A stretch of 64,000 nt of DNA, taken from positions 1 through 64,000 of the forward strand of contig NZ_CP124747.1 of NCBI RefSeq assembly GCF_041860085.1, in the 5' to 3' direction. Each line of letters begins with the position of its first letter. The first letter of the stretch is position 1. Made by a program: the position numbers and the translations under genes. This stretch comes from Schlesneria sp. DSM 10557. Its GTDB lineage: Bacteria; Planctomycetota; Planctomycetia; Planctomycetales; Planctomycetaceae. Shown piece by piece: positions 1 to 64,000 of this stretch. The notes beneath the pieces are model-generated. The model searched no databases and was not told the DNA's origin. It saw nothing but the letters and a program-made list of their open reading frames with translations.

Positions 1-158
1 AACCCGTGTTCACGCAGCAAGCGATTGAGTTTGTCGTAAAACACATGTCCTGGACCGGTCGCCAGACGATCCGTCTCCAGCCAGAATTCCCGTTGACTCT
101 CTGATTCACGCTTCCCCAGCGACACCGCCAAATCCTCCAGATACCATCTTCTCAACAA
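1..158 (-). CDS. IS transposase, N-terminal fragment (runs off left edge)
   Basis: Reading the minus strand from a TTG at 158 (or 155) gives an open frame to the window edge. It contains LEDLAVSLGKRE, then WLETDRLATGPGH and FYDKLNRLLREHG. The last block resembles the N-terminus of IS1182/IS5-like transposases, where a 'GHPFYxxLNxxLxEHGF' segment precedes the DDE domain. Only about 50 residues are visible, so intactness cannot be judged. An end-like sequence lies just outside at 196-215. The start is uncertain: no ATG is present and a stop lies a few codons upstream of the TTG. Confidence 0.6.
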   Translation of the reverse strand, partial: MLRRWYLEDLAVSLGKRESESQREFWLETDRLATGPGHVFYDKLNRLLREHG

Positions 159-195
159 GGCCCGTTGAGTATATCAGGGATGTTGACTTTTGGGA

Positions 196-215
196 GTTTT
201 TCAACAGGCTGTTAA
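196..215. repeat. putative terminal inverted repeat of the left-edge insertion sequence
   Basis: GTTTTTCAACAGGCTGTTAA lies about 40 bp outside the start of the transposase fragment, where the IS end is expected. An almost identical copy is found alone at 12508-12526, which supports a mobile-element end. The opposite end is outside the window, so the inverted pairing cannot be tested. Confidence 0.5.
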
Positions 216-218
216 GAG

Positions 219-698
219 ATGTGGAGCCTTTGTATGTCTGTAAGTCCTGTTTCACGTGTCGAAGAGGACTTAACAGAATTCGGGCTGCATTATCCCGAGG
301 GGTCGAACGAAGAAGGTGTTCGTATCGGACAGCTATCCACCCCGGTAATCAGACCTCTGCGGCGAAGTCTTATCGGACTGGGCGATTCGAACGACTACGG
401 TTGTGATGATGCTCTAACGACGAACTTACAGCAAACACTGGCAAAGTCGAGTTATGGGTTGGCGAGGGTTCAATGTGTGGTCAGTCCTTCAGAGGTCCAT
501 CTTTTTGGAACCGTGAAGACCTATTTCGCCGTGCAGATGGCCATTCAACTCGCACGCGGCACTGCCGCAACACGCCGTATCAAACTCGACATCGACGTCG
601 TGCCCAAGTTGTATGAGATACACACCTGCCCCCCCACGGAAGGAAGGGCCGGGCTCCTTCCTTCCGTGGGGGGGGCAGAATTTCACAATGAAATCTGA
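219..698 (+). CDS. BON-domain-like protein, possibly 5'-truncated
   Basis: The frame gives 159 residues. Residues about 65-128 (DALTTNLQQTLAKSSY through GTAATRRIKLDIDV) fit a BON domain: a helix, then a beta strand with VVSPSEVHLFGTV, then a helix with MAIQLARG and a closing strand. BON domains usually bind phospholipid or act in envelope stress proteins. There is no signal peptide. The first ATG is only a few bases from the IS-like end, so the original 5' end may have been lost; a second in-frame ATG is at 234. The last 30 or so codons run through a perfect palindrome (626-678) and are low-complexity, so the native C-terminus was probably altered. Function is inferred from fold resemblance only. 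Confidence 0.5.
   Translation: MWSLCMSVSPVSRVEEDLTEFGLHYPEGSNEEGVRIGQLSTPVIRPLRRSLIGLGDSNDYGCDDALTTNLQQTLAKSSYGLARVQCVVSPSEVHLFGTVKTYFAVQMAIQLARGTAATRRIKLDIDVVPKLYEIHTCPPTEGRAGLLPSVGGAEFHNEI
626..678. repeat. long palindromic hairpin in the end of the BON gene
   Basis: CTGCCCCCCCACGGAAGG begins a left arm that is repeated inverted after an 8-base loop, with one extra G in the right arm, giving a stem of about 22 bp. There is no T-tract, so it is not a classical terminator. It lies inside the open frame at 219-698 and looks like an inserted repetitive palindrome. Confidence 0.75.
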
Positions 699-1059
699 CA
701 GTGATTTGAAACAGGACGTTGAGAATGACTTGAAGCAGGATTCGTCGGTCAATGAACCACACTTAGGGATCCCTGAGGCGAGGGTGACGGCTGCCGAAAG
801 TTGAGTTCCGTAACCCCTCAATCGTTGGCCTCGGAATTCGGAAACGCCGCACGCCATCGATACTGTGAACCTTTGACCGCAAATATTTGTTGATTGACGG
901 GGGCCAAAAATGTCAAACTTTGGCAAAGGTGAAACGAGAACGACTAAGTGCAACGTGGGATGCTGCAGCCACCTTGGTGGAACAGCAATCGTTTGTTTCC
1001 ATTAATGGCGATGGTCGCCACTGTGACTGTAACTGACGTTTTCCGAAGGAGGAATCACC
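699..1059. other. intergenic region upstream of hsp20
   Basis: No convincing coding frame is seen. The stretch should hold the hsp20 promoter, but I find no clear CIRCE element (inverted TTAGCACTC/GAGTGCTAA) or other named heat-shock operator. The hsp20 ribosome-binding site AAGGAGG is at about 1046-1053. Confidence 0.4.
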
Positions 1060-1554
1060 ATGACAACCGCTGTAACTGAAAAAAAGAATACGGATGTAAC
1101 GAAACCCACGACGGAATTGGCACGCGATCCATTGCAGGTATTCGGATTCCCGTCATTGAACCGGATGCGCCGGGAATTTGATGAACTGTTCAGCAAGTTC
1201 TTTAAGGACGTCCCGGCATTGTGGAATGCCGAACGCGGCGACGGACGATGGGCCTTCGACGTTGAAGATCAAGCCGATGCCTATGTGATCAAGGCGGAAG
1301 CGCCTGGTTTCGAGCCGAAGGACTTCAGCATCGACCTGCGTGGCAATCAGTTAGTCATGCAAGCCAAGCGATCCGAGGAAAAGAAGGAGAAAGGACAAGA
1401 ATCCTTCACGGCCACGGAGTTTTATCATTCAATGACCATCCCAGAGCACGTCGATGCGAAGAAAGTTGATGCATCGTACAAGCAAGGCATTCTGCAGGTC
1501 TCGTTGCCGAAAACGGCAGAAGGCAAGGGACGTAAGATTGAAGTGAAAGGGTGA
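1060..1554 (+). CDS. small heat shock protein, Hsp20/alpha-crystallin family
   Basis: This ATP-independent chaperone of 164 residues holds unfolding proteins in the cytoplasm. The N-terminal arm (residues 1-60) contains the typical RMRREFDELFSKFF segment. The alpha-crystallin domain covers about residues 63-155, opening with WAFDVEDQADAYVIKAEAPG and ending in the signature YKQGILQVSLPK. The C-terminal tail is short and basic, and a clear I-x-I/V motif is only weakly represented (KIEV). The start is fixed by AAGGAGG about 7 bases upstream. Length and domain order are normal for the family. The gene stands alone among mobile-element debris; a hairpin follows at 1582-1615. Confidence 0.95.
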   Translation: MTTAVTEKKNTDVTKPTTELARDPLQVFGFPSLNRMRREFDELFSKFFKDVPALWNAERGDGRWAFDVEDQADAYVIKAEAPGFEPKDFSIDLRGNQLVMQAKRSEEKKEKGQESFTATEFYHSMTIPEHVDAKKVDASYKQGILQVSLPKTAEGKGRKIEVKG

Positions 1555-1581
1555 TACTCAGGATGTCACCATCGCTAGGCC

Positions 1582-1615
1582 GGGGCGCTGAGGCACGTTC
1601 AGCCTTCAGTGCCCC
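1582..1615 (+). terminator. possible hairpin terminator after hsp20
   Basis: The arms GGGGCGCTGAGGC and GCCTTCAGTGCCCC pair around a short loop 28 bp after the hsp20 stop. There is no T-run, so intrinsic termination is plausible but not secure. Confidence 0.35.
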
Positions 1616-1796
1616 AGCATAGTGCCCATCACACGAGGTCAGAATGATGATTCACCCTGAGCTTGCCTGTTCAATCGGGTAGGCGCCCTTCACTCGTCCC
1701 CACATCAGGTCGAATACGAATCGGCCGAACCAATCGTTAGACGAAGTCTTCAAATTGCCTGAAACGTAAAAAATCGCTACGACTCCTCATCCATGG

Positions 1797-2343
1797 ATTC
1801 TCAGGTCAAGGACGTCAGAGCGATCATGAAGGATTATCCCGGCAGACTTCCGGGTGAGCAATCGAGGGTCATTGAAAACGGGCCATAGTGGGGCGACCGC
1901 CTGTGGACCGCAAAGTCATCCTGAATGCAATCCTCTACCTGAATCGAACCAGTTGCCAGTGGCGTTACATACCTCACGAATTCCCGCACTGGAAGGTGGT
2001 TGACACCGTTTCTGGCGCTGGAGTCGAGACGGAGTCTGGGATTCGATCCATTAAGCACTCTGCCGAAAGGTGCGTCAGGCCTCTGGCAAGAAGCCGACAC
2101 CGAGCCTGGCCATCATCGACATCCAGTCTCCGTACCGCTGAAGGAGGAGCGGAAAGAGGCTACGATGCAGAGATGAATGTCACTGGCAGCAAGCAGTACA
2201 TCGGTGTTGATTCGCTGGGGCCCATTTAGTGAGTCATTGTGCACGCGGCCTCCTGGCAAGATCAGGACGGAGCTTGCTAGCTTCTGTACAAGCTTCAGTC
2301 GTACGGTCGATTGCCGCGAATCTTTGCGGACAGCGCTTAGCGA
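1797..2343 (+). pseudogene. decayed IS5-type DDE transposase
   Basis: Pieces of an IS5-family transposase can be read across changing frames. GRPPVDRKVILNAILYLNRT and CQWRYIPHEFPHWKVV are the N-terminal helix-turn-helix block; KKPTPSLAIID with IQS is the block around the first catalytic Asp; GGAERGYDAEMNVTGSKQYI follows; then VHAASWQDQDGA, a stop, and LLYKLQSYGRLPRIFADSA, the region of the second Asp. The stretch between the HTH block and the first Asp is shortened, and at least two frame changes and an in-frame stop are present. The C-terminal catalytic Glu region is missing. This is a non-functional remnant. Confidence 0.8.
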
Positions 2344-2590
2344 CGAGATGACTACCAAATCGGGTCAAAGAGTCATTCAGTGATGTCATCGCGTCAGTTG
2401 GCGAAGTTGCTCAGCCACTTCAGGTGATCTTGATGCATCCCACCGTGAAGACTCAACAAAGAAGGAGTTGCTGGAGCAAATCTTTTGATCAGCACAGGTA
2501 TCCGCCATCAGGTCTTTCTTTGGTTTGGCTCCCTGGTTCATCGGCTGTGAAGAAGTTCTGTGACCTTGGGACGCTGGCGCGATCCAGGCA

Positions 2591-3046
2591 TTACTCCTTA
2601 AATCGAATTCGCCGACGGGCGTCTTTCCCGCTGTCGTGATGACCCTGAAACAGACAGCCCGCCAAGAATGATTCAAGACCGTTTTGCGGATAGGATTCCA
2701 CGGCTTCGCGTCGAAACTTCAACTCGAAATCGACTCGATCGCTGTGTTCAACCCTTCGACAAGTCCAGTCATCGGCGAACTCGCGACTCGCGATCATTTC
2801 GAACTGATCGACCAAGGTCGCTACGACGTTCCCGTGCTCGGTGAATTCGTCTTGTTTGTGCCACTGATGCTCGCTGAAGAAGTACACCCAGGCTTCAGTG
2901 AATTGTTGGTGGGGTCGAACAAATCGAAATTCAAATCCGCACGTACCGCCGCTCATCCCTTTGGCCAGAATGTTACAAATCTGATTTCGAGCTACATCGA
3001 CTTCGTCGATGCTCGCCGCAGCATTTTGTTCAAGCTTTTTAGACAT
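2591..3046 (-). CDS. hypothetical protein
   Basis: The minus-strand frame of 151 residues is not recognised as a known family. It starts MSKKLEQNAAASIDEVDVAR at 3046, preceded by a purine-rich GGGAGAGAGG-like ribosome-binding site; a longer frame to 3109 lacks this. The protein is soluble, mixed alpha/beta, rich in Glu, Phe and His, with no signal peptide or membrane segment. The central part (EFRFVRPHQQFTEAWVYFF) suggests beta strands. The basic tail (GKDARRRIRFKE) may be an accident of the end. It lies next to the IS5 remnant and another unknown short gene. Confidence 0.45.
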   Translation of the reverse strand: MSKKLEQNAAASIDEVDVARNQICNILAKGMSGGTCGFEFRFVRPHQQFTEAWVYFFSEHQWHKQDEFTEHGNVVATLVDQFEMIASREFADDWTCRRVEHSDRVDFELKFRREAVESYPQNGLESFLAGCLFQGHHDSGKDARRRIRFKE

Positions 3047-3219
3047 GTTCTTGCCTCTCTCCCTCGGCTGATTGTGATGGGACCAACTCGTCAGGAAGGC
3101 AGTAGCCACGATTCTCTGACCGCATCAATCCTGAGTTGAGGCCGGTCGCAGATGTTGTTCCGAGATCGGAAATATTTTCCAAGTCCAGCGGTAAGAGGAC
3201 TGTTTCACCCGATCGCGTG

Positions 3220-3522
3220 TCAGCATTCCAATATTGACGATACATGTGCGGATTGAGTCGACCAGTTTTCAACCACCTGGACGAACCTTCTCCAATCGGC
3301 CGTCGATTGTTGTTGCAGGGCTTCGACCGAGACAATGTGCGCGGCCACTTTCTTGCGACCAGCATCGGCCGCATTCCGCTGGGCCCGCGTTTCGTCCGCC
3401 ACGTTTTTCGTTACCACACCGGTTGCCGCCAGTTGAGAGACTCGCTGGAACCAAGACTGCGCGCGGACGAATTGCGATTCCTCGCACTCGTCCGACTCAG
3501 GGGCAGTGGAGAGCATGTCCAT
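3220..3522 (-). CDS. hypothetical helical protein, possibly a fragment
   Basis: The frame of 100 residues begins MDMLSTAPESDECEES. It is predicted almost wholly helical, with Ala-, Gln- and Arg-rich stretches (VADETRAQRNAADAGRKKVA; VEALQQQSTADWRRFVQVVE). Codons are strongly G/C-ending like the clear genes around, which supports real coding. There is no signal peptide and no recognisable domain. It may be a whole small protein or the remainder of a larger one. Confidence 0.35.
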   Translation of the reverse strand: MDMLSTAPESDECEESQFVRAQSWFQRVSQLAATGVVTKNVADETRAQRNAADAGRKKVAAHIVSVEALQQQSTADWRRFVQVVENWSTQSAHVSSILEC

Positions 3523-3608
3523 CGGACGGAGCGGACGATACGCGAAGAAGGAATGTGTGCGCTGTAGGCGGGGGAGACAGCAACGTGGGGATGGACGCGC
3601 GGGCGTGA

Positions 3609-4238
3609 TTAATCACGTGATTTATGGTGGTCTTTGAGATAGGTGTCGCGGATTTTGTGGAGTTCTTTCCAGATTTTGGCTTTTCTGGTTTGTGGTGAGA
3701 CGCAGGCGAACAGGTAGTTGCGCTCGCCACTGGTCCACGTTTGGATTTCGAGATTCAGCGTCTGGGGAGCGCGGGTGGCGAATGGTTCGACCCAGGTGAG
3801 TTTGCCCTGGTAGAGGTGTGTGCCAGACGGAAAGGATCCGTCCTGGTTCTTGTTGGCGTCCTGCTCCTCTTTCTCGAGGTCGAACGTGAACTTTTCCGGA
3901 TCGACGTCCGGGCGTGCGCCATTCAGAACGGCGGTGCACAGGCCGCGGTAATACTTCAGAAACTCGTCCTTGATCAGGTCGTCCTTCAGTTCCGGCGTCT
4001 TCTCGAGTTCGAATACGAACGCGTATGTAAAAAAGGTGTCCGAGGAGGCCTTCATCATGCCCGGAGCGAATCGGATGTGCTCATCCCCTTGGAGGGCCAT
4101 GTCGGGAGCGAAGCCGGGCGGGAGGGAAATCGTTTCGCCACCCCAGGAGTCCGGTGCAACCAGTTTGAACTCGGCCGATTCATCGGCAGCCAGCCATGTT
4201 CCGACCAGGACAATACTGAGCGCCAGGTAACGCAGCAT
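3609..4238 (-). CDS. secreted hypothetical protein
   Basis: The 209-residue protein starts with a Sec signal peptide (MLRYLALSIVLVGTWLAADES, cleavage near residue 18-22). The mature part contains WGGETISLPPGFAPDM and FAPGMMKASSDTFFTYAFVF, then a charged Asp/Glu/Lys stretch and beta-rich blocks (THLYQGKLTWVEPF, QTLNLEIQTW). It ends RDTYLKDHHKSRD. I do not recognise the family; the form is that of a small periplasmic or surface protein with one domain. The ribosome-binding site GAGGAG stands just upstream of the ATG at 4238. It is transcribed alone on the minus strand. Confidence 0.7.
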   Translation of the reverse strand: MLRYLALSIVLVGTWLAADESAEFKLVAPDSWGGETISLPPGFAPDMALQGDEHIRFAPGMMKASSDTFFTYAFVFELEKTPELKDDLIKDEFLKYYRGLCTAVLNGARPDVDPEKFTFDLEKEEQDANKNQDGSFPSGTHLYQGKLTWVEPFATRAPQTLNLEIQTWTSGERNYLFACVSPQTRKAKIWKELHKIRDTYLKDHHKSRD

Positions 4239-4406
4239 GGAAGACTCCTCGGGACGGGTTCGATCTCATCGACTCAGCGTGAGAATACGTGATCCCGGAT
4301 CTCATGTCATGTGCCGACTCGTTGCGGGAAGCACTACCCTCAAAGTGGGTCAGAAGGATTTTGTCCTTGGTGCTGCATTTTCCGGAGATGCGTCATTGAG
4401 GCGCAG

Positions 4407-5174
4407 TTATTCATTTAGCCCGTTCGAAAGCTCGGTCAGGTCGTGATAACCGATGATCTGGACGACATCCGAGAGTTCGTTGTTCAGGCGACGTAACTGG
4501 CCGAGGCTGACGCGACGTGCGTGATCATCATCTGCGCGAGCGGCAGCCAGTACAGAGACGGGGTGGTCGTCGGTGGTAAGTTCTGCACGCAGGTAGTATG
4601 CGTCACCCGCGTGGAGCATCCACTGCTTGTCCTGCCTGATCGCGACACCACAGTGGCCGGCAGTGTGGCCGAAGAGGGGGACCAGCAGGACCTCGCTCGA
4701 AAAACCGAGAGGAACGGATCGAGCAGAGAGCCCCCACCAGTCGTACTGGCTCTGCGAGATCGTTTGCCAGCGGGGAGAGTGTGCGAATTGAGTTGGGATA
4801 TACCGGAGTGACCCTGATTGCACATTCGCCAGCTCTTCTTCCGCGAGATGCACGGTGGCATGCGGAAAATCAGCAAGGCCCCCCGCATGGTCCGGGTCAC
4901 AATGCGTCAGAATAATGTGACGCACATCGTTGGGCGAGAACCCAAGTTTCTCCATGCGCCGCACTGCGGTGTCATGTTCGTTGAACTGAAATCCCGCCAT
5001 TTCGATCAACGGCTGGCCAAGTCGTTCGAGCGGACTTTGAACGTCGAGCAGTCCGATGCCCGTGTCAACCAGAGCCAGTCCGCGCGGGTCTTCCAGTAAC
5101 AGGCAGTGACAGACGACGGTCGGATAGTTGGGGACGAGGAGTGTTCCGCAATTGAGATGGTGAATTCGGATCAT
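4407..5174 (-). CDS. metallo-beta-lactamase-fold hydrolase (lactonase-like)
   Basis: The protein has the metallo-beta-lactamase fold. The zinc motif HxxxDH is in HIILTHCDPDHAGG, where the usual first His of HxHxDH is followed by Cys and Asp. Later ligands are in FGHTAGHCGVAI and HAGDAYYL. The N-terminus MIRIHHLNCGTLLVP matches proteins often annotated as N-acyl-homoserine-lactonase-like, which favours ATG 5174 over the GTG at 5183. The length of 255 residues is usual. Substrate cannot be told: lactones, glyoxalase-type thioesters and others share this fold. It lies directly after the Y1 transposase gene on the same strand. Confidence 0.85.
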   Translation of the reverse strand: MIRIHHLNCGTLLVPNYPTVVCHCLLLEDPRGLALVDTGIGLLDVQSPLERLGQPLIEMAGFQFNEHDTAVRRMEKLGFSPNDVRHIILTHCDPDHAGGLADFPHATVHLAEEELANVQSGSLRYIPTQFAHSPRWQTISQSQYDWWGLSARSVPLGFSSEVLLVPLFGHTAGHCGVAIRQDKQWMLHAGDAYYLRAELTTDDHPVSVLAAARADDDHARRVSLGQLRRLNNELSDVVQIIGYHDLTELSNGLNE

Positions 5175-5179
5175 CTGAC

Positions 5180-5914
5180 TCACTCAAAAGATGTTGTATA
5201 TGGCGCGAACTGGAAAAGGGGTCGGGTCTTTTTCTTTGGCCGTCCTCTTGGCCGTGTCGTAATTTCTGGCCGGGTCGTAGTTTCGAGACCAAGTCGAACG
5301 GCACTGCTTCTGGTCCAATTGTCATCACCAAAAGGCAAGCCGCGTTTGACACTGCGTCGAAGTGAATTCAGTTCTGCTTCAGTCTCAATCTTGTTCACCC
5401 AAGAACGCCAGTTTCGCGGCAACGCGGGATCATCGGGAATGGCCAGCCAACGGCGTTTGTCAGCATGATTTAGGCGAGCATACGCGGAACTCCATTGCCA
5501 GTCTTCTGCGAGTTCAATGAAATTTGCACGAACCGGGTTCCGCTCGACGTACCGCATGGCAGTTAGCAAGTGGCCGTCAGTCTGAATTGGAAACGATTTG
5601 AAACGTCCCTGATACAGACGCCCGGTGCCACTCGTCTTGTAGTGAGCGTGCCAACGCATGTTGTGCATCACTGTGAGGCGACGGAAAAACTCACTCACCT
5701 GATCGCTGGTTTCGGGCCGCACCACAAAGTGCCAGTGATTGGGCATTGCCACCATCGCATAAATCGGCAGAAGGACGATTTCCCACGTTTCTCCCACGAC
5801 ACGCATGAACGCAGCATAGTCTTTCGGCTTTTCACAAATCCTGAGCCGAGCCACTGCTCGATTCAGAACGTGGAAGACTCCACCTGCCGGACACATGTGT
5901 TTCGCGCGTGCCAT
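5180..5914 (-). CDS. REP-associated tyrosine transposase (RayT), Y1 family
   Basis: This is a single-copy IS200-like Y1 transposase of the RayT group, thought to act on palindromic REP sequences rather than on its own IS ends. The HUH motif is HWH in MVAMPNHWHFVVRPE, and the catalytic Tyr is in AMRYVERNPVRANF. A start at ATG 5914 (MARAKHMCPAGGVFHVLNRA) matches the family N-terminus. A longer frame to 6001 runs through the upstream palindrome and is unlikely. Inverted copies of one sequence bracket the gene, at 5213-5240 (inside the last codons, giving GRPKKKTRPLFQF) and at 5939-5967. This is the expected layout for a RayT with its cognate repeats. Confidence 0.9.
   Translation of the reverse strand: MARAKHMCPAGGVFHVLNRAVARLRICEKPKDYAAFMRVVGETWEIVLLPIYAMVAMPNHWHFVVRPETSDQVSEFFRRLTVMHNMRWHAHYKTSGTGRLYQGRFKSFPIQTDGHLLTAMRYVERNPVRANFIELAEDWQWSSAYARLNHADKRRWLAIPDDPALPRNWRSWVNKIETEAELNSLRRSVKRGLPFGDDNWTRSSAVRLGLETTTRPEITTRPRGRPKKKTRPLFQFAPYTTSFE
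5213..5240 (+). repeat. RayT-flanking repeat, copy 1
   Basis: It begins GAAAAGGGGTCGGGTCT and ends TTTCTTTGGC. It is the inverted partner of the copy at 5939-5967 and overlaps the 3' end of the RayT gene. Copies differ at one base (G/A in GGGTC[AG]GG) and by one indel. Confidence 0.85.
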
Positions 5915-5938
5915 CACAAAGGTCCAACAACGTGCGAC

Positions 5939-5967
5939 GCCAAAGAAAAGAGACCTGACCCCTTTTC
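5939..5967 (-). repeat. RayT-flanking repeat, copy 2 (inverted)
   Basis: Read on the minus strand it begins GAAAAGGGGTCAGGTCT and ends TTTCTTTGGC, matching copy 1 in opposite orientation. It lies about 25 bp upstream of the RayT start. Confidence 0.85.
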
Positions 5968-6096
5968 TTTTCGACCTGCTCTTTGAGTAACGCAACATCA
6001 TCCATGATGCAGAAAATTTACCGAATCCCGGCAGCTTGAGAAGCCCAAAATGGCTTAACAGTTACCGTCGAACAGCACATAATCGCGCACAGGGAA

Positions 6097-7938
6097 TTAG
6101 CGACTCGCGATTGGGCTTTTCCTGACGGTTATCACAATAGTATTAGCCACAATGTCACCCAGACGTTGTGACCTCGGCGTGAGGAACATCACGAGTAATG
6201 CAGGCCACCACATCGTCAACATAAACGTATCAACCGGCAATAACACCTCCCGCAATACGAGCCGACCGAACTCGCACCGACGAAGAGTTGGCCTTACAAT
6301 CCTAATTCCGCAAAGCTTCTTCCCAATTGATTGTCCGTATCTGCCCATCATGATGAGTTGACACATACTAAGAAAAAGTACAACCGTCACCATTCGCCAC
6401 TCCACCTGTACTTCGAACAACAGTGCCAGCACTTTCACCGACGCGTCCTTCATTTCATCAATGACCGTAAAATGAAAAATATCAAAAACACTTTGGATCG
6501 AACTAACGAACCGCTGACACTCCCTAGCAAAGAGAAGCCACCAACCAATGAAATCAGGATGATATGCAACTGCGCCAACTGCAAAAGGCAACATCAAGCC
6601 TAGGTCAATCGCCCGCGCTATACCCCGCTGGACAATGCAAGGTGCCATGGCGTTCCGGTCCGCATCGCGACGAATTCGCCGCATTTGTGTGAATTGATCG
6701 ATCCAAGCAACTGCCATGAGCGGGAGCAATGGAGCGCAGAATGCCAGTAGTACAAAACAACCGATATCCTGGAGTAGCCATCTCACCTTCGGACTTCCCC
6801 TCTGGCCGACAAGCTTAGGCTGTCCGTCGGTTACTTTGAAGACATGCAATCGTCCGTCTATGCCGTTTAGAGCAGCTGCTAGGGCAGTGCCATCGGAATC
6901 GGGTATGATGTGCATACAACCACCATTCTCGCCATACTGAAACGAGAGCTGCTCGTCTTGGAGCCATCGAATCGGACACAGAAATGCCTGTGTATAAACT
7001 CTACCGCTATTCAAGTAACGGCGATACATAAACCTAAAGGATTCCGATTCAGTCGACTCGATCTCCAAGCTGCAGGGCTGGTCGCTCTTGAACCAGTACG
7101 CAAGTGGTACCCTTGAAAACTCTTCAGAGTCATCGTCTATCGGTATGTAGTTCCACCCCCCCGGCATTTCGCCTTCGCCCAATATCTCATCATTATTCTC
7201 TGGCTTTCGACCGACATCTTTCTCATCGATCGGTCGCAGATCTCTTTGATAGTAGAGGCCATCTATGGCGGCCTGAAACCAAAAACTGTGCTCCCCCTGC
7301 ATTCCGATATATGTATCATTTCCCACCCGAAATGCAGGTGACTCGATAACCCGACCTGTATCCCGCCAGTGAGGATCGATGTACTGAACCACTGCTCGAT
7401 GCGAATAAACGCCTTTCCGCTTTGCACGTCTAAGAATCGCCCAAGCAGTCCCTTCACACACAAATGGCGATGTCCCTTTGGCGACATCCGGCAAAAGCCA
7501 TAACTTGCCCCCACCGTAAACAGCATAACGAACGCCGTCTGGTCCTTTGGAGGTAGAGATGGCCCCGCTATTCAAGTCAACGTCGACAAGTTCAGTTGGC
7601 CACGCAGAAGTGGGCGTCACGGTGCCCAAATGCTCTCGCACCAACAACAGGAGACGTTGGTCTCCTGTCTTCACTCCGGAAACCGTCACTCTCTGCTGGC
7701 GAGTCAAGTTCGACAACTCAATCAAAGTCTCAAAGCGAAGGGGAGATCGCCAGTCTCGCTTCGTGTGCGATCGTTCCCCAGAGGGCTTAAAGAGGCTGTA
7801 AGACCAGTAAGGAAGGCAAACCTGAGTCGCTGTCGAGAGCAACACAATGCTGATGATACCATATAATCCGCGAGTCCTAATGGGTGTCCATCCCTTGTTG
7901 CACATACTACAGCTCCCTCTGCTTTTCACCTTCAACAT
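6097..7938 (-). CDS. RDD-family integral membrane protein with large extracytoplasmic domain
   Basis: The protein has about 613 residues. An N-terminal membrane segment (GLYGIISIVLLSTATQVCLP) is followed by an extracytoplasmic region of about 350 residues with beta-propeller-like repeats (VDLNSGAISTSKGPDGVRYA; DSDGTALAAALNGIDGRLHV). A membrane segment near residue 400 leads to a C-terminal RDD domain with RGIARAIDLGLMLPF and the family-typical GQSIGKKLCGIRIV. RDD proteins are poorly defined; some relate to ion transport. The first ATG is at 7968, but 7938 (MLKVKSRGSC) is an equally good start. This patch is visibly richer in A+T than its surroundings, hinting at transfer. Confidence 0.75.
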   Translation of the reverse strand: MLKVKSRGSCSMCNKGWTPIRTRGLYGIISIVLLSTATQVCLPYWSYSLFKPSGERSHTKRDWRSPLRFETLIELSNLTRQQRVTVSGVKTGDQRLLLLVREHLGTVTPTSAWPTELVDVDLNSGAISTSKGPDGVRYAVYGGGKLWLLPDVAKGTSPFVCEGTAWAILRRAKRKGVYSHRAVVQYIDPHWRDTGRVIESPAFRVGNDTYIGMQGEHSFWFQAAIDGLYYQRDLRPIDEKDVGRKPENNDEILGEGEMPGGWNYIPIDDDSEEFSRVPLAYWFKSDQPCSLEIESTESESFRFMYRRYLNSGRVYTQAFLCPIRWLQDEQLSFQYGENGGCMHIIPDSDGTALAAALNGIDGRLHVFKVTDGQPKLVGQRGSPKVRWLLQDIGCFVLLAFCAPLLPLMAVAWIDQFTQMRRIRRDADRNAMAPCIVQRGIARAIDLGLMLPFAVGAVAYHPDFIGWWLLFARECQRFVSSIQSVFDIFHFTVIDEMKDASVKVLALLFEVQVEWRMVTVVLFLSMCQLIMMGRYGQSIGKKLCGIRIVRPTLRRCEFGRLVLREVLLPVDTFMLTMWWPALLVMFLTPRSQRLGDIVANTIVITVRKSPIASR

Positions 7939-8079
7939 AGCCCATTCTGCTAGCTTTTGTGATCTCATTGCCGCAAGAATCGCTGCGCCAATCGATCTCC
8001 ACTGTCGAGACCCATGGAGCAGGGGCTACCGGAAGATTGGGTACTAACGGGAACACAGCATTTTCAGTTGTGCGTGGTA

Positions 8080-8706
8080 TTAATCGTCTTGCGAGAACTG
8101 CGACGAAAGACATTCCTTCTCCGTGTCATCAAGAGCCAGCTTCCATTTGGGTGATGCGAGCAACGTTTGTAATGCTTTGGATTTTTCGGCTGGGCTCCTT
8201 GCTCTGAACTCAAATCGGGACCAGTCACATTCATTGAGGCAGTACTCGACATACTCGGCTGAGGATTCGGCACATCCAAATAATGTGTAACCACGGACAA
8301 TTACAACTGGTATGCCATCGACAATATCAATTGGCAAATTCGGCCAGTCCCCATGACGTGTTCCCCCAAGCAACTCCGGAATACCAATCATCGGAGCCCG
8401 AAAGATTCGCTCATTCTTTGGCACAAATAACATTCTACACAGGACAAAAACCGAATTCTCGCTCTGCTCAGGATCGCGCGCAGCAACGCGTAAGATGCGA
8501 ACCGCTTTGTTTTTGCCCATTCCTTGCAGCTTTACTGCGGCCAAAATGTATGGATCGACGCGATAACTCTGGCTTACCAGGTTGAAATTGAGCGGAGGAA
8601 GTTCCCTTAGCGAGACGTCGTCAGGCTGCGCCATCGCCGTTTGTAGATGGAGTCCGAATGTCAATAGACCAACAAATACGCGGAGCAAACTAATTCGTTC
8701 TGCCAT
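8080..8706 (-). CDS. secreted hypothetical protein
   Basis: The 208-residue protein has a Sec signal peptide (SLLRVFVGLLTFGLHLQTAMA, cleavage near residue 26). The mature protein contains SYRVDPYILAAVKLQGMGK, a 'FVLCRMLFVPKN' block and YTLFGCAESSAEYVEYCLNE. Family not recognised. Three or four cysteines could form disulfides. It precedes the RDD gene on the same strand with a gap of about 140 bp, and shares its A+T-richer base use, so the two may have arrived together or be co-transcribed. Confidence 0.65.
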   Translation of the reverse strand: MAERISLLRVFVGLLTFGLHLQTAMAQPDDVSLRELPPLNFNLVSQSYRVDPYILAAVKLQGMGKNKAVRILRVAARDPEQSENSVFVLCRMLFVPKNERIFRAPMIGIPELLGGTRHGDWPNLPIDIVDGIPVVIVRGYTLFGCAESSAEYVEYCLNECDWSRFEFRARSPAEKSKALQTLLASPKWKLALDDTEKECLSSQFSQDD

Positions 8707-8756
8707 TTTGGAGAATCCTCAGTGGTGAGTGGCTGGAGGCAGCCCATGGGGACACA

Positions 8757-9247
8757 GTGCGCCGGCGCAAGCCCGAGGAAGGTAGCGAATGCAAGTTTCG
8801 TACAAGGTAAGATTTAGCCAATCGCCTTGTCCCCGAGTGATGCGTTGTGTCGGGCAACCGGCAGAGCGAAGGGTTCATAGGGGAAAGTCCAGGCTGTGTA
8901 TTGAGTTCCGAGTTCACAACTTTGCGAAGGCCGACCCTGTTGTGTCAAGGGGAAGGCAATTGTGATGATATCGAACACTAATGGCGAGTCCGATTCGACC
9001 AGCACGGAGTCCCAGACCATACGCATGGACGGAAACTTTCCTCACGGAAGGCGGGAGATCCCGGGTACATCCATTTCCTCGGAAACGGATCGGTCGGAAA
9101 AGGCGCGATGCCACAATGCCGACATGCACGTGCCCGGGAAGTCAGACAGTTTCGCTCGTCTTTATCCACGGTAAGAGCCGTATGCGGTAGTGCCGCACGT
9201 ACGGATCTGTGCGGGGGGCGGTTAGCAATGACCGTACCTACCGCGAT
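8757..9247 (+). ncRNA. group II intron remnant lacking the reverse-transcriptase ORF
   Basis: The 3' part carries a recognisable domain V at 9175-9207: GAGCCGTA (with the AGC triad) opposite TACGGATC, a CG bulge on the 3' side, and a distal stem ATGCGG/CCGCA-type closing a degenerate loop. A domain VI-like stem follows (GGGGGCGGTT/GACCGTACCTACC), with a likely 3' end CTACCGCGAT near 9247. The 5' end fits the GUGYG rule (GTGCGCC at 8757), followed by domain I-like short stems. Between them is only a 70-codon frame (8962-9174), where full introns encode an RT/maturase. The exact ends are inferred. Confidence 0.7.
8962..9174 (+). pseudogene. N-terminal remnant of intron-encoded protein
   Basis: A 70-codon frame inside the intron contains SEKARCHNADMHVPGKSDSF followed by a proline/arginine end. 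It resembles the N-terminal leader that precedes the RT domains in some bacterial intron-encoded proteins (pattern 'DMHxxGKSDxxxxP'). It ends immediately before domain V, so all RT, maturase and endonuclease parts are deleted. Resemblance is from memory of the family and was not aligned. Confidence 0.45.
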
Positions 9248-9341
9248 GCGGATTCTTTTGACAATTGCTACACAAGATCAAGAGCCTTGAAGTCGTTGGA
9301 GTGAATCGCTCGGGTTTTGCGTTGGAATCGGAGGCGATTAC

Positions 9342-10472
9342 ATGGCTCGCTTAGCGCGTGCGGAGGTGTTTTCTCCAGATGAAGTCGCGATCGTGCATGT
9401 GATGAACCGGGTTGTGCGACGGTGCTTTCTTCTGGGGACCGATTCTCTCACCGGCAAGAACTATGACCACCGGAAGGGATGGATTGAAGGTCTACTCAAG
9501 CGATACGCCGCCTGCGTTGGGATCGATCTGCTCGGCTTTGCGATTCTTTCGAACCACTTTCACCTGATCCTGCGGTCTCGGCCGGATGTGGTGGCGACCT
9601 GGAGTGATGAAGAAGTTGCTCGTCGGTGGTTGCTCCTGTGTCCGATCCGGAAGGATGAGTGCGGGAACCCTCTAGAGCCGAATCAGGCCGAATTGGATTT
9701 CATTCAGAACGATGCCCGCAAGCGGGAACTTATCCGCTTGCGGTTGTCAGACATCGGCTGGTGGATGCGATTGTTGTGTCAGACGGTAGCGATGCGCGCT
9801 AACCACGAAGATCAGGAGATCGGCCGATTTTGGCAAAGCCGTTTTCGGGCGGTGCGGTTACTGGATGAAGCTGCTCTGGTCGCGTGTGCCGCCTACGTCG
9901 AATTGAACCCGATTCGTGCGGCGATGGCCGACCGGCTGGAGACCAGCGACTACACCTCTGTGCAGCGCCGGCTTCAGGCTCAACAACCTCGGTCGGCCTC
10001 ACGAGAGACCACCAAACCGAGCGATGCCTCAACAGCGGAGAAGAATCAATCCCGCTGTTCGGCCAGCAAGTCCGACGACACGACAAAAAAGCACCAGTCG
10101 TCAGTCGATCAATTTCTGGCGCCGTTGTCCCTTAAAGATCGGGATGGCAAGACAGGTCCGGTTGCAAGCCGTACAGGAGCCCGCTGCAGTGACAAAGGCT
10201 TTTTGCCGATGACACAGGAGGATTACCTGCGGTTACTCCGCTGGACCGCAAAGCAGCTTCCCCGCAAACAGGGGGCCCGGACATCACCTCAACTCAAAGA
10301 AGTTCTGGGCAAGCTGGATCTGAACACCAACACGTGGCTGTCTCTGGTCAGAAAGTTCGGCAAACTGTTCTACAACGTCGCCGGTCGGCCGCAGACAATC
10401 GAGCTGACGCGTAGCTGCATCGGCCAGCACCGACACTACGTCCGCCGCGAAACACGCGAAGTTTTCTCCTGA
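9342..10472 (+). CDS. Y1-type (RayT-like) transposase, long variant
   Basis: The 376-residue protein belongs to the Y1/IS200-like superfamily but is distinct from the one at 5180. The HUH motif is HFH in FAILSNHFHLILRSRP, and the catalytic Tyr is probably that in CAAYVELNPIRAAM. Between them is an extra stretch of about 60 residues (CPIRKDECGNPLEPNQAELD and on to GRFWQSRFRAVRLL) not found in the short RayT. A C-terminal extension of about 150 residues is Ser/Thr/Lys-rich, then structured (LRLLRWTAKQLPRKQ...WLSLVRKFGKLF). No inverted copies tightly bracket the gene, but a palindrome-rich stretch follows it. Confidence 0.85.
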   Translation: MARLARAEVFSPDEVAIVHVMNRVVRRCFLLGTDSLTGKNYDHRKGWIEGLLKRYAACVGIDLLGFAILSNHFHLILRSRPDVVATWSDEEVARRWLLLCPIRKDECGNPLEPNQAELDFIQNDARKRELIRLRLSDIGWWMRLLCQTVAMRANHEDQEIGRFWQSRFRAVRLLDEAALVACAAYVELNPIRAAMADRLETSDYTSVQRRLQAQQPRSASRETTKPSDASTAEKNQSRCSASKSDDTTKKHQSSVDQFLAPLSLKDRDGKTGPVASRTGARCSDKGFLPMTQEDYLRLLRWTAKQLPRKQGARTSPQLKEVLGKLDLNTNTWLSLVRKFGKLFYNVAGRPQTIELTRSCIGQHRHYVRRETREVFS

Positions 10473-10746
10473 CGCAGGAGATTCCTCGAATCCAGTCGTC
10501 GCCGAACAGCGATCGTCTCTGCCAGGTTGAGAGAGATCTGTGCAGCACAAGTCTCTGCGCAGAAGAGACCATACCCATTGCGCGAAAGCAGTGTGATGAT
10601 CCACTTTCAGGGCACTGACGGGAGCACCTTAATTTCAAGGCGGTGACAATCACAATGAGCCCTTCAGCCCGTGGAAATACTCGGGTCCCTCCGCGCCTCG
10701 GTCTCACCGATTTGAATGACTTTGAGTGAGTTTGGTCCGCAGATTT

Positions 10747-10796
10747 CGCGGATTTTCGCAGATGAAATTCTGTTCTTGGAATCTGCGCCATCCGCG
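10747..10796. repeat. imperfect palindrome (CGCGGAT/CGCAGAT type)
   Basis: CGCGGAT and CGCAGAT (10747-10763) pair with ATCTGCG and ATCCGCG (10781-10796) around a 17-base loop, with a small internal bulge. This sort of 'TCTGCG...CCGCGG' element is common between genes in many bacteria. No link to a neighbouring gene is evident. Confidence 0.55.
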
Positions 10797-10920
10797 GATG
10801 TTGTCATTGGCTTGAGGAGTGGCAATGGATGCGTGTCACTCACCCAAAGAATGGCCTTATGTCCAGTGTCCCCATGGCCATGTGTGACCTGGTTGCGGTT
10901 CGGCATATGTTCGAACGGTC

Positions 10921-11003
10921 GGCCCTTCAGGCCTGGTGATGTTTCGTCGAATCACATCCCAGCCCGATGGGCTGGGCTATGGGAATGGATGGCCCTTTGG
11001 GCC
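10921..11003. repeat. three short hairpins in a row (REP-like)
   Basis: GGCCCTTCAGGCC (10921-10933), CCAGCCCGATGGGCTGG (10959-10975) and GGCCCTTTGGGCC (10991-11003) each form a tight hairpin. They directly precede the 19-bp tandem array and resemble REP-type units. Confidence 0.65.
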
Positions 11004-11115
11004 GGATGTGGACATGGGGGCCGGATGTGGACATGGGGGCCGGATGTGGACATGGGGGCTGGATGTGGACACGGGGGCTGGATGTGGACACGGGGGCTGG
11101 AACACAGCACGGGGG
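11002..11115 (+). repeat. 19-bp tandem repeat, about six copies
   Basis: CCGGATGTGGACATGGGGG occurs three times without change (11002-11058), followed by two copies of CTGGATGTGGACACGGGGG (11059-11096) and a diverged copy (11097-11115). Decayed half-copies continue to about 11140. The 19-bp period shifts the reading frame each time, which argues against coding use. Confidence 0.9.
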
Positions 11116-11210
11116 CTGTGGCAGTACGGGGGCTGGAGCACAGTCTACTCTGTTGCGCTCAAAGCGCTTCAGCGTTTGATTCTGATGCCTGAAAGGCATC
11201 CACAAGCCAG

Positions 11211-11254
11211 CCCAGGGCAGAGCGTCGCGGCAAAGCCGCAAGCGCCGCCCTGGG
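11211..11254. repeat. composite hairpin, left member of mirror pair
   Basis: CCCAGGGCAG...CCGCCCTGGG encloses an inner GCGGC/GCCGC stem. It is nearly the reverse complement of 11426-11467. A small palindrome GCCCTGTTAAGGGC (11277-11290) follows it on the inner side. Confidence 0.8.
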
Positions 11255-11425
11255 TTAGGGGCATTATTTGTTCCGAGCCCTGTTAAGGGCGACACATTCG
11301 TTGGCTGTGTGTCTGGGGCAAGGTCTTTCATTTCGAACGTCTTGTTTCGTGGGATTCGGTGGCGTTCATTTTGAATGGTGATTGTGCCCTTAACAGGGCG
11401 GAGGAGGCGCTACTCATCACCTACT

Positions 11426-11467
11426 CAGGGCGGCGCTTTGCGGCTTCGCCGCGGCGCTCTGCCCTGG
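11426..11467. repeat. composite hairpin, right member of mirror pair
   Basis: CAGGGCGGCGC...GCTCTGCCCTGG forms a long hairpin that is the inverted copy of 11211-11254. On its inner side is GCCCTTAACAGGGC (11386-11399), the reverse complement of the palindrome beside the left member. The whole is mirror-symmetric, as in a BIME. Confidence 0.8.
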
Positions 11468-12029
11468 ATTGATATCTGATGGCCGTTCAGGCCGGGGACG
11501 GGGAGGCCGCATATATCCTGTACTCCGCGGTTGTACCGGATTTCATGTTTTGCCTGGATCGCTGCCCATCTCTGAAAGAGGTCACGTGTTGCGGGGAGAC
11601 TGGTTCCGGTCGGGGTGGGCTGATTGGCTTCGCGATGAATCGGGTGTTTGTTCCAAAGGTTTGGATACTTGGACTCGCCGGATTGCTGTCTGTTGCTGAC
11701 ACTGCTTCTGCTCGAAGATCCGCGGTCAGCGGGTGAGGAACGCCGAGACAGAACTCCAGCGGTCTGGAGTTTGCGCGCGAAGCATTTAGATCCGCACCTT
11801 TGTCAATGCGTTCAAAGGGATTTTTGCGCAGGAAAACGGTGAGAAGTCGGCACAGGGGAACAACACCCAACTGGCGGAATCTGAGGCGGCAATGAGAGGG
11901 GGTGGAAAGGATGATGTACTGTGGTGACATTTCGTTGGATTTTGACTGGACGAGATGGAGCGATGGGACGCCGCAGGTATGAACGTCACGGTCCCCTGCA
12001 GAGGGGTCATGGTGACGAGGGGGACGGGA

Positions 12030-12127
12030 TGGCCAACTGGCCAAACCTTGGCCAGTCGGCTGGCCAGTCCCATGTACTGATGGATAAACGGTTTGAGTGC
12101 TTTGAGGGGGGCTGGCCCGGCTGGCCA
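12030..12127. repeat. cluster of five TGGCCA palindromes
   Basis: TGGCCA occurs at 12030, 12038, 12049, 12061 and 12122, the first four within 37 bp. The arrangement allows several alternative stems. No adjacent gene explains it. Confidence 0.6.
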
Positions 12128-12507
12128 ACGTTTTTTGAAATGTGGCTGACCATCCCCTTCAGGTCATCGGGAACAGATTTGGGAAGTCGGCACCCCGAGA
12201 GGGAGCAGGGACCGAGCACAAGATCGGGTGGTGCAGGGGGCCCCCCAAAGGGGGGGGGACGGAGACAGCCTTTCGTTTTCAGCTGGTGACGTCGTCATCT
12301 CGCGCGGTGACATGCTGACGGACAAACACGCGAGGCGTCAGGGGGAGGGGGAGAGGGGGACTCTTATCTCGGCTTTATACGGAGCCGGAGATTGAGTCGA
12401 TTGACGTTTCGCTCTTTGACAATTCGTGACGTGTGGAAAAAACGGAGCAGGCACCTCAAATCAGACGAGTTCTTTGGTGAATTCAGGTGAGTCCGGAGCC
12501 AGTCCCC

Positions 12508-12526
12508 GTTTTTCAACAGGCTGCTA
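12508..12526. repeat. solitary IS-end-like sequence
   Basis: GTTTTTCAACAGGCTGCTA matches 196-214 at all but one position. No transposase frame lies on either side here, so it may be a solo end left by deletion or excision, or a sequence recognised by the same element. Confidence 0.5.
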
Positions 12527-12603
12527 CGGCTCATGGTTCCGTTCATCACGGTCCGTAGAGAACTTGCTTCTTCGAGATACGCAACATGCCAGGTACAAAA
12601 GGA

Positions 12604-12633
12604 TCGAGCCACGTTCGCGGGAACGTGGCTCGA
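12604..12633 (-). terminator. hairpin downstream of the Cys-rich secreted protein gene
   Basis: CGAGCCACGTTC and GAACGTGGCTCG form a perfect 12-bp stem about 90 bp past the stop at 12725 (minus strand). The T-run is weak, but the position and stem suit a terminator. Confidence 0.5.
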
Positions 12634-12724
12634 CGGATTCATCAGTTGATCTTCAGTTTTGGCGGCCTTTTCCGACTCGGTCGTGCCGTCGTCAGAGGGC
12701 CGTGAAGTTTCACTTCACATGGTA

Positions 12725-13330
12725 TCAGTCTTCGTAGTGAACCACGACGTGTTTTCCGACAGAGCGGACGGACACGGAGTACTTGCCGAAGTCATAGCGG
12801 AGTCGGCTGCCGTCACGGGAAACCTTCACGCGCTGTGGGTCACAGGGGGGGACGCAGATCTGGACGTTGACGCAGGTTTTGCAGCAGGCGTCGCGGTTAC
12901 AGGGATCGGGGACCTGAACGATCATGGGGACGGCACCCGGAGCGATGTTCCGGACTGCGCGGTAGCGGACGTTCTGGTAGATCTCGGCGTTCGGGGCGGC
13001 CAGCATGAAGGCAGGTTCGCTCACAACCGAGGCTGGAGTCCCATACTGAACGGTGCCGGGGATCGGGTAGTTACCGGTGGCCGGTGCCGAGTAGGGGCTG
13101 GGGGTATAGTTGCTGGAACGGTTTGGGGCGTAGGCCGGTGGGACGGTCTGATTGAACTCAGGGTCCGGAACGGGTGTCAGGGGTTCCGGCATGGGAATGC
13201 CGCCCGACTGTCCCAGTACCGAAGGGGCCAGTGAAAATGGGAAAGGCCCTCGCACGGACCGGCTCTCGCCAGCACTGACGACGGTCGCGGCCAGCGCGAC
13301 TCCAAGGCTACACAACAGCGCACGATTCAT
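12725..13330 (-). CDS. secreted Cys-rich hypothetical protein
   Basis: The 201-residue protein has a signal peptide (MNRALLCSLGVALAATVVSAGES). A Pro/Tyr/Ser-rich disordered linker covers about residues 40-95 (PPAYAPNRSSNYTPSPYSAP). A compact C-terminal domain contains RDACCKTCVNVQICVPPC, with six cysteines in 18 residues, then KVSRDGSRLRYDFGKYSVSV and the end GKHVVVHYED. The spacing suggests disulfide bonds or metal binding. I know no named family. It is transcribed alone with a hairpin downstream. Likely periplasmic or envelope. Confidence 0.75.
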   Translation of the reverse strand: MNRALLCSLGVALAATVVSAGESRSVRGPFPFSLAPSVLGQSGGIPMPEPLTPVPDPEFNQTVPPAYAPNRSSNYTPSPYSAPATGNYPIPGTVQYGTPASVVSEPAFMLAAPNAEIYQNVRYRAVRNIAPGAVPMIVQVPDPCNRDACCKTCVNVQICVPPCDPQRVKVSRDGSRLRYDFGKYSVSVRSVGKHVVVHYED

Positions 13331-13800
13331 TGTTCTACTCCTTACTCAAAATTCTGCGGATCACCGAGCTGCGGCGGTTCTCAGTACGAGTCAATAAGTT
13401 CAACACTCTGTATTCAACTCTCCTTCAATGGCCAGTTTTATTGAAGGATTCAGGATGCCTCGCGAAATACGATTAGTGAGTTCAGGTGGGCTACGCAAGA
13501 GGTGCGGCCTGTTCGACGTCCCGCATCAGGCGATGCCAACGCGTTCAAATTCCGACTTCTTTGCATCCTACGACAGCCATTCCTGTCTCGAAAATCGTTC
13601 AGTTCGTTCATTCTGTCAGGCTGCAAGTTGTAGTCCAGCAAGGTGAAGCGAGTATCCATCGAAGTTGGCCGATTCACCTGCGGTGATTGCAGGAGTTGAC
13701 GCTGGTAATCATAATACCGGCGTGTTACACGAGAGAAAATTTTACTTTTGTTCGCAGGAATCTGGCAGAACTTGAGCCGGCCTTCGACGAGGATTCCGTC
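13331..13800. other. intergenic region between divergent genes
   Basis: It lies between the divergent starts at 13330 and 13801 and should hold both promoters. Frames here are short and without family resemblance. No operator or RNA element was recognised. Confidence 0.4.
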
Positions 13801-14856
13801 ATGTGGCGTTTTCGAAACATTGCCAGCCCGCAGGGATCGTGGGGGTGGCAATCGCGTGGAGTCTCCGCCATCGCTTTGACCGCGATTTTGAGTCTTGTCA
13901 TCGGACAGGTGGCCCTGTCTCAGGGTGGGTCGAAGGAGAAGTCAGCGAACGTCCGAGTTGACGCGAAGGGGCGGAAGTTCGTCAACAAGATCCCGTATGA
14001 CGTTTTCTTCGACGATCCTCTGGATCTGGTTCGGAGCAATTCGAGCCCCGTTGCTCCCAAGTCCGACGCTGGTGCGTCGGACCCGGCACCCAAAACGGGT
14101 TCACCCCCTTCGGCGCCCGCAAACTCGGGCACCCCTGCGGCCATCACGGCCTCGGGCAGTCTGGAGTGGGGAAAACTGATTCCGTTGGAAGAACTTCAAG
14201 GCGAAGTCAAAGCCGTTCGAAACAGTCTGACGAAATCGATGTCGAATCAGGGAAGTTACAACTCCAACTTTCAGGAAATCGCGATCGACGGCTCGGAACT
14301 GGCCGCCCTTGCGGGAATTATGCAGAGTCACCCCGAATCAGTGACGTGGAAGGATAAGGCGCATTTCGTGCGCGAGTTCGCCGGCCAACTGAGCACGTCT
14401 GCGGCGGGACTGGGTAAAGAAAATTTCGAAAAGACGCGATCGGCGTTTCAGCGGCTGACGTCCGTACTGGACGGTTCGATTCCGCCTGACGCGGGTGAAG
14501 TTCCGTCAGCCCGGGAATTCAGTGAGGTGGCTTCTCGCAAACGCTTGATGAAACGGATTGAGCGGGCCAAGAACTTCCTGAAACAGGACGTCAACAGCGA
14601 AGCCAAGTTCAAGAGCTTGTCCGATCAAATCCGGCGGGAAGCTTCTCTCATCACGGCATTGGGAACAGTCATTACCACGACCGGGTACGATTACACGGGT
14701 GAGGACGAGTACCAGCAGCATGCCAGAACATTGATCGACGGCGGGCGGGAGGCCTTCTCTGCCAGTCAGGAAGAAGCTTACGATCGTTTTCAGGAGGCAG
14801 TCGACAAAGTCAATAAGTCTTGTACTGACTGCCATGCGTCGTACGGGAACGGGTAA
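13801..14856 (+). CDS. periplasmic protein with a single c-type haem motif at the C-terminus
   Basis: The 351-residue protein starts MWRFRNIASPQGSWGWQSRG with a membrane/signal segment (VSAIALTAILSLVIGQVALS). A Pro/Ala/Ser linker (residues about 78-125) leads to a helical domain. The end NKSCTDCHASYGNG has CxxCH (Cys341, Cys344, His345), so a haem can be attached. Helices with the CxxCH on the last helix recall cytochrome c' (class II, four-helix bundle). The length and linker are larger than the usual 130-residue form. ATG 13801 is preferred over an upstream ATG at 13687 because it places the signal segment properly. Confidence 0.7.
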   Translation: MWRFRNIASPQGSWGWQSRGVSAIALTAILSLVIGQVALSQGGSKEKSANVRVDAKGRKFVNKIPYDVFFDDPLDLVRSNSSPVAPKSDAGASDPAPKTGSPPSAPANSGTPAAITASGSLEWGKLIPLEELQGEVKAVRNSLTKSMSNQGSYNSNFQEIAIDGSELAALAGIMQSHPESVTWKDKAHFVREFAGQLSTSAAGLGKENFEKTRSAFQRLTSVLDGSIPPDAGEVPSAREFSEVASRKRLMKRIERAKNFLKQDVNSEAKFKSLSDQIRREASLITALGTVITTTGYDYTGEDEYQQHARTLIDGGREAFSASQEEAYDRFQEAVDKVNKSCTDCHASYGNG

Positions 14857-15063
14857 GGCGGTGTCGGCGTCCCCTGCAGTGCGATCCAGCGCGTGTCGGG
14901 CGGTTGGGCGCCGAAACACGCGTTTTCAATGTTCGCGAGTCGGATTGAAATCGTTACCCTCAGTCGATCAACTCGAACTACGTTTCTGTGAGCACAGGTG
15001 ACGACTCGTCTTGAATATCTTCGTGATCGACACATCACCGAATCAACAAGAGTAAGGACTACT

Positions 15064-16023
15064 ATGAAATCCGCGATGCGGTTTCCTTTGCTGACAGGGA
15101 TGGCCTTGGCGCTATGCGTCTCGGTTGCGGTTCTGAGAGCTGATGTGATCGAGTTAAAAACTGGTCACAAGGTGGAAGGGGATGTCCTGAAGCAACAAGC
15201 GGAAACGCTGTATGTCGACATCGGGGTGGACGTCATCAAGATTCCGCTGAGCCAGATCAAGTCGCGGGTGGCGGCCGGTGAATCGGCCAACGTGCCCGAG
15301 CAGGTTCATAAGCACCGGCTCTATCGAACAGCTCAACTTCCCCGCCGCAGCATCAAAGAGCTGACGGAGAAATTTGGAGAAGGGGTGGTCCTGGTCCAGA
15401 CGCCGGGGGGGCTTGGTTCTGGTTTTATCGTCAACGAGAACGGATTCTGCGTCACGAACTATCACGTCATTGAACGTGAGACCCGGATTGCGACGACCAT
15501 CTTTCATCGTGAGAAAGACGGGTCATTCAATCGGCGGCGGATTGATGACGTGCGGATTGTCGCTTTAAACCCATTTTTCGACCTGGCACTGCTGCAAATC
15601 CCGGTGCAGAAGGATCTGGCCTTCAAGCCAACATTTCTTGCGGAAGATGATGATTTGCAGGAAGGAGAAGAGGTTTTCGCCATCGGCAATCCTCTCGGGC
15701 TGGAACGGTCCGTTTCACAGGGAATCATCGGGACCAAGAATCGAAACTTTCGGGGTCAGGTCTATATCCAGACGACCGCAGAGATTAACCCGGGGAATAG
15801 TGGAGGTCCGCTGTTCAACTCTCGCGGCGAAGTCATCGGGGTCACGAATATGAAGCTGTTATTTGCTGAAGGTCTGGGCTTTGCCATTCCGACGCCTTAC
15901 GTAAAACTGTTTCTGGACAATCATGAAGCCTTTGCATTCGATCGCAACAATCCCAACACGGGCTTTCGCTATCTCGATGCACCTCATCGCAAGGTGGCCG
16001 GCGAGCCAAAGGAATCAGAGTAG
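15064..16023 (+). CDS. secreted trypsin-like serine protease (S1C/DegP-like, no PDZ)
   Basis: The protein of 319 residues has a signal peptide ([22 protein letters not shown]) and a small N-terminal beta domain ([18 protein letters not shown]...[14 protein letters not shown]). A chymotrypsin-fold protease follows. The triad is His134 ([10 protein letters not shown]), Asp173 ([12 protein letters not shown]) and Ser246 ([14 protein letters not shown]). The chain ends soon after the protease domain ([18 protein letters not shown]), so it lacks the PDZ domains of DegP/HtrA. It probably acts in the periplasm on misfolded or specific proteins. A TAAGGACT ribosome-binding site precedes ATG 15064. 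Confidence 0.9.
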
Positions 16024-16228
16024 TCTGAAACCGGCTCTCGCTGGCGAGGGTCATCAATTCTGTCACAAATTCTCTCTTCGCATGTTGTTGACTTCAGACG
16101 AACTTGCGAAGATGAGACAGCCTGTATCGAGAATGGGTTTCGTGGGATGAAAGTCCAGAGTAAGCCTGTCAGGATGACTGCACACGGCGACTTTGGCTAT
16201 TAAAACTCTGTAAGGGATTGGACTTTTC

Positions 16229-17944
16229 ATGAATCGACTATGGTTCCGCTCGATCGCACTAGGGCTAGTTTTCGCCCAGGCCATTGCCTTCGCGTCAGTT
16301 TGCCGGGCGATTGATTCTGCTCCGGGCGAAAGGCTGCTTCCCAAAGATACGTTGCTGTTCTTCTCGATTGCCGACGTCCCTGAATTCGGAAAGCAATGGG
16401 AAAAGTCGTCGATGGGTCAGTTGCTTCGCGACCCTCAGATGGCCCCATTCCTGGAAGACGTTCATCGGAAGATTGATGAAGCTTCAGGCGAGATGGAAAA
16501 AGAGGTTGGGGTATCGATCAAGGATCTGACCGAGTTGCCTCAGGGCGAAGTCACATTCGCAATGTTTGAGACACCGGCTCGCAAACTGGGGTTTGTCCTG
16601 TTGCTTGAATACGGCAGCCAGCAGGCGACCATCGACAAGCTTCTCAAGAAAATGGACGAGGCACTGGAGAAGGAAGAAGCCGAACACGCCACCGAAGAAT
16701 TTGAGCGTGTCAACATTCATGTTTATACCCTGAAGAACCCCGAGCCAGATAATCCCTTCAAGACGATCACGTACTTTGCTGATAAGTCGTTTCTGGTTTT
16801 CAGCAATGATAAGGACGCTCTGAAATCGGTGCTGGAACGCTGGGAAGGGGACAGCGAGGAAGTTCTTGCTCAGAACAACGAGTACAAGTACATCCAGTCT
16901 CAGTGCAGCGGTGACCGGGCCGATTCGCTGATCAAGTGGTATCTGAACCCGTTCGGCCTGATTCAGACCGGTATTACTGCCGCACAGGCGACATTTCCCC
17001 AGGCCGGTTTGGCGGGTGCGTTTCTACCCATGTTCGGGGTCAATACGCTGACGGGCTGGGGCGGGAGTGTCAACTTTGAAGATTCCGACTTAGCCGGTGT
17101 GGCCTCCACCTACATCTATACCGGCGAAAAGCCGACCGGGTTGCTGGGCTTGTTCCAGTTCCCCGCAGCACAACTTGTTCCGCCAAACTGGGTCCCGGCC
17201 GACATTGGGTCCTATTCGGCTGGAAACTGGAATGTGAATGAGGCTTACCGATCGATCGAAACGCTGGTTGATCAGTTCCAGGGCCGCGGAGCGACCGCTC
17301 GATTCCTTGATTCGGTGGCGGAAAAGGGGCCGATGATTCACCCCAAGAAAGACCTGCTCGATCATCTCGACGGCAAGATCCATATCCTGCAGTCTGAGAC
17401 AAAAGAGAGCGAAGACGACGATGGGGCACCGACTCCGATGATTCTGGCCGGATTTGGTCTGAAGGATGCCGGCAAGATGAAGAAGACGCTCGCCGCGGCA
17501 GTCAAGGCGGGTGATTCCAACATCGAATCTCGTGAGTTCAATGGCGAGATCATTTACGAAATTTCGCCACCGAATAGCGATCAACCTGTTTCGATCGCGA
17601 TCACAGAGGGGCAACTGGTCGTCACCAACGACACCCCACTGCTGGAAGGAATGATGCGAGGTCAGGCGAGCCGCACGACGTTGGTCGATTCGGCCGATTA
17701 CAAGCAGGTGTCCAAACACTTCCCCGCAAAAGCATCCATGATTTCGTTTCAGCGGACCGAAGCGCAGTTCAAAACCTACTACAACATGCTCAAAAACTCG
17801 GACAATGTTCTGGAAGGGATTGATGTCTCGAAGTTGCCTCCCTTCGAAGTCATCGCCAAGTATTTCCCACCAAGTGGCGGTTACACCGTCCCCGATGCCC
17901 GTGGAGCAAAGTCTGTGACCTTCTCACTGAAGCAAGCTGACTAA
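16229..17944 (+). CDS. large secreted hypothetical protein
   Basis: The 571-residue protein has a Sec signal peptide (WFRSIALGLVFAQAIAFASVCRA). The mature chain begins RLLPKDTLLFFSIADVPEFG and repeats alpha/beta blocks: LPQGEVTFAMFE, LLLEYGSQQATIDKLLKKM and DKSFLVFSNDKDALKSVLE near the front; GFGLKDAGKMKKTLAAAV and VSIAITEGQLVVTNDTPLLE later. The pattern 'visual strand, then DK-sFLVFSNDkd' recalls DUF3352-like envelope proteins, but the assignment is uncertain. It is a monocistronic gene with a good terminator after it. Confidence 0.7.
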   Translation: MNRLWFRSIALGLVFAQAIAFASVCRAIDSAPGERLLPKDTLLFFSIADVPEFGKQWEKSSMGQLLRDPQMAPFLEDVHRKIDEASGEMEKEVGVSIKDLTELPQGEVTFAMFETPARKLGFVLLLEYGSQQATIDKLLKKMDEALEKEEAEHATEEFERVNIHVYTLKNPEPDNPFKTITYFADKSFLVFSNDKDALKSVLERWEGDSEEVLAQNNEYKYIQSQCSGDRADSLIKWYLNPFGLIQTGITAAQATFPQAGLAGAFLPMFGVNTLTGWGGSVNFEDSDLAGVASTYIYTGEKPTGLLGLFQFPAAQLVPPNWVPADIGSYSAGNWNVNEAYRSIETLVDQFQGRGATARFLDSVAEKGPMIHPKKDLLDHLDGKIHILQSETKESEDDDGAPTPMILAGFGLKDAGKMKKTLAAAVKAGDSNIESREFNGEIIYEISPPNSDQPVSIAITEGQLVVTNDTPLLEGMMRGQASRTTLVDSADYKQVSKHFPAKASMISFQRTEAQFKTYYNMLKNSDNVLEGIDVSKLPPFEVIAKYFPPSGGYTVPDARGAKSVTFSLKQAD

Positions 17945-17970
17945 CCTGACGAATTTGCAATGAAAATTGG

Positions 17971-18005
17971 AAAGCCCGAGACAGGTGTCGGGCTTTCTTT
18001 TTTTT
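17971..18005 (+). terminator. intrinsic terminator after the 571-residue secreted protein
   Basis: AAAGCCCGAGACA and TGTCGGGCTTT form a GC-rich stem with a short loop, followed by a run of T. It sits about 25 bp past the stop at 17944. Confidence 0.9.
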
Positions 18006-18105
18006 AACGTCGTCGTCATTGTCTCGTCTCAGCGGCCTGATGCTGGTTGAGGACTCACAGCGAGCAACCCAGTCAGATCGAGGTCGTGCAGGAGCGAGGT
18101 CGCAC

Positions 18106-19293
18106 GTGTCACTGGTGACCGATAAATCCGAAACCAAGTCTTCCAGTCCCGCCCGATCAGAACCCGCTGCGGCACCGGATACCATGAGCGTTGCCGATGC
18201 GGCAGTTGCGACGAAACGGTTTGTTTTTGTGGATGGACTGCGGGGGCTGGCGGCCCTGGGGATCGTACTTTTCCACATCTGGTGGTACGAACCCCCGCCG
18301 TATCCCTGGCTGGATTCAATTCACTGGATCGTAGACGCTACATTCATTCGGATCCGAGCAGGTGTGCAGGTGCTGCTCGTCATCAGCGGATTTGTGATCG
18401 CTTACACCTGCAGGAAGACCTGGGTCACACCGCGCGAGGTCAGTCTGTTCACCCTCCGCCGGTTGATCCGACTCGTTCCGGCTTACTGGTTCACGCTGGG
18501 GTGCGTGGTGCTGGTCAATCTTGTCTGCGACGCCGCGGGGGATTTCGCGTCCCCGTATGAAGGGGAACTCACGATCGCGCGCCTCTCGGCTCATCTGACC
18601 TTTCTTCAGGACATTCTGGGGCATGAGGCGCTCAGTGCGGGGATCTGGACGATCTGCATTGAGATGCAATTTTACGTGGTCGCAATTCTGGGGTGGGGGA
18701 TTGCTCAGCATTTTTTTCCGCGCCCCGTTCCATCGGAGCCGCGTCCCTCGGCGTTTGCCCTGCTGGCGGTGTTTGCGCCACTAGGCTTCGCCTCACTTTT
18801 CTATTGGAGAATGCTGGAAAGCACGACGCCGTGGGTCATTCATTTCACCTGGATGTTTTTTCTGGGGATGGCCACCTGGTGGACACTGGATCGAAGTCTT
18901 CCCAAGTTCTGTTACGGTATCGTCATCGGAATCGCACTTGTCGAACTGGCCTTCGATGATGAGTGGTGGTACGAGAACAGCGTCGCCCTGCTGACGTCGA
19001 TTTCAATTTTTGTAGCGGGCTCGTTTGATCGACTTCATCGCTGGCTTAACTGGCCGTGGCTGCAGTATCTGGGCAGGATTTCCTACAGTCTTTACCTGAT
19101 CCATTTCCCTGTCTGCCACCTGGTGATCACCACGGCGTGGAAGTTGTTCGACGATCAGCCCACCTCGAATCAGGCATCGGCGATACTCCTGTCAGCTCTT
19201 GGACTCAGTCTCGTCGCTGCTCATGCGCTTTACACGTTTGTGGAAGCTCCAAGCCTGCGACTTTCCGCGATTTTGAAACGCACAGCGACGTGA
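18106..19293 (+). CDS. acyltransferase 3 family integral membrane protein (OafA/YrhL-like)
   Basis: These proteins transfer acyl groups to extracytoplasmic sugars or lipids. The N-terminal family block FVFVDGLRGLAALGIVLFHIWW carries the conserved Arg and His. Conserved second block: VLLVISGFVIAYTCRK, then SLFTLRRLIRLVPAYW. About ten hydrophobic segments follow, with ISYSLYLIHFPVCHLVI near the C-terminus. GTG 18106 is preferred because AGGAGCGAGG precedes it; ATG 18184 (MSVADAAVATKRF) is the alternative. The acyl donor and acceptor are unknown; no polysaccharide genes are adjacent. Confidence 0.9.
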   Translation: MSLVTDKSETKSSSPARSEPAAAPDTMSVADAAVATKRFVFVDGLRGLAALGIVLFHIWWYEPPPYPWLDSIHWIVDATFIRIRAGVQVLLVISGFVIAYTCRKTWVTPREVSLFTLRRLIRLVPAYWFTLGCVVLVNLVCDAAGDFASPYEGELTIARLSAHLTFLQDILGHEALSAGIWTICIEMQFYVVAILGWGIAQHFFPRPVPSEPRPSAFALLAVFAPLGFASLFYWRMLESTTPWVIHFTWMFFLGMATWWTLDRSLPKFCYGIVIGIALVELAFDDEWWYENSVALLTSISIFVAGSFDRLHRWLNWPWLQYLGRISYSLYLIHFPVCHLVITTAWKLFDDQPTSNQASAILLSALGLSLVAAHALYTFVEAPSLRLSAILKRTAT

Positions 19294-19521
19294 TCGTGAA
19301 ACTTCTTTGCACCTCAGGATGGGTGAAGGTCGCCAAAGCTGAATTTCCCGTCACCATTGACCGGGTGTTCAGGTTTGGGGCCCTTTTTCAGAGGAAAATC
19401 GGGGTCGCTAAATCAAGAATCGCACCAACCATCGAGAAACTTCGATAGGAAAAGTTCTGACGGCGGCATAAACTCATGTTCATTTGTCAGAAGCGGTTAG
19501 CAACTTCAGAAGGCTCGTCAG

Positions 19522-20703
19522 ATGCAGAGTGCTGCTACGTGCTCAAAACAGCTTGAGGGCGGAATTCAGATTCAGGGACTGCAGTTTGGAGAACTTGAAT
19601 CAGCCCGCCGTGAGTTCGAGAGATATCTCAAAGATCTGAACCTCCACCAGCATGTCACGACGGTGAATGATCCCAGGTCGCTTGGGGGGCTGCTGGGATT
19701 CCATCTGCGGCAAGGCGAGTCAGTCAACCTGGCTCCGTCTGGTGACACATCGCAGCTTTGCCAGAAGTTGCATCTCGACACGGTTACGAATCCGGTCGAT
19801 CTCGAACGGGAAATTGTGCTGGCGATGCTGCTTTGTCCAGTTCCGTTTCAATTCCCGAGCCTGGACGAACTGATGTCGTCCATACGCATTCGCAAGAACA
19901 TCGTGATGGCAGCGCGCAAAACGTCGCTCTCGTTCGCGACTGACGTTGCGGAGCGACCTGCAGAGTATTGGACGTATGATGAGGACCATGGATTCATCCT
20001 GCGCCCCGGTGTGTCATTGATTGCCGCTTTGCAGAAGACGACTCAACCAGAGGTCTCAGGAGTCCGTTATACATTCTCGTGTCGGCGAGCCGCAGAGTAT
20101 ATCTGCCTGCTGGCAATGACGACCGAAGCAAAACTAACGCATCCGGAGCTGTATCAGGATCTGCATCGACAAGCGGAAAAACGTGCGGTCAAAGGGGCGG
20201 AGTTCGAGCGAATCTTTCTGCGGAGAATCGGTTCTCCCAGCAATCCTCTGCCCGTGAAATTTTTCGTTCCTGGTGATCGGACCTGGTTCCGCAATCCTGA
20301 CCGGGAATCGTCTGAAGTGACCGGGTACGAAGGGAGCTGGACCTTTTACTTAGGGAACGGACTCTTCGCGGATTTCTGGCGTCCCGGACTGGTTTACACT
20401 CTCACTACGAAATGTCTGTCGATCTATCATTGGCGCAACTCGACCTACCGTGACCAGAACGGCGAATTGCAAATCGACGAATCTCGTGTCGAAAGTCAGG
20501 TCGATGCGACGCTCGCCGACCCCGTCGCCACGGCAAAAATTCTGGACGAGATGCTGCAACTCCATGAACCGATGGACGTCTTCAGCGGGGGCTGTGTTGA
20601 ACCTCATCGCGAATACGCTCGACTGATCTGCCGGGGAACTTGTGACCTCGTATTGCCGGACGTTCATCGTTCGGATGACGACTGCAGTTCATTCCGCTCC
20701 TGA
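19522..20703 (+). CDS. putative protein-glutamine gamma-glutamyltransferase (Tgl-like)
   Basis: The protein of 393 residues carries features of the Bacillus spore-coat transglutaminase Tgl, which cross-links proteins through Gln-Lys bonds. Cys187 in RYTFSCRRAAEYICLLAM matches the 'F-x-C-x-x-A' helix with the active cysteine. FFVPGDRTWFRNPDRESSEV (residues 247-266), then GYEGSWTFYLGNGLFADF, matches the 'PGDxxYFxNPD...xGExxxxLGxxLY' block containing the catalytic Glu (here Glu270). An N-terminal part of about 130 residues is extra compared with the 245-residue Bacillus enzyme. No signal peptide is seen. Assignment is by motif recall only. Confidence 0.5.
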   Translation: MQSAATCSKQLEGGIQIQGLQFGELESARREFERYLKDLNLHQHVTTVNDPRSLGGLLGFHLRQGESVNLAPSGDTSQLCQKLHLDTVTNPVDLEREIVLAMLLCPVPFQFPSLDELMSSIRIRKNIVMAARKTSLSFATDVAERPAEYWTYDEDHGFILRPGVSLIAALQKTTQPEVSGVRYTFSCRRAAEYICLLAMTTEAKLTHPELYQDLHRQAEKRAVKGAEFERIFLRRIGSPSNPLPVKFFVPGDRTWFRNPDRESSEVTGYEGSWTFYLGNGLFADFWRPGLVYTLTTKCLSIYHWRNSTYRDQNGELQIDESRVESQVDATLADPVATAKILDEMLQLHEPMDVFSGGCVEPHREYARLICRGTCDLVLPDVHRSDDDCSSFRS

Positions 20704-20852
20704 GAAGGCGAGAGTGCGACCGGGGGCGAGTGAGATCTCAGAATTTGCTTCCTCGACGGATTACGGTCCGTTCTAATCCTGGTGGCGTACACATGCTGTG
20801 TGGCCGCTCCGCAAAAGGACTTGGAACGTCCCTTTCAGTCGAGGATTCTCTC

Positions 20853-21092
20853 ATGGATGCTTCTTCCTACCGTGCCACTACGCCCTCACACATTTGGCTG
20901 TGCCACTTCCTTGAGATGGAACTGCAGAACGCGGAACTCGTCTCGCTCCGGAGAAATGGTCAAGCTGGCTTAGATGCGCTGAAGGGGGATTTGCGCTACG
21001 CGAATGCTCTCGCACTATTGGACGCATTGAGTGCTGAGCAACAGGATCGCGCCAATTTCATGATGGCAGCCAACGATGTCAAGCAGAGTTGA
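20853..21092 (+). CDS. small hypothetical protein
   Basis: The likely 79-residue protein starts MDASSYRATTPSHIWLCHFL and continues with helices (LVSLRRNGQAGLDALKGDLR; ANALALLDALSAEQQDRANF). The first-frame ATGs at 20730 and 20793 precede it but lack good ribosome-binding sites. It follows the Tgl-like gene by 150 bp on the same strand. No family recognised. Confidence 0.35.
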   Translation: MDASSYRATTPSHIWLCHFLEMELQNAELVSLRRNGQAGLDALKGDLRYANALALLDALSAEQQDRANFMMAANDVKQS

Positions 21093-21303
21093 CATGTGGC
21101 AATAACGCACGGTCGGAACTCACGATCGCATCTACGGTTGGGTGCCGAAATGACAGTTTTGGAACACGCGGGCGATAACCTATACACAGGAAACAGCTTC
21201 TGAAATTCAGTTTGGCCTAGCAAGAAATTTGAGAATCCATTAGACGACTGCCACAAAGGTGATTTTTCGTCTATCAATCTCTTCTCGACTGAGGCCATGA
21301 TCA

Positions 21304-22272
21304 ATGAGCGGTGACACCAGTACGCTAGCCGGGGGCGCGCAAAGTGACGCCGTAGATAACAACAAATGGAAAGACGGGCTGGAATGGTCAGCCGTGCTCT
21401 GGATCGGGTTTCTGCACCTGGGAGCGTTGCTGGCGCCGTTCTACTTCTCGTGGGTCGGACTGACGTTATTTGCATTCCTGAGCTGGGTGACTGGCAGTCT
21501 GGGAATCTGCATCGGTTTCCATCGTCTGCTCACCCATTCCAGCTTTGAGACATACCGGCCGATTCGCTGGTTCTTCGCACTCTGCGGGACGCTGGCCGGG
21601 GAAGGCCCCCCAATCATGTGGGTGGCAGCCCATCGAAAGCACCACCGTTTCAGTGATCAGGAGCATGATCCCCACTCGCCTCGTGACGGCGCCTGGTGGA
21701 GCCACATGAACTGGATGTTCCCGCGGCACGGATCACAGCACTGGGCTCAACTCTATCGCCAATATGCGCCGGACCTGATGAAGGACCGATCGCTGCGGCT
21801 GCTGGATCGAGGTTTCCTCTGGATTCATCTCGGCCTGGGAATCATCATGTTCGGTGCTGGTCTGCTGATCTGGGATCTGAACACAGCGATTTCTCTTGTT
21901 GCCTGGGGCATGTTCGCCCGGCTGGTCTACATGCTGCATGTCACCTGGGCTGTGAACTCGGCTTCGCACATGTGGGGATATCGCACTTACCAGACACGTG
22001 ACAACAGTCGAAATCTGTGGTGGGTCGGGATCCTTGCCTGGGGCGAAGGGTGGCACAACAACCATCACGCCTTTCCTCGCGTTGCCTGCCATGGACACCG
22101 CTGGTGGGAAATCGACATGAGCTACGCAATTGTCGGTTTGATGAAACGGACTGGATTGGCTTGGAATGTTGTGAAACGCCCAGCCATCACTCATGAGGCA
22201 GTATCGACGGTGCAATTCGACATCGAAAATGAACTGGTCGTCGATGAAGCCGTAAAACGAATCTCGGCTTGA
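21304..22272 (+). CDS. fatty acid (acyl-CoA/acyl-lipid) desaturase
   Basis: This membrane di-iron enzyme introduces a cis double bond, probably at delta-9, into saturated acyl chains. The three His boxes are present: HRLLTH (residues 73-78), HRKHH (110-114) and GEGWHNNHHAF near the end of the catalytic domain. Two pairs of membrane helices are visible (VLWIGFLHLGALLAPFYFSW; FLWIHLGLGIIMFGAGLLIW). The length of 322 residues is usual for the stearoyl-CoA desaturase-like bacterial group. It is transcribed alone, convergent with the next gene, suggesting an independent role in adjusting membrane fluidity. Confidence 0.95.
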   Translation: MSGDTSTLAGGAQSDAVDNNKWKDGLEWSAVLWIGFLHLGALLAPFYFSWVGLTLFAFLSWVTGSLGICIGFHRLLTHSSFETYRPIRWFFALCGTLAGEGPPIMWVAAHRKHHRFSDQEHDPHSPRDGAWWSHMNWMFPRHGSQHWAQLYRQYAPDLMKDRSLRLLDRGFLWIHLGLGIIMFGAGLLIWDLNTAISLVAWGMFARLVYMLHVTWAVNSASHMWGYRTYQTRDNSRNLWWVGILAWGEGWHNNHHAFPRVACHGHRWWEIDMSYAIVGLMKRTGLAWNVVKRPAITHEAVSTVQFDIENELVVDEAVKRISA

Positions 22273-22297
22273 ACCGGTAACGCCTGAGAGACACGCC

Positions 22298-22331
22298 ATC
22301 ACCAGCCTCCGGAGGATCGGCTGGCTGATGC
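22298..22331. terminator. possible bidirectional hairpin between convergent genes
   Basis: CATCACCAGCC and GGCTGGCTGATG can pair around CTCCGGAGGAT between the desaturase end and the formylglycine-generating-enzyme-like gene end. There is one mismatch and no T-run on either side. Confidence 0.35.
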
Positions 22332-22432
22332 GTCGAGCGGGCTGAACAGCTCCTTTGTGCTGGAAGCCTCTCGTCCTTGTCCCAGATCGCCGGACGACAT
22401 CGCTTGGCAGACACGTTGTCAAGGTGCCGCGA

Positions 22433-23428
22433 TTACTTTTCTCGAACAACGCGAAAGCTCGAGCCGTAGTCGCGCCCCGACGGCAATTCACTATGCCTTC
22501 GGGCACATCGCAGGTGAAAGGGGCCATCGTAGAACCCGCCCCCTCGCAGGACATGCGTTTCCCCTTCCACGGGACCGAGCGGGTCTTCGGTTGGTGAATC
22601 TTCGTAGTAGTTCTGCTCGAAATAGTCCGAGCACCATTCCCAGCCGTTTCCGTGCATGTCGTACAGACCGAAGTTGTTCGGCTGGAACCGTCCGATGGGG
22701 GCTGTCCAGACGAACTTGTCGTCTCCCGACACGAAACGGGAACGCACGTCCGCATCGGTAGTCCCTGGATAGAAGAATTTCAACCGACTGTTGTCGGCGC
22801 TATTGGCGTGCTTTACGAGTTCTTCCGGGTTATCCCCGAAGGAATATTGAGACGAGGTGCCAGCCCGACAGGCGTATTCCCATTCAGCCTCTGTCGGAAG
22901 CCGGTACAGGTGCCCTTCTTTCGCCGTCAACCAGTCACAAAAGGCGACCGCGTCGTCCCAGGTGACATAAATCACAGGATGGTTGAGTTCGATTTTCCAG
23001 GCGATCGGATCCCAAGGGCGGAATCGCAACGACTCAATGAGGTTGCCCTCTTTGTCGAATCCCCAACTCGGGTTTCCATCGATTTCCGCGTCAATTTTGT
23101 ATTTGGAATCGTGATAGAACTTCAGGAACTGGTTGAGCGTTACTTCGTACTGCCCCATGTAGAACGGCTTGGTGATCTTCACCTTGTGCCGGGGAAGTTC
23201 GGCCATCATCCAGGTGCGATCACAGTCGGGGAATTTACGGAGCGTTTCTTCGATATCTGCTTCCGCCCCCATTTCAAATTCGCCTGCGGGAATCTCGACC
23301 AGCTTCATATTGATCGAATTGGAGATGACGTTTTTGTCTGGCGCCTGAGCTGTAAGTTCAGTCGACACAAACAAGCAGGCGATTGTCGCGAGCACCCCGG
23401 TAGCTCCGCGTCTCAGATGATTCCGCAT
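22433..23428 (-). CDS. secreted formylglycine-generating-enzyme-like (SUMF1 domain) protein
   Basis: The 331-residue protein has a signal peptide (GVLATIACLFVSTELTAQA) and a full SUMF1-like fold: MKLVEIPAGEFEMGAEAD, ITKPFYMGQYEVTLNQFLKF, HPVIYVTWDDAVAFCDWLTA, YRLPTEAEWEYACRAGT, GLYDMHGNGWEWCSDYF (usual GNVWEWC, here N-G-W) and VLRGGGFYDGPFHLRCARR. The cysteine pair that oxidises sulfatase Cys in true enzymes lies after the 'RGGS' strand. Here that segment (GGFYDGPFHLR) has no cysteine. It is thus probably a binding or structural member, not a formylglycine-generating enzyme. Such domains are abundant in planctomycetes. Confidence 0.9.
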   Translation of the reverse strand: MRNHLRRGATGVLATIACLFVSTELTAQAPDKNVISNSINMKLVEIPAGEFEMGAEADIEETLRKFPDCDRTWMMAELPRHKVKITKPFYMGQYEVTLNQFLKFYHDSKYKIDAEIDGNPSWGFDKEGNLIESLRFRPWDPIAWKIELNHPVIYVTWDDAVAFCDWLTAKEGHLYRLPTEAEWEYACRAGTSSQYSFGDNPEELVKHANSADNSRLKFFYPGTTDADVRSRFVSGDDKFVWTAPIGRFQPNNFGLYDMHGNGWEWCSDYFEQNYYEDSPTEDPLGPVEGETHVLRGGGFYDGPFHLRCARRHSELPSGRDYGSSFRVVREK

Positions 23429-23644
23429 GTGCGGCGACCTTCCAAATGAAGTACCAATACAATTTGACAGCAGTTCCAGCGAGGACGCCGAATTGTCTCG
23501 CCGCTGAGGATGGCGTCAATGGGCAGAAACTTTCGGCCGCTCAGTATCCGACTCCGTCTCAACGAGTACAATTTCCAGCCGACAGCCTGCACGACTCGGG
23601 TCAGAAAGTCCACCGTTCCTCATTTATCGTCAGCACGCGAACTT

Positions 23645-26083
23645 ATGTCGCTTTTGCATCCCGCATTATTGTTTGGATTGGGACTGGCTGCAATTCCCAT
23701 CGTGCTTCATCTCCTGTTGCGCGCCAAACCCAAACGGCTGATTTTTCCTGCATTGCGACTCATTCAACAGAACCGTCGACAGAACGTCCGTCGGTTGCAA
23801 TTGCGACATCTCTGGCTGCTTTTGTTGCGAGTGCTCGTCATTGCGATGATCGTCTTCGCACTGACGCGCCCCTCTCTCCCGCCCGCCAACTACGGCTTGA
23901 TCTGGCGCGAGTGGCTCACGTTGCTGCTGGTAGCCGGACTGGCACTGGCGACGTACTTTGCGGTCCTTCATCGCTGGAAGGGCCGGGGCTGGTCGCGGAA
24001 TGAGTGGCTGACTCGGCGTACCTTCCTGCGAGGTGGCCTTGGCACCGCCGTGGTTCTGGGGTTGATGCTGGGGGTCGGCGTCCCCTACGCGCGGCGAGTT
24101 TCAGCTGAAATCAAAGATCCGGTGCCGAAAGTCGCCGATCAGCTTCCCGTGGCCGCAGTGTTACTCTTCGACAACAGCCCGAGTATGAGCTATCGACAGG
24201 GGAACCAGAGCCGACTGCAGGCGGCTCAGCAAATTGCGCGCGATCATCTGAGTCGACTTCCCTCAGGAAGCAAGGTTGCTGTGACGACATCTCATGACAC
24301 AACGGCGCCTGCTTTCTCGCTTGACCTTCAGGCGGCTCGGAGCCGAATCGATGCCACGGAAATCAAGACGACCTCTCTGTCATTAAACGAGCGTCTGAGA
24401 ACCGCGCTGCTGGGGCAGGAGGACGACCGACGTCGCATCACGGGAGAACAGTCGTCCCTTCCAGAAGATAAACGGCAGGATCGATATCTGAGAGAGATTT
24501 ACCTGTTCACGGATCTGACCCGTTCCGCGTGGCGCGAGGAAAGTTCGACTGCGTTGCTGGACGAACTGGAACGGCTCAAGACGGTCGCTGTGTATCTGAT
24601 CGATGTGGGTGAGCCAACGCCGTCCAATGCGGGAATCACCGGGGTGAGGCTGTCCCGCGAAACTGTTCCCGCCGGGGGTCCCCTGCGACTGGAAGTCATG
24701 CTGTCCGCCGTCGGGGCCGTGAAGTCCGATCTGACAGTTGAGTTTCTGGTGGGAGGTCCCGACGGGAAGCTGCTCAAGCGGGGTCAACAGTCCGCCCAAC
24801 TCGAAAAAGGTGTCGAACGGCAACTGACGTTTGAGATTCCCCAGGTTGCTCCCCCCTATCAGCAGGGCGAGCTCCGTATCGTGGGATCTGATCCGTTGGC
24901 CATCGATGACATGGCGAGTTTCACCGTCCGAACGCTGCCCCCTCTGAAGGTGCTTGTCGTCGCTGGATCCAAAGATGCGGCATTCTACTGGCAGTCTGCG
25001 CTCGACTACGTTGCTTCTGCCCGCATCAGTGACTTTCGGACAGAGTTTCGTCCGGTCAGTCAGCTCGGCGGCATCGATTTCAAAACCTTTGACGTGATTT
25101 TTCTGATCAACCTGCCGTCACCGGATCAGGCACTGTGGAAGCGGTTCCAGAGTTATGTCGACGCCGGCGGGGGATTGGGAGTGTTTCTGGGAGCTCCCAG
25201 TTCTGTATTGAGTACTCGCCCCGGTTCCAACCAGATCGATCCAGTTTCATATAACACTTCGGAAGCGCAGAGTCTGCTTCCGGCAAAGCTTGTGGCCGTG
25301 ACGACTGCGGGGGCCAAGCCTCATTACATGGACTTGCGGCAGACGCAGCACGTACTGCTGAAGCGGTTGGAAGAGACAGGTGTATTCGCCGAATTCGGTT
25401 CGATGGAAATTCGCCGTTACTGGAGGGTTGATCCTCACGGTGCTGCGGTGACGGTGGCGCGGTTGGATGGGCAGCAGGGATCACCCGTGTTGTTGGAACG
25501 ACGCGTGGGCCGCGGCCGGGTGATGCTCATGTCGACGTCCGTAGATAACGAGCAGTGGAATGATCTCGTCGGGACGGCGTTCTCGTTTGTGTTTGCCGAT
25601 CAGTTGACTCAGTATCTGGCTCAGCAGGCTTCATTCCGGTCGAATTTTGTCGTCGGTGACGAAGTTGCTCTTCCCCTGGAACGGGAGCAAGCGCCCCAGA
25701 AAATCGTCGTCCGCATGCCCGACTTCAAGCAGCGAACAGAGGATGCGACCGCAGCAGCGGGGATCTTGAATCTGAAGGATCTGACCACGATTGGTTCCTA
25801 CCAGGTCGATTCTGCAGCAGGGCAGCCCGACTTTCACAGCGGATTCAGCATCCGCCTGCCGACCAGCGAAAGCGATTTGCGACGGCTGGAAACGAATGAT
25901 CTGGACTCAATGCTCGGACAAGGGCGTTACGCGGTCAGCCGCGATCCTCTGAGTCTCGTTCGCACAGTCGCCACCGGACGCATGGGGCAGGAAATGTACA
26001 GCTTTGTTGTGGGATTGCTGGTCGCTGTTTTTGCGTTGGAACAGTTCACGGCTACGTATTTCTATCGAACGGATGAAGTCTGA
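23645..26083 (+). CDS. BatA-like membrane protein with VWA domain
   Basis: The 812-residue protein starts with the BatA N-terminal motif MSLLHPALLFGLGLAAIPIV followed by LLLRAKPKRLIFPALRLI, the family signature. Several membrane segments are present in the first 150 residues. A VWA domain has the MIDAS motif DNSPS (176-180) and the later LFTDLT. A long extracytoplasmic part contains a GATase1-like piece (FDVIFLINLPSPDQALWKRF; GGGLGVFLGAPSS). The last helix (MYSFVVGLLVAVFALEQFTA) anchors the C-terminus. ATG 23645 fits the family start; the frame opens upstream. In other planctomycetes such genes accompany MoxR and DUF58 genes; none is adjacent here. Confidence 0.85.
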   Translation: MSLLHPALLFGLGLAAIPIVLHLLLRAKPKRLIFPALRLIQQNRRQNVRRLQLRHLWLLLLRVLVIAMIVFALTRPSLPPANYGLIWREWLTLLLVAGLALATYFAVLHRWKGRGWSRNEWLTRRTFLRGGLGTAVVLGLMLGVGVPYARRVSAEIKDPVPKVADQLPVAAVLLFDNSPSMSYRQGNQSRLQAAQQIARDHLSRLPSGSKVAVTTSHDTTAPAFSLDLQAARSRIDATEIKTTSLSLNERLRTALLGQEDDRRRITGEQSSLPEDKRQDRYLREIYLFTDLTRSAWREESSTALLDELERLKTVAVYLIDVGEPTPSNAGITGVRLSRETVPAGGPLRLEVMLSAVGAVKSDLTVEFLVGGPDGKLLKRGQQSAQLEKGVERQLTFEIPQVAPPYQQGELRIVGSDPLAIDDMASFTVRTLPPLKVLVVAGSKDAAFYWQSALDYVASARISDFRTEFRPVSQLGGIDFKTFDVIFLINLPSPDQALWKRFQSYVDAGGGLGVFLGAPSSVLSTRPGSNQIDPVSYNTSEAQSLLPAKLVAVTTAGAKPHYMDLRQTQHVLLKRLEETGVFAEFGSMEIRRYWRVDPHGAAVTVARLDGQQGSPVLLERRVGRGRVMLMSTSVDNEQWNDLVGTAFSFVFADQLTQYLAQQASFRSNFVVGDEVALPLEREQAPQKIVVRMPDFKQRTEDATAAAGILNLKDLTTIGSYQVDSAAGQPDFHSGFSIRLPTSESDLRRLETNDLDSMLGQGRYAVSRDPLSLVRTVATGRMGQEMYSFVVGLLVAVFALEQFTATYFYRTDEV

Positions 26084-26368
26084 CGAGGGAGACAGGGGCC
26101 TCAAAGCGGGTTTCCCTGTTCCGCGACGCGGACGACGACCTGATAAGGGGGGACGGAACTGGTGCTCCATTCGAGCTTGGCTGTGTCTGATGGACAATGC
26201 GGCGGTTGAGATGGCTGAGAAGACCCAATAGCAGACTGAAATGCAATTCCTGCCGGAGTTGATACGGAATCCCCAATGGCCTCAGTCTTAACGGCGACAA
26301 TTGCGACAATCGATCTTGCTCGCAACTTTTTTTGCGACTATCACCCGTTTCTCCCGTAATTCAAACTC

Positions 26369-26815
26369 ATGTCAAACTTTCGGCAGTCCACCGGAGCCCC
26401 TGTCGGGAACGTCGGTCGAGCGGTTCTGCTCGCCATGGCGCTCGCCCTGTCAATCGGTTTTGGTGCCGCCATTCTGCTGGATCCCGATCCCCGAGGTTTC
26501 GGGACTCATCAGCAGTTTGGGCTGCCTCCATGCACATTTCGACTGTTATTTGGTGTCCCATGTCCCGGCTGTGGAATGACAACCTGTTTTTCTCACTTCG
26601 TCAGAGGTCAGTTCGCGGGTGCGGTTCGCGCCAATGTGGCCGGAACCGTACTGGCCATGGTCTGCGCGTTACTGATTCCTTGGTCGGTCTGGAGCGCTGT
26701 TCGAAGCCGTCTCTGGATGGTGGATGAACCGGTCACTGTGGTCAGTGTGTTGATGCTAACGGTTGGCGGTCTGACGGTTGTGGTATGGATTGCCCGCCTG
26801 CTTCCGCTGATCTGA
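26369..26815 (+). CDS. DUF2752 membrane protein
   Basis: The 148-residue protein has the DUF2752 signature: LPPCTFRLLFGVPCPGCGMT with C65-P-G-C68-G-M-T-T-C73, then HFVRGQFAGAVRANVAGT. Three membrane helices are seen (VLLAMALALSIGFGAAILL, VLAMVCALLIPWSVW, VVSVLMLTVGGLTVVVWIAR). The function of DUF2752 is unknown; the cysteines suggest metal or disulfide chemistry. It stands between the BatA-like gene and the lipoprotein pair, all on the plus strand, with gaps above 100 bp. Confidence 0.85.
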   Translation: MSNFRQSTGAPVGNVGRAVLLAMALALSIGFGAAILLDPDPRGFGTHQQFGLPPCTFRLLFGVPCPGCGMTTCFSHFVRGQFAGAVRANVAGTVLAMVCALLIPWSVWSAVRSRLWMVDEPVTVVSVLMLTVGGLTVVVWIARLLPLI

Positions 26816-26926
26816 GAATGCTCTGTTCAGGGCAAGTTCAAATAGACAACGGGCATTTGCCCTGCAGGAAATCAGTAATCAACGGATCTCGCTTCGGGAA
26901 CGAAGTCATTCGGCGAAGGATCGCAA

Positions 26927-27622
26927 ATGATGAATGAAATCTCGTCCTCTCCAGATCGGCGCGAAGCCCTGAAACGGCTCTGTCTGATCGGCGCAGCAGG
27001 CTCGCTTGTTTCCGTCGCAGGTTGTTCGAAACTGCTGCTCGGCGGCGGCAAGATTCTGTTCGGTGATCCCAAGATCACTTCCGAATTCACGACCCTCACA
27101 CGGATCGACCTCAGCAAAGGCGAACATACGGTCGCGGTGGTCTGTTCGACTCCCGAGTCAGTCGAGTCCAACGCATCGGCACTGAAGCTCGATGTGATCG
27201 ATGGCGTTTCCCGGCGACTCAAGCTGAACGGCGTCAAGATCATCAATCCCGACCGGGTTGCCGACTGGGTGGAAGCCAATGGCGGCATCGGTTCCGATCT
27301 GACGCAATTGGCACAGGACTTCGAAACGGATTACATCGCTTGGATTGATATTCAATCGTTCGGACTGCGTGAACCCAATAGTCAGAACCTGCTGCGGGGC
27401 CAGACGACGGGATTCATTCGTGTTGCGAAAGTCGAAGATGTGAGCGGATGGCGACGGCCCATGATGGCGTACACACGTGAGTTCGCTCTGACCTACCCGC
27501 AGCATCAGCCAATCTCTGAGACCGGTCGATCCATCATCGTGTTTCACAAGGAATATGTGGCGCGACTTTGCGATATGCTCGCCGAACGATTCTACAACCA
27601 CCGACCCGGGAAGAGCTTCTAA
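26927..27622 (+). CDS. lipoprotein with twin-Arg-like signal, paralogue A
   Basis: The signal region SSPDRREALKRLCLIGAAG has RR (11-12) and a hydrophobic stretch, and it ends with the lipobox SVAGC (Cys33), so a Tat-dependent lipoprotein is possible. The mature domain alternates strands and helices: HTVAVVCSTPESV, LDVIDGVSRRLKLNGVKIIN, FETDYIAWIDIQSFGLREPN, LLRGQTTGFIRVAKVEDVSG, YPQHQPISETGRS and YVARLCDMLAERFYNH. Every block has a counterpart in the next gene, so the two are tandem paralogues. Function unknown; anchoring in the outer or inner membrane is inferred. Confidence 0.75.
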   Translation: MMNEISSSPDRREALKRLCLIGAAGSLVSVAGCSKLLLGGGKILFGDPKITSEFTTLTRIDLSKGEHTVAVVCSTPESVESNASALKLDVIDGVSRRLKLNGVKIINPDRVADWVEANGGIGSDLTQLAQDFETDYIAWIDIQSFGLREPNSQNLLRGQTTGFIRVAKVEDVSGWRRPMMAYTREFALTYPQHQPISETGRSIIVFHKEYVARLCDMLAERFYNHRPGKSF

Positions 27623-27914
27623 TTGGGAATTGCTTCAAAGTCGTGCGAACTTTGACTTCATCGTTCAGGTTGGAGTGGCCTACTCGCAGCACCTGTGGAT
27701 CTATCGCTTTTCAGACTGCGACACATTTCCAATTGATTTCAAACCCGTCAACACAAACGCCATGAACAAACTGGAATCGCCGTGCACGTCAGTGCTCGGG
27801 AGTGGTCCGACGAGTTTTTGCTCAGACCACTCAATCGTTCGGTCCCCCGAAAATCGGGGATCGAAGAAACACGATCATTACCGCACGGTCATTTAGTAAC
27901 TCAAAGGCAACCTT

Positions 27915-28583
27915 ATGCGAGCGATCATCAATCGATTACCGACGTTGGTGGCTGCACTACTGCTGTGTTGTGCCGTCAGTGGCTGTAATTACTTCGTTGT
28001 CTTCGGTTACCTGCTTGGCGGTCCTCCCTCGATCGAACCGAAGTTTGATGAAGAAACAAAGGAAAGCATGACCGACAAGGATGTCCGCGTGGCGGTCGTC
28101 TGCTTTGCCCCCAATGACATCAAATACAGCTTTGAAAGCATCGATCACGAGGTGGCTCAATACGTGTCGTGGCAGTTGCACGCCCACAAGATCAAGGTCG
28201 TTCCCCCCGATCTCGTCAAAGGCTGGCTGGAAGAGAACAAGGATTGGGATAAGCCCGAGGAAATCGGAGCCGCTTTCAAGACGACCTACGTCATCTACAT
28301 CGATCTCAACGAGTTTACGCTGTACGAAGAAGGGAGTCCTAACCTGTATCGCGGACGGGCTGAATGTATCGTCAACGTCTGGAAGATGGATGAAGACGAC
28401 CACGCAGAACAGATCTTCAGCGCGGAAAAGACTTCAAAGTACCCCGTGCACCAGCCGGTCAGCTCCAGCGACAAGACTTACATGACGTTCAAGGGTGAAT
28501 ACCTGACACGTCTGAGTGATGAAATCGGTCGATTCTTCTACGAATACTACGTCGCCGATGAAATCGCGACAGCCGGGGGTTGA
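27915..28583 (+). CDS. lipoprotein, paralogue B
   Basis: The signal ends with the lipobox AVSGC (Cys24). The mature protein parallels the preceding gene block by block: VRVAVVCFAPNDIKYSFES, VSWQLHAHKIKVVPPDLVKG, FKTTYVIYIDLNEFTLYEEG, LYRGRAECIVNVWKMDEDDH, YPVHQPVSSSDKTYMTFKGE and YLTRLSDEIGRFFYEYY. The signal differs (no RR), so the copies have diverged at the export step. A strong terminator follows, suggesting the pair ends a transcription unit. Confidence 0.75.
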   Translation: MRAIINRLPTLVAALLLCCAVSGCNYFVVFGYLLGGPPSIEPKFDEETKESMTDKDVRVAVVCFAPNDIKYSFESIDHEVAQYVSWQLHAHKIKVVPPDLVKGWLEENKDWDKPEEIGAAFKTTYVIYIDLNEFTLYEEGSPNLYRGRAECIVNVWKMDEDDHAEQIFSAEKTSKYPVHQPVSSSDKTYMTFKGEYLTRLSDEIGRFFYEYYVADEIATAGG

Positions 28584-28614
28584 TCGACTGCCCCGACCGC
28601 ACATCTGGTACCGA

Positions 28615-28653
28615 GAAAGCAGCCAGGGAAGTTTTCCCGGGCTGCTTTTTATT
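28615..28653 (+). terminator. intrinsic terminator after the lipoprotein pair
   Basis: AAAGCAGCC and GGGCTGCTTTTTA pair with an inner CAGGGAA/TTCCCGG region around a T-rich loop, followed by T. It lies about 30 bp past the stop. Confidence 0.9.
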
Positions 28654-28723
28654 GCGCCTGAACGACGGCGACTTTGCGGTGCCGAACGCAACCGACGATC
28701 GGTCGTTTCACCGTGAACGGGCC

Positions 28724-31507
28724 TCACCGACCCGTCGGTTTGCTTGCGGGGATGGCCGTCATCTCACGGGCGAATTCATCCAGCAGTTTCAGTGTGGCAT
28801 CCCGCTTCTCACGGCGAAGCCACGTGCCGTAAGAAACTCGAACCGCAGGGGCAGGGAGTGGCTTCGCCCACGCCAATCCGTCTCCGCTGATTATCACTGT
28901 GGTCTTGTCCGCGAGAGCCCTCGCACGCAATTGAACTTCTGCTTTTCCCTTCGAGCAGGTCACCAGCACATACTCATCGCTGATGACACCCGATTTTTCT
29001 CGTTTCCATTCCGACTTCGACAGATGTTCCACGAACGAGTCGGCCGCATTGGGGGGCGAGATACCGGGTAGATCATACGTGATCTGTTTTTGATCGGCGT
29101 CAAATTTGACATTCGTTGCTTCTTTCGGGACCGGGATATCCGCCGCTTCAAAAAGCGTCTGCGCCGAGGTGGAAGCTTCGCCGGACTGTTCCTTCAATTG
29201 CCATGAGTTTCTTTCCGCATCGCCAACGATGACTCGCGTTTGTCCTGCGGAGAGCGACTTAAGACGCACAATCACTTCCTGCTGCCCACGCACATAAGGC
29301 AGCCATGCCCTGTCTTCCTCTTTCGCTCTGCCTGTCAGCCGCTTCAACCATCCCTCTCGAGCCATTTCGCGGTCATAGAATTCGATCGATTGATCCAGGT
29401 TCATGGTGGTCGTGGCGACCATCTGCAAGTCGGTGGATGAATCAAATTCGACCCAGCCAGCATCAGGAGGGATCGGCAATGATTTGGGCGTGACCGCAAC
29501 ATTGATCTGAACGGCCAACTGGTCAGCCGCGTCAGCGGGGTATCCAATCATCACCGAAAGCGTGTTTCCGCGATTGAGCAATGAGTACAGACGCAAGTCC
29601 GGTTGCTCAAGACTGGAGGCGTTCAACCGACTGAAGGGTGTCCATCCCTGCTCGTGCAATTTTTTGAGCAACTCGACTTCCAGCTCGGTCATATCCGCTT
29701 TGGAGCGGTACGAAACGAAAGAGAACGAATTCCAGTCACTCGGGGAAGGGATTGCTGAGACCCGCGGCAGTGTGCGAACGTCGAAGTGACCCGCAAAATG
29801 CAGATTGACCGACAATGCCCCCTCCGGTCCGGGTACCTGTCCCGGCTGAAACGCGACGGAAAGTCGACAGTGATCTTTGGTAAAGCTGAGTCCCGGCTGT
29901 GTCTCGTTCGCCTCAGTCGACTCCGTCCAGCCGAACAGGGGTAGCACGTATCGGTAAAACTGCTCGACTTCTTCCTGGGAAGCGGTGACCTGATAAGCGG
30001 CGATTCCAAAGTCGCTCCATTGAGGTATGCCACCGGGAAAGCGGGGGAAGGATCGGATATCGATGACATTCTGTAGCTGAGCGGATGATGCAGGGGTTTG
30101 GCTCTCCGCCGAGATTGCCGCGACTTCAGGAAGCGACAACGGTTCAATTTTCAATATCGTTGCCGACTCGTTCGTTCCCCAGATGCGAACTCGACCGGTC
30201 TCAGACGCAACAATCAGTGCACCTGCGGGATGCCATCTCAAATCTGCCGTCCTGCTACCATTCGCGTCCAGGACCTGCACCGTCTGACCTGTGATGGCGT
30301 CGAAAATCCGCACGGTCGAGTCCTGGTCCACGACAGCAAGTTGTTTCCCATCGGCCGAAAACGCGATCACACGTGGCGCCGCGTCGTGCAGGACCAGCGG
30401 CGAACGTTCTTCTTTGTCGATCTCCCAGAAATGAGTTTTCGAGTCGGCGTCAGCAAATGCGACAATTTTTCGGTCCGGCGACAGGCCGAATGAGGAGTGA
30501 ACAACCGGGCCTGTTGTGAGCAGGGATTTCCGCTCGCCGCTGGGTATGTCCCAGAGGCTGACTTCGCTTCCGGCAATGGCGAGCAAGTCATCGTTGACGA
30601 AGCCAAGGGCCGACAGCTGGCGATCACTGACTTTCAGTTTCTTGACATTTTTCCCCGTGGCAGTCTCCCAGAGCCGTACTTCCCCATCGTAACTGGTTGT
30701 GGCAACCCTCTGCGACGAGGGAGATATCGCCAGTTGCATCAACCGTCCCTCATGTGCGCGGATCGCGGTCGCCTCGGATTGTTCGTCGAGCTTCCAGATG
30801 CGGAGTATCCCTTTGTGATCTCCGGCGGCGAGGAAAGTTCCGTCCGGTGAAATCGCTGCAGAATGGATTGGGCGATTCCCCTCTTCTCCTTTGACCTCGG
30901 CGAGCAGATCAATTGTCGGCTCGGTTTCTGATGTGTTCCAAAGGGTCAGCTTTGCTCCTCCAACGGCGAATCGGCTGCCGTCGGGGCTGAGGGCGATGCA
31001 TTGGACAAGGGGATCCCCAAAACCGTCTCGACACGCAAGCAGACGAAAGGGTGTGCGCTGAACGTGACCCCAGCGTGCGATTTGATCGGCAGAAGGGGGG
31101 GGCAAAGCCTTCTTTTGCGAGGCTGCCTCGGCCACACTCGACCCCGTGACGGGGAGGTTGCTGACTTCCGATCCAGGCGACACGAGCGTGCCATCGGCGA
31201 CTTCGTTTTCCTGGTGGGGCACGGGATCAGGCCCGACGCGCCCCGATTGCTCTTCTTTACTGTTCTCAGCCGTCTTGACAGGAGTGGAACGAGGGGAATC
31301 AGAACCCGTGTTGGCCGTTGATGGGACAGACGCCGGTGCATCCGCTTGAGTTTCGCTCTTGCGTACTTCGGTGGATTGAGAAGTCGGCGCAGCTCCCTGC
31401 GGTACTTCTGTACTGCAGCCCGTCACTCCGAGTACTACACCACAGAGTCCGAACAGACTCAGGAGAACGGCCGCCGGCTGGAGAACGAGAAAATCGCATA
31501 CACGCAT
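28724..31507 (-). CDS. WD40-repeat lipoprotein with repeated C-terminal modules
   Basis: The 927-residue chain starts with a signal ending in the lipobox VTGC (Cys31). A Ser/Thr/Pro linker follows to about residue 165. About seven WD40 blades are seen at about 175-460 (e.g. IHSAAISPDGTFLAAGDHKG, LMQLAISPSSQRVATTSYDG). The last 420 residues hold four diverged copies of a module with an 'F-Y-x(3)-L...GW' core: VEQFYRYVLPLFGWTES, VELLKKLHEQGWTPF, IEFYDREMAREGWLKR and DSFVEHLSKSEWKREK. This combination is not a named architecture that I know. ATG 31507 starts directly at the signal (upstream frame to 31558 unlikely). Confidence 0.8.
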   Translation of the reverse strand: MRVCDFLVLQPAAVLLSLFGLCGVVLGVTGCSTEVPQGAAPTSQSTEVRKSETQADAPASVPSTANTGSDSPRSTPVKTAENSKEEQSGRVGPDPVPHQENEVADGTLVSPGSEVSNLPVTGSSVAEAASQKKALPPPSADQIARWGHVQRTPFRLLACRDGFGDPLVQCIALSPDGSRFAVGGAKLTLWNTSETEPTIDLLAEVKGEEGNRPIHSAAISPDGTFLAAGDHKGILRIWKLDEQSEATAIRAHEGRLMQLAISPSSQRVATTSYDGEVRLWETATGKNVKKLKVSDRQLSALGFVNDDLLAIAGSEVSLWDIPSGERKSLLTTGPVVHSSFGLSPDRKIVAFADADSKTHFWEIDKEERSPLVLHDAAPRVIAFSADGKQLAVVDQDSTVRIFDAITGQTVQVLDANGSRTADLRWHPAGALIVASETGRVRIWGTNESATILKIEPLSLPEVAAISAESQTPASSAQLQNVIDIRSFPRFPGGIPQWSDFGIAAYQVTASQEEVEQFYRYVLPLFGWTESTEANETQPGLSFTKDHCRLSVAFQPGQVPGPEGALSVNLHFAGHFDVRTLPRVSAIPSPSDWNSFSFVSYRSKADMTELEVELLKKLHEQGWTPFSRLNASSLEQPDLRLYSLLNRGNTLSVMIGYPADAADQLAVQINVAVTPKSLPIPPDAGWVEFDSSTDLQMVATTTMNLDQSIEFYDREMAREGWLKRLTGRAKEEDRAWLPYVRGQQEVIVRLKSLSAGQTRVIVGDAERNSWQLKEQSGEASTSAQTLFEAADIPVPKEATNVKFDADQKQITYDLPGISPPNAADSFVEHLSKSEWKREKSGVISDEYVLVTCSKGKAEVQLRARALADKTTVIISGDGLAWAKPLPAPAVRVSYGTWLRREKRDATLKLLDEFAREMTAIPASKPTGR

Positions 31508-31890
31508 CGCAAAACGCCCCTCACCACGGAATGCCACAGACGGCCCCCCCCGAACCAATACTGGTTACGTGCGGGGATGCCTGTCTTACTTGGAAGCGAC
31601 CACATTCAACAACGTTGTCGAGCTGATCACCTTATCGAAGTTCGATGAAATCTTACTTCGGTTGCGAAGCAGATTCTTCTCAGTATGGCTGTCAAACGAA
31701 GGGGTTACGTTGCTTATCGAGAAATCCTGCGGGGGTTGTCGACAAGAATGCGCGTGAGATGCTGGCTTTGACGAGTGGTGGAACTGTTCCTAGAACGTCA
31801 CCTGCTCGTACGATGAGGGCCTATTGGACCCAGGAGATGATCCTAAGGCGAAGACTGACCCTGAATGGATGCGTGAGTCGAGAGTGGAAC
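31508..31890. other. intergenic region upstream of the WD40 lipoprotein gene
   Basis: It holds the WD40 gene's promoter side on the minus strand. Short plus-strand frames are not convincing. No operator recognised. Confidence 0.35.
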
Positions 31891-31934
31891 CAAAGACAAT
31901 GACTCAGTGTATTCACACTGTGTCATTGTCTTTG
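31891..31934 (-). terminator. terminator after the carboxypeptidase-regulatory-like lipoprotein gene
   Basis: CAAAGACAATGAC and GTCATTGTCTTTG form a perfect 13-bp stem, with further inner CAGTG/CACTG pairing. It lies just past the minus-strand gene that ends at 31952, and the arm may also serve plus-strand readthrough. Confidence 0.85.
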
Positions 31935-31951
31935 AGTTGTGCTCGGGCGGG

Positions 31952-32458
31952 TTACCGTCGTGCTGACTTGTTTCCGAGCTTCGTCGGTTGAGCTTTGAGC
32001 GGCGGCAGTTCGAAGTCGAACTGGCCCCCTTCGGGCGGGACTGTGACTTCACAGGCTGGTGCTTTCCCCGTTTCAAATTCGGGTGCTACGAATTGGACTG
32101 CGCCCAGTTCGTTGGGATGCTTCGGATCCTGCTCATCCGATTGGTCAGGGGCAGGGGACCCGTCCGGCATCTGATAAAGTGAAAACATGACTTTGTACTC
32201 GCCCGGTTCCAGTCCGGGCTTTCCTTTGAAGAATTCGATCTTGTATTTCCCCTCGGCGTCTGTCAGTGACTCGCGGCTGTTCAGGTTGGTGCCGGGCTTC
32301 GGGACGAATCGAACCAGTCCTCCTTCGAACGGTTCATCTCCCGCGGTGACTACACCGCTCACGGGGGCGAGTTTCGGGCCAGCGGAACCGCCGCACCCAA
32401 TAGTAAAGACGAGGCTGGCCATACAAGTCCAACGTACGGCCAAGGTTAACGGTGTCAT
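31952..32458 (-). CDS. carboxypeptidase regulatory-like lipoprotein
   Basis: The 168-residue protein has a lipobox FTIGC (Cys22) after a hydrophobic signal. The mature part is a single beta-sandwich: KLAPVSGVVTAGDEPFEGGL, VRFVPKP, SLTDAEGKYKIEFFKGKPGL and EPGEYKVMFSLYQ, closing VTVPPEGGQFDFELPP. This 'xVSGxVtxdGkP' type is extremely common in planctomycetes next to DUF1559 genes, as here. Its role is unknown. It is the second gene of the pair, but a terminator lies in the gap to the DUF1559 gene. Confidence 0.85.
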   Translation of the reverse strand: MTPLTLAVRWTCMASLVFTIGCGGSAGPKLAPVSGVVTAGDEPFEGGLVRFVPKPGTNLNSRESLTDAEGKYKIEFFKGKPGLEPGEYKVMFSLYQMPDGSPAPDQSDEQDPKHPNELGAVQFVAPEFETGKAPACEVTVPPEGGQFDFELPPLKAQPTKLGNKSARR

Positions 32459-32501
32459 TTCCGACTTCTCTCTCGTGGCAGGTCATCGCCTGCAAGGACT
32501 G

Positions 32502-32542
32502 AAAAAAAGGCCGGCCGAAATAGATTGCTATTCAGCCGGCCC
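32502..32542 (-). terminator. intrinsic terminator between DUF1559 and lipoprotein genes
   Basis: Read on the minus strand, GGCCGGCTGAATAG and the complementary TATTTCGGCCGGCC form a stem of about 13 bp with a five-base loop, followed directly by TTTTTTT. It lies in the 155-bp gap between the two genes, so it should lower but perhaps not abolish expression of the distal gene. Confidence 0.9.
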
Positions 32543-32612
32543 AGATCGACGTCACCCACTTTCAATACCGGTCCCAATAGAGACGAGCATCTTTTGTGGT
32601 ACTTCGTTCTAA

Positions 32613-33695
32613 TTAGAATTCGCCGACCACATTGCCATCGTCGAGGACGGCCAGGTTACGTGTCAGCCAGAAGTCCATGTTCTCGCTCAGGAATCGGACC
32701 GAACCGTCACCGAATAGAGCCTGAACGCCACCAACGTGCTGGCTGAACGGTTCGTCGTTAGGGCCGCAATTGTTGGTGGTCCAGGGACAGTTAGCTGGCC
32801 CGCCGCGTGGCATCTTGTTGTTATTGATCAGAGGACCTCGGTTGGCTGGCGGACCGGAAATGCCCGAACCGCTATCTGGATCGGCCCAGCGTCCAGGAAC
32901 GGACGAGGGAGCACCCCCTGCTGTTCCGTTGGTCTGGGTGGTATCGGTTCCGGGGTAGATATTGTTACCCGCTCCACCGAACACAGCTCCCAGGGCGTAG
33001 CTGGTGGAATAGACGGTTTCCGTACGACCGTTGGCTTCGATGATCGCCATCGTGTTGCTGAGACCGTCGGTACATTCCGAAATCTTATTGTGGAAACCGA
33101 GCAGTGAGTCCTTCTCCCAGGTCTGCTTACACTGTGGTCCCGGACAGGCGGTTGAGTTGCCACGCAGGTTGCTGTCGGTCACGTCGGAATAGGCGATCGG
33201 CATATAGTCCGTCAGCCCATATCCGAACGGGTCAGCTTGTGTTGACCCGTTACTGGGGCAGAGGAACGCCCCAATCTTCGTGCTGGACATGGCCTTGTTC
33301 ACGGAGTTTGCAGAATTCGTGTAGTGCAGATTGAGGTTCATCGCGTTGTAGACGGTCGACTGATCGATGAACGGCAACATCTGCGTGAAAGTCGAGGCGG
33401 GAGTAAATGACCGGAAATTGGCGCTGGTAAAGACAGTGAATTCGCCCGACGAAGGGAAGCACTGGAACGTGGATTCATAGTTGTGACATGCCAGACCCAT
33501 TTGCTTGAGGTTGTTCTTGCATTGGGTGCGGCGAGCAGCTTCACGAGCCTGCTGAACGGCGGGCAACAGCAGAGCGATCAGGACGGCGATAATGGCGATG
33601 ACAACAAGCAACTCGATCAGAGTGAAGCCAGCGTGCTTCGTCCGTCGACCAGACGGTGCGCATCGAGCATACGACTCAGACATCAAACGAGGCAT
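32613..33695 (-). CDS. DUF1559 protein with prepilin-type N-terminus
   Basis: The 360-residue protein has the type IV pilin/pseudopilin cleavage and methylation motif [20 protein letters not shown] (cut before Phe24), then [20 protein letters not shown], which is characteristic of DUF1559. The end [20 protein letters not shown] is also typical ('H-x-GG-x-x-x-x-F-x-DGSV-x-F'). These proteins occur in large families in planctomycetes and are thought to be envelope or pseudopilus-like, but their function is not established. The first ATG (33695) is preceded by a purine-rich site. It heads a pair with the lipoprotein at 31952. Confidence 0.95.
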
Positions 33696-34146
33696 TCAAA
33701 AAACTCCATAGGTACATTCGGATAAAACACAATCGCAATCGGCGAATGATCGTTCCCATGACTGTGTGACTGGTCACCCTGAGTCCCTCTCGAGGCGCTT
33801 CGTCCGTTCAGTCGCGATCCCTCACAGTTCTGATTCCTGCTTCAAAGATCGCCGTAACGCGTGTTCATTGGTGGTCAGTCAGTCAATTGCGTGCGGCAGC
33901 TTATTCCTGCAAAAAGAAAGCTCGATGAATGAACTGTGAATAATTGAAGAATTGTGGTTTCCGTAGTGTTTCTTCGTTTGGAGCCTGTATTGACGATCTC
34001 GTCACTCGCAGACAGCTACTGATCTTCATGGCTTTTTCACAATCTAGGGCGGTGTCTCTACTGCCGCTTGGAAGCAAGAGTTATGCTCATCGGAGTGTTC
34101 GAGTTGGTTCAAAGAGAGCGGAAATTGTCGAGGGAGCAGTCGGAAG
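33696..34146. other. intergenic region between divergent DUF1559 and VWA genes
   Basis: Both neighbouring genes start at its borders, so it should hold two promoters. No coding frame of note and no operator is recognised. Confidence 0.4.
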
Positions 34147-36567
34147 ATGCTGGGGAAGCTCATCTTCGGAGGGCAGTCATGGCTGATCGTGTCCATGGGA
34201 CTCTTTCTGTTGGGACTCATCCTCGTCATCTGGCGGTATGCACAGGGCAGCATAGACGGGGTGACTCGCTGGCTTGCCCCGTTGTGCAAGATCACGGGCC
34301 TGCTGCTGCTCGCGGTCTGTCTGCTTGAACCCCTCTGGAATGGTCAGCGGGTTCGATCTGGCGCAAACCTGTTCGTCGTTCTGGCAGACGACAGTCAAAG
34401 CCTCACCATGCGCGATCCCGGTGCAAGCACCACTTGGGGGGAGCAACTGAAGCATCTGCTCAACGTCGAGCAGGAAGGCTGGCAGGTCCGTCTCGGACAG
34501 GATTTTGACTTACGGCGGTATCAGTTCAATTCCCGTCTGCAAAGCGTTCCGGATTTCTCGGGACTGGATTTCCAAGGCTCGCAAACGAGTCTGGTTGCCG
34601 TCCTCAATGGGCTCAAAGAACGTTTTCGCGACCGGCCTCTCGCGGGAGTCCTTCTGTTTACCGACGGAGTGGCGACCGATGCGAACGACCTGAACCTTGA
34701 TCTTGGCGGATTGCCCCCTGTCTACTCTGTCGCGCTGGGGATGCCCTCGCTGTCAAAGGCGATTCCAGACCTGTCCGTGTCGCATTTAACTCTCAGCGAG
34801 ACGGCGTTCGAAGATGCGCCGATCACGATACAGGCCGATGTGACGTCGACCGCGATGCCGACCGCCAAGGTCACTGCGGAAGTCATTGACGAAGGGGGAA
34901 TCGTCGTCCAGCAGCAGACACAGGCCATCTCCAATGACTCGGGAACTCTTCCGTTTCGGTTTCAGATCCGACCGACAAAATCGGGCGTCTCGTTCTATGA
35001 AGTCCGGGTTCGAAAAGAAGATGAAGCAGGCAAAGGTCGCACTGGAACTCCTGCAAAAGAGGAGGGGGCTGCCCAGGATCTGCTCGTACCTCTCGAAGAC
35101 GCGTCCTCGATCGAGCCGACACTGGCCAATAATCGCCGTCTGATCGCCGTCGATCGTGGCAGTACGAAGTACCGGATTCTTTATCTGTGCGGTCGACCCA
35201 ACTGGGAATACAAGTACCTGAAACGGGCGATTGATTCGGACGAACAGATCCAACTGACGGGTGTCATTCGGATCGCTCGCAAAGAGCCGAAATTTGACTG
35301 GCGCAGCAAGGCGGGTGAAGTCAGTAATCCGCTGTTCCGTGGCTTTGAAGGAAAAACAGAAGAAACAGAGCGGTACGATCAACCGGTTCTTGTAAGGCTG
35401 AATACAAAAACCCCCGAAGAACTTGCCGATGGATTTCCCAAGACTCTCGAGGAATTGTATGAGTTTCACGCCGTCGTGATTGATGACCTTGAAGCCGAGT
35501 TTTTCTCTCCTGACCAACTGTCACTGCTGGAACGGTTCGTCAGTGAGCGCGGGGGGGGGCTGCTGATGCTCGGAGGAGCCGAGTCGTTCAGACAGGGGGG
35601 ATATGAGCGGACTCCGGTCGGTCGGATGTTGCCGATCTCGCTGACGCAATCTTCCGCCGCCACAACGTCGACCGGCTATCGTCTGTCGCTGACTCGCGAA
35701 GGTTGGCTGCAACCCTGGGCGCGACTTCGATCGACTGAAACAGAAGAGCAACAGCGACTGCTGGAACTGCCCAACTTCCTCACGCTCAATCGCGGCGGAA
35801 ACGTCAAGCCAGGTGCCACGGTGATTGCAGAGGCTGTCGATGCGTCAGGTCAGCAGCTTCCCGGGCTGATCGTTCAACCGTTCGGACGAGGTCGCAGTGC
35901 AGCGATGATGCTGGGTGATCTGTGGAGGTGGCAACTCGACCGTACAAATGATCAACGCGAGAAAGATGATCTGGGGAAGGCGTGGCGACAGACAGTGCGC
36001 TGGCTGATTGCTGACGTGCCCGAGCGGGTGGAACTTCGGCCCGTTCCCAAGGCCGATCTCGGTGTCCCGCTGATGCGGCTTGAAGCTCGAATTCGCACGA
36101 AAGAATTTCTGCCACAGGACAATGCTTCCGTGACGGTCACCGTGAAGTTGCCCGACGGTACCGTCGCGTCTCAACCGGGTGAACCTTCGCTGCAGGAACC
36201 GGGATTGTACGAGGCGACCTTCGCCGCAAGGCTCGCAGGCCGGTATCGAGCGGAAGTCGAAGTCATTGACCAGGAGGGGGAACGGCTGGCGCGAGCGGAA
36301 ACGGGGTGGGCCGTTGACCCGTCGGCCGACGAATTCGCACAAGTCACACCCAATGTCGCATTTTTGAAGCGAATCGCCGAACGGACGTCGGGTGAAGTCG
36401 TCCCTCTGGATGGACTTGAACGGTTCGTGGCATCGCTGGCGGGCCGTAAGGCACCGCTGACGGAAGCCTACACGATCCCCTTATGGCACCAGCCCTGGAT
36501 GCTGGGGCTGATCGTCGCCTGTTTGTGTGCGGAATGGGGGCTGCGACGATGGAAAGGACTGCCCTGA
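34147..36567 (+). CDS. VWA / GATase1-like membrane protein
   Basis: The 806-residue protein opens with two membrane helices (WLIVSMGLFLLGLILVIWR; ITGLLLLAVCLLEPLW). A VWA-like domain follows, with the MIDAS DDSQS (81-85) and LLFTDGVATDAND. Immunoglobulin-like blocks lead to GRPNWEYKYLKRAIDSDEQI and a GATase1-like domain (HAVVIDDLEAEFFSPDQLSL; SERGGGLLMLGGAESF). The C-terminal helix LGLIVACLCAEWGLRRW anchors the end. The order resembles the BatA-like gene at 23645 but without the BatA N-terminus. The next gene overlaps by one base (TGATG), indicating translational coupling. Confidence 0.85.
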   Translation: MLGKLIFGGQSWLIVSMGLFLLGLILVIWRYAQGSIDGVTRWLAPLCKITGLLLLAVCLLEPLWNGQRVRSGANLFVVLADDSQSLTMRDPGASTTWGEQLKHLLNVEQEGWQVRLGQDFDLRRYQFNSRLQSVPDFSGLDFQGSQTSLVAVLNGLKERFRDRPLAGVLLFTDGVATDANDLNLDLGGLPPVYSVALGMPSLSKAIPDLSVSHLTLSETAFEDAPITIQADVTSTAMPTAKVTAEVIDEGGIVVQQQTQAISNDSGTLPFRFQIRPTKSGVSFYEVRVRKEDEAGKGRTGTPAKEEGAAQDLLVPLEDASSIEPTLANNRRLIAVDRGSTKYRILYLCGRPNWEYKYLKRAIDSDEQIQLTGVIRIARKEPKFDWRSKAGEVSNPLFRGFEGKTEETERYDQPVLVRLNTKTPEELADGFPKTLEELYEFHAVVIDDLEAEFFSPDQLSLLERFVSERGGGLLMLGGAESFRQGGYERTPVGRMLPISLTQSSAATTSTGYRLSLTREGWLQPWARLRSTETEEQQRLLELPNFLTLNRGGNVKPGATVIAEAVDASGQQLPGLIVQPFGRGRSAAMMLGDLWRWQLDRTNDQREKDDLGKAWRQTVRWLIADVPERVELRPVPKADLGVPLMRLEARIRTKEFLPQDNASVTVTVKLPDGTVASQPGEPSLQEPGLYEATFAARLAGRYRAEVEVIDQEGERLARAETGWAVDPSADEFAQVTPNVAFLKRIAERTSGEVVPLDGLERFVASLAGRKAPLTEAYTIPLWHQPWMLGLIVACLCAEWGLRRWKGLP

Positions 36568-37694
36568 TGGAGAACTCATTCGGTCATATCGTCTCAATTG
36601 GAAAGACAACCGCGGCAAGGTTGCTCCCATTCCAATGGCTGCTCATGATCGCCCACGTTCGGTCGTCAGCGTACCGTATGGATTTCTGCACTGCGGCCCT
36701 GACGGGAATGTTGTTCCTGACGCTGTCGACAACGGAAAAAGTGTGGGCGCAATCGACTGAGAACGTCCAGCCACACTCTCCTCCACAGTCTCTGATTGTC
36801 GTGATCGGTGCCTCTGGAACACCTCAGTTCGAGATCTCGTTCTACCAGTGGTCCGAACGCTGGGTGGCTGCTGCCAGGGAAACGGGGGTCTCGGTGACCG
36901 TGATCGGCCGGCATCGAGGGGAAGTGGCGAATGAGGTCTCCGACTACGACCGCCTTCGCGATGCGATCCACAAAGAGAACAATGATTCACAGAGCGAACT
37001 GTGGATTGTCCTGATTGGCCACGGAACGTTTGACCGACGCGCGGCAAAGTTCAATTTGCGTGGGCCGGATCTTTCGGCGGATGAACTGAATGAGTGGCTG
37101 AAACCGATTCGCCGACCCATTGCGATCATCAACTGTGCCTCCGCCAGCGGTGCATTCATTCCCGTCCTGGCCAGCCCTAACCGAATTGTGGTGGCGGCCA
37201 CGAAATCGGGAACCGAGGTGAATTTTTCCCGCTTCGGTGATTACATGTCGCAAGCCATCGCAGATCCCGCGGCGGACCTCGACAAAGACAATCAAACCTC
37301 TCTGTGGGAGGCATTTCTGATGGCGTCTCGACGGACGGCCGAGTATTACGATTCGGACGGACGGATTGCCACCGAACATGCGTTGCTCGACGACAACGGA
37401 GACGGCAACGGCGTGCGTGCAGACCAGTTCCGTGGTCTGAGCGCGATCGTAAAACCCAGCGAAGCACCGCCGCAGGACGGACGACGGGCCCACCAGTGGC
37501 ACCTTGTCCCCAACTCACTTGATTCCGCGTTGCCTCCGGAAGTGAAGGCGGAGCGGAACAGACTTGAGCTGGCGGTTGAGCAACTCAGGGACCGGAAGGG
37601 CGACTTGCCCCGGGATGACTACCTCGCGGAACTCGAACGACTGTTGGTGGAACTGGCCGAACTGAATGAGCGACAAGACCGATCAGCACCGTAA
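36567..37694 (+). CDS. caspase/peptidase C13-like protein with His/Cys dyad
   Basis: The 375-residue protein has a membrane or signal segment (FCTAALTGMLFLTLSTTEKVWA, about residues 40-61). The extracytoplasmic domain has strand LIVVIGASG, then VSVTVIGRHR, then ELWIVLIGHGTFDRRAAKFN with His152, then RPIAIINCASASGAFI with Cys190. This His/Cys dyad in alternating beta/alpha order is the clan CD (caspase, legumain, gingipain) arrangement. The C-terminal part is helical (AERNRLELAVEQLRDRKGDL). Proteolytic activity is inferred. It starts within the stop of the VWA gene and probably acts with it. Confidence 0.6.
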   Translation: MENSFGHIVSIGKTTAARLLPFQWLLMIAHVRSSAYRMDFCTAALTGMLFLTLSTTEKVWAQSTENVQPHSPPQSLIVVIGASGTPQFEISFYQWSERWVAAARETGVSVTVIGRHRGEVANEVSDYDRLRDAIHKENNDSQSELWIVLIGHGTFDRRAAKFNLRGPDLSADELNEWLKPIRRPIAIINCASASGAFIPVLASPNRIVVAATKSGTEVNFSRFGDYMSQAIADPAADLDKDNQTSLWEAFLMASRRTAEYYDSDGRIATEHALLDDNGDGNGVRADQFRGLSAIVKPSEAPPQDGRRAHQWHLVPNSLDSALPPEVKAERNRLELAVEQLRDRKGDLPRDDYLAELERLLVELAELNERQDRSAP

Positions 37695-37751
37695 CAAATT
37701 GATAGTGTCAGCCAGCACGGGCCGAGTTCAACGTTTGCAAGTTCAGAATCT

Positions 37752-39848
37752 TTAGCGGGATCCCCACCCGAAAATTCGAGCACGAATCGATTTCGGCTTC
37801 AGGGATTCAATTTCACGTCGCCGATCGTTGCTGCGTCGAACGGATGCCGACTCTTCTGGACTGGATTCCTCAGTGTTGGAAACGACGCGAATCGCCGAAC
37901 GTCGTCGGTCAGTCGAGGGAGCGGGGATGGGAGCGTCGTCATCGTCTTTGGTATCGGGTTCGGGCGGAACGTCGTCGACACTTTCCTCCAGCGTGGGCAA
38001 CGGGATCTTGTCGTAGTCGATTGCCGGGGGCTTGTCCCGAAGATCCTTTGGCCGTTTCAAATCGAACTTTTCTTCGGCGGGCTTTTCTGACATGGGGTAA
38101 CGTTCACCGTTCTCGCCTGGGCGAGTCTCCGCCGCATAGCATGAATCGACGAAGAAGCGTCCCAGCGGGCCGATCGAGCCGTAGCGTTCTTCGTAGAACG
38201 TAACACCGTGGGTTTCCAGAATGGTTCCACTCTGCCGTTCCAGTGTGGCTAGCGTCGTGTTGTAGTTCGCGAGCGAATTGGCTTCGTTGGAAATCGCGTT
38301 CCCCCAGTCCGTCACCGCTTGCAGGACGTTGATCAGAATTCCGTTTCCGGTTCGGTACTTGGCGAGTTGATAATCGAGGTTCGTCTTGGCCGCTTCACGA
38401 ACCTCGCGGTAGGCGAGATAGAGTTCGTAGTACTGGTCGAGACTTCGGATGTTCGTTGCCAGAATATGAGCCGCGTTATGCAGGCCCTGGTGAAGATTAA
38501 TCCGGTCGCGGGCAATGATCAGTTCCCGCTGCCGCAGAGTGGCGCGGGCCTGACGCAGGCCCAGCGGAACAGAAAAATTGACCCCAAGGGTCCAGTCGGT
38601 ATGCTCCCCGGCCCCCGTCCGAATCGGAGGTCCGGCGGGCGTGGTTCCTTCCAGCCCGTTCCAGCGGTACAGGGCAACTCCGTCTAACTGAGGCAACGCC
38701 GAGTTCCTGGCGAGAATAATCTGCTGCTCGTCTGCTTCGATGATGAGTTTCATCTCAACCAGGTCAGGCCTTCTCTCGGCGGCAATCTCGAGAAGTTTCG
38801 ACCAGTCAGGATGAAATCGCTCGTCCGTGGGGGGCGTGTGCGGAATGAGCTGCTTGCCATCCGACGGAGGCATCCCGATGAGGTTTCGCAATGCATCTTC
38901 GCGTTGAATCATGTTGGCGCGCGATGTGACCAGGTTGGCTCGCGTGTTCGCCAGTGTCACCTGCACCTGAGACAAGTCGGCTCGATTAACGATGCCCAGC
39001 TTCATCTGAGTCTTGATGTAGCGCACCGTCTCTTCCAGTTGTTCGATCTGTTGTTCCTTCGACCAAACGTCGGTTCGGGCGGCGACCAGGGTCCAGTACC
39101 CTTCGATGACACCGCGAACCATCTCCTGAACGGAATCTTTCAGAACGAAGAAGGAGAGCTCGGTGTTGATTCGCGAGATGACAATCGGAGCCATGTTGGC
39201 CTGGATGCCTGCCCCCCGAAGCAATGGCTGCGTGTAGCTGAGGACCGTATTGGTATCCGCTTGCGGATTAAGCGGGCTGAATTGAGGCCGAAATCGGCGA
39301 TCATTGACGTTCCAGCCGATTCCTGCAGTTCCCCCCAACGCATTCAGTTTGGTGAGGTTCGTCGAATTGGCGAATCCATCCGTGATGTAGCCGTTCAGCA
39401 GCGTCTGTGTCGGATCGACAGGGTCGAAAACGGCCTGAGGATTTTCCAGATGAGTAAACGCACTCTCGGAGGAGAGGACGGGATCGAACCGGGCGTTGTT
39501 CTGGTCGATCGTGGTGTTGGTGATGGCGGCGTCGTAAATCGTCTGGCCGCTCGATGTTGCCGTGGCGCCTGTCAGAATGCGCACAACATCCGTTCGGTTT
39601 AAGGAAAACCGAATAACGTCATCCAGTGAAATGGGACAGGGTTCCAGCTCTTCTGTCGTGGAGACAGTCGGCGGGGGAGGGGAATCGTAGATGCGATATT
39701 TGGCAAGCTGGGAAGGATCTCGCACCTGGACCGACCGTTGGCCCGGCATGATCGTCGGAAAAAGGTGCTGCGCCGGGGCAGACTTTGCGGATAAGGCAAA
39801 GCTCGATGCCACGACTGCGATCAGCCAGTATCGATGATTGGACTGCAT
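37752..39848 (-). CDS. TolC-like outer-membrane efflux protein
   Basis: The 698-residue protein has a signal peptide (YWLIAVVASSFALSAKSAPA). Two TolC-type helical hairpins are seen: one near ARTDVWSKEQQIEQLEETVR, TQMKLGIVNRADLSQVQVTL and SRANMIQREDALRNLIGMPP; and one around QARATLRQRELIIARDRINL and ANSLANYNTTLATLERQSGT. The repeat-specific features of outer-membrane channels are present (NSALPQLDGVALYRWNG). The C-terminal 120 residues are extra, charged and Pro-rich (PPAIDYDKIPLPTLEESVDD). It lies directly after an ATP-binding protein gene; a membrane-fusion protein and permease are not in the window. Confidence 0.85.
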   Translation of the reverse strand: MQSNHRYWLIAVVASSFALSAKSAPAQHLFPTIMPGQRSVQVRDPSQLAKYRIYDSPPPPTVSTTEELEPCPISLDDVIRFSLNRTDVVRILTGATATSSGQTIYDAAITNTTIDQNNARFDPVLSSESAFTHLENPQAVFDPVDPTQTLLNGYITDGFANSTNLTKLNALGGTAGIGWNVNDRRFRPQFSPLNPQADTNTVLSYTQPLLRGAGIQANMAPIVISRINTELSFFVLKDSVQEMVRGVIEGYWTLVAARTDVWSKEQQIEQLEETVRYIKTQMKLGIVNRADLSQVQVTLANTRANLVTSRANMIQREDALRNLIGMPPSDGKQLIPHTPPTDERFHPDWSKLLEIAAERRPDLVEMKLIIEADEQQIILARNSALPQLDGVALYRWNGLEGTTPAGPPIRTGAGEHTDWTLGVNFSVPLGLRQARATLRQRELIIARDRINLHQGLHNAAHILATNIRSLDQYYELYLAYREVREAAKTNLDYQLAKYRTGNGILINVLQAVTDWGNAISNEANSLANYNTTLATLERQSGTILETHGVTFYEERYGSIGPLGRFFVDSCYAAETRPGENGERYPMSEKPAEEKFDLKRPKDLRDKPPAIDYDKIPLPTLEESVDDVPPEPDTKDDDDAPIPAPSTDRRRSAIRVVSNTEESSPEESASVRRSNDRRREIESLKPKSIRARIFGWGSR

Positions 39849-39919
39849 ACCGAAGCACTCGCATCAAACGACGAAATCTCTGGTAGTTCATCGTCTGCCG
39901 AAGAGGCGCGAAGCGAGGG

Positions 39920-40648
39920 TTATTCATCAAGTCCGGACTGTAACACTTGTAACGCCTGGCGAAAGTCTGTCGTGTCGCAAACGATGCCCCCATCGCGCAG
40001 CACGACGACCCGTTTGGCATTTTTTGCCACATTGGCGTCGTGGGTCACGAGAATGACAGTGATTCCCGCAGTTTCGTTCAGCTCACGGAACAGCGTGATG
40101 ACTTCGCGGCTAGTTTTGGAGTCGAGATTTCCCGTAGGCTCATCCCCCATCAGGATCGCCGGCTCGTTCACCAGAGCGCGAGCGATCGCCACCCGCTGCT
40201 GTTGTCCTCCGGAAAGCTGGCTCGGGTGATGGTCCAGCCGACTGGCCAGTCCGACCAGCGACAATTTCTCAATGGCGCGACGATGGCGTTCGGCGGCCGA
40301 GAATCCTCTGGCGTAAAGAAGCGGCAGTTCGACGTTCTCCAGTGCCGAGGTGCGATTTAGCAGGTTGAAGTTCTGGAAAACAAACCCAATCCGCTGATTC
40401 CGGATTCGCGCCCGGTCATCATTGGACATCGTGGCGATCTCTTCCCCCGCCAGCTTGTAACTCCCCGAGGTAGGCCGATCGAGACACCCCAGGGTATTCA
40501 TGAGAGTACTTTTGCCCGACCCGGACGGCCCGATCAACGCGACATACTCACCCTGCTCAATCGTCAGCTGCGCATCCTTCAACGCATGAACCTGGACTTC
40601 ACCCAGGTTATAGACCTTGCAGACATCCCGAATCTCAATCAAAGCCAC
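39920..40648 (-). CDS. ABC transporter ATP-binding protein, MacB/LolD type
   Basis: The 242-residue ATPase has Walker A GPSGSGKST (40-48), the signature LSGGQQQ (145-151), Walker B LMGDEPTGNLD, and the H-loop in VILVTHDANVAK. The family-typical VHALKDAQLTI and NQRIGFVFQNFNLL are present. This type works with a MacB/FtsX-like permease in export of lipoproteins, peptides or macrolides. It is upstream of the TolC-like gene with a 71-bp gap, so a tripartite pump is plausible, but no permease or adaptor gene is adjacent. Confidence 0.95.
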   Translation of the reverse strand: MALIEIRDVCKVYNLGEVQVHALKDAQLTIEQGEYVALIGPSGSGKSTLMNTLGCLDRPTSGSYKLAGEEIATMSNDDRARIRNQRIGFVFQNFNLLNRTSALENVELPLLYARGFSAAERHRRAIEKLSLVGLASRLDHHPSQLSGGQQQRVAIARALVNEPAILMGDEPTGNLDSKTSREVITLFRELNETAGITVILVTHDANVAKNAKRVVVLRDGGIVCDTTDFRQALQVLQSGLDE

Positions 40649-40962
40649 GTCAAAAACCTTTGATTCGTTCTGAGCCCAAGCCCACAGAGTTTAAAGAGTA
40701 TCAAGCTGCACAAAGTCAGGAGTGCCAGGTGCGCAGGGGACGGTGTAAACGATATTGGAATCGACGAATCTCATGAACCAGTCGCCGAGAAATTGACACA
40801 TCCACGTGAGTGTCCATACGCCAACGCCCGCCGACGGAACTGCCATTCCACCGCAAAGCCACCCAACCGGTCAACTCACGCAGCCTGACGGATGCGGGAA
40901 AGGCTGGTGACGTGCGATTCGATTTGTGATCGGAAGCCGTCGTCTGATTCTCGAAAACCGAC
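40649..40962. other. intergenic stretch
   Basis: Between the ATPase gene start and the HExxH protein gene end no coding frame with family resemblance is seen. Low-quality frames overlap the next gene. Confidence 0.4.
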
Positions 40963-41403
40963 TCAGAGCGTGGGGTCGCTCCAGCCGTCGTCGATGGCGT
41001 AGGCTTCGACTTCGAAGGGGTTGTCGAGGTAGGCGTTGCCGCCCCGCCATTGGATCCAGCAACTGGCCATGATGTAGGCAGGAATGAAGAACGGCCCCCA
41101 GCGTTCGTACTGATGGACGTGGACACGTTCGTGGCGGCGAGTACGGTACAGGGTTTCTTTGTCACAACCGAGAACGACGTGACCCAGGGTGATCGCCGCG
41201 ATGGGACCGCAGATCCAGAACGGCCGCTTGAGAAGCGCCGTCAGGCGACCCCCGTAAGCTTCGAGCACTCCGTCCACAAATTGAACTTTGCCCCCCGTAG
41301 CCAGCGCATAAGGAACAAACAGCAGTCCCACAAAGCTGCCGGGCAGCGCCCAGACATACAGAAATGGTGACCACCATCGCCTCACGGAGAGACTCCTTGA
41401 CAT
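40963..41403 (-). CDS. small membrane protein with HExxH motif
   Basis: The 146-residue protein has two membrane helices (PFLYVWALPGSFVGLLFVPY; PFWICGPIAAITLGHVVLG). A HERVHVHQYERWGPFF segment (HExxH at 91-95) and a later DNPFEVEAYA (128-134) follow. HExxH with a downstream NPxExEA occurs in several zinc-dependent peptidase-like domains, where the second Glu can be the third ligand. Peptidase activity is inferred. It is between the transporter and the tRNA on the same strand. Confidence 0.65.
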   Translation of the reverse strand: MSRSLSVRRWWSPFLYVWALPGSFVGLLFVPYALATGGKVQFVDGVLEAYGGRLTALLKRPFWICGPIAAITLGHVVLGCDKETLYRTRRHERVHVHQYERWGPFFIPAYIMASCWIQWRGGNAYLDNPFEVEAYAIDDGWSDPTL

Positions 41404-41690
41404 CGAACAGGCCGATCTGGAGTGAGTCAGCCTATCATTCTATCTCGTCGCATGAAACAAGCAGATAAGACGCTGCAAGCCATCGCGTTATTCTGCGAGA
41501 ACGCCATGTCGTGTCGATCGAATTTCCGTGACTGGTCTATTTGTTCCTTAACTTTGAAGCCGAGCCGGCCGGGTTCAGCGATGACGAATTGGTCTGGCCA
41601 CGTTCTTCGCTCATCGTTGACCTGCAAATACGAACGGCCCGTCACCGGAAAAGGGCGACAGGCCGTCGAAGTCGAACGAAAAACTGAGAG

Positions 41691-41763
41691 TGGAGCGGAG
41701 GGGAGTCGAACCCCCGACCTCTGCATTGCGAACGCAGCGCTCTCCCAACTGAGCTACCGCCCC
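41691..41763 (-). tRNA. tRNA-Ala, anticodon CGC
   Basis: Minus-strand cloverleaf: acceptor GGGGCGG with CCGCTCC, D-arm GCTCAGTTGGGAGAGC, anticodon stem CTGCG/TGCAG with loop TTCGCAA (anticodon CGC, reads GCG), T-arm GGGGG TTCGACT CCCCT and discriminator A. CCA is not encoded. The acceptor stem includes one G-T pair and the anticodon stem one G-T pair. The 5' end is at 41763. Confidence 0.95.
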
Positions 41764-42200
41764 CACTGACGGCACTGTACGCCGTCGGCGAGGAATGTAG
41801 CAGAAACGATTTGGACTGCAAAAGCCATCCAGCAGATTCTTGAGGAATCGGGCGACTCGTGGTGAGGGGACGATGGTCATCCGGCGGGAATCGCCGTGGC
41901 GACAGCAGACTAGATGTCGAGTGACGCCGCGCAGTTGGTGGTCTTGTTGATGGGGCAGGACAGACTGTGTGGATTTCCTGCAGTGGAGAGGCTGAAAGCC
42001 GCGGTGAAGCGCTGCGGCAAGGTTGCTCGCATCTGCAATCGCGAGTATCGTTCTGTTTTACTCGTTTCAACAGCGGGACTTTCGGACAATTGTGACCGGC
42101 ATCTGGCCGCCGCGTGCGGGTTTGGTGTCCGGGTTACGTTGATTGGCAAAGCCTTCCGCGCGGAAACAACCGGCAAAATAGAGTCAGAAAGTTCAGGAAC
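41764..42200. other. intergenic stretch upstream of thioredoxin reductase
   Basis: It holds the 5' side of the tRNA and the trxB promoter region. A plus-strand frame at 41914-42204 reaches the trxB start (ATGA overlap) but lacks a ribosome-binding site and family resemblance; I do not call it. Confidence 0.35.
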
Positions 42201-43253
42201 ATGAGTGTGACGGAACGAGTTGTGATCATCGGATCCGGACCAGCCGGATGGTCAGCGGCAATCTACGCGGCGCGAGCGAATCTCGAACCGCTTGTTTTTG
42301 AAGGCGCGATCACGGACGAAAACCGGATCCGCGGGACATTGCCGCTGGGCCAGCTTTCCATGACGACCGAAGTCGAAAACTATCCCGGGTTTCCTGCGGG
42401 CGACCTGAGTCCTTATCTCAAGTCATCGCTTCCCGAAGCGAATGTCCCCTTCCGTGATCCTCACATGACCGGGGTCACCGGTCCTGAACTGATGGAACTG
42501 ATGCGGCAGCAGGCGAAGAACTTCGGCACGCGGATCGTCACTGATGACGTCGTGTCAGTCGATCTTTCCAAGCGTCCCTTCACGTTGAAGACCCTGGAAG
42601 GCCAGGAATATACCGCTCATTCGCTGATCATCGCGACGGGAGCCCGCGCAAACTACCTGGGCCTCCCTTCGGAAGATCTCTACAAGAACCGTGGCGTTTC
42701 GGCCTGTGCCGTCTGTGATGGGGCCTTGCCACGCTTCCGCAACAAGTCGCTGGTCGTGGTCGGGGGGGGTGACAGCGCCATGGAAGAAGCCACCTATCTG
42801 ACCAAATTCGCTTCGACGGTGTACCTCGTTCACCGCCGGGGAGAGTTCCGTGCCAGCAAGATTATGGCTCAACGCGTTCTCGAGAACCCCAAGATTACGG
42901 TGAAATGGTTCACCACCGTCGAAGAAGTGCTGGGAGACGAGAAGAAGGGTGTGACGGGCGTTCGTCTCAAAAACCTGCAAACCTCGGAGACAGAAGTTCT
43001 GGAGGCAGGGGGGATGTTCTGTGCCATCGGACATACTCCCAACACCGACTTCCTCGCGAAGCAGGTAAAAACCGACGACAAAGGATACATCGTTTACTCG
43101 CTTCCTTTCCGCACCAACACCAGCGTGGAGGGCGTCTTTGCTGCTGGCGACGTTGCCGACAGTTACTACCGTCAGGCGATTACGTCGGCGGGCACGGGAT
43201 GTATGGCGGCACTCGACGCAGAACGATTCCTTGCGACGAAAGGGGTTCACTAG
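42201..43253 (+). CDS. trxB: thioredoxin-disulfide reductase
   Basis: This NADPH-dependent FAD enzyme reduces thioredoxin in the cytoplasm. FAD-binding GSGPAG is at residues 11-16, and the redox-active pair is C169-A-V-C172 in [12 protein letters not shown]. The NADPH Rossmann motif [15 protein letters not shown] follows, and the C-terminal FAD block is [20 protein letters not shown]. Compared with usual enzymes there is an insertion of about 24 residues ([20 protein letters not shown] region) between NYPGFP and [10 protein letters not shown]. The start at 42201 follows the family N-terminus; the 350-residue length reflects the insertion. It is transcribed ahead of the M24 peptidase gene with a 240-bp gap. 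Confidence 0.95.
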
Positions 43254-43495
43254 AGTCGGTTCTCCGGTGCTCACAAGTGGTGCCGGAGGAGGGAAGACTC
43301 CATGCCCGATCCGCAGAGAGTTGCATGTCACGAGTCACGCCGGCCGACGCCGATCTGTGTTGTCCACGGCGGCCGGACAGCCGGCTCAGTGCCCGGACCC
43401 AGTGCTGCTGCCTCGATTTGAGGCCGCTGTGGACGATCGTTTACAGGTAAGGTTAAGGCCGCGTTCGCGAAAACGTTAATGGAAAGTGATTGCTC

Positions 43496-44674
43496 ATGTT
43501 GACAGAAGCAGGTTGTCGGGCACGTCGCGCTCAGCTTTGGAAAAGCGTTCCTTCTGCCGTGGAGTGGCTGTTGATTGCTGATCCGCGTCATGTGCTGTAT
43601 CTGACCAACTTCTGGATTCATCCTAATACCTTTTCGTCAGGCGAGCGTTGCTGGTTACTGCTGGAACGCGAAGGAAAGGCGACACTGCTCGGCGACAACT
43701 TCTCGTTGCGGAGTCGCGCTGCGGATCCTTTCATTGACGACGAAGTGATGGTGCAGTGGTACGACCATCAACATTCGGTCATCAACCGTGACCATGCTTT
43801 GCTGAAGGCCGCCGAACAGATCGCCGACCGTCTTTACGGCCGCAACGGAGTGGTCGAGGCAGAGTGGCTCGCCGTCGGTGCTTTCGAACTGCTGGGGCTC
43901 GACCATGAGCAGCATTCGGTCAAGCGAGAAGCGAAGGATCTCCACAAACCGGGCGCCGTGGATTTGGGAACAACACTCCGCGCTTTACGACGTCAGAAGC
44001 ATCCCGACGAAGTCGCTGTACTGAAGGAGTGTATGCGCGCCGGGGAAGCGGGGATGAAGCGCTTGCGAGAGATTGTCCGCCCTGGGATTTCTGAGTTCGA
44101 AATCTTCTGCGAGGTTCAGAAAGCAGCAACCGAAGCGGCGGGACGTCCTGCCACAATTTACGGAGACTTCCGCGCAGCATCTGCGTTACAGCCCAAGGTC
44201 GGCGGCTTGCCGACGAATCACAAGCTGGAAAATGGCGAGATGTTCACTCTGGACTACTCGGTGGTTCTGGAGGGGTATCGATCCGACTTCACGAACTGCC
44301 TGACAGTCGGTAAGCCCAACGCCGAGCAGCAGCGACTGTTTGATCTGGTTTCTGCCGCGCAGCGGAACGGTGAAACGGTTTTGAAGGCAGGGACACGAGC
44401 GAGTGCTGTCTTCAACGCGGTCAATCAGCCAATTCTCGAGGCAGGTCTTGCGGACAAGTTCGCTCACCATGCCGGGCACGGGATTGGACTTGCCCATCCG
44501 GAAGCACCGATTCTGGTTCCTCAGGGGGATGATGTACTGGTGGCAGGCGATGTGGTGACGCTGGAGCCAGGGCTTTACGTTGAAGGAATCGGCGGGATCC
44601 GTATAGAGCACAACTATCTGATCACAGAAACCGGCTACGAACGATTAAGCCAGCATGAGATTTCACTGACCTAG
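43496..44674 (+). CDS. M24 family aminopeptidase (Xaa-Pro peptidase type)
   Basis: This cytoplasmic enzyme cuts N-terminal residues, commonly before Pro, with two metal ions. The N-terminal creatinase-like domain begins [18 protein letters not shown]. Metal ligands: Asp in [20 protein letters not shown] (two Asp), His in [15 protein letters not shown], Glu in [12 protein letters not shown] and Glu in [12 protein letters not shown]. The length of 392 residues is normal. ATG 43496 has GGAAAG upstream; the frame opens with TTG at 43490. The ABC ATPase gene follows after 9 bp, so co-transcription is very likely. Confidence 0.9.
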
Positions 44675-44683
44675 GGAAGTGTA

Positions 44684-46330
44684 ATGTCAGTCCCTTTGAT
44701 CCGGTTCGACTGCGTGTCAAAACAGTTTCACGCAGTGAAGGCGCTGAGCAGCGTCAGCTTTGATGTTCGACAGGGTGAGTTTCACGCCCTTTGTGGCGAG
44801 AATGGGGCTGGTAAAAGCACCCTCATGAAGATCCTTTCGGGCGTCATTGGGGATTATGAAGGACAGATTGAACTGGCGGGAAAGCCCCTCCGGCTGCGGG
44901 GGACGCGCGATGCCGAAGAACTGGGGATCAACATAATCCACCAGGAATTAAATCTGGTGGGGGAACTCTCGGTCGCTGCCAATATCTTTCTGGGACGGGA
45001 ACTGCGGACGGGTCTGGGATTGATTGACGACCGTGAAATGGAACGCCAGTCGGCGCGGATCTTTCAGCAACTCGATTGTCGAATCGATCCTCAAGCGTTG
45101 GTTGGATCACTGCGGATCGGTGACCAGCAGTTGGTCGAAATTGCCAAGGCGTTGTCGCAAGGCCTGACGAATCGCCCTGCGGTAGCCTCGGCAGCGCGGC
45201 CAGCAGAAAAGAACGATCCGAAAGCTGAATCGCCAAGCGATCACGCTTCTGAGGCGACTCCACGAGACTCCGTTCCGGAGGATACGGCACATGCCCCGAT
45301 TCTGATTATGGATGAGCCGACAAGTGCCCTGACCGAGTCAGAAGTCGAGCGCCTGTTTCGGATTATTGGGCGTCTGCAGAGTCAGGGCGTTACGATCGTC
45401 TACATCTCGCATAAAATGGACGAGATCTTTCAGCATGCGGACCGCATCACGATCCTGCGTGATGGCCAGGTCGTGAAGACGCTTGATCGTACCGCCACTC
45501 ATCCTCGCGAGGTCACGCATTTGATGGTCGGTCGGGCGATCGAAGCGAGCGATGTCGGAAAGAGTCGGACGGCAGGAGACGAAGTCTTGCGTGTCGAGAA
45601 TCTTTCACTCCCCTGGCGAGGACACGTCAGGCAATGGCGACTCAAGGACGTGAATCTGTCGGTGCGGCGAGGTGAAGTCCTGGGAGTCGCTGGTCTGATG
45701 GGGGCTGGCCGGACCGAACTGCTGGAATGCCTGTTCGGGGCGAGCAGTGAATCGCCTCAGGGACGGATCGTGCTCGACGGGCGCGACGTTCAGTTCTCGC
45801 ACCCGGACGAAGCTTTGTCCGCAGGAATCAGTCTGGTCACTGAAGATCGAAAACGCTACGGCATCTTCACCGAGCTGACGGTGCGTGATCATATTACCTT
45901 GTCGTCGCTGGACGATGTTGCGGCGATGGGTTTTGTGGGACAGGCCGCAGAAAGAAAGGCCGCGGACGATTCGATTTCGGCACTGAGGGTCAAAACCGCA
46001 GGGCGCGAAGCGTCGATCATGAGTCTGAGCGGGGGCAACCAGCAGAAGTGCATCATTGCCCGAGCACTGAGGACCCGACCGAAGTTGCTGCTGCTGGACG
46101 ACCCGACGCGCGGGATCGACGTCGGTGCGAAGGCCGAGATCTATCGACTGATTGATGAGCTCTGTGGACAGGGCCTGGCCATTATCATCACATCGAGTGA
46201 ATTGCCCGAACTGATCACGGTCAGTGATCGTATCCTGGTGTTGTGCGAGGGACGCGTGACTGCGGAGTTCTCCCGTGGTGAGTTCACGGAACAAAAGCTG
46301 ATGGAAGCAGCCACCGCATTGGCAACGTGA
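44684..46330 (+). CDS. RbsA-type double ATP-binding protein of a sugar ABC importer
   Basis: The 548-residue protein has two fused ATPase domains. Domain 1 has Walker A GENGAGKST, LRIGDQQLVEIAKALSQG and Walker B ILIMDEPTSAL. Domain 2 has the degenerate Walker A GLMGAGRTELLE typical of RbsA, SLSGGNQQKCIIARALRT and LLLDDPTRGIDVGAK. An insertion of about 43 residues (low-complexity, Ala/Pro/Asp/Ser-rich) sits between the signature and Walker B of domain 1, not seen in usual RbsA. The permease and binding protein genes of a sugar importer are not adjacent. It follows the M24 gene by 9 bp. Confidence 0.9.
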   Translation: MSVPLIRFDCVSKQFHAVKALSSVSFDVRQGEFHALCGENGAGKSTLMKILSGVIGDYEGQIELAGKPLRLRGTRDAEELGINIIHQELNLVGELSVAANIFLGRELRTGLGLIDDREMERQSARIFQQLDCRIDPQALVGSLRIGDQQLVEIAKALSQGLTNRPAVASAARPAEKNDPKAESPSDHASEATPRDSVPEDTAHAPILIMDEPTSALTESEVERLFRIIGRLQSQGVTIVYISHKMDEIFQHADRITILRDGQVVKTLDRTATHPREVTHLMVGRAIEASDVGKSRTAGDEVLRVENLSLPWRGHVRQWRLKDVNLSVRRGEVLGVAGLMGAGRTELLECLFGASSESPQGRIVLDGRDVQFSHPDEALSAGISLVTEDRKRYGIFTELTVRDHITLSSLDDVAAMGFVGQAAERKAADDSISALRVKTAGREASIMSLSGGNQQKCIIARALRTRPKLLLLDDPTRGIDVGAKAEIYRLIDELCGQGLAIIITSSELPELITVSDRILVLCEGRVTAEFSRGEFTEQKLMEAATALAT

Positions 46331-46498
46331 GCGGTCTGCTGGCTTCTCTGCCCTCAAGCAATCCTCAGCACCGTTCGGCTGTGATTCCATCTCCGCTGGG
46401 ATTCCATCCCCTAAGGGGCGTTTGCACGACTCGACTCCTCGGTGGTTTGCAGTTTATGTCAGAGCGGATCGAGCTCAGAATTTGCCGATTCCAATGAA

Positions 46499-46531
46499 AA
46501 ACGCTGCATGAAGTTGAGCTCATGCAGCGTT
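46499..46531 (-). terminator. terminator after aceF
   Basis: AACGCTGCATGA and TCATGCAGCGTT form a perfect 12-bp stem around AGTTGAGC. Followed on the minus strand by TTTT from the AAAA at its left. It lies about 36 bp past the aceF stop. Confidence 0.85.
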
Positions 46532-46567
46532 CAGAGAATCAGTCACCGGCACAGAGCCGTCCGGGAA

Positions 46568-47887
46568 TCAGGACTCGACGACGAGTCGGAACGAATCACC
46601 CAGCAGATTGACCAGTTTGCCGACGAAGCGGGCGGCGTCGGCCCCGTTGATCACGCGGTGATCGTACGAGAGTGACAGCGGCAGCATCAGGCGTTCGACA
46701 ACTTCGCCGTTGCGGAGCTGCAACTGCTTCTGGCTGCGGGACATTCCCAGAATGGCGACTTCTGGATAGTTGACGATCGGAGTAAAGGCGGTACCACCGA
46801 TACCACCGAGGTTCGTGATGGTGAACGTTCCACCCTGCATCTCACTGACCTGGAGCTTACGATCACGGGCTTTGCCTGCGATTTCCGTCAGTTCGGCGGC
46901 AAGCTGCAGGACGGTCTTCTTGTCCACGTCGCGGATGACCGGGACAACCAGACCGTTCGGCGTGTCGACAGCAACACCGATGTGGTAGTACTTCTTCAGA
47001 ACGAGTTCCGCCTTGGAGGAGTCGTAGCTGGCGTTGAACGCAGGGAATTCTTTCAAGCAGGCGACGACCGCTTTCAGTGCGAGGGCCGTCATGGTCACTT
47101 TGGCTGAACCCTTCGGGGCTGATTCGACAAAGTACTTGCGTGCGGATTCGGTTTCGGTGATATCCGCGAGGTCATGCTGGGTGACATGCGGAATAATCTG
47201 CCATGCGAGACTGAGATTGTTCGCGACGGTTTTCTGCAGCTTGGTGTACGGCTGACGTTCGGTCGGACCAAACGGGGCGAAATCAGGCAGTGGTGGTTCC
47301 ACAAGCCCGCGTCCACCACCCGAACCGCTCCCAGCCACAGCACGGGCCACGTCTTCGAGTGTGATTCGGCCGCCGGAGCCGGTGCCGGTGATTTGTTCCA
47401 GGTTCAGTCCGAGTTCTCGGGCCAGTCGGCGAGTCGCGGGACCGGCGGGGAAGGGGATATCACGCCGCGTTGAAGGTGTACTCGTCTTTGATGAGACGGC
47501 CTTGGCGATGGCGGCTTTGTCGCCACCGTTTCGGTTGGCGGCACTGGAGGACGCTGCACCCTGATCGGTCTGGAGGACCGAGGCCAGCTCGTTGGCCACG
47601 CTGGGCTTTGCTGAAGCGGAGGTCGAGCCTGTTGGAGTGGCTCCCTTGGAGTCGAGGGTCAGGACGGCCTGTCCCGGCTTCACGGTGTCTCCCTTTTTCA
47701 CCAGAATCTTGGTGACGGTACCTGCATGCGGACAAGGCAGTTCCATGACTGCTTTTTCCGTTTCCAGCTCCATCACGATCTGGCCCGCTTCGATTGTGTC
47801 GCCGACAGCGACGATCACAGAGGCAACATCGGCACTCTTGATGCCGTCACCCAATAGTTGTTGTTCGACTTTGAATTCGATGGTCAT
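46568..47887 (-). CDS. aceF: pyruvate dehydrogenase E2, dihydrolipoamide acetyltransferase
   Basis: This is the E2 core of the pyruvate dehydrogenase complex, which takes the acetyl group from E1 to CoA. It has a single N-terminal lipoyl domain with the modified Lys45 in ELETEKAVMEL. A subunit-binding domain is at FPAGPATRRLARELGLNLEQ with GSGGRITLEDV. A catalytic CAT domain of about 240 residues ends with LSYDHRVINGADAARF, the DHRxxxG motif; the usual Asp is Asn here, as in some other E2 enzymes. Start 47887 (MTIEFKVEQQLLGDG) matches the domain start. It follows aceE on the minus strand; no E3 (lpd) gene is nearby. Confidence 0.95.
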   Translation of the reverse strand: MTIEFKVEQQLLGDGIKSADVASVIVAVGDTIEAGQIVMELETEKAVMELPCPHAGTVTKILVKKGDTVKPGQAVLTLDSKGATPTGSTSASAKPSVANELASVLQTDQGAASSSAANRNGGDKAAIAKAVSSKTSTPSTRRDIPFPAGPATRRLARELGLNLEQITGTGSGGRITLEDVARAVAGSGSGGGRGLVEPPLPDFAPFGPTERQPYTKLQKTVANNLSLAWQIIPHVTQHDLADITETESARKYFVESAPKGSAKVTMTALALKAVVACLKEFPAFNASYDSSKAELVLKKYYHIGVAVDTPNGLVVPVIRDVDKKTVLQLAAELTEIAGKARDRKLQVSEMQGGTFTITNLGGIGGTAFTPIVNYPEVAILGMSRSQKQLQLRNGEVVERLMLPLSLSYDHRVINGADAARFVGKLVNLLGDSFRLVVES

Positions 47888-48035
47888 CGGAAGTCTCGTG
47901 ATCTCTATAAGTGGGGCGGTGCCCATGACAACGTATTTCAGACATCTGGCGCACAAAAGTCATGTGCGCTTCAAAAAATTCAGCAACCGGACGTTCTGCA
48001 GATTTCAGCATTGAGCGGGATTAAGCGTCCCAACC

Positions 48036-48063
48036 TGCTGAGCCCGTCGAAGCGGGCTCAGCA
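48036..48063 (-). terminator. hairpin between aceE and aceF
   Basis: TGCTGAGCCCG and CGGGCTCAGCA form a stem of 11 bp around TCGAAG, in the 200-bp gap. There is no following T-run on either strand, so it may be an attenuator or RNA-processing hairpin that sets the E1:E2 ratio. Confidence 0.6.
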
Positions 48064-48085
48064 AGGGGTGTCTCACTCAATCCGA

Positions 48086-50842
48086 TCAAGCGATGGCGGG
48101 GTCGATCTTATCAGGATCTACTCCCAGATCTTTCAGAACCTGGGGCAGCTTCTTGGCATCGAACTGACCTTCGCGGCTGAGTGCGACCAGGGTGGTGTAG
48201 ACCACACACTCAGCGTCGATTTCGAAGTGCCGTCGCAGCGTAACGCGAGTGTCGCTGCGGCCGAATCCGTCAGTGCCCAGGACGATATACTGTCCCGGCA
48301 TGTAGGGCCGAATCTGTTCCGCGACCAGTTGAACGTTGTCGCTCGAAGAGATGAATGGACCCTTGAGACCTGCCAGCGTCTGTTCCAGGTAACTGGCCTT
48401 AGGCTTCTGATCGGGATGCAGGCGATTCCAGCGTGCGGTTGCCTGGGCATCTCGTTTCAGCTCGTTGTAACTGGTCACGCTCCAGACGTCGGCTTCGACA
48501 CCGTACTTCTCGGCGAGAATTTTCTGGGCTCGAATGACGTCGCGGAGGATCGGGCCACTTCCGAGAAGCTGCGGCCGAGTGGCTCGCTTCTTGGCAGGGA
48601 CCGCGGGATCCAGCGGATAGAGGCCCTTTACGATGCCCGTTTCAACGCCCTTCGGCATCGCGTCAGGCATCTGATAGGACTCGTTGTAAACCGACAGATA
48701 GTAGAGGATGTCTTCCCCTTCGGCGTACATCCGTCGGAGACCATCCTGAACGATGACGGCCAGTTCATAACCGTAAGCGGGATCGTAGGCGAGCAGGTTT
48801 GGAACGGTCGATGCGATCAGTTGGCTGTGACCGTCTTCGTGTTGCAAGCCTTCGCCGTTGAGCGTCGTGCGACCCGAAGTTCCACCGCAGAGGAAGCCTT
48901 TGCAGCGTGAGTCTGCTGCCAGCCAGATCAGATCGCCGACTCGCTGGAAGCCGAACATCGAGTAATAGGTGTAGAAGGGAACCATGTTCAGGCCAATATT
49001 GGCGTAAGCCGTTCCTGCGGCGACGAACGAGGCCATTGCTCCGGCTTCGTTGATCCCTTCCATCAGCACCTGGCCTGTGGTCGATTCCTTGTACGACATG
49101 GCCGAGCCGGCATCGACAGGGGTGTAAAGCTGTCCCTTGCTGGAATAAATTCCGTAGGTCTGGAACAAGCCTTCCATCCCGAAGGTACGGGCTTCGTCGG
49201 GAATGATGGGAACGATCCGCTTGCCGATGTTTTTGTCTCGCATCAGCACGCGAAGAATGGTTCCCAGAACCCCGGTCGTGGAACGATCCTTGCCAGCGTC
49301 GCTCATCGTTTCGACAAAGGTCGCGACATCGGGAATGACCAGGCGATCTTTGGTCGGAGTCCGTGCGGGCAGGTATCCACCGAGCTTTTTGCGGTGATCG
49401 TGCAGGTACTTCATCTCGGGACTGTCTGCCGGTGGTCGGTAGAAGATCGCGGACTTTGCCTGCTCATCGGTAAACGGCAGCTCGAACCGATCTCGCATCG
49501 CCAGCAGTGAGGCTTCTGCGAGTCCCTTGGTATTGTGAGCGGTGTTCTTGCCTTCCGCTTCACTACCGAGACCGAAACCTTTGATGGTATGGGCGAGGAC
49601 AACGGTCGGAGCACCCTTGAATTCGACGGCTGCTCGCAGGCCGTTGTAGACCTTCAAGGCATCATGTCCACCGCGTCGCATATTACGAATCTGCTCGTCG
49701 GTCAGGTTTTCGACCAGCTTCAACAGCTCAGGATGCCGTCCGAAGAAGTCTTTGCGAATAAATTCGCCCGACTCGACGCTGTACTTCTGGAATTGTCCGT
49801 CGACAACTTCGGCGAGTGCCTTTGCAAGCAGACCCTTCTCGTCGGCTTCGAACAGTGCGTCCCATTCGCTTCCCCAGACAATCTTGATGACGTTCCAGCC
49901 CGCTCCGCGGAAGATTCCTTCGAGTTCCTGAATGATCTTGCCGTTGCTGCGGACGGGACCGTCGAGTCGCTGCAGGTTACAGTTGACGACCCACGTCAGA
50001 TTGTCGAGCTTTTCCCGCGAGGCCATCGAGATTGCGCCGAGGGTTTCTGGTTCGTCGATTTCACCGTCGCCAATAAAGGACCAGACGCGTGATTTTGATG
50101 TCTCAAGCAGATTTCTGTGCTGAACGTAGCGCAGGAAACGGGCGTGATAGATCGAGCAGATCGGGCCGAGACCCATGGATACCGTAGGGAACTGCCAGAA
50201 ATCGGGCATCAGCCACGGATGTGGGTAAGATGAAAGCCCTTGGCCGCGAGGAAGTTCTCGGCGGAAGTTGTTCAGGTTTTCTTCGGTGAGGCGTCCTTCC
50301 ACGAAGGCCCGAGCGTACATCCCAGGTGATGAGTGTCCCTGGAAGTAAACCATGTCGCCCGTGTGGTCGGCGGTGGGGGCATGGAAGAAGTGGTTGAATC
50401 CGACTTCGACGAGAACGGCCGAGGATGCGAACGTAGAGATGTGTCCGCCGACGCCGGAACCGTTCTGATTGCCTCGCACGACCATCGCCATGGCGTTCCA
50501 GCGGATGATGCTCCGCAGTCGTCGCTCGATATCGCGGTCGCCAGGGAAGGGGTGTTCCGCTTCCGGCGGGATTGTATTGACATAAGGGGTCGTCAGTGCA
50601 GGCACAACGGGGACGTTTTGTGCCTGGGCTCGTGAATAGAGCTGCGTGAGGAGCTGACTCAGCGCTTCCGGCCCATAGCGATGCAGCAGGTCGTCAACCG
50701 ACTCCAGCCATTCGTCCATTTCCTGTGGATCGATGGCTGGTACGGTAACGTCTGAGACCTCATCCGTGGGATTTGCAACGTCAGCCGCCTGTGGGGATTC
50801 CGTTCGTCGAACTGCGGGAGCAGCTTGTAGTGTGCTTGCCAT
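48086..50842 (-). CDS. aceE: pyruvate dehydrogenase E1, homodimeric type
   Basis: The 918-residue enzyme decarboxylates pyruvate with thiamin diphosphate and acetylates E2. The ThDP motif GDGEIDEPETLG...NLQR is present, with FIGDGEIDEPETLGAISMA and VVNCNLQRLDGPVRSN. Other family blocks: GGHISTFASSAVLVEVGFNH, GHSSPGMYARAFVEGRL, EARTFGMEGLFQTYGIYSSK and GRTTLNGEGLQHEDGHS. The length is usual for this single-chain class (as in Proteobacteria), and differs from the alpha/beta E1 of Gram-positives. It begins the aceE-aceF unit. Confidence 0.97.
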   Translation of the reverse strand: MASTLQAAPAVRRTESPQAADVANPTDEVSDVTVPAIDPQEMDEWLESVDDLLHRYGPEALSQLLTQLYSRAQAQNVPVVPALTTPYVNTIPPEAEHPFPGDRDIERRLRSIIRWNAMAMVVRGNQNGSGVGGHISTFASSAVLVEVGFNHFFHAPTADHTGDMVYFQGHSSPGMYARAFVEGRLTEENLNNFRRELPRGQGLSSYPHPWLMPDFWQFPTVSMGLGPICSIYHARFLRYVQHRNLLETSKSRVWSFIGDGEIDEPETLGAISMASREKLDNLTWVVNCNLQRLDGPVRSNGKIIQELEGIFRGAGWNVIKIVWGSEWDALFEADEKGLLAKALAEVVDGQFQKYSVESGEFIRKDFFGRHPELLKLVENLTDEQIRNMRRGGHDALKVYNGLRAAVEFKGAPTVVLAHTIKGFGLGSEAEGKNTAHNTKGLAEASLLAMRDRFELPFTDEQAKSAIFYRPPADSPEMKYLHDHRKKLGGYLPARTPTKDRLVIPDVATFVETMSDAGKDRSTTGVLGTILRVLMRDKNIGKRIVPIIPDEARTFGMEGLFQTYGIYSSKGQLYTPVDAGSAMSYKESTTGQVLMEGINEAGAMASFVAAGTAYANIGLNMVPFYTYYSMFGFQRVGDLIWLAADSRCKGFLCGGTSGRTTLNGEGLQHEDGHSQLIASTVPNLLAYDPAYGYELAVIVQDGLRRMYAEGEDILYYLSVYNESYQMPDAMPKGVETGIVKGLYPLDPAVPAKKRATRPQLLGSGPILRDVIRAQKILAEKYGVEADVWSVTSYNELKRDAQATARWNRLHPDQKPKASYLEQTLAGLKGPFISSSDNVQLVAEQIRPYMPGQYIVLGTDGFGRSDTRVTLRRHFEIDAECVVYTTLVALSREGQFDAKKLPQVLKDLGVDPDKIDPAIA

Positions 50843-51601
50843 TTTCTACGCCAACCTCGTCTTATTTCAGGCTCGCCGATCAAGAGCGGGCGAATCACTT
50901 TCACCAGTAACTCAACAATATCGTTCAGCCGGATAACTGATCCGCGGGTTATCGCTCAAACCCATACGACACCGCATCGTAGCAGGTCATTCGGGGTCTG
51001 CACAGATTGCCGTGTCAGTTCCAACCCTCTCTATTTGGTACGTAACGTATTCAAGCAGAAACCGGATCATCATGCCAACCGCAAATTTCGCCGCAGTCTG
51101 GAGTAATGACCGTTTCCGCGGCGGAAATAGGCGGCGGCAGACGTGTCCGATGTTGAGTCGACTGCCTTTGAAACGAGCAACGAGTGCCACAGCGGTTCGC
51201 TGTGCTGTTCCGATACGTGTGCGGACGAGAGAACTCGAACCGCGAAATACTGACGATTTATCAGAAAACCACTCACGATGGGGGCCGTCGGGGGACCTGT
51301 ACAAGGGGGCCCGCCGGCGCGATTGGTCCGATTCCCGAATCGCGGTAATGGCCTTGAAAAAGAGCGATCCGGATTAACGCTGATTGCCGGATTGAAAAGT
51401 CGTGCGTTCCGCATGGTCCACAAGATTGGATCGGAACCTGTGAGGGAGGCGTGAATCGGCAGACGATTGTGGAATTCCGAAATCCAATGACAGACGCCTC
51501 CTTCCGACCTTCGGGCGAAAGGAGGCGTCTACGTCGCTGGCTTGTCTTGAGACTGGACCGTCCCGCTCTGGATCCAGGGGATCCGAGGACCCCTCGGTCG
51601 A
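50843..51601. other. intergenic region upstream of aceE
   Basis: About 760 bp without a convincing gene. It should contain the aceE promoter on the minus strand at its left end. No PdhR-like operator was recognised. The hairpin at 51492-51530 belongs to the enolase-superfamily gene. Confidence 0.5.
51492..51530 (-). terminator. terminator after the enolase-superfamily gene
   Basis: AGACGCCTCCTTCCG and CGAAAGGAGGCGTCT form a GC-rich stem with one mismatch. It is about 70 bp past the stop at 51602. Confidence 0.7.
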
Positions 51602-52735
51602 CTACTTGAAGACAGTTCGCTTCCCACTGAACTTTTTCAGCTTTTCCAGATCGATATCGATCCCCAGACCCGGAGTGGCTGGAATTTCCAGGAAGCCTTC
51701 TGCATCGATCCGGAAGGGACTGGTCGGAAGCTCTTCGATATAAGCACAGGGGGTCAGGTACTCGACATACCGTGCCACGGGGATCGCCGCCGAGAACTGC
51801 AAGTCGGCTGCGAGGCCAACTGCGGTATTCCAGCCATGCGGGACGACGGTCACGTTGTGATCGAAGGCCAACGCCGCAATTCGGCGAGATTCCGTCAGAC
51901 CGCCGTTCTTGGTGACGTCTGGCTGGATGATGTCGACGGCGCGTCGTTCCAGCCATGGAGTGAACGATTGGCGTCGCGTGAGGACTTCGCCCCCGGCGAT
52001 CGGCACGGGGGAAACACGTGTCAGTTCAATAAATCCTTCGATGTCATCGGGTGGCAGAGGTTCCTCGAACCAGGTGATATCGTAGTCAGCGAGCATGATG
52101 GCGGTTTCACGGGCCCAGTTGGTTCCGTGTGGCCAGAATTGTTCGCTTCCCCCCGCATCCACCATCAGCTCAACATGTTCACCGACGGTATCACGCGCGG
52201 TCTGGACAAGCTTTTCGTCAAACTTGCGGCTGCGGCGTCCGAAGGGCCGCCAGCCCATCTTGATCGCTTTGAATCCTCGATCAACAACGCTTTGCAACGT
52301 TGTCTTCAGTGCCTCGGGTTCGTCGAACAGAATGGAGCCGTAGGGCTTGATCCGCTGACGGTAATTACCGCCGAGCAGGCGTGAGACCGGCTGGCCACAG
52401 GCTTTGCCCATGATGTCCCACAAGGCAATATCGAGACCGCTGATGGCGTGTTCGACGGATCCCCCGCGTCCCTGCCAGAAACTGGACTGGCGCAGCAGCT
52501 CGGAAACGCGTTCTGGCTCGACGGCCGATTGACCTTTCAGGAGGGGCCACAAAAGTGCGACGGCTCCTTCAACCAGCGTGCCGGAGGTAAAACAGCTTCC
52601 CCATCCGTACAGCCCTTCGTCGGTTTTGACCTGCACCAGCGTGTGGAGATTTTCCTGCGGTTCATGACCTTGCGGCCATCCACCATCAACCGTCGCACCC
52701 GTCAGTGGAACAACTTCAACTTCTACAATCTTCAT
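51602..52735 (-). CDS. enolase-superfamily (mandelate racemase/muconate lactonizing type) enzyme
   Basis: The 377-residue protein has the N-terminal capping domain (MKIVEVEVVPLTG...LYGWGSCFTSG) and TIM barrel. Likely ligands and catalytic groups: Asp in LMVDAGGSEQFW, Glu in TWFEEPLPPDD, Glu in PIAGGEVLTRR, then IIQPDVTKNGG and VPHGWNTAV, giving the Asp/His pair of the mandelate racemase subgroup. The second-strand motif is FKAIKMGWRPFG (Lys only once, no KxK). A sugar-acid dehydratase is most likely, but substrate is unknown. Start 52735 leaves 4 bp after the cyanophycinase-like gene; ATG 52753 would overlap it. Confidence 0.85.
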   Translation of the reverse strand: MKIVEVEVVPLTGATVDGGWPQGHEPQENLHTLVQVKTDEGLYGWGSCFTSGTLVEGAVALLWPLLKGQSAVEPERVSELLRQSSFWQGRGGSVEHAISGLDIALWDIMGKACGQPVSRLLGGNYRQRIKPYGSILFDEPEALKTTLQSVVDRGFKAIKMGWRPFGRRSRKFDEKLVQTARDTVGEHVELMVDAGGSEQFWPHGTNWARETAIMLADYDITWFEEPLPPDDIEGFIELTRVSPVPIAGGEVLTRRQSFTPWLERRAVDIIQPDVTKNGGLTESRRIAALAFDHNVTVVPHGWNTAVGLAADLQFSAAIPVARYVEYLTPCAYIEELPTSPFRIDAEGFLEIPATPGLGIDIDLEKLKKFSGKRTVFK

Positions 52736-52739
52736 TGAA

Positions 52740-53549
52740 CTACTTTTTATCATCGAGGTTAAACTTCATCCCCGCACGGAGGACGTGCACTGATAGATTC
52801 CGCACCGCTGCGGCTGCTCCCTGGGTCAGTTCTTCACGACTGGCCCGGCGACCGTCAATGACAGTCACATTATTGCTTCCAATCACTTCGAATTCGCGGC
52901 CGCGCACGATGGCGGCCGTTTCTTCGTCGATACCAATTCCCAGCAGGTCCGGGTGATCAATAGTCGCCAGAGCCAAACGATTGAATCGGCCCTTTTGCAG
53001 GAAGTGCTGATCGATGATGACATCGGGCCACAGACCGAGGCCATTCATCAAGTACGGGGCGGTGCCTACTTTCAGGCTGTCCAGGTCAGATCGACCGCCG
53101 ATCATCACCTTGGACATCACCGCCGCTCCTGCGCTGGTGCCAGCCACAACCGCTCCTTCTCGATAGCGACGTTGTACCACTTCTTTCAGGCCGGTTCCCT
53201 GCAGGGAATTCATGAAGACTCCCTGAAGCCCGCCCGGAATCCAGATCAGGTCCGCATTATTCAGGATTCTCCGGGCAAGGGCCGGCTTTCGGGAGTCGAT
53301 CAAGTCGACCTGCTGCGCGTTTGTTTCTTGCCACAACTCGACCGAATCAGGACCATTCTCGGGATTTGCATCGGCGATGATGGCCACGCGGGCTTCTTCA
53401 CCACCCGCGAGTTCAAGAGTTTTCTCACGGATTTCTGCAGTCGTGAAGCCCCCCCCGATGACGACGAGCGTCCCGAGTGGTTCTTTGTCATTGGCGGTCA
53501 TGACACCGGGAGCCGCGAGCAGCAGTCCCAACAGGAATGTCCACCTCAT
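52740..53549 (-). CDS. secreted cyanophycinase-like peptidase (S51 family)
   Basis: The 269-residue protein has a signal peptide (FLLGLLLAAPGVMTAND). It has the S51 fold: TLVVIGGGFTTAEIREKTLE, RVAIIADANPENGPDS, LIWIPGGLQGVF and the nucleophile block VVAGTSAGAAVMSKV (Ser139), with later GLGLWPDVIIDQHFLQKGRF and IGIDEETAAIV. Cyanophycinases and alpha-aspartyl dipeptidases share this. A signal peptide implies extracytoplasmic action, which would suit attack on external cyanophycin or beta-aspartyl peptides. It is 4 bp upstream of the enolase-superfamily gene, so one transcript is likely. Confidence 0.85.
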   Translation of the reverse strand: MRWTFLLGLLLAAPGVMTANDKEPLGTLVVIGGGFTTAEIREKTLELAGGEEARVAIIADANPENGPDSVELWQETNAQQVDLIDSRKPALARRILNNADLIWIPGGLQGVFMNSLQGTGLKEVVQRRYREGAVVAGTSAGAAVMSKVMIGGRSDLDSLKVGTAPYLMNGLGLWPDVIIDQHFLQKGRFNRLALATIDHPDLLGIGIDEETAAIVRGREFEVIGSNNVTVIDGRRASREELTQGAAAAVRNLSVHVLRAGMKFNLDDKK

Positions 53550-53819
53550 GCACCGCCTCCTGCAAGTTCCGAACTCTTTACCTCGATCCGGTCACCACCA
53601 CCGCAATTTCAACGACACATCTCAATCAACCTGAAGCCTGATTCTGCGGCGATTCACCGAACAGGCCATCAAGGCAACTACAGCACCGTGACGACCATTC
53701 AGTTGCTGCAATTACGGATGCCTCGATCAATCGTTCGTTCCGCTCCGGCGGGGTCCCCCACGATTGGGTCGCAGGGGGCAGTCGTCGAGGGGTAGATCGC
53801 ACGCCGCTTCTGCAGTGAC

Positions 53820-54926
53820 TCAGGAAATCTCGACAAGCTCTCCGTTGTTTCGAGCCGATTTTAGACACGCGTCGAGCACTTGTTGTGTCTTCAGTGCGAT
53901 GTCTGGCCAGCTTTCGTCGATTTTGCCTGACAGCACGAGCTGCGAGAAGTTGCGGAACAGGTTGGTTTCCTGAGAATTCACCCATCCGTCGCTGTATTCA
54001 GGAATCGCGACGCGACGTGTGTGGTCTTCCATGTGGAAGTCGCAGCTCTTCTGATTCAGTCCGGCATTTGTCACTGTGAACGCCACTTCGTTGCTGAAAT
54101 AGGGAACAACAAAGTCCCTGACTTCGACGTAGCCTTTCGTTCCACCCACGTTCGCCCATTGCTGAGTTTCCGTCAGGAACGAACAGTAGAAGCTGGCAGA
54201 GACCCCGTCCGCGAAGAAGAGTTCACCCGAGAACTCGCTGGGAACAGGGCTGCCGCTGTCGGCTCGTTGAGCTTCCGTCAGCATTCTTCCGCTGACCCGC
54301 TGCGGCATCAGATAGTTCATCACCCAGAGGGTGAATCGGATGTTGTACCAGCCGAGGTCGCCCAGGCACCCCAGGGGCTCGAGTTCGCCGCTCACTCGGA
54401 TATTGTTCTGAACGAAGTCGTCATTCGCTGTAAAGCTGAAGTGGCTGGCGATCCGTTTCAATTTTCCAATGCTGCTGCCGTCGTTGAACGTCTCCCGAAG
54501 TTTGTTCAGTCGCTGGCTGTGCATGAACATTACGCCGTCCATGAACTGGACCTTGTTTTTCTTGCAGGCGGCGAGCATCTCCTCGACTTCCGCCGAATCG
54601 ATACCGACAGGCTTTTCCGCCAGTACGTGCTTTCCGGCTTCGGCTGCGCGGATGACCCATTCCTTGCGGAGCCCCGTCGGATTGGGGATATAAACGGCGT
54701 CGATGTCTGGCCGCTGGAGAAGTTCTTCATAGCTTCCCAGCGCAACGGGCTTCGGAGTTACCGGTGAGTGGGCACTGCATTCGTCGATGAACTGCTGTGC
54801 TTTTTCGACTGATCGACTGGCGACTGCGGTGACAACGGCGTTTTCCGCGTTGTAGATGGCGCGCCAGTTTTTTCGAGCGATATTGGCAGCAGAAAGAATG
54901 CCCCAACGACAGACACGACTACTCAT
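53820..54926 (-). CDS. Gfo/Idh/MocA family oxidoreductase
   Basis: The 368-residue protein is an NAD(P)-dependent sugar or cyclitol dehydrogenase-like enzyme. The N-terminal Rossmann domain reads CRWGILSAANIARKNWRAI, with AVASRSVEKAQQF. The family motif EKP is in KHVLAEKPVGIDSAEVEEML. The C-terminal beta-sheet domain has SFYCSFLTETQQWANVGGTK and GYVEVRDFVVPYF. The start at 54926 (MSSRVCRWGIL) fits the family; the frame opens 90 bp upstream. Substrate unknown. It is divergently oriented to the phosphoesterase gene. Confidence 0.9.
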   Translation of the reverse strand: MSSRVCRWGILSAANIARKNWRAIYNAENAVVTAVASRSVEKAQQFIDECSAHSPVTPKPVALGSYEELLQRPDIDAVYIPNPTGLRKEWVIRAAEAGKHVLAEKPVGIDSAEVEEMLAACKKNKVQFMDGVMFMHSQRLNKLRETFNDGSSIGKLKRIASHFSFTANDDFVQNNIRVSGELEPLGCLGDLGWYNIRFTLWVMNYLMPQRVSGRMLTEAQRADSGSPVPSEFSGELFFADGVSASFYCSFLTETQQWANVGGTKGYVEVRDFVVPYFSNEVAFTVTNAGLNQKSCDFHMEDHTRRVAIPEYSDGWVNSQETNLFRNFSQLVLSGKIDESWPDIALKTQQVLDACLKSARNNGELVEIS

Positions 54927-55114
54927 GATGCTGACTCCTGTACTCCGGCAGTTTCCGATGATCGGTGCGTAGGATAGCAACCCGTGGCAGTCTTGTGGAT
55001 GATACAACCCCAGCATTCAGATGAATGCGGAATCGGCGCAGTGGAGGTACGGCCGATGTTCGCCCGGAAGGTGTGCGCCAGGAAAGAGTCGAACCGGAAA
55101 AGGTGTCACGTACA

Positions 55115-56044
55115 ATGTATGATCTGATCGGTGATTTGCACGGTCACGCGGACGAGCTGGAGCAACTGCTGCATCGACTGGGGTATCGGCAAATCCATGG
55201 CGTTTATCGCCATCCCGAGCGAAAAGTGCTGTTTCTCGGTGATTTCATTGACCGTGGACCGAAGATTCGTGAGGTGCTGCAAATCGTCCGGTCAATGGTC
55301 GAAGACGATGCGGCGCTCGCGGTGATGGGAAATCACGAGTGGAACGCACTCGCCTATCACACAGAAGATCCCGAGTCTCCCGGCGAATTCCTCAGGCGGC
55401 ATACGCCAGGAAATGTGCAGCAGATCAGTCGCACGGTGGATCAACTGAGTCCCGCTGAACTTTCATCATACCTCGAATGGTTTCGGACGTTGCCGATGTG
55501 GCTCGACCTGGAGGGCCTGAGAGCGATTCACGCGTGCTGGGACGATTCTGCGATTGCAGTGGTGCAATCGGCGCTGGCTGAGTCTGGCGGCGTGACAACG
55601 GACTTCCTGAAGCCGGCCTCGACGACCGGTGCGGAACTCTATTACGCCGTCGAAGTCATTTTGAAAGGGAAGGAGGCCGCCCTGCCCGACGGGGTCTCAT
55701 TCCTGGACAAGGATGGTTCTTCGCGCGTACATGTCCGGACACGCTGGTACCTGTCGCCGGTTGGCCACACGTATCACTCGTATGCCTTCGAAACTGCGGG
55801 ACTGGACTGCCACCATCCTCTGGAAAACACCACGATCGCGCAGTCCATGCCTTATCCGACAACGGCAAAGCCCGTGTTCATCGGCCACTACTGGCTGCCG
55901 CACAAGCAGCCTCAGATCCTGACAGACAATGTCGCCTGCCTGGATTTCAGCGTGGCCAAAGGGGGATTCCTCTGTGCATACCGGTGGGATGGCGAAGAGA
56001 AGCTGAGTAACTCCAATTTCGTTCGCGTCGATGTGGAGGAGTGA
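55115..56044 (+). CDS. calcineurin-like phosphoesterase (PrpE/ApaH-like)
   Basis: The 309-residue protein has GDLHGHADELEQLL (6-19), GDFIDRGPKIREVL and VMGNHEWNALAYHT, the three metal blocks of the PPP/ApaH-like family, followed by a later IGHYWLPHKQ. PrpE hydrolyses bis(5'-nucleosyl) tetraphosphate in Bacillus; protein phosphatase activity is an alternative. ATG 55115 starts directly before the first strand (MYDLIGDLHG). A long upstream frame exists but has no conserved content. Confidence 0.9.
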   Translation: MYDLIGDLHGHADELEQLLHRLGYRQIHGVYRHPERKVLFLGDFIDRGPKIREVLQIVRSMVEDDAALAVMGNHEWNALAYHTEDPESPGEFLRRHTPGNVQQISRTVDQLSPAELSSYLEWFRTLPMWLDLEGLRAIHACWDDSAIAVVQSALAESGGVTTDFLKPASTTGAELYYAVEVILKGKEAALPDGVSFLDKDGSSRVHVRTRWYLSPVGHTYHSYAFETAGLDCHHPLENTTIAQSMPYPTTAKPVFIGHYWLPHKQPQILTDNVACLDFSVAKGGFLCAYRWDGEEKLSNSNFVRVDVEE

Positions 56045-56068
56045 GCCTCCACGCAAACGCGATCCGAA

Positions 56069-57454
56069 TTAATCCTCCGCTCGGCCATCCTCACTCATTT
56101 TCACGATGAGCGGGTCGAATCGCGCGACCGTTTCCACCAGATCCTGCTGATCCTGCATCACGTCAAGAATGTTCTTGTAGGCGTAGGGGACTTCGTCTGC
56201 TCCTGCGGAAAGAACCCGCACACCTTTGTTCTCCAGATCTCGCTGGACGGCTCGCCAAGAGTACTTCTCACGTGCTGCGGTGCGACTCATGCGACGACCC
56301 GCGCCATGGGAGGCGGAATTTAGACTCGCCGGATTTCCTTTACCACGGACAACAAATGCCGGATCAGCCATGGAACCGGGGATGACTCCCAGTACACCTT
56401 CCCCCGCGGGTGTGGCTCCTTTACGGTGGACTACGACGTCGCGCCCGTTGTGGTTCTCGATCCACGCGAAGTTGTGGTGATTTTCGACGCCAGCAATGAT
56501 CTTTCCACCCACGATGAGTGAAACAAGTCGGTGGATGACGTCGTGGTTCGCAGCAGCGTATTCCCCCATCAACGTCATCGCAGCCCAGTACTCCTGGCCT
56601 GCTTCACTGTCGAGGTCCAGCCATGCCAGGCGACCGAAGTCGACGTATTGGCGAGGCAATAGAGCTCGAGCGATGTTGCTATAGGTATCGCAAACGGAAG
56701 CACCGGTTCCGCGGCTTCCGCTATGGCTGAGCAGGGCAACGTACTCCCCTTTTTCCAGTCCTAACTGTTCGTCCCGTTGCTCAAGTGTGAGTCGTCCAAA
56801 TTCCACAAAATGATTTCCGGACCCGGATGTTCCGAGCTGCTTCCACGCCTTGTCCCGGTTTTCGCGCGTCACTCGAGAAACCGTCCAGTCGGCGTCCATC
56901 ACCGCGTGCTGCTGGGGACGCTCGTGGACAGATCCAATTCCAAATCGTGTCCCCTTATCGAGGGCGTTCTTGAACCGATAGAAATTGGCGTCCAATTCCG
57001 TTGTCGGAATATCGAGGATCGACAGCTTCATGCGGCACGCGATATCCACGCCGACGGCATAAGGGACCACGGCATTTTCCAGTGCCAGAACCCCCCCAAT
57101 CGGCAGCCCGTAACCCAAGTGCGCGTCAGGCATGATGGCGGCGCCCACGGCCATGGGAAGTGCACACGACTGGCGCATCTGTGCGTGGCATGCCGCATCG
57201 ATTTCCCGTCCCCAGACTTGATATTCGATGGGGGCAGGGCGAGTGAAATTGGCGTTCTCGATAATTTCCCGGGCGAGTCGACCAAAGTGCGGATGTGCGA
57301 CGAAATCCGACGGTTCCGCCAGCACGCTGCTGATCAACTTCTTGATTTCCCGCCCGCGCAGCTCGTCTTCCTGCACGGCACGTTGAATTCCTTCAATGGC
57401 GGCTCCGATGCAGAGGTCAGAAACCCCAAGTTTGCGAAGTTGTGTTGTATTCAT
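56069..57454 (-). CDS. rtcB: RNA-splicing ligase RtcB
   Basis: This GTP- and Mn-dependent ligase joins 2',3'-cyclic phosphate or 3'-phosphate to 5'-OH RNA ends. Metal ligands are Cys in GVDIACRMKLSI, His in GTSGSGNHFVEFG, His in ALLSHSGSRGTGA and His in VENHHNFAWIENHNG. The His that takes GMP is in LNSASHGAGRRMSRTAA. The 461-residue length is usual. ATG 57454 (MNTTQLRKLGVSD) is the family-like start. It stands alone: no archease, RtcA or RtcR gene adjoins. It is divergent from hppA with 371 bp between. Confidence 0.95.
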   Translation of the reverse strand: MNTTQLRKLGVSDLCIGAAIEGIQRAVQEDELRGREIKKLISSVLAEPSDFVAHPHFGRLAREIIENANFTRPAPIEYQVWGREIDAACHAQMRQSCALPMAVGAAIMPDAHLGYGLPIGGVLALENAVVPYAVGVDIACRMKLSILDIPTTELDANFYRFKNALDKGTRFGIGSVHERPQQHAVMDADWTVSRVTRENRDKAWKQLGTSGSGNHFVEFGRLTLEQRDEQLGLEKGEYVALLSHSGSRGTGASVCDTYSNIARALLPRQYVDFGRLAWLDLDSEAGQEYWAAMTLMGEYAAANHDVIHRLVSLIVGGKIIAGVENHHNFAWIENHNGRDVVVHRKGATPAGEGVLGVIPGSMADPAFVVRGKGNPASLNSASHGAGRRMSRTAAREKYSWRAVQRDLENKGVRVLSAGADEVPYAYKNILDVMQDQQDLVETVARFDPLIVKMSEDGRAED

Positions 57455-57825
57455 TGCGAGGACTCCCTGATGACGGATTCGAGACACGACTCGACCGCAT
57501 CTGGTTACGATAAATTCGTGCGATTTTTCACGACCAGTCGAAGAAGTTCAGACCGTCGTCGAATGGACCACTACTAAAAGCTGTTTGAAAATGCTGCTAC
57601 AGGTTCGAACAAACTATCTCGCTTTCGCTGGATCATTACCGCGATCGTCATTTGTTCGGGTTGGATTAACCGGATTGCGACAGTGAAACATCTCAAGACT
57701 GAGAATTCCTTAAAATTCCGTATCTCATCCGGACGTATCAAGCGTTGCCTCTCGGTCTGCGTACGGATAGTTTATGGCGGATCGTGATCATCTTCGAATC
57801 ATTCTCATCTCAGGATGTACACCGA
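57455..57825. other. intergenic region between divergent rtcB and hppA
   Basis: Both promoters must lie here. No coding frame or named operator was recognised. Confidence 0.4.
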
Positions 57826-60426
57826 ATGCGGATTGGCCGTCTCACCCCTTCGTTCCCTGACCCCAGCCCAGATTTGATCCGCACAAACAATTTTAGCAAG
57901 ATTTGGCGGAAGAGTTTCGCGCATTGTGTCCTTGCATTCGTCTCCCTTTTCGTGTTTTCCAGCGGTCTTAACGCCCAGGATGCGACTCATGCCGCGGCGG
58001 GGGAAACGACACAAGCCGAAGCAGTAGAAACCGCACACGCTGACGGAGCGGCAGCGATCCATTCAGGGGGCAGCGAAGCCACTCTGGTACTGCCCGATCT
58101 CAATGGGGCGAAGTTTCTTTTCAATTCGGTCGGTGGACGAGACTTGCTGTGGCTGGGACTGATCGTCTCCGTGGGAGGGATTGTTTTCGGTCTGGCAGCC
58201 TCGTCTCAGCTCAAGAATCTTCCCGTGCATTCCTCGATGCGAGACGTTTCTGAGCTGATTTACGCAACCTGCAAAACGTATCTTCAGACTCAAGGGAAGT
58301 TTCTCTTCACGCTATGGCTGTTCATTGGGGCGGTCATCATTGTCTACTTCCGTTACGTGGAAATGCTGGAATGGTCGAAAGTCGCGACCATTCTGGGCTT
58401 CAGCGTGATCGGGATTCTCGGAAGCTACGGGGTCGCCTGGTTCGGAATTCGCGTCAATACGTATGCCAATTCACGGACGGCCTTTGCCAGTCTGACTGGC
58501 GCTGCGTTCCCTTGCTATGCAATTCCGCTGAAGGCAGGCATCAGTATCGGCATGCTGCTGATCAGCGTCGAACTGCTGCTGATGCTGTTCATTCTGATGT
58601 TTGTTCCCGGCAATTATGCTGGCCCCTGCTTCATCGGCTTTGCCATCGGCGAATCGCTGGGTGCTGCGGCACTGCGCGTCGCGGGGGGAATCTTCACCAA
58701 GATCGCCGATATCGGCGCTGACCTGATGAAGATCGTGTTCAAGATTAAAGAAGACGACGCAAGAAACCCTGGTGTGATCGCTGACTGTACTGGTGACAAC
58801 GCGGGTGATTCGGTGGGACCTTCGGCCGATGGCTTCGAAACCTATGGTGTAACGGGAGTGGCACTGATTACCTTCATCCTGTTGGCGGTGAAGGATCCGA
58901 CAGTGCAGATCCAGCTTCTGGTCTGGATCTTCATGATGCGTGTGATGATGGTCGTCGCATCGGGGTTGTCCTACTTCATCAATGAGCAGCGAGCTGCCAG
59001 GAAGTATTCTTCGCTCCCGAGCTTCAACTTTGAAGATCCCCTCACCTCGCTGGTGTGGCTCACCTCTCTGATCTCCGTCGCACTTACCTTCATCGTTTCG
59101 GCGGTCTTGATTCCTTCCCTGGGTGGTGACACGACCTTGTGGTGGAAACTATCCATCATCATCACCTGCGGTACGCTGGCAGGAGCGATCATTCCGGAAG
59201 TTGTTAAGGTCTTCACTTCGACCGAGTCGGCCCACGTGAAAGAAGTCGTGACATCGTCCGGTCAGGGAGGGGCATCGCTCAATATCCTGTCCGGTCTGGT
59301 CGCCGGAAATTTCAGTTCATACTGGCTGGGAATGATCATTCTGCTGCTGATGGGTGTCGCCTATATGATCAGCCTGCGAATTGGCGAGCAGATGATGCTG
59401 GCGCCTGCCGTATTCGCGTTTGGTCTTGTCGCGTTCGGCTTTCTGGGGATGGGGCCCGTGACCATCGCCGTCGACAGTTATGGCCCGGTGACGGACAATG
59501 CTCAGTCCGTGTTTGAACTGTCCACCATCGAGACATTGCCGGGCATCGCCAAGGACCTGGAAACGAACTTCAAGTTCACGCCCGATTTCGAGCGGGCGAA
59601 GGAAAACCTGGAGATGAACGACGGCGCGGGAAACACGTTCAAGGCGACAGCCAAGCCCGTGTTGATCGGCACCGCAGTGGTCGGGGCCACGACCATGATC
59701 TTTTCGATCGTGCTGAGTCTGACCAAAGGACTTCAGCCTGAGTTGCTGGTCAATCTGTCGATTCTATACCCGCCGTTCCTTCTCGGTCTGATTGCGGGCG
59801 GAGCGGTGATTTACTGGTTCACCGGGGCATCCATCCAGGCGGTCACGACCGGCGCTTACCGTGCGGTTGAGTTCATCCGTCAGAGGATTAAGCTCGATGA
59901 CAGCGTGAAGAAAGCTTCAGTCGAGGACAGCAAGAAAGTCGTCGAAATTTGCACAAAGTATGCCCAGGAAGGGATGTTTAACATCTTCATGACGGTGTTC
60001 TTCACCACCTTGAGCTTCGCCTTTCTGGAACCGTACTTCTTCATCGGTTACCTCGTGTCGATTGCTTTGTTCGGACTTTATCAGGCCATTTTCATGGCGA
60101 ATGCCGGGGGAGCCTGGGATAACGCCAAAAAGCTTGTTGAAACCGAGCTCAAGGCCAAGGGGACCGACCTGCATGACGCCTGTGTCGTGGGCGATACTGT
60201 CGGCGATCCGTTCAAAGACACCTCGTCAGTCGCCCTGAATCCGATCATCAAGTTCACAACTTTATTCGGCCTGCTGGCCGTTCCACTGGGTGTGTCGATG
60301 AATGCGCAACTTGGTGGCGTGGTGACGACCGCGATCTCTTTGACGCTGCTTGCCATTTCGATGGCGTTTGTTTATCGATCGTTCTACGGAATGCGGATCC
60401 ACGTCGGTGAACCGATCGAAGAGTAA
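57826..60426 (+). CDS. hppA: membrane-bound pyrophosphatase (ion-pumping)
   Basis: The protein has about 866 residues and 15-16 membrane helices. It hydrolyses PPi and pumps H+ or Na+. Catalytic blocks: FTKIADIGADLMKIVFKIKE, DDARNPGVIADCTGDNAGDS, VGPSADGFETYG, and near the end AGGAWDNAKKLVE with DACVVGDTVGDPFKDTSS. The segment GGASLNILSGLVAGN has Ala at the position that in this family marks K+-dependent enzymes, but that call is uncertain. A long N-terminus (MRIGRLTPSFPDPSPDLIRT to about residue 90) contains a signal-like helix and an Ala/Glu/His-rich acidic linker; it is longer than usual. Start 57826 is uncertain. Confidence 0.95.
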   Translation: MRIGRLTPSFPDPSPDLIRTNNFSKIWRKSFAHCVLAFVSLFVFSSGLNAQDATHAAAGETTQAEAVETAHADGAAAIHSGGSEATLVLPDLNGAKFLFNSVGGRDLLWLGLIVSVGGIVFGLAASSQLKNLPVHSSMRDVSELIYATCKTYLQTQGKFLFTLWLFIGAVIIVYFRYVEMLEWSKVATILGFSVIGILGSYGVAWFGIRVNTYANSRTAFASLTGAAFPCYAIPLKAGISIGMLLISVELLLMLFILMFVPGNYAGPCFIGFAIGESLGAAALRVAGGIFTKIADIGADLMKIVFKIKEDDARNPGVIADCTGDNAGDSVGPSADGFETYGVTGVALITFILLAVKDPTVQIQLLVWIFMMRVMMVVASGLSYFINEQRAARKYSSLPSFNFEDPLTSLVWLTSLISVALTFIVSAVLIPSLGGDTTLWWKLSIIITCGTLAGAIIPEVVKVFTSTESAHVKEVVTSSGQGGASLNILSGLVAGNFSSYWLGMIILLLMGVAYMISLRIGEQMMLAPAVFAFGLVAFGFLGMGPVTIAVDSYGPVTDNAQSVFELSTIETLPGIAKDLETNFKFTPDFERAKENLEMNDGAGNTFKATAKPVLIGTAVVGATTMIFSIVLSLTKGLQPELLVNLSILYPPFLLGLIAGGAVIYWFTGASIQAVTTGAYRAVEFIRQRIKLDDSVKKASVEDSKKVVEICTKYAQEGMFNIFMTVFFTTLSFAFLEPYFFIGYLVSIALFGLYQAIFMANAGGAWDNAKKLVETELKAKGTDLHDACVVGDTVGDPFKDTSSVALNPIIKFTTLFGLLAVPLGVSMNAQLGGVVTTAISLTLLAISMAFVYRSFYGMRIHVGEPIEE

Positions 60427-60591
60427 TTTGTGGTTTCCTCTGGTGGGCGACAGGGGCTGGATTGGTACGCCTCATCCAGCCGGCGGCGGACGTTGAGACG
60501 GTTGCAAGGGAGGTTGGCGCAGTCGAAATTCTGAATTTCTGTTGAAATGATTTTTCATTGATTGCTGATCGCCTTTATTCGAGTTGATTCC

Positions 60592-61293
60592 ATGTCCGCC
60601 GCATCGTCTGAAATTCCGTTACCCTCCCCTTATGTGCGAGGTCCGCTCTGGTTCACTCTCCAGATGATCCTGCAGAATTTTTTCTGCTTCTGGCTGGGAT
60701 ACCGTGCAACTGGCTATCACGCACTGGAAAAAGAGAGTGGCGCCCTCATTCTGGCGAACCACCAGAGCTTTCTTGATCCATTGCTGGTGGGACTGCCACT
60801 GCATCGCCCCATCAGTTTTCTGGCTCGGGAAACCTTGTTTAAAGTTCCCGTCGTGGGGTTCATCCTGCGAAAAACGCATGTGATGGCGATCAACCAGGAA
60901 GCACCGAGTTCGACGAGCTTGCGAGAAACCGTTCGTGCCCTGCATCACGGCTTTCTCGTGGGGATTTTTCCCGAAGGGACAAGAACCCACGACGGGAACC
61001 TGAACGAATTCAAACCCGGATTCGCTGCGGTGATCCGCCGGGCAAAGCGACCGATTTATCCGGTCGGGATTGCAGGTGCCTATCAGGCGCTACCCATTAA
61101 ATCCTGGTTCATTAAGCCGACGCGAGTTCGTGTGGTATTCGGCAAACCGATCACAGTCGAGGAGCTTGAACCGTTTACGCAGCGCGGACAAGATGCCGCG
61201 CTTGTTGCCCTGGTGCGTGAGCGCATTACGGCCTGCTGCGAGGCGGCCGAAGGATGGCGCAAGACGGGGCAGCCACCGAAATCGCTCCCTTAA
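60592..61293 (+). CDS. PlsC-type 1-acyl-sn-glycerol-3-phosphate acyltransferase
   Basis: The 233-residue protein adds an acyl chain to lysophosphatidate. The NHxxxxD motif is NHQSFLD (56-62), and the second block is GIFPEGTRTHDGNLNEFKPG. IYPVGIAGAYQALP is the fourth conserved block. One N-terminal membrane segment (MILQNFFCFWLGYR) is visible. ATG 60592 (MSAASSEIPLPSP) is taken; a frame opening at 60562 has no ribosome-binding site. It follows hppA by 165 bp on the same strand. Confidence 0.9.
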   Translation: MSAASSEIPLPSPYVRGPLWFTLQMILQNFFCFWLGYRATGYHALEKESGALILANHQSFLDPLLVGLPLHRPISFLARETLFKVPVVGFILRKTHVMAINQEAPSSTSLRETVRALHHGFLVGIFPEGTRTHDGNLNEFKPGFAAVIRRAKRPIYPVGIAGAYQALPIKSWFIKPTRVRVVFGKPITVEELEPFTQRGQDAALVALVRERITACCEAAEGWRKTGQPPKSLP

Positions 61294-62048
61294 TCTCCGT
61301 CGGCGAATGCGTTCAACTTTCGACTTCGATCTGTGAACCAGAGGATAACGTGGTCTCGATGCGATCGTCGAACCTCGGTTTTCTGCGCTCGCTCGATTCC
61401 GGTGGATCGGTCGGGCGGTCGTCACAATCGAGTCGCCAGCAAAATCAAACGCGTGCTGGTTGATCATCAGAGTCAGTTCGTGGAAGGCTCGTTCAGCGAT
61501 GCACGCACATGGCTGAGTTTTCAAGACACGCGGCGATGATACTTTGAATTTCACCACGTGGACAAAGCTAACCACGTCGATGAGTCAGTTACTCGATCTT
61601 GCCGGTCGTGCTGGTTGGTGAAAATTTACCACAATTCGACTCGCGTCACCCGGCACCCGTTGCCGAACAAACCATTAGGCTTGTTTGCGCAGAAGTTGGT
61701 TTAAGCGCCTGCTGGAAGGAGGCTCTCCAATGTGCAGGTCTCGCCCAGTGTTCTCAGTTTTTCTATCTAGCCAGATCGCGATGGAAGACTGCGGATATCA
61801 CGAGCGGGGGGATGACGACGTCGCTGCGGATGGACGGGGTTCCTCATCTTGACTGGATTGCCTGTTCTCGATACGTTCGCAGCGCGCAGGAATCATTTCG
61901 ACGGGGGCTGTCGCGGAAGGAGCGTCGCGGTATCGAGCACCGGTTGCTGCCGAGTTAGACCGCTTGGACTCGAGAAAGTATCACACTCTCCGTTGCTTGG
62001 AAGCGGGCAAAAGAGCGATCGGTCCACTGAAGCAAGGCAAGGACGCCG
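61294..62048. other. 755-bp stretch without convincing genes
   Basis: Plus-strand frames (for example 61599-61958) have no recognisable domain and poor ribosome-binding sites. The minus-strand frames are shadows of the flanking genes. Only the AAGGACG ribosome-binding site of the YdjM-like gene, near 62037-62044, can be named. Confidence 0.45.
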
Positions 62049-62852
62049 ATGGCTGGATTTCATACACACATCACCGTCAGCACTCTCGTTGGAGCAGGCT
62101 ATGCCTACTTCGGAGCAACGGCCCTGGAACTGCCCATCTCGACTTGCCTGATTGGCGGAGGACTCTGTTCCATCTCCGGGATGATGCCCGATCTCGATAG
62201 CGATCGAGCGGTTCCCGCGCGCGAGACACTCAGTTTCCTCGCCGCAGTGGCTCCGATGCTGCTGTTCTATCGGTTCGAGTACGAAGGACTTCCCACAGAA
62301 CACATTCTGCTGTTCGGTGCACCGCTCTATCTGCTGATCCGATTCGGCTTCGGCGAAATGTTGAAGGTGACGGTCCACCGCGGAATGTTTCACAGTATTC
62401 CGGCGGCATTCATCGCGGGGCTGATCGCCTATCTCATTTGCGATACCGGGATCAGTCTCGGACGCGAGTTCAAAGGCTTCGGAGCGGTCATCGGGTATCT
62501 GGTCCACTTGATTCTCGATGAGATGTGGGCGGTCGAGGTCCGCACGGGCCGAATTCGCTTCAAGAAATCGTTTGGCACGGCACTGAAACTGTTCGGCAAT
62601 GTGGGAAGTGCGAACTCAGCCACGTGGGCACTCTTGATTGGTCTGACGATTTTTGCGGCCAATGACCAGGGGCAGCCCGACATTGTGGCTCCGTTCCGGT
62701 ACGAGGATCCGCAAAAGCTGGTTCCGACGGACACCCCTTTCTATTCCACCCAAGCGATTCGAAACGTGAGTGCGCCGCGAAGTTCGCTGATCTTCCGTCA
62801 GTCTTCGCAGCCACATCGGGATCAGAGACCTCACCGGGATATTGGATATTAA
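62049..62852 (+). CDS. YdjM-like (DUF457) membrane-bound hydrolase-like protein
   Basis: The 267-residue protein has four or five membrane segments and the family's polar motifs: FHTHITVSTLVGAGYAYF, SGMMPDLDSD, VHRGMFHSIPAAF and YLVHLILDEMWAVE. These His/Asp residues may bind metal; the family is annotated as metal-dependent hydrolase but activity is unproven. The C-terminus from about 205 is soluble and rich in Ser/Arg/His. ATG 62049 has AAGGACG upstream. Confidence 0.85.
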   Translation: MAGFHTHITVSTLVGAGYAYFGATALELPISTCLIGGGLCSISGMMPDLDSDRAVPARETLSFLAAVAPMLLFYRFEYEGLPTEHILLFGAPLYLLIRFGFGEMLKVTVHRGMFHSIPAAFIAGLIAYLICDTGISLGREFKGFGAVIGYLVHLILDEMWAVEVRTGRIRFKKSFGTALKLFGNVGSANSATWALLIGLTIFAANDQGQPDIVAPFRYEDPQKLVPTDTPFYSTQAIRNVSAPRSSLIFRQSSQPHRDQRPHRDIGY

Positions 62853-62961
62853 CGGCAGCCAATGGAGCGGGCATCGCAATGACGGCGCTTCCGGGCAGGC
62901 CATTGGAGCAATCAGAATCGCCTTCGTCGTGGACGATTAGTCGAGAGCAAGGATTGAGATC

Positions 62962-63882
62962 ATGACGGGATTGGGCGGGGTCACAGTATACGACGGGGTG
63001 ATGGCGCTAATTGTCTTATTCACCACGGTGCATGGCTTCTGGAAAGGAGCCACATGGCAGATCGCGCCCATTATGTCCCTTGTTCTGGGCTATATGGTCG
63101 CGATGCCCATGTCCGTGACGATGGCTCACTATTTTGGTGATCCTCCGCAGAACCGGTTGTTTGCTCTGGTCACGATTTATATCGCCGTCTCGATGGTGGT
63201 GTATCTGCTGGTGCGATCCTTCCGTGAAGGGATTGAACGAGCGAAGCTGACGGAACTCGACCGGCACCTCGGGGCGTTGCTGGGGGCTCTGAAAGGGGTT
63301 CTGCTGACGCTTTCCATCACCGTAATCCTGATTATCTATTCGACGGTCGCCCGAGACCTGATCCTCAAGTCCGAGAGCAGCACGATCGCCGCGAAGATCA
63401 TCAACGCCGTCTATCCAATCCTCCCCAAGGCGATGCATCAGATTTTGCGGCCTTATCTGCGTCAGTTGGACAACGAATTGCCGCTCGACCTGAATGTTGA
63501 TGATGACGGCCAATTGAACAATACGCTTCTGCCGGAGCGTCGTATGTCGTTGACTCCGACAAGTTCCGCGACCAGTACATCGACCGGTTCGGGACGCTCA
63601 AGCTTTGATGATTTCCTGCCCGATTCACGCACTCGGGATGAGGGCGACGACGATGACGACTTGTATGGGCTCCCTCCGGCCCGTACACCGCGTCGCTCAA
63701 TCGTGCCTGTCGAAGAATACGATTCACGAAGTATTCGTGAAGCGGCAACGCGTACCGACCGTCGCCCCACGAGTCAGTATGACTATGACTTCGATGAACC
63801 CCCACCGCGCGGGCAGCGGCCCCTGGTGCCCACACCGGCTGATGCGGATGACGACGATCCATTCCTTCCGAAACGCCCCTAA
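62962..63882 (+). CDS. CvpA family membrane protein
   Basis: The 306-residue protein has a CvpA-like N-terminal domain with four membrane helices (YDGVMALIVLFTTVHGFW; IMSLVLGYMVAMPMSVTM; RLFALVTIYIAVSMVVYL; RHLGALLGALKGVLLTLSIT). The family contains the E. coli colicin V production protein, whose role is envelope or division related. The C-terminal 110 residues are a long acidic, Ser/Arg/Pro-rich disordered tail (RTRDEGDDDDDLYGLPPA; QYDYDFDEPPPRGQRP), not found in E. coli CvpA. It lies 110 bp after the YdjM-like gene. Confidence 0.85.
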   Translation: MTGLGGVTVYDGVMALIVLFTTVHGFWKGATWQIAPIMSLVLGYMVAMPMSVTMAHYFGDPPQNRLFALVTIYIAVSMVVYLLVRSFREGIERAKLTELDRHLGALLGALKGVLLTLSITVILIIYSTVARDLILKSESSTIAAKIINAVYPILPKAMHQILRPYLRQLDNELPLDLNVDDDGQLNNTLLPERRMSLTPTSSATSTSTGSGRSSFDDFLPDSRTRDEGDDDDDLYGLPPARTPRRSIVPVEEYDSRSIREAATRTDRRPTSQYDYDFDEPPPRGQRPLVPTPADADDDDPFLPKRP

Positions 63883-63899
63883 CCCAGCCTATTCTTCCT

Positions 63900-63943
63900 T
63901 GCTCGGGGCGGTTCCCGACGTGAACCGCCCCGAGCAATTCTTT
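63900..63943 (+). terminator. intrinsic terminator after the CvpA gene
   Basis: GCTCGGGGCGGTTC and GAACCGCCCCGAGC form a perfect 14-bp stem with a loop CCGACGT, followed by AATTCTTTC. It lies about 18 bp past the stop. Confidence 0.9.
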
Positions 63944-63971
63944 CGTGCCTGGCCACGACCAGGAGCAACGC

Positions 63972-64000
63972 ATGGTCGCGCGCTATTGGCGTGTCGTCGA
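63972..64000 (+). CDS. start of a gene cut by the window edge
   Basis: AGGAGC stands 10 bases before an ATG at 63972; the visible codons read MVARYWRVV. Too little is seen to name it. Confidence 0.4.

Follow-up and report, generated by a model that had tools for sequence, protein, structure and literature searches.

What kind of element lies in front of a transposase gene of Schlesneria sp. DSM 10557, at positions 8757–9247 (plus strand) of a contig end of 64 000 nucleotides (the whole stretch analysed, hereafter the window), and can it still act as a ribozyme? It had been proposed in an earlier note, from the letters alone, that these 491 nt are a group II intron that has lost its reverse transcriptase (RT).

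The Rfam/Infernal search suggested in that note gave three matches at the gathering threshold in the 64-kb window: a tRNA, RF02005 and RF00029. The last two are both on the plus strand and in the order expected of one group II intron. RF02005 (group-II-D1D4-6) covers the ribozyme 5′ half at 8792–9019 (119.6 bits, E 2.5e-33, cut-off 49, model positions 1–225 of 225), and RF00029 (Intron_gpII) matches 9173–9247 (46.5 bits, E 5.6e-06, cut-off 40). Consensus pairs place domain V at 9174–9208, with the AGC triad at 9176–9178, so that the hairpin first noticed at 9175–9207 is indeed domain V. The stem behind it, suspected to be domain VI, is placed by the same pairs at 9210–9245; it carries a branch-point-like bulged A at 9240, eight nucleotides from the intron 3′ end. 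Domain V with its triad is thus followed by domain VI, and the 5′ domains are found upstream of them, in order. A circularly permuted or split intron was also considered, as many relatives show one half only; for the window it is ruled out by the normal order of the Rfam matches. The halves in L072, L080, L073, L074, L133 and L134 end at contig ends or runs of N, and other half-copies are truncated within their contigs.

The consensus ends of group II introns are GTGYG…AY. The element begins with GTGCGCC at 8757 and finishes with …CTACCGCGAT at 9247, so that GTGCG (8757) and AT (9246–9247) are both present. Both ends had been proposed correctly to the base: relatives begin and stop at the same positions. 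When 8757–9247 was used for a DNA search of 15 genomes of the genus, the family was present in nine of them; many matches start at query base 1 and others stop exactly at query base 491, and no match besides the window itself spans the whole intron. The intact ribozyme domains are not accompanied by an RT gene, as in ORF-less bacterial group II introns: the only coding remnant is an open reading frame of 70 codons (8962–9174, plus strand), already pointed out from the letters, which has no Pfam match. The RT-less group II intron at 8757–9247 is real and well supported, and belongs to a kind of element already known. Two of its traits are mildly unusual: no cognate RT was found in the genome, and the intron is seated in the end of a transposase element.

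The gene downstream (9342–10472, plus strand, 376 codons) codes for a RAYT-like transposase. Its product matches NF047646 with an E value of 7.6e-09, at 35.6 bits under the cut-off of 80 and over residues 151–200 only; it has no Pfam match up to E 10 and 0 matches among solved structures. It contains NHFHLIL and YVELNPIRA, which we take to be motifs of RAYT-type transposases. Five further 5′-intact paralogues of this gene, 84–90% identical in protein, were read in the same genome. Upstream of four of them (L040, L169, L166 and L167) there is GGGACACAGCAT, followed by a TTGACA box, and these four have the empty site GGGACACA-GCAT; the fifth, L168, carries an internal deletion and is without the empty site. 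The window reads GGGGACACA, then the 491 nt, then GCGGATTCTTTTGACAATTGC. Comparison with the empty sites therefore places the intron between GGGGACACA and GC in the element end, with the 5′ exon ending in GGGGACACA at 8748–8756. The 3′ exon (9248–9341) is the upstream region of the transposase gene, including the TTGACA box, and is shared with the four paralogues.

Behind the gene, at about 250 bp, a similar sequence is found in inverted orientation in three of the five paralogues, for which reason GGGACAC(A/T)GCAT may be a terminal repeat of the host element. No inverted right end beyond chance was found in the window. The sequence GGGACACA occurs once in the window where 2.18 occurrences are expected, so it is no abundant repeat there; GGGACACAGCATATT occurs twice in the genome, both times at transposase paralogues. 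A second RAYT-type transposase gene is encoded in the window at 5180–6001 on the minus strand (PF01797 Y1_Tnp, 33.9 bits, cut-off 23), and a short tandem array of TGGACATGGGGGCCGGATG-like units with a spacing of 19 nt is present at 10971–11122.

At a fixed place in the 5′ half of the ribozyme, the exon-binding site EBS1 (TGTGTC, 8941–8946) pairs at six of six positions with the intron-binding site IBS1 (GACACA, 8751–8756). To follow this pairing over the family, copies beginning at profile positions 1–5 and reaching position 205 were taken; EBS1 could be read in 35 of 36, giving 27 distinct pairs. Over these, 108 of 162 positions are Watson–Crick; in 20 000 shuffles of the partners the mean was 64.9 and the highest value 88. 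Complete pairing is found in seven of the 27 (shuffled mean 0.86, maximum 6), and five or more positions are paired in 13. The partners change together, as in CCTGAC–GTCAGG, CCAGTC–GACTGG, CCTGTC–GACAGG, CTTATC–GATAAG and, in a Rhizobium plasmid, CAACTG–CAGTTG. Copies with poor pairing (L080, L082, L092, L093 and others) were left in the count. The first L081 hit, which was mis-anchored, and L113, whose 5′ end was mis-set, were also kept and count against pairing; the second L081 hit gave no EBS1. Inspection by eye of EBS3–IBS3 gave no clear pattern.

A REP palindrome was considered as a general homing site and rejected. Among the joined flanks of 10 copies, only those of L077 form a clear inverted repeat; in the other nine the inverted repeat does not go beyond shuffles, and in two of these nine (L076 and L158) the 3′ flank is another intron copy. 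The L077 copy (4346–5031, minus strand), also RT-less, interrupts a perfect inverted repeat (24-bp arms, 10-nt loop; GGGTGTGGATCAGGGGACAGGTCC) at a point three bases short of the left arm's end. TCCC or TCCCC follows several 3′ halves (L131 on the minus strand, L133, L136, L132, L146, L137 and the plus-strand copy of L076), and GGGGACNNN stands at the end of the 5′ exon in many copies. The two sequences might jointly constitute a hairpin-like homing site, although the halves are read at different loci.

The origin of the short reading frame was traced by comparison with a full-length relative, L158 (JAKFVC010000057.1, from the metagenome-assembled genome Planctomycetaceae bacterium D1_Bin_8). 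This copy, at 3631–5549, is 1919 nt long and consists of the 5′ domains, an RT gene of 545 codons (3839–5476) and domains V–VI, followed by the start of another copy. Its RT scores 346.2 bits with TIGR04416 (group II RT/maturase, cut-off 300) and is also matched by PF00078; the maturase-domain model PF08388 stays below cut-off (14.5 against 23). In a BLASTP comparison, the 70-codon frame of the window aligns with residues 1–62 of this RT at 38 of 62 identical positions, and its last seven residues, FARLYPR, correspond to FARQHPR at the RT C-terminus (E 0.46 for this segment taken alone). As the N-terminal stretch mostly overlaps ribozyme sequence, it may owe its conservation to the RNA. The L158 intron is 1428 nt longer than that of the window, and TCG (9152–9154) is common to both sides of the deletion junction in the remaining domain IV stump (9150–9159). 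Since the frame resembles the first 62 codons of the L158 RT joined to its last seven, the internal deletion postulated in the earlier note is supported: it would have taken place in domain IV, in the window copy or in its parent, and removed the RT/maturase.

The junction is private to this copy. With up to two mismatches allowed, only that of the window contains its pattern among 170 genomes in the family (variants with other spacing would escape such a pattern), and as an exact match it is absent from viral contigs. Other copies without an RT have different leftovers. In the same genus, L075, L076, L077 and L087 keep both ends, with about 190–207 nt between the profiles and an RT N-terminal remnant; in L112, from another genus, about 270 nt separate the profiles and there is no RT match. 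Because these leftovers differ from that of the window, RT loss has probably happened more than once in the lineage.

To estimate how well the RNA core has been kept, the 5′ half was aligned over 17 sequences. There are 102 consensus pairs, and 59 of them have at least one change on both sides somewhere in the alignment. The window breaks four of the 102 pairs, all of them its own, where about 26 would be expected from random change; in domains V–VI it breaks one pair of 28, in domain VI. The corresponding numbers out of 102 are three in L158, two in L072, L074 and L077, four in L075 and L079, none in L076, eight in L080 and L087, five in L083, 12 in L085 and L127, 14 in L086 and L128, and 15 in L091 and L112. 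The high values of L127 and L128, which are distant and RT-bearing, are in part due to gaps against the consensus. When the observed paired-site differences of 13 relatives were placed at random, on average 24–44 pairs were broken, and never fewer than 14. The 491 nt by themselves are more stable than shuffled sequences (z −2.57, none of 100 as good). The pair counts show past selection on the ribozyme, the share of it that followed RT loss being inseparable by such counts. L079, which showed no domain V at the expected position, likewise breaks only four pairs, so that a low count is not confined to copies with both ends, and the preservation of the core may date from before the RT was lost.

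Domain V was compared over 22 domain V–VI sequences, a selection from those collected. The strand facing the triad is GGATC in all 22, so that the G of AGC faces an A where the Rfam consensus has U. By consensus pairing, the tip loop of domain V is not of the GNRA type in the window, nor in the RT-bearing L158, L127, L128 and L113. The earlier note had read this loop as a hint that the intron may be dead; the loop is indeed non-GNRA, but as RT-bearing relatives share it, it is a trait of the lineage and no sign of decay.

Whether the intron could be served by an RT encoded elsewhere was examined in the genome assembly (one contig of 7 067 087 bases, 99.78% complete). RF02005 is matched nowhere else in these 7.07 Mb, and a DNA search with the intron gives no second copy, the only other matches being to the flank at two of the transposase paralogues. 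With the L158 RT as query, the window's own remnant is recovered (61% identity); the best-scoring RTs are 36–37% identical, and one fragment reaches 42% over 84 residues. With no second copy and RTs this dissimilar, no cognate maturase is found in the assembled genome (an unassembled plasmid would be outside this scope). The search for full-length copies elsewhere in the genome was therefore negative, and splicing with a maturase from another copy, as originally imagined, finds no partner here. Domain V is matched at 12 further places in the genome, and an RT or an RT fragment lies near every one of them. These introns were considered as parents and rejected, none of the 12 matching the window's intron in the DNA search. 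Seven of the loci were searched against Rfam with wide flanks: L034, L035, L036, L037 and L041 carry RF02001 and RF01998, L032 has RF00029 only, and L038 nothing at the gathering threshold.

Taken together, the data very probably describe a group II intron that was inserted in the end of a RAYT-like element, its EBS1 paired to GACACA, and from which a deletion in domain IV removed the RT/maturase. The intron would have arrived by retrohoming into the element end (GGGGACACA^GC), UGUGUC of EBS1 pairing with GACACA at insertion. The internal deletion would then have left a compact ribozyme made of the 5′ domains, a domain IV stump and domains V and VI, presumably unable to move by itself. If a transcript from upstream crosses the intron, it could be spliced out at 8756/9248, joining GGGGACACA to GCGG, alone or with a foreign maturase; we give about even odds that the RNA splices in vitro in one of these ways. 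The TTGACA box 3′ of the intron is conserved in the four paralogues and is likely to be the promoter of the transposase gene, so splicing is probably not needed for the downstream gene. The upstream reading frame, of 208 codons and without a Pfam match, runs the opposite way. With the TTGACA box on one side and this frame on the other, transcription of the intron is probably rare, and its neighbour probably takes no harm from it.

The same intron may of course be a fossil whose ribozyme splices no longer and which decays as intergenic DNA, and to this we assign a probability only a little short of one half. No cognate maturase was found in the genome, and since the upstream reading frame is oppositely oriented and the transposase promoter is probably on the 3′ side of the intron, splicing is unlikely to be under selection; moreover, the junction is seen in no other genome of the 170. 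The state of the RNA argues the other way: four of 102 and one of 28 broken pairs are far below random change, EBS1 and IBS1 pair at all six positions, and the GTGCG start, the AGC triad, the bulged A and the AT end have all been kept. That the intron is instead still mobile, or spliced in trans by the unrelated group II RTs of this genome, appears improbable. A dozen other domain V introns with an RT or fragment nearby would offer helpers, and two of the intron types are present as several copies with identical scores, a pattern known from recently mobile introns; however, the RTs are only 36–37% identical over the best-scoring stretch (42% over 84 residues for one fragment), the five loci noted above carry other ribozyme families, and the window's copy is single. 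An unrelated repeat or a chance hairpin, with no group II intron at all, has no observation in its favour and a negligible probability in view of two independent Rfam matches in the correct order, empty insertion sites in the same genome, and an EBS1–IBS1 pairing that covaries, together with compensatory changes in the pairs.

According to the cited passages of Zimmerly and Semper (2015, PMC4424553), ORF-less introns are rare in bacteria and nearly always accompanied by a related RT, C.te.I1 of Clostridium tetani being the sole exception then known. Like the window copy, C.te.I1 is a bacterial group II intron that lacks an ORF and has no cognate RT in its genome; it self-splices (PMC3919590), and has a shifted 5′ splice site and splices both in vivo and in vitro (PMC3919590, PMC4424553). 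The window copy differs in its canonical GTGCG start, in an RT deletion that can be traced, in the other group II RTs of its genome, and in being known from sequence alone. The deletion itself has a counterpart in the work of Mohr et al. (2010, PMC2882425) on ORF-less introns, which retain pieces of the RT at its two ends and are mobilised in trans. As reported in the passages cited from that work, the TeI3 introns of Thermosynechococcus elongatus have lost about 1.5 kb of the ORF from domain IV, with N- and C-terminal remnants, and have good EBS/IBS pairing, as has the window copy; their 17 copies share one deletion, and related RTs encoded in that genome mobilise them in trans, whereas the window has a single copy whose junction is private, and the search of its genome gave no related RT. 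For the nested position, the nearest likeness is with Pseudomonas putida KT2440, where group II introns lie inside REP/RAYT-linked sequences, two of nine being in REPs (Tobes and Pareja 2006, PMC1525189, in the part cited). Those copies are in scattered REPs; the site in the window is the end of the RAYT-like transposase element itself.

Among the matches listed in a literature search, the window's intron is not described, judging by the titles and abstract openings of open-licence papers. It is conceivable, if rather doubtful, that it represents, after C.te.I1, a second natural case of a bacterial group II ribozyme still able to splice with no cognate maturase in the genome, one whose 5′ end is canonical and whose RT deletion can be traced, in a lineage homing to the ends of RAYT-like elements with an EBS1 adjusted to them. 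An intron from which the RT has been cleanly deleted, in a genome that yielded no such RT, offers a compact natural test of maturase-free splicing in bacterial group II introns, and its nested site illustrates mobile elements serving as each other's landing places.

RF02005 was matched in 20 of the 59 relatives searched (the window's genome included), over cut-off in 18. The intron 5′-end pattern was found in 12 stretches of the genome collection, nine from Schlesneria and the others from a Planctomycetota bacterium, Planctomicrobium piriforme and a Planctomycetaceae bacterium. Besides L158, full RTs are carried by L113 (same family) and by two rhizobial plasmids, L127 (Bradyrhizobium elkanii) and L128 (Rhizobium leguminosarum). 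In all four, the 5′ half and domains V–VI match the window's profile, with the GGATC strand in domain V and the non-GNRA loop, and L158 and L128 share the six of six EBS1–IBS1 pairing; they differ from the window in the domain IV RT of about 490–545 residues that it has lost.

Some further arrangements were seen among the relatives. At L158:5550–5628 and L076:1–141 (minus strand), the 3′ end of one intron copy is joined directly to the start of a second, as though one homing site had received two insertions. Many copies in genus mates (L073, L078–L111) retain their 5′ end and break off upstream of domain V, at positions that vary; incomplete reverse transcription would be expected to do the opposite and truncate the 5′ side. 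Some of these breaks are artefacts of contig ends or runs of N, others are not. At G004:C162:145752–146322, about 100 bp, including CAAAAGGACCTGTCCCCTTTT, separate a 3′ intron fragment from a RAYT gene on the opposite strand.
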